Assembly: GCA_002688435.1 (NCBI GenBank)
Contig: NZCW01000012.1
Coordinates: 1-36,967 of the forward strand
Reading direction: 5' to 3'
Source: Dehalococcoidales bacterium
GTDB taxonomy: Bacteria > Chloroflexota > Dehalococcoidia > Dehalococcoidales > RBG-16-60-22
DNA length: 36,967 bases
Of this stretch, positions 1 to 36,967 are shown one piece after another. Position 1 is the first letter of the stretch; every line of letters begins with the position of its first letter. The notes beneath the pieces are model-generated. The model did not search any database and was not told the DNA's origin. It saw only the letters and a program-made list of their open reading frames with translations. The position numbers and the translations under genes are program-made.

Positions 1-605
1 AGACTGCCGCCCAGTACGCCCAGAGACCTCATGCTTTGCCGCCAGTTGTGGTAACCCAATCGGACTTTCTGAGCGTCTTTGATAGTTATCATCTCCTCCA
101 AAAGAACAAAGATGTAGCGATAAATAAGAAGCGCCAGTTCGACAAAGATCTTCGGCAGCCTGAACCAAGCGGCGGCCATAAGCAGTTTATTCAGCGGTGT
201 TGACATACCCAAGAAGAGAATCAATGATACCCCTGCCAATACGCGAAACATGACAAGAAAGCCGCGAGTCAGTCCTTCTTCGTAACCTAACACGTGGAAT
301 CCCCAAAGCTGCATGATGAACAGCGGGGTAGTGCCATAAAAGAACACATGGATAATGAGCACTAGCATCGCCATTACTAAAGGAAAGGCCAGCCTTAGCA
401 ATATCAGTCTTGTCGGTATTCCGACAGTTCGCAGAGCAATCAAACAAAACCCGGTGATGGCTAGCGACGTATTGATACTTGCTGATAGCAGATTAACTGT
501 CAGGGCAACTGCGATAAAGGCAACCTTGATGCGCGCCTCTATCCTGGTACTAAAGTTGTCCTTCCGGGCAAAGACCTCAGAAAATACCCCGACCTTATGA
601 GACAT
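1..605 (-). CDS. cbiQ: Cobalt ECF transporter transmembrane protein CbiQ (partial, runs off window start)
   Basis: Minus-strand translation from ATG at 605: MSHKVGVFSEVFARKDNFSTRIEARIKVAFIAVALTVNLLSAS...FRLPKIFVELALLIYRYIFVLLEEM; CbiQ-like, next to cbiM. Not in the supplied ORF track because it is open at the edge. Confidence 0.85.
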   Translation of the reverse strand, partial: MSHKVGVFSEVFARKDNFSTRIEARIKVAFIAVALTVNLLSASINTSLAITGFCLIALRTVGIPTRLILLRLAFPLVMAMLVLIIHVFFYGTTPLFIMQLWGFHVLGYEEGLTRGFLVMFRVLAGVSLILFLGMSTPLNKLLMAAAWFRLPKIFVELALLIYRYIFVLLEEMITIKDAQKVRLGYHNWRQSMRSLGVLGGS

Positions 606-639
606 GGGCTCTAACGGCGGCCAACGAGCGCTGCTGAAG

Positions 640-1161
640 TTAAGTGGCCAGTTTCCTCCTTTCCGCTTGTTCTGTTTTCAGTCTTCCAAGACCGCTACCG
701 GTAATAAACCCGCTGACGGCGCCAACTAGGACAAAGATAAAGAGCACTACATCGCCCAAGCTGGGATCAACCAACGGTTTTAGAAACGCGTGCACCCAGG
801 CAACCACCAGGTAGGTGATTGCCATTAGAATGGTAACTGTTAGCCTTCCTCTTTGGCGTCTCCCCCTGGCTTCGGCGGCGAGAAGCCTTCTCCAGTTGTA
901 GCCGATGATCAAGCCGGCGGCAACCCCACCTAATGCGAAAAAGAAGGCCAGCATGTTACCTTGTTCCGTATTAATAAAGGGTGGTCTGGCTTCCCTTCCC
1001 GCTTGTTCCGCCGCTTGGCCAGACAAAACGTCAGTAGCGTCACTCCAGAGACCTTGTTTTCTGACAATGTTATTCTCAGAGAGAACGACGGATCCCGTAA
1101 TTGCTAGAACTAAGATGGCTACTGATATACCGATCGTCACTACTTTACCCAGGTTCCCCAT
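640..1161 (-). CDS. Hypothetical multi-TM protein in the cobalt transporter operon (possible CbiN-like accessory)
   Basis: 173-aa ORF with N-terminal TM and three further hydrophobic segments, between cbiM and cbiQ where CbiN/PDGLE components usually lie; no strong family motif recognised. Confidence 0.55.
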   Translation of the reverse strand: MGNLGKVVTIGISVAILVLAITGSVVLSENNIVRKQGLWSDATDVLSGQAAEQAGREARPPFINTEQGNMLAFFFALGGVAAGLIIGYNWRRLLAAEARGRRQRGRLTVTILMAITYLVVAWVHAFLKPLVDPSLGDVVLFIFVLVGAVSGFITGSGLGRLKTEQAERRKLAT

Positions 1162-1186
1162 TAGATGTCTCCTTTCACCCCGCTAA

Positions 1187-1984
1187 CTATTTTAACTTCA
1201 TTGTCAACGGCATCACGTGAGCCAGTAGCTCAGGGCGGCGCTGATGGACAACCGTTAATACTGCCGCCGTAAAGATACCTTCCAGAATACCCAGGGGTAA
1301 TTGGGTAGGGGCGAAGGCCATGGCGATGCCAATCCACATATTCCAGAGCGAGCCGGCGCCGTGTAAAGCTGAAGCTAGCTCAAAAGAAGTGACGGCGTAG
1401 GTCGTCCAGTCACCTAGAATCCCGGCGGTAAAGGCAGCCACAGCGATAGGGGCATTAAGTTTTCTTAGTACTAGGAAAGTGCCAAATCCGATAGAGGAAC
1501 CGGCTACTGCCATAGACAGGATATTTGCTCCCCAGGTAGTTAAGCCACCGTGTGCTAGAAACAGAGCCTGAATAAGCAAGGCTATCGCTCCCAGAACAAT
1601 GCTGACAAACGGTCCCACCACAATGGCTGCTAGCGGAGTACCACAGGCGTGAGAGGTGGTTCCCGCGGCAGGTACTGGTATCGGAAAAACGGAAATCAGG
1701 AAAACGGCGGCACCCGTTAACCCCAAAAGGGGTAACAGCCCTCTGTTCTTTCTGATTTTATGCTTTATCACTCCTATACCTATGACCACGAAGATAGCAG
1801 CGACCACATACCATATCGCCGCCCACTTTAGCGGCAGAATCCCCTCGGCGATGTGCATCGCATAGGCTGGAGTCGGGGTCAATAAAAGAAATCCGGAGGC
1901 AAACAAGAGAGCCAGGAAAAAACTGCTCTTAAGCTCACGTGCTTGACTATACTTCTCCTTCAACCCGGATCTCCTTTTCTCCAA
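1187..1984 (-). CDS. cbiM: Energy-coupling factor ABC transporter permease CbiM
   Basis: MHIAEGILPLKWAAIW... motif; GTTSHACGTPLAAIVVGPFVSIVLGAIALLIQALFLAHGGLTTWGAN typical of CbiM. Confidence 0.92.
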   Translation of the reverse strand: MEKRRSGLKEKYSQARELKSSFFLALLFASGFLLLTPTPAYAMHIAEGILPLKWAAIWYVVAAIFVVIGIGVIKHKIRKNRGLLPLLGLTGAAVFLISVFPIPVPAAGTTSHACGTPLAAIVVGPFVSIVLGAIALLIQALFLAHGGLTTWGANILSMAVAGSSIGFGTFLVLRKLNAPIAVAAFTAGILGDWTTYAVTSFELASALHGAGSLWNMWIGIAMAFAPTQLPLGILEGIFTAAVLTVVHQRRPELLAHVMPLTMKLK

Positions 1985-3038
1985 AAGCTGACCGCTCGGC
2001 TAATCCCAGTAGGGCATTGACAGCAGCTCCGGCTAAAGCACTACCGCCACGTGTTCCCACGATGCTGATATATGGTATATCTAGTTTCATTAGCTCCTCT
2101 TTTGACTCCTTTGCCTGCACAAAGCCGACCGGCGTACCCACTACAAGTGCCGGGGTAACTTTCTTGCTGCTAACGAGTTCAAGGAGGGCCAGCAGGGCCG
2201 TGGGTGAGTTCCCGATAGCGACTATAGCCTCGTTCAGCCTTTCGCCCAGGACTCGGAAGGCAGTACCACTGCGAGTACTGCCTTCCTCTTGAGTTATCTT
2301 CGCTAACTCCAGCTCGTCTAGGGCACAATATACTTCACAGCCAAACTTCTCTGCCAGGTGACGGTTAATAGCTACGGATACCATCCTTACATCGGTAAAG
2401 ATGGGTCTCCCTAAGCGGATGGCAGTTAGAGCCATTGTTGTTGCCACTGGGTGGAATCTGATAAGGGAAGCCAGATCGCGGTCACCGGCAGTATGGACGA
2501 GGCGCTTGACCACCACCCGTTCTTCCCGCGATAGCTCCAGTGGAGGCAGTAATCCTTCCACTATCTCCATACTCCGCTGCTCAATAAGTTGAGGGCTGAC
2601 CAGCGACATCCGTACGACCGATAAGAGATCTGGCGCACACTCGGCTATGCGTCTGGCTGTGAGACCTACGAAGGATTCATCTGGCCCAAGGGTATTCGCT
2701 ATAGCGAATTGTACCTGTGGATATCGCCTCTTGAAGTTTTCAATGAGCTGAGGGACATGCTCTGTAATATGTCGCCCCGGGAAAAGAAAGTAAGGCATTA
2801 TAACGATGCGTTTTACGGAATCTGTTAGTAGCAACTCCACAGCTTCTTCCAAACTGGGTCGATTAAATTGGAGTGCCGCCCCAATAACCTCCACTCTTCC
2901 GGAGAGGAATGGTCTCACACCTTCCGCAATTCTTTGCAAGACCTTGGGGACTTCAACAGCGCCCTTCTCGCCGCGACTACCGTGGGCTAGGATTATGATT
3001 CCTGTTTTCGCTATGTCTCCCTTCTCCCTCAAAAACAA
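1947..3038 (-). CDS. Fused sirohydrochlorin cobaltochelatase (CbiX) / precorrin-8X (cobalt-precorrin-8) methylmutase (CbiC)
   Basis: N-term IIILAHGSRGEKG...PYFLFPGRHITEHVPQ (CbiX); C-term SMEIVEG...VHTAGDRDLASLIRFHPVA...GNSPTALLALLEL...TPALVVGTPVGFVQAKESKEEL (CbiC). Confidence 0.92.
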   Translation of the reverse strand: MFLREKGDIAKTGIIILAHGSRGEKGAVEVPKVLQRIAEGVRPFLSGRVEVIGAALQFNRPSLEEAVELLLTDSVKRIVIMPYFLFPGRHITEHVPQLIENFKRRYPQVQFAIANTLGPDESFVGLTARRIAECAPDLLSVVRMSLVSPQLIEQRSMEIVEGLLPPLELSREERVVVKRLVHTAGDRDLASLIRFHPVATTMALTAIRLGRPIFTDVRMVSVAINRHLAEKFGCEVYCALDELELAKITQEEGSTRSGTAFRVLGERLNEAIVAIGNSPTALLALLELVSSKKVTPALVVGTPVGFVQAKESKEELMKLDIPYISIVGTRGGSALAGAAVNALLGLAERSAFGEKEIRVEGEV

Positions 3039-3124
3039 ATATCCTTACCTCCATATGAGAAGGCAAGGGAATATCGCGAACGTAAGATTATCTTCATCTG
3101 TGACCTCCCCTCGAAGGTATGTGG

Positions 3125-3290
3125 CACAGCGTACGGCAGGTGACCTGACTGATTAGCCCGGTGATTTTTATCCGAAGGCTAAATCACAGTTGCGGGACAG
3201 TGTCGGAATCACACCGACCTTCTCCTGATAGGCCTATTCAGATACCGTGCGCAATCTTAATTTGAAGGTGCTAACAAAACCGTAAAGCGT
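3125..3290 (-). promoter_or_regulatory. Cobalamin riboswitch upstream of cbiXC
   Basis: Minus strand reads GGTCGGTGTGATTCCGACACTGTCCCGCAACTGTGATT (conserved core plus B12 box at ~3182-3193), with AAGGTGC-type P1 region nearer 3280 (GTTAGCACCTTC). Confidence 0.88.
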
Positions 3291-3308
3291 AACTTCGATA
3301 AAAACAAT

Positions 3309-3348
3309 TATGGTGGATTTTACACTAATGAAGTGGATTTGTCAACAG
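3309..3348 (-). promoter_or_regulatory. Minus-strand promoter/operator element A (TTGACA-N17-TAAAAT)
   Basis: Reverse complement: ctgTTGACAaatccacttcattagtgTAAAATccaccata; 38/40 identical to 4448-4487; points to riboswitch-cbiXC-cbiM. Confidence 0.8.
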
Positions 3349-3393
3349 TCTGTGGGGATTTTCTGCGCCGCGGTTGGCGAAAATCTCACCAGA

Positions 3394-4206
3394 CTACGGG
3401 GGCGTAAGGGGAGGGAACTCTTTCGCTTTTATAGCTGCGTCTAGGAATTCGCAATCTAAACCATCATCCTTTAGTCGTGATAATACGCTATGTGTCGCGT
3501 CACTTGTGCAGACAATAAGGAAGGATAAACCACATTTGGCCGCTTCAATAGAGGCATCGACCACACCATAAATGTACCGAGGTTTGGTACCTGACTTCTG
3601 CAATGCGATTAAAGCTTCGATGCCGATGGCACCAATTTGTTGGTGTCTGCCAAGTTCAGTATTCAAACGTCTAAGGTTGACCTGCTTTGTCCCACCCTTA
3701 TCGACCGTAGGTACACTGAGGATGGTTACCTTACCCTTGCTTAATGTTACTATACCCTCAATGCTGGCTACGCCAATATCTTCACTCTTTCTCGCGTCTG
3801 AAAAGGCTATTCCTCTAGCCCCTTCATTTGGATTGTCAGTAGCGAAGAGTAAACCATCCTTCATTTTTAGGCCTACCAGCTGGTCCTTGACTATATCGCT
3901 GCCCGCCACTGCTGCGCATACAGAAATGTTGGTAACCGCCTTTTCAATAAGGCCAGTGTAGTCCCTTAGCTCTCGCAGCACTTTGATTATCCAGTTAGTA
4001 CCCTTGGAGGTTACCTTATAACTGGCGCGGCCATCTGAGACTAGCAAGCCTTCCGTTACCAATTGTCCCACATGGTCTGATATCGCTTGCGGGCTGACAC
4101 CTACCTTTTTAGCGATGCCCCGCTGTTGGACGTTAGGTCCGCTCTGAGCTATCTCGACTAGTACCTGAAATCTGGTTGCCAGGTTTTTATTTCGTAGTAT
4201 CTCCAT
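3394..4206 (-). CDS. Winged helix-turn-helix transcriptional regulator with C-terminal sensor-like domain
   Basis: N-term LATRFQVLVEIAQSGPNVQQRGIAKKVGVSPQAISDHVGQLVTEGLLVSDGRASYKVTSKG is a clear wHTH; ~180-aa C-terminal domain, reminiscent of archaeal-type regulators. Confidence 0.8.
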   Translation of the reverse strand: MEILRNKNLATRFQVLVEIAQSGPNVQQRGIAKKVGVSPQAISDHVGQLVTEGLLVSDGRASYKVTSKGTNWIIKVLRELRDYTGLIEKAVTNISVCAAVAGSDIVKDQLVGLKMKDGLLFATDNPNEGARGIAFSDARKSEDIGVASIEGIVTLSKGKVTILSVPTVDKGGTKQVNLRRLNTELGRHQQIGAIGIEALIALQKSGTKPRYIYGVVDASIEAAKCGLSFLIVCTSDATHSVLSRLKDDGLDCEFLDAAIKAKEFPPLTPP

Positions 4207-4447
4207 GACGATTTCACCAGTCCGGATGAATATAAACTCGTAGACTTTGTGCCATTATAGCACTTTCCCTCAGCTGCGTAATAGCCGTATAGTTGTCTCA
4301 GTGGACGGTTCAGGAAACGCTAGATTGTGCAGATTAGCCGTCTCTCTGGGTAGGCTTCCAATTCGGTATAACCAAAACTAAAAATGCAGGGCATATCTTC
4401 TCAAAAAATAGGTAATTATACCCCTTGTATCTACGTCATTACTCCTC

Positions 4448-4487
4448 CTGTTGACAAATCCACTCCAGTAGTGTAAAATCCACCATA
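4448..4487 (+). promoter_or_regulatory. Plus-strand promoter/operator element B (TTGACA-N17-TAAAAT)
   Basis: ctgTTGACAaatccactccagtagtgTAAAATccaccata; near-perfect inverted copy of element A; upstream of the ahb/hem operon. Confidence 0.8.
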
Positions 4488-4639
4488 CTATACTGTTATA
4501 AGTTTTTGTAGTTTTTTTATAAATTTAAGCAATTCTGCTTAATGTATGAAGTTAAGTTAGCAAATACTCGTCATTCCCTTTTTATTTACGGTAACTCGTG
4601 GGAGGTTGTTTTTGGTCGAAGAGACGTTAGTCAGCATCG

Positions 4640-5680
4640 GTGAAGCCAGCCAGATGCATGGAAGGGTTATTACTGGATAACAAGGGTAATAGGATTATGA
4701 TGCGTTTAGATAGTATCGACCAAAAGCTGATTGGTCAGCTGCAGGCGGAATTTCCTCTGACTAAAATACCGTTTGCTACCTTGGGACTGAGTCTGGGCAT
4801 TGCTGAGGAGGAGATTATCCAGCGGATTGGACAATTGGAGGCGCATGGTCTAATTCGGCAGATAGGTCCGGTGTTTAATGTCGGGAGCCTTGGCTACCGG
4901 ACCACGTTGGTGGCGATGAAGGTTGTGGAGACTCAGTTAGATAGGGCCGCCCATTTCATCAAAAAGCATCCGGGCATTAGCCATGGTTACGAACGGGACA
5001 ACGCCTTTAATCTCTGGCTTACTCTAGCCGTTCCCGCCGTAGTCGATATGGAGGCGGAAATCCAGAAGCTGGCCAGCGCCGTCTCGGCGGCAACTGCCTT
5101 CAGTCTGCCTGCCGTCAGAGTCTTTAAGCTACGTGCTCACTTTGTCCTGGGTAGAGAAAGGCCGTCGGAGACCACCACCATTAATGCCAGTAACGTTCCG
5201 CGGCGAGATAATGAGCTTTCCCCTGAAGATAGAAACATAATAAACGAGCTGCAACAGGATTTACCTCTGGTCCCGGAGCCTTTCACTGCCATGGCTGCCA
5301 AGCTGGGTATGGATGAGGAGAAATTTGTGGTATCGTGTCAATCTCTTTTGTCACGCGGTATCATGCGGCGCTTCAGTGCCGCGGTTAACCACCATAGGGC
5401 TGGTTTTAAAGCTAATGCTATGACATGCTGGTCAGCACCTTCAGGAAAAGTAGCGGCCGCCGGTAAAAAGCTGGCTTCATTACCGGAGGTAAGCCACTGC
5501 TACGAACGAAGGCCAAACCCGTTCTGGCGGTATAATCTTTTTGCCATGATTCACGCCACGACTAAGGAAGGATGTCAGGAAATAATCGATAAAGTGTCCA
5601 CGGAAACTGGCCTCGCTGATCCCGTAGTTCTACTCAGCACCAGAGAACTGAAAAAGACGAGGGTCAAATATCCGGTATGA
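4640..5680 (+). CDS. Siroheme decarboxylase, fused AhbA-AhbB (Lrp/AsnC-like tandem repeats); true start may be ATG at 4697 or 4659
   Basis: Two tandem wHTH plus decarboxylase-like repeats: IDQKLIGQLQAEFPLTKIPF...GYERDNAFNLWLTL and DRNIINELQQDLPLVPEPF...MRRFSAAVNHHRAGFKANAMTCW...CYERRPNPFWRYNLFAMIH. Confidence 0.88.
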   Translation: MKPARCMEGLLLDNKGNRIMMRLDSIDQKLIGQLQAEFPLTKIPFATLGLSLGIAEEEIIQRIGQLEAHGLIRQIGPVFNVGSLGYRTTLVAMKVVETQLDRAAHFIKKHPGISHGYERDNAFNLWLTLAVPAVVDMEAEIQKLASAVSAATAFSLPAVRVFKLRAHFVLGRERPSETTTINASNVPRRDNELSPEDRNIINELQQDLPLVPEPFTAMAAKLGMDEEKFVVSCQSLLSRGIMRRFSAAVNHHRAGFKANAMTCWSAPSGKVAAAGKKLASLPEVSHCYERRPNPFWRYNLFAMIHATTKEGCQEIIDKVSTETGLADPVVLLSTRELKKTRVKYPV

Positions 5681-5696
5681 AAAAAGCGAGCCAGTC

Positions 5697-6356
5697 ATGA
5701 CCTACTACCCGGTTTTCCTGAAAATTAGCGGGCGTAAGTGCGTCGTGGTTGGCGGTGGGCAGGTCGCCCTGCGTAAGGTTAAGATACTTCTTGAGCATAA
5801 TGCTGATGTTATGGTTATCAGCCTGGGCCTTTGTCCGGAGCTAACCCAACTCCATGAGGACGGAGTCGTGCGTGCCCTCATCCGTAAGTACCGGGAGGGC
5901 GATTTAACGGATGCCTTTGTCGCTATCGCCGCCACCGATAGTAGTGATATTAATCGGCAGGTGATGGTTGAGGCTCGAAATAGGGCGGTCCTAGTCAATG
6001 TGGTTGATGATGCCGAAAATTCTGATTTCATCGTTCCTTCGTATCTGCGCCAGGGCGATGTTACCATTGCCGTCTCTACTGCCGGCAAAAGCCCGGCTCT
6101 GGCACGGAAAATCCGTACCAAGCTAGAGAAAGAGCTGGGTGGTGAATATGCTCATCTCGTCGGTCTTATCGGCGAGACGCGTGCTGAACTGAAGCAGCAA
6201 GAGATTACGCTTGATGGAGATGACTGGCAAAGCGCTCTTGACCTCGACCTGCTCCTTGACCTCCTGAGTAGGGATGAAAGAGAAAAAGCCAAGACTACTC
6301 TGCGCCACAATCTGGAGGCAAAGCGATATCAAGTTCCAGGGAAGCGGGACAGATGA
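5697..6356 (+). CDS. Precorrin-2 dehydrogenase / siroheme synthase N-terminal-like protein
   Basis: YYPVFLKISGRKCVVVGGGQVALRKVKILLEHNADV...VAIAATDSSDINRQV...FIVPSYLRQGDVTIAVSTAGKSPALARKIR. Confidence 0.93.
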   Translation: MTYYPVFLKISGRKCVVVGGGQVALRKVKILLEHNADVMVISLGLCPELTQLHEDGVVRALIRKYREGDLTDAFVAIAATDSSDINRQVMVEARNRAVLVNVVDDAENSDFIVPSYLRQGDVTIAVSTAGKSPALARKIRTKLEKELGGEYAHLVGLIGETRAELKQQEITLDGDDWQSALDLDLLLDLLSRDEREKAKTTLRHNLEAKRYQVPGKRDR

Positions 6357-7612
6357 ATATTTGTTTGGTTGGGGTGAATCACCGCACCGCACCGGTGGCT
6401 ATCCGGGAGAAGGTCGCCATCAGGGCAGGTAGGCTGAACGAAGCTTTACAGCTGCTTCGCTCTCATGTCTCGCCAGGATTAATTCTTTCCACCTGCAATC
6501 GTACCGAAGTCTATACCGCCACTAGTGGTGCTAGCTATGCCGAAGCGGCAATCCTCGCTTTTCTACGGACTCATCTGGATGCCCCGGAGGCCACTCTGCT
6601 TAAGCACACCTACGTCTTAAACGATAAGGCAGCCTGTGAGCACCTATTCCGCACTGCTTGCGGTCTTGATTCCATGATTGTCGGTGAGTATGAGGTTCTG
6701 GGTCAGGTAAGGCAATCACTGGAAGCGGCTGATAAATCACGGATGGTAAATCTACCGTTACGCCACCTTTTCCAGCGCGCCATCAGGATCGGCCGGCGAG
6801 TGCGTGAAGAAACGGAAATCAGCAAGAATGCTCTCTCGGTGAGCTCGGTAGCCGTGGACCTGGCTACGGAAGTCATTGGCGACCTGACAAGCTGTAAAAT
6901 GCTGGTTATTGGAGCCGGCGAGGCAGGGAGGGTGGCCGCCAAAGCGGCCAAGGACCGAGGAGTCTCCCGGATTACAGTGGTCAGCCGTACCAAAGAGAGG
7001 GCTTCAAAGCTGGCGACAGCACTGGGCGGGCAACCAGTCAGCATGGACCGCTTGGTGGAGGAACTGGATTCCTGCAGTTTAGTGATGGCCTGTGCCGACG
7101 CCCCTCACTACCTGCTGGATATCCCTCAGATAGAGACCGTTATGAAACGCCGTCCAGGGCTCCCTCTGGTGATAATTGATATTGCCGTTCCTAGGAATGT
7201 GGCCCCGGCAGTGTCGCAGATAAAGAATGTTTTCCTGCACAACATTGACGCTCTCAGCTTGGTTGCCGAACAAAACCGGAAGCAGCGAGAAGGAGAAACA
7301 CAAAGGGTAGCCGAAATAATCACCGCGGAGATGACCGAATTCAGCACTTGGTGGCAGACTTTTGAAGTCAGACCGGTGGTCAGGGCCTTGATGAAAAAAG
7401 CGGAGGAAGTACGCTATTCCCAGCTAAATAAAACCCTGAAGAGGCTGCGCCCGTTGTCTGACGAAGAACGTGATAGCTTGGAAGCAATGACCAAATCAAT
7501 CGTTACCAAACTTCTCCAGGACCCGATTAATTATCTTAAAACAAACGCAAATAATAATGGCCAATATGCCGAACTGGTCAATAAGCTTCTTGGGCTGGAA
7601 GTGGAAAATTGA
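6353..7612 (+). CDS. hemA: Glutamyl-tRNA reductase
   Basis: MNICLVGVNHRTAPVAIREK...LSTCNRTEVY...IVGEYEVLGQVR...VIGAGEAGRVAAKA. Confidence 0.97.
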   Translation: MNICLVGVNHRTAPVAIREKVAIRAGRLNEALQLLRSHVSPGLILSTCNRTEVYTATSGASYAEAAILAFLRTHLDAPEATLLKHTYVLNDKAACEHLFRTACGLDSMIVGEYEVLGQVRQSLEAADKSRMVNLPLRHLFQRAIRIGRRVREETEISKNALSVSSVAVDLATEVIGDLTSCKMLVIGAGEAGRVAAKAAKDRGVSRITVVSRTKERASKLATALGGQPVSMDRLVEELDSCSLVMACADAPHYLLDIPQIETVMKRRPGLPLVIIDIAVPRNVAPAVSQIKNVFLHNIDALSLVAEQNRKQREGETQRVAEIITAEMTEFSTWWQTFEVRPVVRALMKKAEEVRYSQLNKTLKRLRPLSDEERDSLEAMTKSIVTKLLQDPINYLKTNANNNGQYAELVNKLLGLEVEN

Positions 7613-8532
7613 AGATGAGCCGAAGAATCGTCCTTGGTTCTCGGGGCAGTAAACTTGCTTTAACTCAGGCTGAATTAGTGGCGGCCAAGATAAGGGAAGC
7701 AAACCCTGAACTTGAAATCAGCGTCCGCCGAATAGGTACTGAAGGTGACCGTAACCATACTATGCCGCTTGAAAATATGGCCGGTATCGGCGTTTTCATC
7801 AAGGAGCTGGAAGATGCCCTGTTTGATGGCCGCATTGACTTGGCGGTGCATAGCCTCAAAGATATGCCGGCTCAGCTCCCATCTGGACTGCGCCTGGCGG
7901 CCGTAATGGAAAGACTGGACCCTAGAGACGTGCTTATTTCCAGAGGACAAAAGCTGAGCGAGCTGGTTCCCGGGGCAAGAGTTGGTACCGGCAGCCTGAG
8001 GCGAGCCGTTCAGCTAAATATTTTTCGTCCTGGGCTGGAGATATGCAGTATCCGGGGAAATGTCGATACCCGCCTCCGTAAAGTTGCCGATGGTGAATTT
8101 GACGGTGCCCTGCTGGCGGCGGCTGGGATAAAACGCCTTGGTCAGGAGGATAGGATCAACGAATACCTGTCGCCGGAGTATTTCCTGCCGGCGGTGGGTC
8201 AGGGAGCACTGGCCGTTGAGATACGTTCTGATGATAAGGAGACCACCGAAATCATCACGTTACTAAATCATTTGACCACCTGGCGGAACATTACTGCCGA
8301 GCGTTCCTTCCTTATCGCCCTGGGCGGTGGTTGCCGGGCACCCATTGCCGCCTTGGCCACGACCAATGGCACCACCTTGAAGCTGGAAGGCATGGTCGCC
8401 GATGCCGTAAAGAAAAAGATGGTACGCAGTGCGGAAGAAGGTAACAGCGCCAAGCCAGAGGACTTGGGAGAGAAACTGGCGCAGAAGCTGCTTGCCATGG
8501 GAGCCGCCGAATTTATTGCCGAGGCGAGATAA
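7609..8532 (+). CDS. hemC: Hydroxymethylbilane synthase
   Basis: RIVLGSRGSKLALTQAELV...DLAVHSLKDMPAQLP...VGTGSLRRAVQL...IRGNVDTRLRK...LGGGCRAPIAA. Confidence 0.97.
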   Translation: MKMSRRIVLGSRGSKLALTQAELVAAKIREANPELEISVRRIGTEGDRNHTMPLENMAGIGVFIKELEDALFDGRIDLAVHSLKDMPAQLPSGLRLAAVMERLDPRDVLISRGQKLSELVPGARVGTGSLRRAVQLNIFRPGLEICSIRGNVDTRLRKVADGEFDGALLAAAGIKRLGQEDRINEYLSPEYFLPAVGQGALAVEIRSDDKETTEIITLLNHLTTWRNITAERSFLIALGGGCRAPIAALATTNGTTLKLEGMVADAVKKKMVRSAEEGNSAKPEDLGEKLAQKLLAMGAAEFIAEAR

Positions 8533-8534
8533 AG

Positions 8535-10055
8535 ATGAAAGTGGGTAAAGTCTATTTGGTGGGGGCTGGGCCGGGTGACCCCGGCCTGATTTCGGTAAAA
8601 GGAATGGAGTGTCTCCAAAAAGCCGATGTCATTGTTTATGATCACCTGCTTGATGCCCGACTCCTTGATAGTGCGTCTTCAGAAGCCGAGAGAATATATG
8701 TGGGAAAAACGGCCGGTGCGCATACCATGTCACAGACCGAGATAAACGGACTGCTGGTAGCTAAAGCTAAAGAAGGCAGGGCGGTGATACGACTTAAGGG
8801 TGGTGACCCTTTTGTCTTGGGACGCGGTGGCGAGGAAGCCGAAACCCTTGTAGAGAACGGTATCCTGTTCGAGGTAGTACCGGGGATAACATCGGCGGTG
8901 GCGGTGCCAGCCTACGCCGGTATCCCGGTTACCCATCGCCAGCTGGCTTCATCTTTCACCGTCATCACCGGTCACGAAGACCTTCATAAAAACGATTCCA
9001 ACCTTAACTGGGTAAAACTGGCTACCGGGGTAGATACACTGGTCTTCCTGATGGGTATGAAAAACCTGCCGTACGTAGCGGCCAAGCTAATGGAACACGG
9101 CAGGTCGCTGGATACGCCGGTAGCGGTGATTAAAGATGGTACCAGAGCGGAACAAGTAACGGTGGTGGGTAGCCTGAAGGATATTGTCGTTAAAGTTAAG
9201 ACACAAAACCTCACGCCTCCGGCAGTCATTGTCGTTGGGGAAGTGGTCCGGCTGAGAAAGAGGTTGCGCTGGTTCGATAATCGGCCTCTTTCCGGTAAAC
9301 GTATCTTGGTTACCAGGGCACGCCATCAAGCAAGCGCTTTAAGCCAACTTCTAGTAGAGCACGGGGCTCTGCCCATTGAGCTTCCAGCGATTGACATCAA
9401 GGCTACCGATAACACTGGTGAATTAGACCGGGCTATCTCGAATCTGAAACAATACCACTGGATTATCTTCACCAGCGTTAACGGTGTGGCGGCGTTCTGG
9501 CAACGGTTGCATGAGCTAATGTTGGACAGCCGCGCCTTAAGTGAGCTTAAAATCGGTGCTATCGGGCCGGCTACCGCCGGTGTTTTGGAGACAAGAGGTA
9601 TAGTCCCCGATTGTGTCCCGGAAATTTACACCACGGAAGGTATTGTCGCCGGACTCGGCAACCAAGATATTCGCGGGCAGCGCTTTCTGCTGCCACGGGC
9701 GGATATTGCGGATAAAGAGCTGGTGCGAGGAATTAATCGGCTCGGGGCTGAAGTAAATGAAGTAGTTGCTTACCGGACAGTCCCGGTAACCGAAGCCCTA
9801 GTCCGGGCTAAGCAAAAGCTTCTCATCGGTGAAATCGATGTGATTATTTTTACCAGTTCGTCAACTGTGTCCAATCTGGTGACCGCCATTTCGGAAGAGA
9901 CGCTGGCCATAAATAGCGCTAAAGTTGCCTGTATTGGCCCGAAAACAGCGGACACGGCTAACAGAGCCGGATTAAAGGTGGACATCTTGGCCGGCGAACA
10001 GACTATCCCCGGTCTGGTAACCGCCATAGAAGATTACTTCAGAAAGGAGGTTTAG
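8535..10055 (+). CDS. Fused uroporphyrinogen-III C-methyltransferase / uroporphyrinogen-III synthase (CobA-HemD)
   Basis: VYLVGAGPGDPGLISVKGMECLQKADVIVYDHLL...VIRLKGGDPFVLGRGGEEAE (SUMT) and C-terminal HemD KRILVTRARHQASALSQLL.... Confidence 0.95.
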   Translation: MKVGKVYLVGAGPGDPGLISVKGMECLQKADVIVYDHLLDARLLDSASSEAERIYVGKTAGAHTMSQTEINGLLVAKAKEGRAVIRLKGGDPFVLGRGGEEAETLVENGILFEVVPGITSAVAVPAYAGIPVTHRQLASSFTVITGHEDLHKNDSNLNWVKLATGVDTLVFLMGMKNLPYVAAKLMEHGRSLDTPVAVIKDGTRAEQVTVVGSLKDIVVKVKTQNLTPPAVIVVGEVVRLRKRLRWFDNRPLSGKRILVTRARHQASALSQLLVEHGALPIELPAIDIKATDNTGELDRAISNLKQYHWIIFTSVNGVAAFWQRLHELMLDSRALSELKIGAIGPATAGVLETRGIVPDCVPEIYTTEGIVAGLGNQDIRGQRFLLPRADIADKELVRGINRLGAEVNEVVAYRTVPVTEALVRAKQKLLIGEIDVIIFTSSSTVSNLVTAISEETLAINSAKVACIGPKTADTANRAGLKVDILAGEQTIPGLVTAIEDYFRKEV

Positions 10056-11111
10056 ATGACCGCTTTCCCTCAGTTTCGGTTGCGCCGTCTACGACGGACC
10101 GATTCGCTCAGGGCACTGGTTAGAGAAAACCATGTCGAGGTTACGGACCTTGTTTACCCGATGTTCATCGTTGAAGGCAGTGACATCCGGCAGGAAATAA
10201 CGTCAATGCCCGGCGTCTTCCGTTACTCGCCGGACGCGTTAGTGCCCGAGATAGAAGAATTAGCTGAGTTAAAAATCCCGGCCGTTCTCCTTTTCGGTAT
10301 CCCGGAGCACAAGAATGAAGTTGGTTCCTCAGCCTACCACCCCGAAGGTGTGGTTCAGCAGGCGATACGGGTTTTTAAGAAAGCCGTACCGGAACTTCTG
10401 GTGATAACCGATGTCTGCCTCTGTGAATATACCAGCCATGGCCATTGCGGCATACTGGCTGACGGACAGGTGGACAACGACCAGACGTTACCGCTTCTGG
10501 CCGAAACGGCTATCTCTCACGCTGAAGCCGGTGCGGACATGGTCGCCCCTTCGGATATGATGGACGGACGGGTTAAGGTTATCCGTGAGTCGCTGGATGC
10601 CAGGGGATTTCAGCCTATTCCTATCCTCGCCTACTCTGCCAAGTACGCTTCGGCGTTCTACGGACCGTTCCGGGAGGCCGCGGAATCAACCCCACAGTCT
10701 GGTGACCGTCGTGCCTACCAGATGGACCCACCCAATGTACGGGAGGCCTTGCGTGAGGTAGCGCTGGATATTGCCGAAGGAGCTGACATTATCATGGTTA
10801 AACCAGCCCTTGCCTATCTGGACGTGATACGACAGGTGCGTAATGTTTTTAACTATCCCATTGCCGCTTATAACGTCAGCGGCGAGTACGCTATGATTAA
10901 AGCCGCCGCTCAGAAAGGCTGGCTGGACGAGCCTGCAGTGGTACTGGAGACTCTCACTGCCATCAAGAGAGCTGGGGCGGATATCATTCTGACCTACCAC
11001 GCCAAGGATGTGGCAAGATGGCTAAATCGGAAACAAGGAGACACTCATGAACTTAGCACATTCCCGAAAGCTCTTTCAGGAGGCCCAGAAGTATTTACCG
11101 GGCGGGGTTGA
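10056..11111 (+). CDS. hemB: Porphobilinogen synthase (delta-aminolevulinic acid dehydratase)
   Basis: [18 protein letters not shown]...DLVYPMFI...[15 protein letters not shown]...[13 protein letters not shown]...[21 protein letters not shown]. Confidence 0.97.
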
Positions 11112-12324
11112 CAGTCCGGCGCGCGCTTTCAAAACAGTCGGTGGAACACCGCCTTTCATCACCCGGGGACAAGGTTCCCGGATTTATGACGCAGACGGTA
11201 ATGAGTTCATCGACTACGTCTGCTCGTGGGGGCCTCTGATTCTGGGTCACGCGCCTGAGCCGGTAGTCAACGCACTAAAAAAGACGGCCGAAAACGGTAC
11301 TAGCTTCGGTGCCCCTACCGAGCTGGAAATAACCCTGGCTAAAATGACTTCCGCGGCCATACCCTCTATCGAAATGGTCCGATTTGTAAATTCGGGTACG
11401 GAAGCCACTATGTCCGCGCTGCGTCTGGCACGGGCGTTTACCGGCAGAGATAAGGTGGTGAAATTCGCTGGCGGCTACCATGGCCATGCTGACGGATTGC
11501 TCGTCAAAGCAGGTTCGGGACTGGCCACGTTAAGCTTACCGAGCTCTCCTGGTGTGCCATCAAGTTATGCTGGGAACACGCTGTTAGCGTCCTACAACGA
11601 TGCTGAAGCCGTAACCGAACTCTTTCAAAATTACCCTGAGCAGATTGCCGCGGTCATCGTGGAACCGGTGGCTGCTAATATGGGTGTGGTACCGCCGCAA
11701 CCCGGTTTCCTGAATAGTCTGCGTAGTTTGACCAGTGATTTTGGCGCTTTGCTTATCTTTGACGAAGTAATTACTGGCTTTCGTGTCGCTTACGGAGGAG
11801 CCCAAAGCCTTTACGGTATCACTCCTGACCTGACTTGCCTGGGTAAAATAATCGGCGGAGGACTTCCGGTAGGGGCTTATGGAGGGAAGCGGGAGATTAT
11901 GGAGATGATGGCACCTACCGGACCAGTTTATCAGGCCGGTACGCTTTCCGGAAACCCGCTGGCAATGACGGCGGGAATAGAGACCCTTAAGGTTTTGAGC
12001 CAACCGGGAGTCTATGAAAAACTGGGAAATACCACTTCGCGTCTTGAGAAAGGTATTACTGAAGCAGCCTCTGCTTCAAACTTGAAGCTAACTATTTCTC
12101 GTTTTGCCTCGTTACTTACCATCTTTTTTACCGATAATCAGGTATTTGATTACGATTCGGTTTCCGGGGCGGATACGGCGCTTTTTGGCCAGTTTTTCCA
12201 GCAGCTGTTATCAGAGGGGATATACTGGCCACCCTCCCAGTTTGAGGCCGCGTTTATCTCTCTGGCTCACTCTACTGAAGACATAGATTTGACAATCAAG
12301 GTGATTGCGCAGGCATTCAACTGA
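11047..12324 (+). CDS. hemL: Glutamate-1-semialdehyde 2,1-aminomutase
   Basis: [61 protein letters not shown]...[17 protein letters not shown]...[12 protein letters not shown]. Confidence 0.97.
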
Positions 12325-12388
12325 CTAGTTTAATAGAAACTTCCCGCGGAATTTAGAGTACTGCGCTGGCCATACGACCTTGAGACCA

Positions 12389-12447
12389 TGGCCGGAGTGG
12401 TCGGATTCGAACCGACGACCACCTGAACTCCATTCAAGCGCGCTATC
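12389..12447 (-). pseudogene. 3' remnant of a tRNA-Pro(GGG)-like gene (D-stem 3' strand, anticodon arm, T-arm, acceptor 3' strand, CCA)
   Basis: Minus strand: TAGCGCGCTTGAATGGAGTTCAGGTGGTCGTCGGTTCGAATCCGACCACTCCGGCCA. T-stem GTCGG/CCGAC with loop TTCGAAT; anticodon stem CTTGA/TCAGG with loop ATGGAGT. No 5' acceptor strand or complete D-arm found. Confidence 0.7.
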
Positions 12448-12489
12448 CCTTGGTTTTATTTGCATGTGGTTGAATAAAATTCTTGGTAT

Positions 12490-13344
12490 TTAGAAGGATA
12501 AAACCTTTTCAGTTTCAGTATGTTGGTTAATAATATTATTCAAATACCTGGCCCCTTCAATGAGAGCAGGGCCAGGCTGTAGAATAATTTCCCCCGGAAC
12601 TTCGTAGATATGACCTTGGCTGATTGCCGGGATGAGCTCCCAGCCCGGGCGTCGCCTTATGGAATCGATATCTACTGGTTTGCCGCACCATGACGCGAGA
12701 ATGATATCTGGAGCCGCTGTGACGACTTCTTCAGTAGTTATAATTCTTTCCATGGCTTTTGGGGAACGACACCGATGAGTAAAACCGTCTGTACCCCCAG
12801 CAATAGTAATGATATCAGAAACCCATTTAATACCACTGACATAAGGGTCATTCCATTCTTCAAAATACACAACTGGCCTATGATATTGATTAGGCCTACT
12901 AGCGGAGATTTTCTGGAACCCTTCGCGCATAGTATTTGTCAGCGCTGTCGCTTCTAAAGTTTTGCTACAAATTTTACCTAATAATCCAATACTCCTATAT
13001 ATTTCCTCAAGCGATGCATGTTGAAGAACCAGTACGTTGACCTCATGCATAATTAGACGCGCCATTATTTTCGCAGATATTTCACTATATCCGATGACTA
13101 TATCGGGGTTTAAGGCAACAATTGCATTGAAATCCGGGCGGGCGAACCCCCCAATGTTTTGAACGTGTTCAATACTAATCTTATCTCCTTCGGCTCCGGA
13201 TGGTTTACCGATAATATTTTCAGCACATCCGAGTTCATAAAGGATATTGAATACGTCATAAGATAGACAGACGATTCGAGCTGGGAAATCCTGATCCAAT
13301 TTAGTATATTGTAATTCCATTTTGTTTTCCTCTCTAGCAAACAA
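12490..13344 (-). CDS. BtuF/FepB-type periplasmic-binding-fold protein (cobalamin-binding-like), no obvious signal peptide; likely start at 13320 (MELQY...)
   Basis: RIVCLSYDVFNILYELGCAENIIGKPSG...PDFNAIVALNPDIVIGYSEISAKI...EVVTAAPDIILASWCGKPVD...GHIYEVPGEIILQPGPALIEGARYL; downstream of a cobalamin riboswitch. Confidence 0.82.
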   Translation of the reverse strand: MFAREENKMELQYTKLDQDFPARIVCLSYDVFNILYELGCAENIIGKPSGAEGDKISIEHVQNIGGFARPDFNAIVALNPDIVIGYSEISAKIMARLIMHEVNVLVLQHASLEEIYRSIGLLGKICSKTLEATALTNTMREGFQKISASRPNQYHRPVVYFEEWNDPYVSGIKWVSDIITIAGGTDGFTHRCRSPKAMERIITTEEVVTAAPDIILASWCGKPVDIDSIRRRPGWELIPAISQGHIYEVPGEIILQPGPALIEGARYLNNIINQHTETEKVLSF

Positions 13345-13423
13345 AACCCTCCTGCCCGACAGAACAGGGGAATTTATTAACTAATAAATCTCACCCCCTG
13401 CTCCGCGGGGGTAGATAATATAC

Positions 13424-13548
13424 GACTGGGTAGGCGTTCTGACTATTACAGCAGGCGGGATTGTGTCGGAATTACACCGACTTGCTTTCCAATTAAGCCT
13501 TCGAGCACTCGGTAATATTCAATTTGGCCATACTATATCAGCACCTTA
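13424..13548 (-). promoter_or_regulatory. Cobalamin riboswitch upstream of the BtuF-like gene
   Basis: Minus strand: AAGGTGCTGATATAG...GGAAAGCAAGTCGGTGTAATTCCGACACAATCCCGCCTGCTGTAATAGTCAGAACGCCTACCCAG. Confidence 0.88.
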
Positions 13549-13597
13549 GCGAAAAGTTACCCTTATCTTTCCGGTGAGGGTGAGATTCGCTAAACGG

Positions 13598-15127
13598 TTA
13601 TCTTACCGCCTGCTTTAGATTAAGGAACACGTTTCTCTGTTTTTCAACGTAGCGATACATGAAGACGACAAAGCCCATGAATACAACACCAAGAATTACT
13701 ACATAAGCGATACCTTGGACACCTAGCGTCGCCCAGATAAAGCCCAGAGTAAGAAGCAAACCGGTGGCCAGATGAGTGGTCACGGTCAAGGCATTAGCCG
13801 GGACAAGGTCAAAGGAGTGTGCATGGTATTTCCTAGCATGCATTATTGCTCTTATGGTAAGGGGTAGCGTTATCAGTCCCAGTAAAGCCGCCATAGGCAG
13901 GATTCCCACGGCTACCCCTACCCCAAGAGCTAAATAAACACCCATCATAATTAAAGCATAGAGAATCGCCGCTTTTTCCCGCCCAAGCCTTACTACCAGC
14001 GTGTTCTTCCCCACCTTTTTATCGGCGATATAGTCGGGAAATTCATTTATATAGAGTACGGCGGCGATGAGTAGAGACACTGGAATCGCAGCTATTACTG
14101 GAACCCAGCTCAAGCTTTGTGTCTGTACGTAGTAGGCTCCTAAGGTCATCAGTACGCCAAAGTTCAGACCCACCAGGATTTCACCAAGCCCTCTCTTCGC
14201 CCAGTTAAATGGGCCCACGGTATAGAACATCCCAGAGATAAGCCCAATAGCTCCCAGACCCAATATTAACGGTCCTCTTGCCCAGGCAAGATAGAAGCCG
14301 ATGAGAGCGCTGAGGAGGAAAAAGAACAAACCGCCTAGAAGCATCTCAATGGGAGTCAGGAAGCCTAACTGGATTACCCGGCTACCCCCACTGAAAGGAC
14401 GGACAAACTCTTGGTTCACCTCATCGTTGCCACTCTTATGGTCGGAGTAATCGTTGATAACATTGGTGCCCATTTGTATTAGTAAGCCAGCAAACAGGGT
14501 CAGCAGGAAAAACCCCCAGTAGAAAGTACTGGTGATGGACCAGGCTATGGCTGTCCCGAGAAGAATAGGGACAATGCTGGCAGTGAGGAAGGGTGCTCTT
14601 AGTGCCATGACCCAGCTTCTCATCTTCGTCTTAACGAGGTGCCAGTCACTTACCACCTGCCGATTCTGCGGTAATTCAATAACAGTGGGGGGGATGCCCT
14701 GCACTATCTCTTGAAAAACGCGGAATTTTATGATATTGGGTACTACTTTAATACAATCAAGAATACCACTGTTTCCGGCCTCAACGAGGTGCTTGACCAC
14801 CGGCGACCTTCTGGCGGCCATCTCCAGAGCTCGTTCCCTCTCCTTCTGGTTCCTGACAAAGAGAGCCTTGCCGGTAATTTCAATCTCTGTGGATTCATTG
14901 ATGTCAGCCCCGGGTTGGTGGGCAAGTAGCGAAATCGAAGGCTGATGGGTCATCTGAACCGTCTTGGGGTCGCCTTTCAGGGTGGCCAGATAAATGTTGA
15001 ATTCCTCGTCGATGGCATGGTGCATCATGCGGACTCTTATATTTTCTCCGGCGGAAGTAGCTACGGCGATTACCTCGACATTCTCCAGTAATGATAGAAC
15101 CTCTGCCCGGTCATGTTGTCCACTCAT
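13598..15127 (-). CDS. Fusion of N-terminal pyridoxamine 5'-phosphate oxidase-like (flavin-binding split-barrel) domain and C-terminal UbiA-type prenyltransferase (MenA-like)
   Basis: N-term ENVEVIAVATSAGENIRVRMMHHAIDEEFNIYLATLKGDPKTVQM...; C-term WVMALRAPFLTASIVPILLGTAIAW...QMGTNVINDYSDHKSGNDEVNQEFVRPFSGGSRVIQLG...YINEFPDYIADKKVGKNTLVVRLGREKA. Confidence 0.88.
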   Translation of the reverse strand: MSGQHDRAEVLSLLENVEVIAVATSAGENIRVRMMHHAIDEEFNIYLATLKGDPKTVQMTHQPSISLLAHQPGADINESTEIEITGKALFVRNQKERERALEMAARRSPVVKHLVEAGNSGILDCIKVVPNIIKFRVFQEIVQGIPPTVIELPQNRQVVSDWHLVKTKMRSWVMALRAPFLTASIVPILLGTAIAWSITSTFYWGFFLLTLFAGLLIQMGTNVINDYSDHKSGNDEVNQEFVRPFSGGSRVIQLGFLTPIEMLLGGLFFFLLSALIGFYLAWARGPLILGLGAIGLISGMFYTVGPFNWAKRGLGEILVGLNFGVLMTLGAYYVQTQSLSWVPVIAAIPVSLLIAAVLYINEFPDYIADKKVGKNTLVVRLGREKAAILYALIMMGVYLALGVGVAVGILPMAALLGLITLPLTIRAIMHARKYHAHSFDLVPANALTVTTHLATGLLLTLGFIWATLGVQGIAYVVILGVVFMGFVVFMYRYVEKQRNVFLNLKQAVR

Positions 15128-15409
15128 AGCGGGTCTCCTTATTTAATCGACTGGATCTGACTTGCTTCCATTTATTATAGTTCTTACTAAGTTAGAAGTC
15201 AAAGCGTAGTAGCTAACTGGAGGTAACGATTGTGTCACATATTGTTTCGTCACTTCTTTGAACATAAGGCCAGAATGTTTGCCCCTTATTGAGAATCCTT
15301 CGTTGCTACTGCTGTCGTCACAATCCTGATAATTGTTCACTCGGGCCTGACCTGCCCCCATCAATTGTACTAGTTCTTGCGTCGTTGTCATAGTTAAAAT
15401 AGCCTCAGG

Positions 15410-15590
15410 TGCCGGCGGGCGGTTATTCTTGGCACTACACGGGTGCGCCCCAGGTTGTATTCCTTTTGCTATTGTTCTGTCAACACTTTGGCTTCGTCAA
15501 GTGTGGTAAAGATCTCCCGGTTAAACAGCTCATCTTTGAGCTTGCTGTTAAAAGATTCAATATAACCATTCTCCCAGGGGCTGCTATGTT
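15410..15590 (-). pseudogene. IS3-family-like transposase (rve integrase) C-terminal remnant
   Basis: Minus-strand translation ...PWENGYIESFNSKLKDELFNREIFTTLDEAKVLTEQ*QKEYNLGRTRVVPRITARR; premature TAG, no intact upstream ORF. Confidence 0.75.
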
Positions 15591-15727
15591 GAATACAATA
15601 TTTTCCCAATTCGCTTTCCACCTCGTGATCCTCCTGACCGGCCTCTACGAAAAGCAGTCATTCCCTAAAATTCGGAATCACCTTGCCTTAAACCACTGGG
15701 CGTGCGGAATTTGTTTACGGATAGATA

Positions 15728-16108
15728 TTAAAATCGATCATATGATTCAAATTCGTTTTTTGCTAATGCAACCAACACGGTAGACGTAATCCCTACTGGT
15801 ATTGAACTCAAAATGGCAACAATTGAACCAGCGAGTGCTAAACCCCAGTTTTTTCTCTGTACTGCATAAATTCCGCCCATTAAAGGTATAGCACTGAAAA
15901 TAGCTAAGAGGATTGCAATGATTACCAGTAACCCCTGAGCAATTCCAGACAACCATAGCGGTATTAAATTCATAACACTACTTAAAGCTAATATGCCGCT
16001 GCCAATAGCAACAAGGACTACGATTATAATAAGCATTCCAAGAAGATTAAATGTGCCCACAATCATGTTTAGAATTCCTGCGACTATAGGTTTCCAGGTC
16101 GTTTCCAT
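15728..16108 (-). CDS. Small multi-TM hypothetical protein
   Basis: 126-aa hydrophobic ORF METTWKPIVAGILNMIVGTFNLLGMLIIIVVLVAIGSGILALSS.... Confidence 0.65.
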   Translation of the reverse strand: METTWKPIVAGILNMIVGTFNLLGMLIIIVVLVAIGSGILALSSVMNLIPLWLSGIAQGLLVIIAILLAIFSAIPLMGGIYAVQRKNWGLALAGSIVAILSSIPVGITSTVLVALAKNEFESYDRF

Positions 16109-16458
16109 TAACCGGCCTCCATAAAGGATACCACATTTTAAGTTAGAATTGACGGTATTATGTTATCAGGAGTAGATCCTCAACAAGATAAGAGAGATTG
16201 AAGTCTTCATCTGGAACCGCCTTGAGAGTTATGGGTATTAGGTATGAAAAACTGTTAAATTAGCTTTAAAACGGTTAAAACACATTATCACTGGTAAGAT
16301 CGTTTTGAAGCTGACATTTTTAGTAGGCTTAAAGTTGTAGTAGCAAATTAGTAGCAGAAATCACGTTACTTTTCAGTGATATTGACAATCAGATGCCACG
16401 GACTTACAATTGCTGAAAAGGCGAACGCTAACAAAAGAGATAATGTAAGGAGAGAAAC

Positions 16459-16920
16459 ATGGGTGATGCCGTTCATACGTCACGAATCAAGATCGTGAGG
16501 GAAAAAGGACCAACCAGGAGAGCCATGATAGAGGGGTTCTCAGAGCCTGTCTATTACGGAGTCCACGGGGGAATCATGAAATTCTACAAGGTTGATCCTG
16601 AAAAAGAGCATGTGGCAACGCTTGACCACATCGTGGCTGCAACAGCAGGCTGAATGATGGGAACACTGGCTACGGTGATGGCCAGAAAGGGAATCCCCAC
16701 TCCCGAGACTCTTTACTGGGCTGATGTGGAAGGAGACATCGAGAATGTCAATGACGTCCTCAGAATCACTACTATACGGGTCAGATACCATCTGAAGGTA
16801 ACCGAGGATAAGGTGGCTGATGCAAAGGAGAGTTTCTCCAACTATATCACCCGTTGCCCCGCTGCTCAAAGCGTCATTGGTTGTATTAAAATCAAGGACG
16901 AGTTGAGTATCGAGAAATAA
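16459..16920 (+). CDS. OsmC/Ohr-family protein, candidate selenoprotein (in-frame TGA at 16651-16653 read as Sec)
   Basis: ORFs 16459..16653 and 16654..16920 are in the same frame: ...GVHGGIMKFYKVDPEKEHVATLDHIVAATAG-U-MMGTLATVMARKGIP...DVEGDIENVNDVLRITTIRVRYHLKV...RCPAAQSVIGCIKIKDELSIEK. The TGA replaces the Cys of the family AGC motif. Confidence 0.78.
16666..16685 (+). promoter_or_regulatory. Candidate bacterial SECIS hairpin
   Basis: CUGGCUA-CGGUGA-UGGCCAG: 7-bp stem (one U-G), loop contains GGU; the GG (16674-16675) starts 20 nt after the TGA, within the usual bacterial SECIS distance. Confidence 0.65.
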
Positions 16921-17056
16921 GTTCGATAATTTCCGTACGGGCGCTGAGTACGTTGGAAGAATTCACGGATACCTTATTAAGGAGATCTAACCACGGGTGA
17001 ATTGTTTTCCTGAGTTTTAATTACTCGTAATTTTGTCCTTTTCAATTCCCCTTTGC

Positions 17057-18373
17057 TTACCTATACCTATTCACCTTGAAGCGGTACAGCTTTATCGGCT
17101 CGTCGGGTGCGATGCCCGCCTTCTGTCGGCAGATGTCAATTTGGTGGTCCACCGTGTCCACTCCCGCCAGGTCAGGTAGGAGTAGGCCTCGCCGGAACCC
17201 GTACTCTACGATGACCCCGTACTTTTTCGGGTCCAGCTGGCTTTCGTCCTTGACCGGTTCGGGTGCGGTGAGTACGTCCACGCTGTAGTGAAGTTGTGCC
17301 AGTTCCTCCGGGACGACGGGCAGGAAGCGTGGATCTCTGGTGGCGGCGCTGATGGCATTGTTGATAATCTCCTCGGCCACGTTCGGCGCCGCCGGCTCAA
17401 AGGTACCGATGCAGCCCCGTAGCCCCCCGAGCTTGTGGAGAGAAACGAAAACGCCGGCTTTCTCTTTCATCTCGAGGGCAAGCTCTTTCGGAGGCGAAGG
17501 GACCTTACCCTTCTTAACATAGGTCTCAACTGTTTCCTTGGCTAATTGCACTAGCGGGTGCATCTCAACGGCGGTAATAATTATACCGGCATAGCCGACG
17601 ACGCTAGAGTAATCACCGGTGATGTCGCCGCTGGTCTGGTATCTGACTAGTTCAGCCGCTGTTGCCCCTAGTTCTTTGGCGGCGGAGATGAGGCAGACCG
17701 TGGGCGCGTAGCCGCACATTGAGATATCCAGTTCCTTAACTCGCCGTAACAGCTCATCTTCGTCTAGGCGCAGCATGGCGTCTATCGCCTGCTGGTCTTT
17801 CTGCTGCGCCGATGCCTGTGACTCGTAGTGGGTCATGTCGCTGCTGGCCATGATGACGACTTCTTGGCCTAGTTCCCGGACGGATCTGGCGATTTCCTTA
17901 CCGATTTCCCTGTAGGCGGCACCGTTTCCACAAGCTAGGGTGATGGGCACTATCCGAATGTCCGGACGGAAATACTGTAGAAACGGGAGTTGGACTTCTA
18001 TGGAATGCTCATACTGGTGAGCGGCGTTATCTTGTTGCAAGTGGCTGGAGTTGGCCAGAATCCGTTTGCCCAACTCCGAGTCGATGGCGACGTTACCCAG
18101 CGGTGTTTGCCACACCCCCTCCGTCATGATGCTCATGGGTTTCCCTTTTCCGGTGTGGTTGGGGCCGAGGATGATAAAGGTGTCTTTGAATTTAATCCGG
18201 GAGATAACGGCACCGGCGACCGGTCCGGAGTAGACATATCCGGCGTGGGGTGAGACCAGCCCGACGACCTCCCGTTTCTCCGCCTCTTCGTCCACCAGCG
18301 TTTTTATCATCGCCTTTAGCTGAGAGGCTGACGCGGGATAAAATTGGCCGGCGACCACCGGATACCTGATCAT
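17057..18373 (-). CDS. AmmeMemoRadiSam system fused MEMO1 (AmrB) / AMMECR1 (AmrA) protein
   Basis: N-term [18 protein letters not shown]...[18 protein letters not shown]...ILGPNHTG...[10 protein letters not shown]-term [21 protein letters not shown]...[11 protein letters not shown]. Confidence 0.93.
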
Positions 18374-19404
18374 TTCGATTCTCTTTCGGGTGTTCGGAAA
18401 TTAAGTTCCGCCCCGCAGTTTTTACACTTAGAGCCGTTCAAACTGACCACGCTGGTCTGGTAGCCGAACCGTTGTACCACCAGTTGGCCGCAGGCGTAGC
18501 AGGTGGTGTTTTCACTCCGGAGACTGGGAACATTGCCCGTGTAGATGAACTTGAGGCCGGCCTTCCGCCCGATTTCATAGGCGTGCTCCAGGGTGGCGAC
18601 TGGGGTGGGGGGTAAATGCCCCAGATGGTGGTGGGGATAGAACCGGGTGACATGCCAGGGGGTCAGTTCGCCCAGTTCGTCTTTTATCCAGTTGGCGATA
18701 CCTTCAAGCTGCTGGTCGTCATCGTTCATAGTGGGGATGATATTGGTAATTACCTCAACGTGCATGTGCCACTTGTCTTTGGCCCGCTGGGCCACCTCAA
18801 GTATTCCCCGCCAGCGGGGTATTTTGGCTAGCTCGCGATAAAAAGCGTCAGAGAAGCCCTTGATATCAACCCGCCAGGCGTCCAGATAGGGCCCGATGGT
18901 GTCCATCGCCTCCGGGGTCATGTAACCATTGGTGACATAGACGGTGTATAGGTTATGCTCCTTGGCTAGCCGCGCCGAGTCCAGCGTGTACTCAAACCAG
19001 ACGGTCGGCTCGTTGTATGTCCAGGCAATGCCCTGGCAGTGGTAATACTTGGCCATTGCTATAGAGGTCTCAGGTTGAATCTCCGAAGAGCTACGCCACG
19101 GCTTACCGGCTCTGGGACAGGAAATCTCCCAATTCTGGCAGTGCTGGCAGTGGAAGTTGCAGCCCCACCCCCCGATGGAGAAAGCCAAGCTGCCTGGGAA
19201 GAAGTGGAACAGGGGCTTCTTTTCAATCGGGTCGGCGGCCACTGATGACGTCTTGGCGTAGCTCCGGTTATAAAGGACGCCGTCTTTATTCTGGTACATG
19301 CGGCAGACCCCGGATTTACTAGGTGCGATGGTGCAGCGCCACTGGCAGGTGTGGCATCTTACCCTGGAGCCGGGTAGCTTTTCCGAGAGCTTTGCCTCAC
19401 GCAT
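18370..19404 (-). CDS. amrS: AmmeMemoRadiSam system radical SAM enzyme
   Basis: [30 protein letters not shown]...[20 protein letters not shown] (CxxxCxxC-type); 4-nt overlap with the MEMO/AMMECR1 gene. Confidence 0.93.
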
Positions 19405-19684
19405 CGTTGGCCTCTCCCCTAGTCCTTTAGCTCAATTATATCACGCTGCCACTGTCAATTATAGCCTTTTAGTGGTCGCCCTTAACCTCGTCGGTTCATT
19501 TGGACATACCATCCTCCTTAAGAGGAAGAGGGATAAAGAGGGATGGTGTTACCAGATACAAACAAAAAAGGTGGCTGGTTCAGGAATGAAAAGGATTAGA
19601 AAACGAAGGTTAGTCCTTTACGAAATAGGTTTGGGAGATTATAATAGATGGGCAAGTTTGGTGAAATATCGTGGGAGGTGAATC

Positions 19685-20683
19685 TTGGTTGCTTTGTATT
19701 TAGTCTCTGCGGAGGAAGCGGCCGGTAAGACCACCATTGGCGTCGGCTTGGGTAAGCGCTGGCTGGAGGAGGGGAAGAAAATAGGCTATATTAAGCTGGT
19801 CACCGCCGGGAAAGGATCGGCGGACGGTAAAAACGATACCGTTTTTATGAAACAGGTCCTGGCTTTAGCGGAGCCGGTGGACGTTCTCTGTCCGCCGGTG
19901 AGTAAAGTCAAAGAAGTCGTTGACCGTCTTTCTCGGGATAAGGACGTGGTCATTGTCGAGGGCCGATGCGGCCGGAGCCCAGAGGAAAGTCTGGACCAAG
20001 CGGATTACACGATGATGGAGGTATTGAAAGCTAGGGTGATGGTCGTGGCCGATTTCGCTAGTCAGTCACCGGCAGAGATTATCAATTGTGGTAAAAGGTT
20101 CGGTGCTAATTTACTGGGTGTCGTTCTGAATAAGGTGCCGGCCAGTCGGTTAAAGTACGTGGCGGCGGAAAGTTCACCTCAGTTTGAGGCGGCGGGCATA
20201 GTCGTTCTGGGAGTACTGCCGGAAAGTCGGGCCCTCTTCACGGTAGCGGTGGGTGAGCTGGCTGACTCCGTACAGGGAGAAATACTAAATAATGCAGAGA
20301 AATCGGCGGAGCTGGTGGAGAATCTCATGGCGGGGGCTATGCTGGTTGACTCTGGTCTAGAGTACTTTGGCCGCAAAACCAATAAGGCGGCGGTGGTCCG
20401 GGGCGACCGCCCGGATATGCAGATGGCGGCGCTGGAGACCTCAACGAGGTGCTTGGTTATCAGCGGCGGCACGGCGCCAGTTGATAGCGTCCGTTATACG
20501 GCAGAAAGTAAAGGTGTCCCTATTATTGTAACCGGGAACGATACCGATACCATAGTTAAGAATATTGAAGAGGCTCTGGGCCGGGCCAGGTTTAACCAGG
20601 AGAAGAAACTGCTGAGACTGGCGGAATTGGTGGAGTCGCACCTTGACTTTCCCGCCATTTGTAAAGGACTGGGTCTGGGCTAG
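19685..20683 (+). CDS. BioD-like P-loop / DRTGG-domain protein (phosphotransacetylase N-terminal-like)
   Basis: LYLVSAEEAAGKTTIGVGLGKRWLEEGKKIGYIKLV...DVVIVEGRCGR...C-terminal RCLVISGGTAPVDSVRYTAESKGVPIIVTGNDT (DRTGG-like). Confidence 0.8.
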   Translation: MVALYLVSAEEAAGKTTIGVGLGKRWLEEGKKIGYIKLVTAGKGSADGKNDTVFMKQVLALAEPVDVLCPPVSKVKEVVDRLSRDKDVVIVEGRCGRSPEESLDQADYTMMEVLKARVMVVADFASQSPAEIINCGKRFGANLLGVVLNKVPASRLKYVAAESSPQFEAAGIVVLGVLPESRALFTVAVGELADSVQGEILNNAEKSAELVENLMAGAMLVDSGLEYFGRKTNKAAVVRGDRPDMQMAALETSTRCLVISGGTAPVDSVRYTAESKGVPIIVTGNDTDTIVKNIEEALGRARFNQEKKLLRLAELVESHLDFPAICKGLGLG

Positions 20684-20789
20684 AAAACATTTAAGATTTT
20701 TTCGGATAACCTCTTCCCTCTTCTCCTTTTCCCCAGTATTTGAGCGAAACCCGGTTTTTTGGTAATCTAGTGGGGAAAGGTATTCTGGC

Positions 20790-21806
20790 ATGGGAAGTAA
20801 AGAAATCAAGCAGACCTACGTCGCCGCTGGCATTGATATTGATGTTGCCGCCAGAGCTAAGGAACTCATCAAAAGGCAGGCCCATACTACCCACCGCTCG
20901 GAGGTCCTGGGCGGTGTTGGCTTCTTCGGTGGGCTTTTTGAATTCAAAGGCTACAGACAGCCGATTCTAGTATCCAGCGTTGACGGCGTGGGTACCAAGC
21001 TTAAGATTGCCGCGGCCGTGAATAAACACGAGACCATCGGTATTGACTTGGTCAACCACTGCGTCAATGACATCCTGACCTGCGGTGCCGAGCCTCTCTT
21101 CTTTCTGGACTATATTGCTATGGGTAAGCTGGTACCGGATCAGGTGGCGGCGGTAGCCCGGGGGTTAGCTCAAGCCTGCCGGGAAGTCGGCTGTGCCCTG
21201 ATTGGCGGCGAGACCGCCGAGATGCCCGGTCTCTATGCCGGGGAAGACTATGATCTGGTGGGCTTTATCATCGGGGTGGTGGAGAAAGAAAAAATTATCC
21301 TGGGAAAAGAAGTAAAAGCGGGTGATGCCGTTATCGGGCTGCCCTCCAGTGGGTTGCATACCAACGGTTATTCCTTAGCGCGTAAGATTTTCGGTGTTGA
21401 AGAGCTGGCTAAAAGCTACCCGGGGCTGGGGCGTACTCTGGGCGAGGCGCTTCTGGAGCCCCACCGGTGTTACTATACTCAATTGAAGCCGCGGCTGTCG
21501 CTTATCAAGGGTATGGCCCATATTACCGGCGGCGGCCTGGTAGACAATGTGCCCCGGGTATTGCCCGAAGGACTGGCGGCGCGGTTTGATAGCCAATCGT
21601 GGACTGTCCCGTCCGTCTTTCGGCTTATTCAGCAGCGGGGTAACGTTGAGCAAAGCGAGATGTATCGGGTGTTCAATATGGGTATCGGTATGGTACTCAT
21701 CAGCTCACCCGATGACGCCGGCCAGCTGACGGAAGCTCTGCCAGAGGCGAAGGTTATCGGTGGGGTGGCGGAACAGGTGAGGAAGGAAAGGGTAGTTATA
21801 GATTAG
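20790..21806 (+). CDS. purM: Phosphoribosylformylglycinamidine cyclo-ligase
   Basis: TYVAAGIDIDVAARAKELIK...VSSVDGVGTKLKIA...VNDILTCGAEPLFFLDYIA...GGETAEMPGLY...GLPSSGLHTNGYSLAR. Confidence 0.96.
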   Translation: MGSKEIKQTYVAAGIDIDVAARAKELIKRQAHTTHRSEVLGGVGFFGGLFEFKGYRQPILVSSVDGVGTKLKIAAAVNKHETIGIDLVNHCVNDILTCGAEPLFFLDYIAMGKLVPDQVAAVARGLAQACREVGCALIGGETAEMPGLYAGEDYDLVGFIIGVVEKEKIILGKEVKAGDAVIGLPSSGLHTNGYSLARKIFGVEELAKSYPGLGRTLGEALLEPHRCYYTQLKPRLSLIKGMAHITGGGLVDNVPRVLPEGLAARFDSQSWTVPSVFRLIQQRGNVEQSEMYRVFNMGIGMVLISSPDDAGQLTEALPEAKVIGGVAEQVRKERVVID

Positions 21807-21843
21807 GCGGACTCACGAGGGGCGATATAGCGATTTTTAAAAA

Positions 21844-22101
21844 TATGGACTGGCCCAGCAAAAAGCAGTTGAGTGGAGTGAAAGAGGAGAAGAATTCATG
21901 AAGCGAGCCGGCTTTGCTCTGATGGCGGCACTGGCCGTCTAGGATAAAAAGGCAACCGATGATGATTTTGTAAAGTTCCTGCCGATAATAAAGAGAGAGG
22001 CTACCGATAACCGGAACTTTGTGAAGAAGGCGGTTAACTGGACGTTAAGACATGTTGGAAAGCGGAACCCGAATCTGAATAAAATGGCTAAAGTGAAATA
22101 G
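21844..22101 (+). pseudogene. C-terminal remnant of an AlkD-like DNA alkylation repair protein
   Basis: In-frame YGLAQQKAVEWSERGEEFMKRAGFALMAALAV*DKKATDDDFVKFLPIIKREATDNRNFVKKAVNWTLRHVGKRNPNLNKMAKVK; internal TAG at 21940-21942, N-terminal half absent. Confidence 0.72.
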
Positions 22102-22108
22102 GGACACG

Positions 22109-23665
22109 TTGGAGGTATTTATGCGAGCGATTATCAGCGTCTCAGACAAAACGGGCGTAACCGACTTTGCCCGGGACTTGAACCAGCTGGGGTTTAAGCT
22201 TTTCAGCACCGGCGGTACCAAAAAAGCCTTGACGGAAGACGGGGTGCCGGTGAAGAGCATCTCCGAGATTACCGGGTTTCCAGAAATTCTGGACGGCCGG
22301 GTAAAGACCCTGCACCCGATGGTGCACGGCGGCCTGTTGGCGCGGCGTGACCTGCCGGCGCACCTGGCCGAACTGGCCGAGAATAAAATTGAGGTTATTG
22401 ACCTGGTGGCGGTCAATCTTTACCCTTTTGTCCAGACGGTGTCTGAACAAGGAGTTACCTTGGTCGAGGCGCTAGAAAACATTGATATCGGCGGACCTAC
22501 CATGATTCGGGCCGCCGCCAAGAACTTCCCCGGCGTCGTGGTGGTGGTTGACCCGGCGGACTACTCGTCGGTGGTAGAAAAACTGCGGCAAGGAGAAATG
22601 TCGTTGGCGGAACGGAAACGGCTGGCACAGAAGGCTTTCCAGCACGTGGCGGTCTATGATACCGCTATCGCACAATACCTGAGGCAGGATGTAGAGGGCT
22701 TTCCCGAGGAGATGACCGTGGCTCTGAAGAAGCGCTACGGACTGCGCTACGGGGAGAACCCGCATCAGCCAGCCGCTTTCTATGCCGAGTCGGTGGCGGG
22801 TACTGCGCTGGAGGCCGGTATTACCTGGGCGGAGCAGCTGGGGGGTAAGGAGCTTTCTTTTAATAATATCCTGGACGCGGATGCCGCTTGGGGGGTGGTG
22901 ACCGACTTTGCCGCGCCGACGGCGGTGGTTATCAAGCACACCAATCCCTGCGGCCTAGCCAGCCATGATGATATTGCCGAGGCTTATCGGCGGGCGCTCA
23001 GTGGCGACCCCGTGGCGGCCTTTGGGGGCATCGTGGCCGTTAACCGGGCGGTTGATTTGGCCACCGCGGAAGAAATGAGCCGGACCTTCTATGAGATAGT
23101 CATCTCCCCGGAATATGAAATCGGGGCGCTGGAAGTATTAAAACGTAAAAAAGACCTCCGGATTCTGGTGGTAAAATTGCCGCCGGCTTACGGTAAGTCG
23201 CCGGAAAGCTATCTTGATTTCCGCCGGGTACAGGGGGGCTTTCTAATGCAGGGCTCGGATTCTCTGGCGGAGGACGACGTTAATCTCAAGACGGTCACCA
23301 AACGTAAGCCGACCAAAGCGGAGACGGCTGACCTGCTCTTTGCTTGGCGGGCGGTGAAGCATGTCAAGTCCAACGCTATCGTACTGGTTAAGGACGGAAC
23401 ACTGGTGGGTATGGGCGCCGGGCAGCCCAGCCGGATTGTCAGTGCCTACGTAGCTATGGAGAAGGCCGGGGAGAAGGCTAAAGGCAGCATTTTGGCTTCG
23501 GACGCCATGTTCCCCTTTCCCGACGTGGTGGAGGCAGCGGCCGCTGGTAGGGTAACCGCCATCATCCAGCCTGGTGGTTCAATACGCGATGAGGACTCCA
23601 TCAAGGCGGCGGATAAGTATGATATCGCCATGGTCTTTACTGGGGTAAGGCATTTCCGGCATTAA
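22109..23665 (+). CDS. purH: Bifunctional AICAR formyltransferase / IMP cyclohydrolase
   Basis: [36 protein letters not shown]...[17 protein letters not shown]...[13 protein letters not shown]...[10 protein letters not shown]. Confidence 0.97.
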
Positions 23666-23677
23666 ACAGATAATTAA

Positions 23678-23929
23678 ATGAGAGGTAACAAATTGGGGAT
23701 AAGCTCGTTTAATCTCAGCCTAGTGGTGCCACCGCTGTCGGCCACGGAAGAGAGCTGGGAGGAATTTCCCATCATCGTCCGGATAGTAGATAAGGGTAAC
23801 CTGCATAATCGGGACTCGGATATCGGTGGCTTGGAGATTTATGCTTCCGGTGTCATCGCTGGCGACCCCTTTGAGCTGACCCGCCAGATAAAGCAGTACC
23901 TGGAAATGAGGGAGACATTTCATGGCTGA
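23678..23929 (+). CDS. Small hypothetical protein
   Basis: 83-aa ORF tightly spaced between purH and the nicotinamidase-like gene; overlaps the next start by 8 nt. Confidence 0.55.
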   Translation: MRGNKLGISSFNLSLVVPPLSATEESWEEFPIIVRIVDKGNLHNRDSDIGGLEIYASGVIAGDPFELTRQIKQYLEMRETFHG

Positions 23930-24449
23930 GGCCGTCCTCGTGGTCGATATGCTCCGCGGTTTCCTGGAGGAGGGCTACCCCCTGTACATCAGGGCAGAGT
24001 CCCGACGGATAATCCCTAATATCCAGAGCCTGCTGGAACGGGCGCCGGCCCGGGGTGCCAAAGTCTTCTATATTTGCGATAACCATACTCTGGACGACCT
24101 CGAGTTCCGGATGTTCCCGCCCCACTGTATTAAAGGTACGGCCGAGGCGGAGGTTATCCCGGAGTTAGTCGGATATCCCGGTGAGATAGTCCCCAAGAGA
24201 CGTTACAGCGGTTTCTTCGATACCATACTTGAGGCCAAGCTGAAAGAACTGAAGCTGGAAAAAGTAATTGTTTGCGGGGTGCTCACTAATATCTGCGTCA
24301 TGCATACGGTGGCCGATGCCCGGAACCGGGACTACTTGGTGGAAGTCCCGGTTGACGGCGTAGCCTCTCCTGATGAAAAGGCGCACTGGTTTGCCTTGGA
24401 GCATATGGAAAAGGTGCTGGGCGCCAAACTGACCGAATCGGGGGTATAG
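23922..24449 (+). CDS. Isochorismatase/nicotinamidase-family hydrolase
   Basis: AVLVVDMLRGFLEEGYPLYI...PPHCIKGTAEAEVIPEL...KRRYSGFFDT...VIVCGVLTNICVMHTVADARNRDY; next to nicotinate phosphoribosyltransferase. Confidence 0.9.
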   Translation: MAEAVLVVDMLRGFLEEGYPLYIRAESRRIIPNIQSLLERAPARGAKVFYICDNHTLDDLEFRMFPPHCIKGTAEAEVIPELVGYPGEIVPKRRYSGFFDTILEAKLKELKLEKVIVCGVLTNICVMHTVADARNRDYLVEVPVDGVASPDEKAHWFALEHMEKVLGAKLTESGV

Positions 24450-24453
24450 CTAG

Positions 24454-25452
24454 ATGAGAAAACCCGAGTTTGAACCGAGCGAAGCGGTGCTGTCCGGCGA
24501 GACGACCGATGTTTATCTTGTCCGCACGATAGATATCCTACGCCGGGAAGGGATTGATCCGGAAGCTACCATGGAGGTCTTTACCAGTCGGGCCGGGGTA
24601 CTCTGTGGTATGGAAGAAGCCAAGGCGCTGCTGGCGAAAGCTCTACCCGCAGAAGACCGTGAGGTGTGGGCGCTGGCCGATGGTGAGACTATGGAGCGGA
24701 AGGAAGTAGTCTTGCGCATCACGGCGTCCTATCAGAGCTACGGATTATATGAAACGGCCATTTGTGGCATTCTGGCCCACGGTAGCGGCTGGGCAACGGC
24801 TGCCCGGGAGTGCGTGGACGCTGCCCGTGGCGTACCTGTCATCAGCTTCGGCGCCCGCCACGTCCACCCTTTTGTGGCTGGGGTAATGGACTATGCGGCG
24901 ATGGTGGGCGGCTGCGCTGGCTGTTCCAGTGTGGTTGGTGCCCGGTTGGCCGGTATTGAACCGGTGGGGACGATGCCCCACGCCCTGATTATCGTCATGG
25001 GGGATACAGTTAAGGCGGCGGTGGCCTTTGACAAGCATATGCCGCCGGAAGTGCCCCGTATTTCGCTGGTGGATACCTTTAAGGACGAACCCGAAGAAAG
25101 CCTGCGGGTGGCCGAGGCTCTGGGGGAGAAATTAGGTAGTGTGCGGCTGGATACTCCCGGTGAGCGAGGGGGAGTTACCGTCGATCTGGTCAAAGAGGTG
25201 AGGGCCCGGCTGGACCTGGCTGGCTTCGACCAGGTAAAGATTTTTGCCAGTGGTGGCCTTGAACCGGAGCGCCTGAAGCACTTTCTGGAGAGCGGAGCGC
25301 CGGTGGACGGTTTTGGCGTGGGTAGCTATATCAGCGGGGCGCGGCCGATTGATTTTACCGCCGACCTGCACGCTGTGGCCGGTCGGCCAATTGCCAAGCG
25401 GGGCCGGATTCCCGGGATTACAGCTAACCTCAGGTTGAAGCGGGTGATGTAA
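24454..25452 (+). CDS. Nicotinate phosphoribosyltransferase
   Basis: TDVYLVRTIDILRREGI...SFGARHVHP...GCAGCSSVVGARLAGIEPVGTMPHALIIVMGDT...KIFASGGLEPERLK...FGVGSYIS. Confidence 0.9.
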   Translation: MRKPEFEPSEAVLSGETTDVYLVRTIDILRREGIDPEATMEVFTSRAGVLCGMEEAKALLAKALPAEDREVWALADGETMERKEVVLRITASYQSYGLYETAICGILAHGSGWATAARECVDAARGVPVISFGARHVHPFVAGVMDYAAMVGGCAGCSSVVGARLAGIEPVGTMPHALIIVMGDTVKAAVAFDKHMPPEVPRISLVDTFKDEPEESLRVAEALGEKLGSVRLDTPGERGGVTVDLVKEVRARLDLAGFDQVKIFASGGLEPERLKHFLESGAPVDGFGVGSYISGARPIDFTADLHAVAGRPIAKRGRIPGITANLRLKRVM

Positions 25453-25631
25453 AAAAGTCGGGATAGGTTCGCCCTTCCATGCCTGGGAAGTAAGAGAGGA
25501 GGGTTTATTCTCTTCGGAACGGTAGTTAGCCTCTTTATTTTCCCTTGAATTCCTGTGGATAGATTTTACTAAACAGATAAGTCAGTATATTCTAAAAAAT
25601 AAGAGACTACTGAATACACGAGAGAGGGCTC

Positions 25632-25924
25632 ATGACCAAGAAAAGCGAAATCGAAAGTCAGGCATGTTGTGCCACGGAACTGGTGTCAAAAGGTGGCAAG
25701 TGTTGTTACCAGGTTGCTGGGCTGGTCGTGATTGATGAAAGGGGGCAGCTAATTCTCCCCAAAGATGTTAGAGAGAAAGCTAGGGTAAAAGCGGTGAGAA
25801 ATTTGTCGCCATCAGTACGGGAACCGATGGCGAGGCGGGTTGCATCTTCTTGGGCAAAGCTAACTATTTCAATGAGTCCATCAAAGGGATGCTTGGGCCA
25901 ATGATGAAAGAGATACTACAGTAA
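25632..25924 (+). pseudogene. AbrB/SpoVT-type Cys-rich protein resembling the HgcAB-associated family, with a -1 frameshift near 25785-25793 (pseudogene, recoded gene or sequence error)
   Basis: Frame 1: ...CCATELVSKGGKCCYQVAGLVVIDERGQLILPKDVREKARVKA; continues in the -1 frame as GEKFVAISTGTDGEAGCIFLGKANYFNESIKGMLGPMMKEILQ*. Confidence 0.65.
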
Positions 25925-25941
25925 CTAAAGGAGGTCTGGAA

Positions 25942-26751
25942 ATGAAAGAGGCGGAAATAAAGAAGATAGTCAGAGAAGGGTACGCGGAGAGAGTGAAAAC
26001 GAAAACTTCCTGCTGTGGCAGCGATAACCAGTTGCAGGCTTTGAGTAAAGCGATAGGTTACAGCGATGAAGAGCTCGGTTCTATTCCGGAAGACGCCAAC
26101 CTGGGCCTCGGCTGTGGTAATCCGATTGCCTTGGCCTCTTTAACCGAGGGAGAGATAGTCCTCGACCTAGGGTCCGGCGCTGGTTTTGATTGTTTCCTGG
26201 CGGCGAACAAGGTTGGGGCAAAGGGGAAAGTTATCGGCGTTGATATGACACTGGAGATGCTGGAGAAAGCCCGGGAAAACGCGGAGAAGGGTGGCTATAA
26301 GAACGTGGAGTTCCGGATGGGTGAGATTGAGAATATACCAGCGGCGGATAATTCCGTGGACGTGGTTATTTCAAACTGCGTGATTAACCTCTCGCCCGAT
26401 AAGCCAAAAGTTTTTAGCGAGGCGTTCCGGGTGCTGAGGCCTGGCGGCAGACTGATGGTATCGGATATTGTCCTACTGAAGGAACTGCCCGATATTATCA
26501 GGAGCTCGGCGGCGGCGTATGTCGGTTGTATTTCCGGGGCAATGATGAAAGGGGAATATCTGAAAGCGATAAAGGGTGCCCGTTTTCACGAAGTTAAGGT
26601 ACTGGATGAGGCTGTCTTCCCCGTTGAATTTATGGCGAACGACCCGATGGCCAAGGTGACGATTAATAAGATGGGCCTGGCGGCAGAGGCGGTAAAGGAA
26701 GCGGCCAGTTCCGTGGCCAGCATCAAGGTGCAAGGGATAAAGCCGGGGTAA
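25942..26751 (+). CDS. arsM: Arsenite S-adenosylmethyltransferase
   Basis: VREGYAERVKTKTSCCGS...PEDANLGLGCGNPIALASLTEGEIVLDLGSGAGFDCFLAA...VISNCVINLSPDKPKVFSEAFRVLRPGGRLMVSDIV. Confidence 0.95.
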   Translation: MKEAEIKKIVREGYAERVKTKTSCCGSDNQLQALSKAIGYSDEELGSIPEDANLGLGCGNPIALASLTEGEIVLDLGSGAGFDCFLAANKVGAKGKVIGVDMTLEMLEKARENAEKGGYKNVEFRMGEIENIPAADNSVDVVISNCVINLSPDKPKVFSEAFRVLRPGGRLMVSDIVLLKELPDIIRSSAAAYVGCISGAMMKGEYLKAIKGARFHEVKVLDEAVFPVEFMANDPMAKVTINKMGLAAEAVKEAASSVASIKVQGIKPG

Positions 26752-26834
26752 AGGGGGTTTTTCCTACCCATCCCCTTTAAGGTTTTATATGGTGCCCCCA
26801 TCCCTCTTTGATAAGGAGAGGAGGAAGGTTTTTT

Positions 26835-26855
26835 AAGAAGGGTGAAGCCCTTCTT
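26835..26855. repeat. Intergenic hairpin AAGAAGGG-tgaag-CCCTTCTT
   Basis: Perfect 8-bp inverted repeat in a purine/pyrimidine-rich intergenic; related copy at 30565-30585. Confidence 0.6.
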
Positions 26856-26902
26856 AGATACTCCGTTTTATTCTTAGAATATTCGCCCCTCTTAAATACT
26901 CC

Positions 26903-28348
26903 TTATAAAGGCGGCTGGGTCCGCTTGAACTCCAGGCGCAGGACTTTTTCGGTTTCAGCGGCAATTTTTACCCGCTCGTCAATACGCCAGCCAATTACCC
27001 AGAGGATATGTTCCGGTGAGCAGACAATCGGGACACGCTGGCGCCAGGCATTGGGGATTTTACGGTCAATCATAAATTCGTTTAGTTTCTTGGGTTGGCT
27101 CAGGCCCAGCGGCTGAAAACGGTCGCCGGGCCGACGAGAACGCACCGTCAGTTTGCGGCCCGTTTTAGCTAGGTCAAAACAGGCAATTAAGCCATTATCC
27201 GTTTCCTTCATTTGTTTTCGGACTATCATTGTGGCCGTAACGCGCCATCCGGCCAGCTCCGTCCTGCCCGGTATCTTCAGGGCGGACTCGGCTGTCAGGG
27301 ACGGGTATGGAGATAACGCCGCCGGGTCGGCGCCCAGCAGGAAATCATCGTATTCTATGGTAAAAATCAGGCCTTCTGGCAAGCTGATTTTTTTACCGGC
27401 GGGCTTGTTCAGGGAAGACAGGATGCCTTCAATATGGCGTGTTTCAATGTCTTTCAGGTCCCCCAGCCGCTTTTCTATCGCTGCCCGGAGCAGGTGCCGC
27501 TGCAAGGCGGGAGGCAGCCTGAGAAACTTGGCCTTGTCCAGAATAACCGTGTCTCCCTGTTCCCGGGCGATTTCATCCCACAGGCGGGTGACCTCTTTGT
27601 CCAGAAAGGCATAGTCTTCCACGGCGATGCGGGCAGCCCGGAGCAGGGCGGCAGCTACCCGGGGGTTATAATTCTGAAGAAGCGGCCGGAGCTGCTGGCG
27701 GATTCTATTTCTTAGGGGAGATAGTGACAGGTTGGAAAGGTCAAGCCTGGGCTTGAGTCGGTGCTGGCGGCAGTAGTTGGCTGTTTCCTCCCGGCTTACG
27801 GTGAGCAGCGGCCTGATTATGGTGAGGCTATTTCCGGGAGATTGCCATCGGCTGGACGGCCGTAGTCCCCGCATGCCTCTGGTACCGGTTCCCCGGATTA
27901 AGTGCATCAGTATGGTCTCGATGTGGTCGTCGACGGTGTGTCCCACTGCCACCCGATCCGTGCCGGCAGTGTGCGCTACCTGAGCCAGGAAGTTATAGCG
28001 GACTTCGCGGGCGGCTTCTTCCGGGGAAAGACGGTGCTGGGCTTGATATGCTCGGACATCACGCCGTTCTATGGTGGCCGGGATATCCAGCTGGCGGGTC
28101 AGGTCAGCGACATACCGGGCATCGGCTTCGGACTCGGTACCGCGTAGCTGGTGATCAAGGTGGGCTACGTGGAGTCCTAAGCCCAGGTTCTCCCGTAATT
28201 TGACCAGAACATGGAGTAGGCAGACTGAATCCGGACCGCCGGATACGGCCACCACCAGTTTCGGCTGCCCGGTTATCAGGCCCTGCTCCCGGGTGAGGCG
28301 TAACGCCCGCCCCATTATTTCTGCCGAGCTTTTCTTTGTGTTTGCCAT
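26903..28348 (-). CDS. tilS: tRNA(Ile)-lysidine synthetase
   Basis: LVVAVSGGPDSVCLLHVL...HLDHQLRGTESEADARYV...VGHTVDDHIETILMHLIRGTGTRGMRGL. Confidence 0.95.
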   Translation of the reverse strand: MANTKKSSAEIMGRALRLTREQGLITGQPKLVVAVSGGPDSVCLLHVLVKLRENLGLGLHVAHLDHQLRGTESEADARYVADLTRQLDIPATIERRDVRAYQAQHRLSPEEAAREVRYNFLAQVAHTAGTDRVAVGHTVDDHIETILMHLIRGTGTRGMRGLRPSSRWQSPGNSLTIIRPLLTVSREETANYCRQHRLKPRLDLSNLSLSPLRNRIRQQLRPLLQNYNPRVAAALLRAARIAVEDYAFLDKEVTRLWDEIAREQGDTVILDKAKFLRLPPALQRHLLRAAIEKRLGDLKDIETRHIEGILSSLNKPAGKKISLPEGLIFTIEYDDFLLGADPAALSPYPSLTAESALKIPGRTELAGWRVTATMIVRKQMKETDNGLIACFDLAKTGRKLTVRSRRPGDRFQPLGLSQPKKLNEFMIDRKIPNAWRQRVPIVCSPEHILWVIGWRIDERVKIAAETEKVLRLEFKRTQPPL

Positions 28349-29076
28349 CAGCGCTGGTCGGTTGATGTCGTTTCTTTATTATTTAAACTTGGCCCTAAGA
28401 TGAGTCTGGTGCGGTGTAGCGACTCTGGACGGCGGGCGAAGCCGAGGGCGGCGGTAACCTGTTCTGGTCTTCCCGAACCGCCGCTGTCACAGCGCAGTCT
28501 CATCCCGATGGTGCCATGGCCGTTACGCCAGTCAATGAGCCACAGGTCGTCAATTAAAGCCCTTAGGTCGTAGTGGTGCGGGCCGGTGTCTCTCTGGTGC
28601 TGCCAAGGTAGGTGCTTCAGTGCCAGTAGGGAAGCGAGCGCGGCCGTTACCTCCCTTCGTCCTTTTTCGGCTTCTAGCCCGACCTCGTATTCGGCATAGC
28701 GGACCTGGGACTGTAACGACGGTATGGTTAGGGCTACCTGGTGCACCTGTAAGATTTCAATACTGGGGGGTAACTGCTGGTTGACGGCAGCGGTAAAGAA
28801 GTGGGGTGAAGCCGTCCGGGCCAGAGTGATGTCCATTAGCTCGGCCTCGCTGGTGACTCCCACGGCGAGCGGTGCTGCCAGGGAAAGGCGGGGGCGAGGA
28901 TTAAAACCCTCGGAGTAGGCCAGCGGCATTCCGGCACGGATAAGCGCTCTTTGCCACAGGCGCATGATATCCAGATGGGAGACGAACTTCACTGCCAGTC
29001 CCCGACGGAACCTGATGCGAAGACGTTGCATTTTCCCCCGTTCTCTTCCCGGGCGGTCAGTCTCTGGAAGCTTCAC
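28348..29076 (-). CDS. TIGR03936/DUF2344 family radical-SAM-associated protein
   Basis: RLRIRFRRGLAVKFVSHLDIMRLWQRALIRAGMPLAYSEGFNPRPRLSLAAPLAVGVTSEAELMDI. Confidence 0.9.
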   Translation of the reverse strand: MKLPETDRPGRERGKMQRLRIRFRRGLAVKFVSHLDIMRLWQRALIRAGMPLAYSEGFNPRPRLSLAAPLAVGVTSEAELMDITLARTASPHFFTAAVNQQLPPSIEILQVHQVALTIPSLQSQVRYAEYEVGLEAEKGRREVTAALASLLALKHLPWQHQRDTGPHHYDLRALIDDLWLIDWRNGHGTIGMRLRCDSGGSGRPEQVTAALGFARRPESLHRTRLILGPSLNNKETTSTDQR

Positions 29077-30373
29077 CGGTATCCCTGGCCGGGCCGGCGG
29101 CGCCGGGCCCGGGCTGTTTCTCCTTGGTCAGCAGGATTTTCTCAATTTTCAGTCCCCGCATTTCGGTGATTACCAGTTTCGAGCCCTTATATCTTAGCTG
29201 TTCGTTGAGTTTTGGGATATACCCTAGGAGGTGGAGGACAAAGCCGGCAACCGTTTCATAAGCGCCTTCTGGCAGCTCCAGTTCCATCTCCTCGTTGGCT
29301 TCCTCGATGCGCATACTGCCGTCAATCTGGAAAGTGTATTCGTTGATTACCTCGTATTCTTTTTCTACCTCGGCCAGCTCATCTCCTACCGGGCCGACGA
29401 TTTCTTCGACCAGACGAGTGAGACTGGCGATGCCAGCCGTGCCGCCAAATTCGTCTACCACCACGCACATCCGGTAGTTTTTGTCGCGCATCTCGGTAAA
29501 GAGCTCGTTGATGCGCTTGGTCTCAGGGGTGAAGTAAGGCGGGCGGACCAGTTCGTCAATGGTGCTCCGGGCGGTGATGGTACCCTTGGCCTGTGCCATA
29601 AGCACGTCCTTTACCGAGAGAATCCCGACCACGTTGTCCATATTTTCTTGGTAGACAGGGAAGCGGGAGAGAGGAAATTCGGTGTAGAGGGTAAGGAAAT
29701 CGCCCATTTTGGAGCCCTGCTCGATAGCGATGACTTCTGGGCGCGGTACCATGACCTCGCGGACGGGCCGGTCACCGAATTCAAAGACCTTGTGCAGCAT
29801 CTCAGCTTCGGCCTCTTCCATCGTCCCTTCTTTATGCCCTACCGATATCATGGTGCGGATTTCCTCCTCGCTGGCCAATGACCGGGGTACGGCTCTCCCT
29901 CCGATCAGCCTGGTAAACTCGGAGGCTATCCAGCTGAGGGTAATGACAAAGGGGGTGAAGAGCCAGGCGATAAGCTCTATCGGCCGGGCGAAAATGAGCG
30001 ATAACCGCTCCGGGTGCTGGGTGGCGAAGGTCTTGGGGGTCGTTTCGGCAAATATCAGGAGGAGGACGGTTACCCCAACGGTGGCAATGAGGACACCTCC
30101 CTGGTCTCCCCAGAGTTCAATCGCCACAGCGGTACCTAGGGCGGCGGCGGCCACATTGACGAAGTTGTTGCCCAGCAAGATGGTGGAGAGGAGCTTCTCC
30201 GGCCGCTCAATCATTCTGGCGACCCGCCGGGCACCTTTGACGTTGTTCTCCACCATGTGCTTCACCCTTATTCTCTGCAGGGCAACAAAAGCGGTTTCCG
30301 AGCTGGAAAAGAAGGCTGACAATAGCAAGCAGAGAATAAAGAGTAACAGGTATAGCTCAATGTCGTCTGACAT
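29057..30373 (-). CDS. CNNM/CorC-type hemolysin-family membrane protein with CBS domains
   Basis: LSAFFSSSETAFVALQRIRVKHMV...MVPRPEVIAIEQ...FPVYQENMDNVVGILSVKDVL...MCVVVDEFGGTAGIASL. Confidence 0.93.
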   Translation of the reverse strand: MSDDIELYLLLFILCLLLSAFFSSSETAFVALQRIRVKHMVENNVKGARRVARMIERPEKLLSTILLGNNFVNVAAAALGTAVAIELWGDQGGVLIATVGVTVLLLIFAETTPKTFATQHPERLSLIFARPIELIAWLFTPFVITLSWIASEFTRLIGGRAVPRSLASEEEIRTMISVGHKEGTMEEAEAEMLHKVFEFGDRPVREVMVPRPEVIAIEQGSKMGDFLTLYTEFPLSRFPVYQENMDNVVGILSVKDVLMAQAKGTITARSTIDELVRPPYFTPETKRINELFTEMRDKNYRMCVVVDEFGGTAGIASLTRLVEEIVGPVGDELAEVEKEYEVINEYTFQIDGSMRIEEANEEMELELPEGAYETVAGFVLHLLGYIPKLNEQLRYKGSKLVITEMRGLKIEKILLTKEKQPGPGAAGPARDTGEASRD

Positions 30374-30564
30374 ATAATATTATCTCACTTGTCTGAGACT
30401 ACTTCCTGACATAATCATAGCACCGGCTTATAGGGGTGTCAAAGGAGTTTAAAAATAATTCCCCCTTTCTCCTTAATAAGTAGGGAAGAGGGGAGGAAAT
30501 GGGTAGGAAGGGTAAAGCCTCTCTTTGACTCTTCTCTGCTCTTGATTAAGAGGGTGGGGTGTTT

Positions 30565-30585
30565 AAGAGGGACGAAGCCCCTCTT
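30565..30585. repeat. Intergenic hairpin AAGAGGG-acgaagc-CCCTCTT, same style as 26835-26855
   Basis: 7-bp perfect stem with shared GAAG core; flanked by similar G/A-rich and C/T-rich tracts. Confidence 0.55.
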
Positions 30586-30893
30586 TCTAAAGTAATTCTC
30601 CCCTCCCTTAATGAGGAAGGAAGGTAAGGGGGGCGTAAAAATCTCTATTGCGGGCTCGAGATATGCGCGGCAGTAAGGTCCTGCAGCTTTTTAAGCCCTT
30701 CCAAGGGAGAGGCCAAGACTACCTAATTTCTACGGATAGGGCTTCTGCCGTCCCGTGGCCACGGACGTAACCGTTAATCCGGGCGGCGGCGTCAATGGGT
30801 GGGATGCTCCCAACGGCAATGACACTGTTTTCGGTTAATGGGCTATTCATAGGTACAGTTTTGGTTACTTTTAGCCTCATCAATATTATTTAT

Positions 30894-33470
30894 TTAGCAC
30901 TTGGTATAACCACACGCTGGGCAGATAAAACACCCCTCTTGGTAGACAAGCATGTTGCTGCACTCTGGGCACTGCCCGGCTAGGTTCTTGGCCAGGCCGT
31001 AGTCCTCTGGACTGGACTTGCCGTCATAGCCGGTGGTATATTTTTCCAGCACGCTGGCAATAGCGTCGGCGCAGGAGAGGATAGACTTGCCCTGTACCCA
31101 GGCGATGGACGGGCAACGGATACCCCGGAGCTGTCTCACTATGGAACTAACATCTACTCTCGCTCTTAGTGCTAGGGAGATAAGCCGACAGGTGGCTTCC
31201 AGCTGGGCGGAGGCACAGCCACCGGTCTTACCGAGACTGGAAAATACCTCGCAAATCCCGTACTCATCAGAATTCACGGTGACATAGAGCGAGCCGCAGC
31301 CGGTCGAGACCTTCTTCGTACGACCTTCCGTTTCTTCCGGTCTTTCCCGGGGGGTAAGTTTGCCCTCCTCAGTTATTTGTTTTTCTGGCTGGCCGGTGGT
31401 TAGTACTTGGGCGTCACGGCTCCGGTCACGGTAGATGGTTATTCCTTTCAGGTTCTCCTCGTAGGCCAGCTGGTACACCCAGGCAACATCCTCTCGGGTA
31501 GCCTCCTGGGGGAAATTGACCGTCTTGGAGACCGCGTTATCCGTGGATTGTTGGAAGGCGGCCTGTATCCGGACGTGCCATTCCGGAGTTATCTCGTGGG
31601 CGGTGACAAACAACTGCCGGGCAGCCTCAGGTACGCCATCAATCTCACCAAGGTGGACACCGTCCGCTAGCTTCTGCATTAGTTCCTCGGAGTAAAAGCC
31701 CCCGCTGCGAGCAGCTTCCTCAAAGTGGGGATTCACCTCCACCAGCTGGGCGCCGTCCAGGATGTTCTTGGTGTAGCTTAGGGCGAAGAGTGGCTCGATG
31801 CCGCTGGAACAGCCGGCGATCAGGCTCAGGGTGCCGGTGGGGGCGATGGTGGTGCGGGAGGCATTTCTGGTTCTGGAGCCGTCGAGAGTATTGTAGGTGC
31901 TGTCTTCAAAGGCAGGAAAGACACCGCGCTCCTGCCCCAACTCTACCGAGGTCTTGGTCGCCTCTTCGCTGACGAACCGCATAATCTCGGTGCCGGTCTT
32001 GAGCGCCTCTGCCGAGTTATAGGGGGTACCCAGCTGGATGAGTATATCGGCAAAGCCCATTACCCCGAGCCCGATTTTCCGGGTCTTCCGGGTCATTTCA
32101 GCGATTTCTTTCAGAGGGAACTGGTTGACATCAATGACATTATCCAGAAACCGGACGGCGCTCTTTATAGTGGCCGCCATCCTGGGGTAGTCTATCTCGG
32201 CGATCCCGTTTGTTGCCCGCACCATCCGGGCTAGGTTGATTGAGCCTAGGTTGCATGACTCGTAGGGGAGGAGGGGCTGCTCGCCGCAGGGGTTGGTGCT
32301 TTCGATACGGCCTAGGTGGGGGGTGGGGTTATCCTGGTTGATGCGGTCAATGAAAACGATGCCCGGGTCGCCGGTCCGCCAGGCCATATCCACGATTTTG
32401 TCAAAGACCTCTTTGGCGTTGAGCTGGTTCGCGACCTCTTTGGTATGTGGATTGATCAGGTTATAGTTTGCCTCCGCCTTGACCGCTTCCAGAAACTCGA
32501 CGGTTACGGCTACGGAGATGTTGAAATTGGTTAGAGAAGTATAGTCTTCTTTAGCGGTGATGAACTTTATGATATCTGGGTGGTCCACGCTGAGGATGCC
32601 CATATTCGCCCCGCGGCGCATTCCGCCCTGCTTGATGACATCGGTGGCGGTGTCAAAAGCGCGGATAAAAGAGACTGGGCCGCTGGCTATGCCGCCGGTG
32701 GAGCCCACCAAGTCTTTTTCCGGCCTCAGCCGGGAGAAGGAAAAACCGGTCCCGCCGCCGCTCTTGTGGATGAGCGCCGTGTTTTTCACCGACTCGAAGA
32801 CGGACTCCATGGAGTCCTCGATGGGCAGGACGAAGCAGGCGGACAGCTGTCCCAACTCCCTCCCGGCGTTCATTAAGGTGGGGGAGTTGGGCAGGAACTC
32901 CAAGCTGGCCATCAGCCGGTAAAACTCATCTTCTCTTGCTTGGACATCCGCCTTAGGGTCGTAAATGAGCTCGGCCGAGGCGATAGTTACGGCCACACGG
33001 TGGAACATCTCCTCCGGCGTCTCGATAACCTGCCCCTGCTTATCTTTCTTCAGGTACCTCCTCTGTAGTACATGAAGGGCGTTTTCGGTAAGGTTTAGGC
33101 CGGACGCGGGCTGGCTTTTTGACTTAGCGGTATCGACTTTTTCCATTTTGGTTTTTGTCTCCTCGGTATGCTTTAGTTCTTCGGCCGCTAGGATTTCCTC
33201 GACCATGGTCAGTATGTCAGTTTTGGCGGGCAGGCGGATTTGCTGGCGAGACAGCACTGGCACTAGGTCTTCCATGCCGGGTAGGGTGGGTGTCGGTGAT
33301 GGCAGGGGTGACTCACGTTCCAGCCGCGTAATCACCTGTGAGGTGAGCCGCTCCACTAGTTGCCGGTCGGCAATGCCTATGGACTCAGCGGCGGCAAAGA
33401 CGATACGGGCAATCTGGCTCCGGTTGGGCGAGTTTACTCTTTTATTTTCCGGTTGACCGGCTCTGTCCAT
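30894..33470 (-). CDS. nrdJ: Adenosylcobalamin-dependent (class II) ribonucleotide reductase
   Basis: LPNSPTLMNAGRELGQLSACFVLPIEDSMESVFESVKNTALIHKSGGGTGFSFSRLRP...ESTNPCGEQPLLPYESCNLGSINLARM...IAPTGTLSLIAGCSSGIEPLFAL...C-terminal CPECSNMLVYQEGCFICPACGYTKC. Confidence 0.96.
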   Translation of the reverse strand: MDRAGQPENKRVNSPNRSQIARIVFAAAESIGIADRQLVERLTSQVITRLERESPLPSPTPTLPGMEDLVPVLSRQQIRLPAKTDILTMVEEILAAEELKHTEETKTKMEKVDTAKSKSQPASGLNLTENALHVLQRRYLKKDKQGQVIETPEEMFHRVAVTIASAELIYDPKADVQAREDEFYRLMASLEFLPNSPTLMNAGRELGQLSACFVLPIEDSMESVFESVKNTALIHKSGGGTGFSFSRLRPEKDLVGSTGGIASGPVSFIRAFDTATDVIKQGGMRRGANMGILSVDHPDIIKFITAKEDYTSLTNFNISVAVTVEFLEAVKAEANYNLINPHTKEVANQLNAKEVFDKIVDMAWRTGDPGIVFIDRINQDNPTPHLGRIESTNPCGEQPLLPYESCNLGSINLARMVRATNGIAEIDYPRMAATIKSAVRFLDNVIDVNQFPLKEIAEMTRKTRKIGLGVMGFADILIQLGTPYNSAEALKTGTEIMRFVSEEATKTSVELGQERGVFPAFEDSTYNTLDGSRTRNASRTTIAPTGTLSLIAGCSSGIEPLFALSYTKNILDGAQLVEVNPHFEEAARSGGFYSEELMQKLADGVHLGEIDGVPEAARQLFVTAHEITPEWHVRIQAAFQQSTDNAVSKTVNFPQEATREDVAWVYQLAYEENLKGITIYRDRSRDAQVLTTGQPEKQITEEGKLTPRERPEETEGRTKKVSTGCGSLYVTVNSDEYGICEVFSSLGKTGGCASAQLEATCRLISLALRARVDVSSIVRQLRGIRCPSIAWVQGKSILSCADAIASVLEKYTTGYDGKSSPEDYGLAKNLAGQCPECSNMLVYQEGCFICPACGYTKC

Positions 33471-33534
33471 CTGACGATTCCTACTTCCGGTTTAATTGCT
33501 CCGGCTTTATTCTATCCTCTTCCGGCCAGTTCCT

Positions 33535-34035
33535 CTAATCTGTCGGTGGGGAGAGTAGGGAGAGCTGGTTGGGGCGGGGCACTACTGATTCTCCGCTGAC
33601 CAGGGTATCCACGACTTCTTTCAGCGTGGTGATGTCGGTAAATTCTCGGTAAACACTGGCGAAGCGGAGATAGGCAATGTGGTCTAGGCCACATAGTTTT
33701 TCCATCACCATATCACCGATAACCGTGCTGGACACCTCAAGTCTGCCGGAGCGGTAAAGCTCGGCTTCAGTGTCATCGGCGACCTTATCCACCGTGCCGC
33801 TGGGCAGCGGCCGTTTCTCACAGGCCTTGCGGATGCCGGTGAGCAACTTGTCCCGGTTAAATTCCTCGCGTCGCGCGTCTTTCTTGATGACGAACAGTCC
33901 GGCCGGCTGCAGGCGCTCGTAGGTGGTGAAACGGGAGTCGCACTTCAGACACTGGCGCCGGCGGCGTATACCGTCGTTTATATCACGAGAATCGATGACT
34001 TTAGAATTATGGTAACCGCAATAAAGACAGTCCAT
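33535..34035 (-). CDS. nrdR: Transcriptional repressor NrdR
   Basis: MDCLYCGYHNSKVIDSRDINDGIRRRRQCLKCDSRFTTYERLQ...VIKKDARREEFNRDKLL...RFASVYREFTD. Confidence 0.97.
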   Translation of the reverse strand: MDCLYCGYHNSKVIDSRDINDGIRRRRQCLKCDSRFTTYERLQPAGLFVIKKDARREEFNRDKLLTGIRKACEKRPLPSGTVDKVADDTEAELYRSGRLEVSSTVIGDMVMEKLCGLDHIAYLRFASVYREFTDITTLKEVVDTLVSGESVVPRPNQLSLLSPPTD

Positions 34036-34045
34036 AGTAAAAAAC

Positions 34046-34100
34046 CTACCCTATATTGTGTGACAAGTGTCACAGTACCACAAGATATAGTGTTTGTCAA
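34046..34100 (-). promoter_or_regulatory. nrdR-nrdJ promoter with two NrdR boxes and a CRP/FNR-like palindrome
   Basis: NrdR-like boxes at 34046-34061 (ctaccctatattgtgt) and 34078-34093 (ccacaagatatagtgt), 32-bp offset; TGTGA-CAAGTG-TCACA at 34059-34074; minus-strand TTGACA (34100-34095) and TACTGT (34077-34072) with 17-bp spacer. Confidence 0.7.
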
Positions 34101-34144
34101 GTTTTTTGAGACTATTTTTAAAAAGATTTTTGGGCTTTACCTAG

Positions 34145-35494
34145 TTGTATTCAGAGAGTAAGATTATGACGGGTGAGCGAATGGAATACCAGGCGGCTTT
34201 GGACTATATTTTAAGCTTCGCTGATTACGAACGGCTGTCGCGCTCGGCGTTCGTCTTTGATCTGGAGCGTATCGAGGAACTGCTGGTCAGGCTGGGTAAT
34301 CCCCAGCAGGCCGCCAGGTCGGTCCACGTGGCCGGCACTAAGGGAAAAGGTAGCACCGCGGCCATGCTGGCCTCAATTTTAACCCAGGCGGGCTACCATA
34401 CCGGGCTTTATACCTCTCCCCACCTCCTCAGTCCCATGGAGAGGATACAGGTTGATGGGAGGCCTATGGCAGAAGGTGACTTTGGCCGGCTGGTGGCGAT
34501 GATAAAACCCGAGGTGGAAGCGGTAAACGCTATCGGCGGCTTGGGCGAGCTGACTACATTTGAGCTACTGACGGCGCTGGCTTTTCTTTATTTCCGGGAG
34601 ATAGAGGTGGACTATCAGGTGCTGGAGGTGGGGCTGGGGGGACGGCTGGATGCCACCAACGTGATCCGTCCGGAAGTCTGCGTCATCACTTCTATCAGCT
34701 ACGATCATACCGATGTTCTGGGAGATACCCTGGCCCAGATAGCTGGGGAGAAGGCTGGCATTATCAAGTCGGGCAGTGTCGTGGTGTGCGCCCCGCAGCT
34801 TCCTGAGACGATGGTGGTAATAGAGAATACCTGCCGGGAGCGTGGGGCAAGATTGATTAAAGCAGGTAGTGAGGTTACCTGGGAACAGCAGGCTATTGGT
34901 TCCGAAGGGCAGTCTTTTCGACTGCGTGGGCTGGCTGAAGAGTATAATCTGGAAATACCTTTGCTTGGTGAGTACCAGCTGGAGAATGCGGCTGCGGCGG
35001 TAATGGCCGCGGAGGTTCTGGCAACGAAAGAAGCCAGCATATCACCGGAGAGTATTGCCCGCGGGCTGAATCAGGTGCGCTGGCTGGGCCGACTTCAGGT
35101 TTTGCGGCGTAGGCCTTGGGTCATTGTTGATGGTGCCCATAATGCCGATTCGGCGCGGAGACTGGTCCAGGCGCTCGGGGAGTATTTTGATTTGCAACGG
35201 GTGTTCCTGATTTTTGGTGCTTCTTCCGATAAAAACATTGCCGGGATGGTGGCCGAGTTGGTGTCTCTCCCTGGGGAAGTTATCGTTACCCGTTCCCGTC
35301 ACCCCAGAGCCGTGGCTCCGGCTGTACTGGGCGGAGAGTTCTCCAAGTACAGGATAGTCCCGGAGGAGGCGGGAAATGTGGCCGCGGCGGTAGAGCGGGC
35401 ACTGGCCTGGGCCAGCCCAGCTGATCTTATTTGCGCTACCGGCTCGCTGTTTCTGGTCGCCGAGGTGATGGAATATCTGGCGTTGCGCGGCTAG
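34145..35494 (+). CDS. folC: Folylpolyglutamate synthase/dihydrofolate synthase (start may be ATG at 34167)
   Basis: SVHVAGTKGKGSTAAMLASILTQAGYHTGLYTSPHL...GLGGRLDATNVI...SISYDHTDVLGDTLAQIAGEKAGIIK. Confidence 0.95.
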   Translation: MYSESKIMTGERMEYQAALDYILSFADYERLSRSAFVFDLERIEELLVRLGNPQQAARSVHVAGTKGKGSTAAMLASILTQAGYHTGLYTSPHLLSPMERIQVDGRPMAEGDFGRLVAMIKPEVEAVNAIGGLGELTTFELLTALAFLYFREIEVDYQVLEVGLGGRLDATNVIRPEVCVITSISYDHTDVLGDTLAQIAGEKAGIIKSGSVVVCAPQLPETMVVIENTCRERGARLIKAGSEVTWEQQAIGSEGQSFRLRGLAEEYNLEIPLLGEYQLENAAAAVMAAEVLATKEASISPESIARGLNQVRWLGRLQVLRRRPWVIVDGAHNADSARRLVQALGEYFDLQRVFLIFGASSDKNIAGMVAELVSLPGEVIVTRSRHPRAVAPAVLGGEFSKYRIVPEEAGNVAAAVERALAWASPADLICATGSLFLVAEVMEYLALRG

Positions 35495-36588
35495 TCCGGA
35501 GCAGGACTGATTCTGACTTCAATAACTAGGTCCTCTGCCACGCGGTATATCTTTTCGAAAGATAACTTTAAAACCTGATTAACCTCGCGTATATCCAGCT
35601 CTCCCACCGCGGCAAGACCCTGCCCCATTATTTTGGGCGCTATGGCGATGACTGCTTTGTCGGCCAGGTTCTGGCGCAGAAACGAGGTGATGACCCCGGT
35701 GCCTCCCTCCACCAAGACGGAAGAAATGCCTCTCTTGCCCAGTATGCCGAGAAGTTGCTTCAAATCGACTTTACCCGCCTTATCCTGCCGTGTAGCCACA
35801 ATCTCGATTCCGGCTTTACGCAGGTGAGCTACCTTCTTCTCATCGGCTTGAGAAGTGGTGGCGATAATGGTGGGCGCGGCCTCTCGGTTCTGGACCACTC
35901 CGGCATCCAGCGGAGTCCTCAATCTGGAGTCCAGGACAATGCGGGAGGGGTTTCTGCCCTTGATTAGGCGTACGGTGAGCCGGGGGTTGTCCGCCAGCAC
36001 CGTATCCACCCCCACCATTACGGCGTCGCTAGCCGCCCGTAGCCGATGGGCCAGCTGGCGGAACGGTACCGAGCTTATCCATTGCGAGTCTCCGGTGGAG
36101 GTGGCAATCCGGCCGTCCAGGGTCTGGGCGAATTTGAGAGTGACCAGAGGTAAGCCGGTGGTCATGTGCTTGAAATGGGCTTCATTCAAGTCGCGGCACG
36201 TATCTGTCAGTACCCCGACTTCAGTCTCAATCCCCTGCTGCTTTAATTGCGTCACACTCTTTCCGTTGACCTGTGGATTAGGGTCCAGAGTCCCGATGAC
36301 GACACGGCCAATATTGTGCTGGATTATGGCGTCCGTGCAGGGAGGAGTTTTGCCATGATGGCAGCAGGGTTCCAGAGTGACATAGAGAGTTGCCCCCGCG
36401 ATACTCTCGTTGGCATTCTGGATAGCGTTGGTTTCAGCATGTTTGCCACCGTAGTGGTGGTGGTAACCCTGACCGATGACACGGTCGTTTTTCACGATAA
36501 CGGCACCCACCATCGGGTTTGGGCTGGTCCTCCCGAGACCTCGGCGGGCCAGCTTTAAAGCCTGCTTCATATATTCTGCGTCACGCAA
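35491..36588 (-). CDS. ribD: Bifunctional diaminohydroxyphosphoribosylaminopyrimidine deaminase / reductase
   Basis: YMKQALKLARRGLGRTSPNPMVGAVIV...GGKHAETNAI...LYVTLEPCCHHGKTPPCTDAI...LKFAQTLDGRIATSTGDSQWIS. Confidence 0.97.
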   Translation of the reverse strand: MRDAEYMKQALKLARRGLGRTSPNPMVGAVIVKNDRVIGQGYHHHYGGKHAETNAIQNANESIAGATLYVTLEPCCHHGKTPPCTDAIIQHNIGRVVIGTLDPNPQVNGKSVTQLKQQGIETEVGVLTDTCRDLNEAHFKHMTTGLPLVTLKFAQTLDGRIATSTGDSQWISSVPFRQLAHRLRAASDAVMVGVDTVLADNPRLTVRLIKGRNPSRIVLDSRLRTPLDAGVVQNREAAPTIIATTSQADEKKVAHLRKAGIEIVATRQDKAGKVDLKQLLGILGKRGISSVLVEGGTGVITSFLRQNLADKAVIAIAPKIMGQGLAAVGELDIREVNQVLKLSFEKIYRVAEDLVIEVRISPAPD

Positions 36589-36967
36589 GTCTGGCTCCTC
36601 TGTTTACCGGGTTAATCTCGTCTCCGGCTAAGTGGGGATTTAACCTACTGACATCTACGCCAGTCGGTGATGGGATATTAGCACCGTGGTAAGAGGAAGT
36701 CAATAGCCGGATCGGTATTAGGCATGTGCGAAACTATTCCCAAAGCTAATTCCCACGATTGATTGATTTTCTTAAAAATAGTTCACCCCAAACTAATTCA
36801 ATGTCGGCATAAAATAAACTAACAAGATGACGAAATGTGTGGTTCTGGAAAATACTGACTTATTGGACGGGAGACAGAGCAGAGTCGAACTCTACCTGAA
36901 ACAATGGTTCTGTGTTTTGTTTAGTCTAGCCCAAGTCAAACATTATAACTGGACTAAATGATAAGGG

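Follow-up and report, generated by a model that had tools for sequence, protein, structure and literature searches.

DUF7839 winged-helix proteins and a tandem-box operator suggest a B12 repressor in Dehalococcoidales

We analyzed a 36,967-nucleotide stretch of a Dehalococcoidales genome, hereafter the window, in which two 40-bp promoter modules flank a gene for a winged helix-turn-helix (wHTH) protein. Judged from sequence comparisons, the 40-bp repeat is very likely an operator of this protein, because a matrix derived from relatives finds both copies and because btuF promoters share their layout. The operator family, its association with the regulator and with B12 genes, and the match of both copies to it are computed observations. 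We consider it likely that the protein is a B12 regulator, probably a repressor, that acts at operators A and B (Table 1). The first-pass annotation had also proposed a local regulator acting at both promoters; the assignment of the repeat to the adjacent protein is retained here, while the register of the operator and the signal are changed.

Table 1 Features of the window around the regulator gene
Feature	Position	Strand	Details
Copy A of 40-bp module	3309..3348	-	-35 TTGACA 3345-3340, -10 TAAAAT 3322-3317
Copy B of 40-bp module	4448..4487	+	-35 TTGACA 4451-4456, -10 TAAAAT 4474-4479
Predicted DUF7839 operator A	3305..3336	-	box1 CCACTTCATTAG 3336-3325, linker TGTAAAAT 3324-3317 with -10, box2 CCACCATAATTG 3316-3305
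Predicted DUF7839 operator B	4460..4491	+	box1 CCACTCCAGTAG, linker TGTAAAAT, weaker box2 CCACCATACTAT
Regulator gene, between copies A and B	3394..4206	-	N-terminal MarR-type wHTH; C-terminal beta-rich + alpha/beta domain
Regulator's own extended -10	4254..4262	-	sequence TGCTATAAT
Weak candidate autoregulatory operator, regulator leader	4217..4248	-	AAAGTCTACGAG-N8-CATCCGGACTGG; 9th among intergenic sites
Cobalamin riboswitch aptamer, cbi operon leader, downstream of operator A	3118..3264	-	Rfam RF00174, 49.2 bits
Hairpin including cbiXC ribosome-binding site; possible riboswitch expression platform	3043..3068	-	
cbiXC fusion	1947..3038	-	sirohydrochlorin chelatase-like CbiX + CbiC precorrin-8X methylmutase
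cbiM	1187..1984	-	cobalt ECF component
CbiN-like ECF gene	640..1161	-	weak match
ahbAB fusion	4640..5680	+	siroheme decarboxylase; true start probably ~4676-4700
Remaining hem operon	5697..12324	+	CysG N-terminal domain, hemA, hemC, cobA-hemD, hemB, hemL-like aminotransferase

The modules had been described as an inverted pair, and the reverse complement of 3309-3348 is indeed identical to 4448-4487 at 38 of 40 positions. The copies differ at module positions 18 and 21, and their likeness ends abruptly beyond the 40 bp. Both carry TTGACA-17-TAAAAT, in agreement with the claim of near-consensus promoters (11/12 to consensus), and both contain the palindrome CACT-N5-AGTG and the 20-bp AAATCCAC repeat that had been noted. 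The 4-bp arms of the palindrome are weak evidence alone and the informative feature is the 20-bp period; as the operator core, the palindrome gave way to a register of box1-N8-box2 with this period and with the -10 in the N8. When up to 3 mismatches were allowed, the module motif was found at two places in the window, against 0 expected, and at no others in the 1.2-Mb genome, which is ~81% complete. Since these exactly two copies are the only ones in the genome, the module is not a dispersed repeat, a possibility that the first-pass annotation had raised against its own reading. A search for the literal 40-mer in the family genomes found no copy outside the window; it is not the literal sequence that is conserved in relatives but the operator to which both copies fit.

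The protein between the modules has, as had been claimed, a wHTH and a large C-terminal domain. Its N-terminus belongs to the MarR-type wHTH proteins (MarR_2, 29.4 bits against a cut-off of 27) and residues 155-251 belong to PF25211 DUF7839 (84.7 bits against a cut-off of 27). Foldseek matched the N-terminus to HcaR and other MarR structures with a probability of 1.0, and the recognition helix is conserved throughout the regulator family. The C-terminal domain was modeled confidently (pLDDT 95); a sequence search of the PDB gave it no significant match and Foldseek no hit below 0.001. Kinship of this domain to uroporphyrinogen methyltransferase was considered and dropped, the similarity being weak (1ve2, E 0.12) and hhalign giving no support. 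Sequences similar to the extended -10 of the regulator gene lie upstream of several orthologues (L037, L038, L041). A partial literature search found no paper on DUF7839, and one for an archaeal regulator named CblR together with cobalamin returned nothing relevant.

Regulator orthologues are present in 61 of the 156 genomes of the order. A profile search of genome contigs detected 567 relatives, where a single-protein search beforehand had returned none, and the named records among the matches are mostly metagenome-assembled genomes of Dehalococcoidales or Dehalococcoidia. The closest available orthologue is 58-59% identical to the regulator of the window. The orthologues nearest to it lie directly before cbiXC-cbiM, and in L037 ahbAB precedes the regulator and cbiXC. 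Others adjoin cobO, btuF-btuCD, an ECF transporter with DUF4430 proteins, cbiA, cobT/cobS or cobQ; the exception, with no B12 neighbours, is a set of Dehalococcoides-like genomes (genus g31; name inferred). Archaeal homologues also have no B12 neighbours, which counts against a B12 regulator. Those of Methanosarcina and Methanothrix (L222-L224, L227, L229-L231) are 38-40% identical, and an HTH-like gene (TRIINDPSxLVPLL) precedes them.

The promoters linked to the orthologues share a predicted, previously undescribed operator of two 12-bp boxes, C(A/C)AnTnnAnT(T/A)G, exactly 20 bp apart. At orthologous loci, the intergenic DNA before cbiXC contains a consensus promoter and, after it, CAAGTATACTTG-N8-CAAGTATACTTG. 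A matrix built from these cbiXC sites matched upstream of some regulator genes as well as before btuF, ECF/DUF4430 genes, cobO and cbiA; its top sites scored 20-30, compared with at most 16 after shuffling. Across species, B12 genes thus both neighbour the regulator and carry the operator. In a second set of loci, from genomes partly shared with the first set, there were 42 hits at a spacing of 20 bp versus 0-9 (mean 2.3) at 17 other spacings from 13 to 30. With up to 2 mismatches, the operator occurred in 36/61 regulator-bearing genomes versus 16/95 others (p=9e-8, Fisher, ignoring species relatedness), and a reversed pattern showed no significant difference between the same two groups. At most sites the boxes lie on or just after the -10. 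Both window copies belong to a minority class with the -10 at +14, together with btuF (L182, L164, L174) and cbiA (L088, L089) sites, while at most other sites the -10 ends at or shortly before box1.

The fit of the window to this operator was examined with a matrix trained on 35 sites of orthologue-bearing relatives from which the window was left out. Among the intergenic sites (176 kb) of the 1.2-Mb genome, copy A ranked 3rd, the regulator leader 9th and copy B 12th, so that three of the top 12 sites fall inside 788 bp (p=2e-5); operator A is the best site of the window. Under a stricter matrix of 21 sites, with the linker class left out, A ranked 122 and B 905 of the 1.2 Mb, the best register being unchanged at both. 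The window boxes are degenerate and box2 of copy B is weak or incomplete. Between -35 and -10 comes box1, then the 8-bp linker with the -10, then box2; an earlier idea, in which the whole operator of copy A lay after the -10, was replaced by this 20-bp register. A relaxed search paired the 40-mer with the L174 btuF promoter, from a genome of another family, at 33/42 positions versus copy A (GTTGACAAATCCAATAAACTAGTATAAAATCAACTTTACTTG for btuF, GTTGACAAATCCACTTCATTAGTGTAAAATCCACCATAATTG for copy A), and btuF promoters of other families show the same -35/box/-10/box geometry.

The abrupt end of the likeness, the lack of literal copies elsewhere and the incomplete box2 of copy B would all suit a strong promoter that was merely duplicated or gene-converted and that matches the operator by accident. 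We regard this as unlikely, since an independently learned matrix fits both copies in the same register and the -10 sits within the linker as in L182, L164 and L174; the two differences between the copies also fall at free positions of box1, a weak point (p=0.13). It is still less probable that the protein senses heme or siroheme as a tetrapyrrole regulator balancing the corrin and heme branches. Both copies do face tetrapyrrole operons, as had been stated: copy A the B12 operon, with a Cobalamin riboswitch and then cbiXC and cbiM, and copy B the heme/siroheme operon of ahbAB, the CysG N-terminal-domain gene, hemA, hemC, cobA-hemD, hemB and the hemL-like aminotransferase. The gene order of L037 points the same way. 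However, the operator of the relatives marks btuF, ECF uptake, cobO, cbiA and nrdD, not hem genes, and control that runs in the same direction at the two promoters does not by itself yield a balance. A conserved operator at hem/ahb promoters, as expected for a heme or siroheme regulator, was not found: among 20 ahbAB/hem loci examined in relatives with the regulator, none has it at the promoter, some of these loci being cut by contig ends, and the balancing claim is unsupported on this count. As the operator was not seen at these loci, the case for its control of the hem operon comes from copy B of one genome. Copy B may then be an addition to the B12 regulon, specific to this lineage, that covers the supply of precursors. 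In regulator-bearing relatives, radical-SAM genes (ahbC/D-like, by sequence) often precede ahbAB. The leader of the hem operon contains a perfect inverted repeat, TTAAGCA-N4-TGCTTAA, at 4525-4542, and a gene for a periplasmic binding protein of the Fe/heme/B12 type (12490-13344) is convergent with hemL.

Cobamide is probably the signal, because the regulon of the family consists of B12 uptake and synthesis. Two genomes also have the operator, with a promoter, upstream of nrdD, which encodes the B12-independent class III RNR (L198:5401-5432, L203:6119-6150), and both encode a class II RNR 65% identical to that of the window. An operator on class III nrdD in genomes with a class II RNR suggests B12-dependent repression. 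NrdR was rejected as the binder of the nrdD sites, the same boxes being present at btuF and cbi genes; NrdR boxes differ in sequence and spacing from those at nrdD with their 20-bp spacing. In Streptomyces, an AdoCbl riboswitch on nrdABS follows the same logic as the operator before nrdD (PMC4991794). The window itself has a class II-type RNR with a TSCPD domain, plus nrdR, near its right end (30894-34035). We give a low probability to an activator, or to a ligand that induces rather than corepresses: the sites overlap near-consensus promoters, where sequence cannot tell the sign, but boxes on or after the -10 are in the position of a repressor at most sites, and nrdD and B12 uptake are sensible as genes that B12 switches off. 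The regulator thus appears best read as a cobamide-responsive repressor rather than a heme/corrin balancer, with cobamide as co-repressor the simplest reading.

Riboswitches are regarded as the main control of B12 genes in bacteria. Cobalamin riboswitch regulons (RF00174) have the same targets, namely B12 synthesis, uptake and B12-independent RNR, and use RNA where the DUF7839 system would use a protein and a DNA operator. Cobalamin riboswitches were found in 14/30 genera with the regulator versus 52/55 genera without it (p=9e-7, Fisher, ignoring species relatedness). The two tend toward mutual exclusion at the genus level in the order, and the regulator probably often takes the place of the customary B12 riboswitch in these bacteria. 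The cbi operon of the window has both, its riboswitch following the operator; orthologous cbi loci differ in this, and G152 has the same order of promoter, operator and riboswitch at another locus. The second Cobalamin riboswitch of the window's genome (L240:8236-8379, contig C9) has no evident DUF7839 operator and is followed by cobD/cbiB-like, cobC-like, cobT, cobQ and cobU-like genes.

We infer binding, sign and ligand, and also what the cell would gain physiologically from including the hem operon, as follows. The N-terminal winged helix would bind the two 12-bp palindromic boxes, 20 bp or two helical turns apart, and since the boxes of the window flank the -10 hexamer, the bound protein would block RNA polymerase. 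The C-terminal domain probably senses cobamide, and repression would thus set in when B12 is sufficient. Operator A would control cobalt insertion, corrin synthesis and cobalt uptake through cbiXC-cbiM, with the riboswitch as a second check on the mRNA. Operator B would extend control to the operon for the shared precursors (uroporphyrinogen III, precorrin-2/sirohydrochlorin) and for siroheme/heme. A broader suggestion, for and against which we see about equal grounds, is that DUF7839 is a new cobamide-sensing domain, that dedicated B12 repressors replaced Cobalamin riboswitches across much of Dehalococcoidales, and that in the genome of the window a copied operator-promoter brought the tetrapyrrole precursor operon under the repressor, which was also stacked on a riboswitch.

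Ligand-responsive repressors of the MarR family share the wHTH fold and palindromic sites with the regulator, which differs in its extra C-terminal beta plus alpha/beta domain (DUF7839) and in its tandem boxes 20 bp apart. Similarity to DtxR/MntR-type metalloregulators (SloR, ScaR, MtsR) is weak and limited to the HTH at approximately residues 12-77, and no metal-binding or dimerisation domain of that type was matched. PocR, which regulates pdu/cob genes for propanediol use, and CarH, a light sensor for carotenoid genes, likewise link transcription to B12 or its metabolism (PMC8123684). A domain shared between these two and the regulator was looked for and none was found. If the proposal is true, a protein repressor with its own operator, tending to occur in the absence of riboswitches, would account for B12 control in many Dehalococcoidales, whose organohalide-respiring relatives depend on cobamides. 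DUF7839 would gain a function, and the system would offer a testable example of protein control that replaces RNA control or is stacked with it.

Two further settings of the operator were observed. In G152, an operator with a promoter (L321:3299-3330) faces cobO next to what is left of a second, broken regulator gene. At four loci (L057:3886-5868, L055:3778-4734, L161:5078-7042, L207:4903-7572), the operator precedes genes for secreted DUF4430 proteins that adjoin ECF/CbiQ genes. These are possibly transcobalamin-like B12-binding proteins of bacteria, and some of them have a terpene-cyclase-like alpha barrel.
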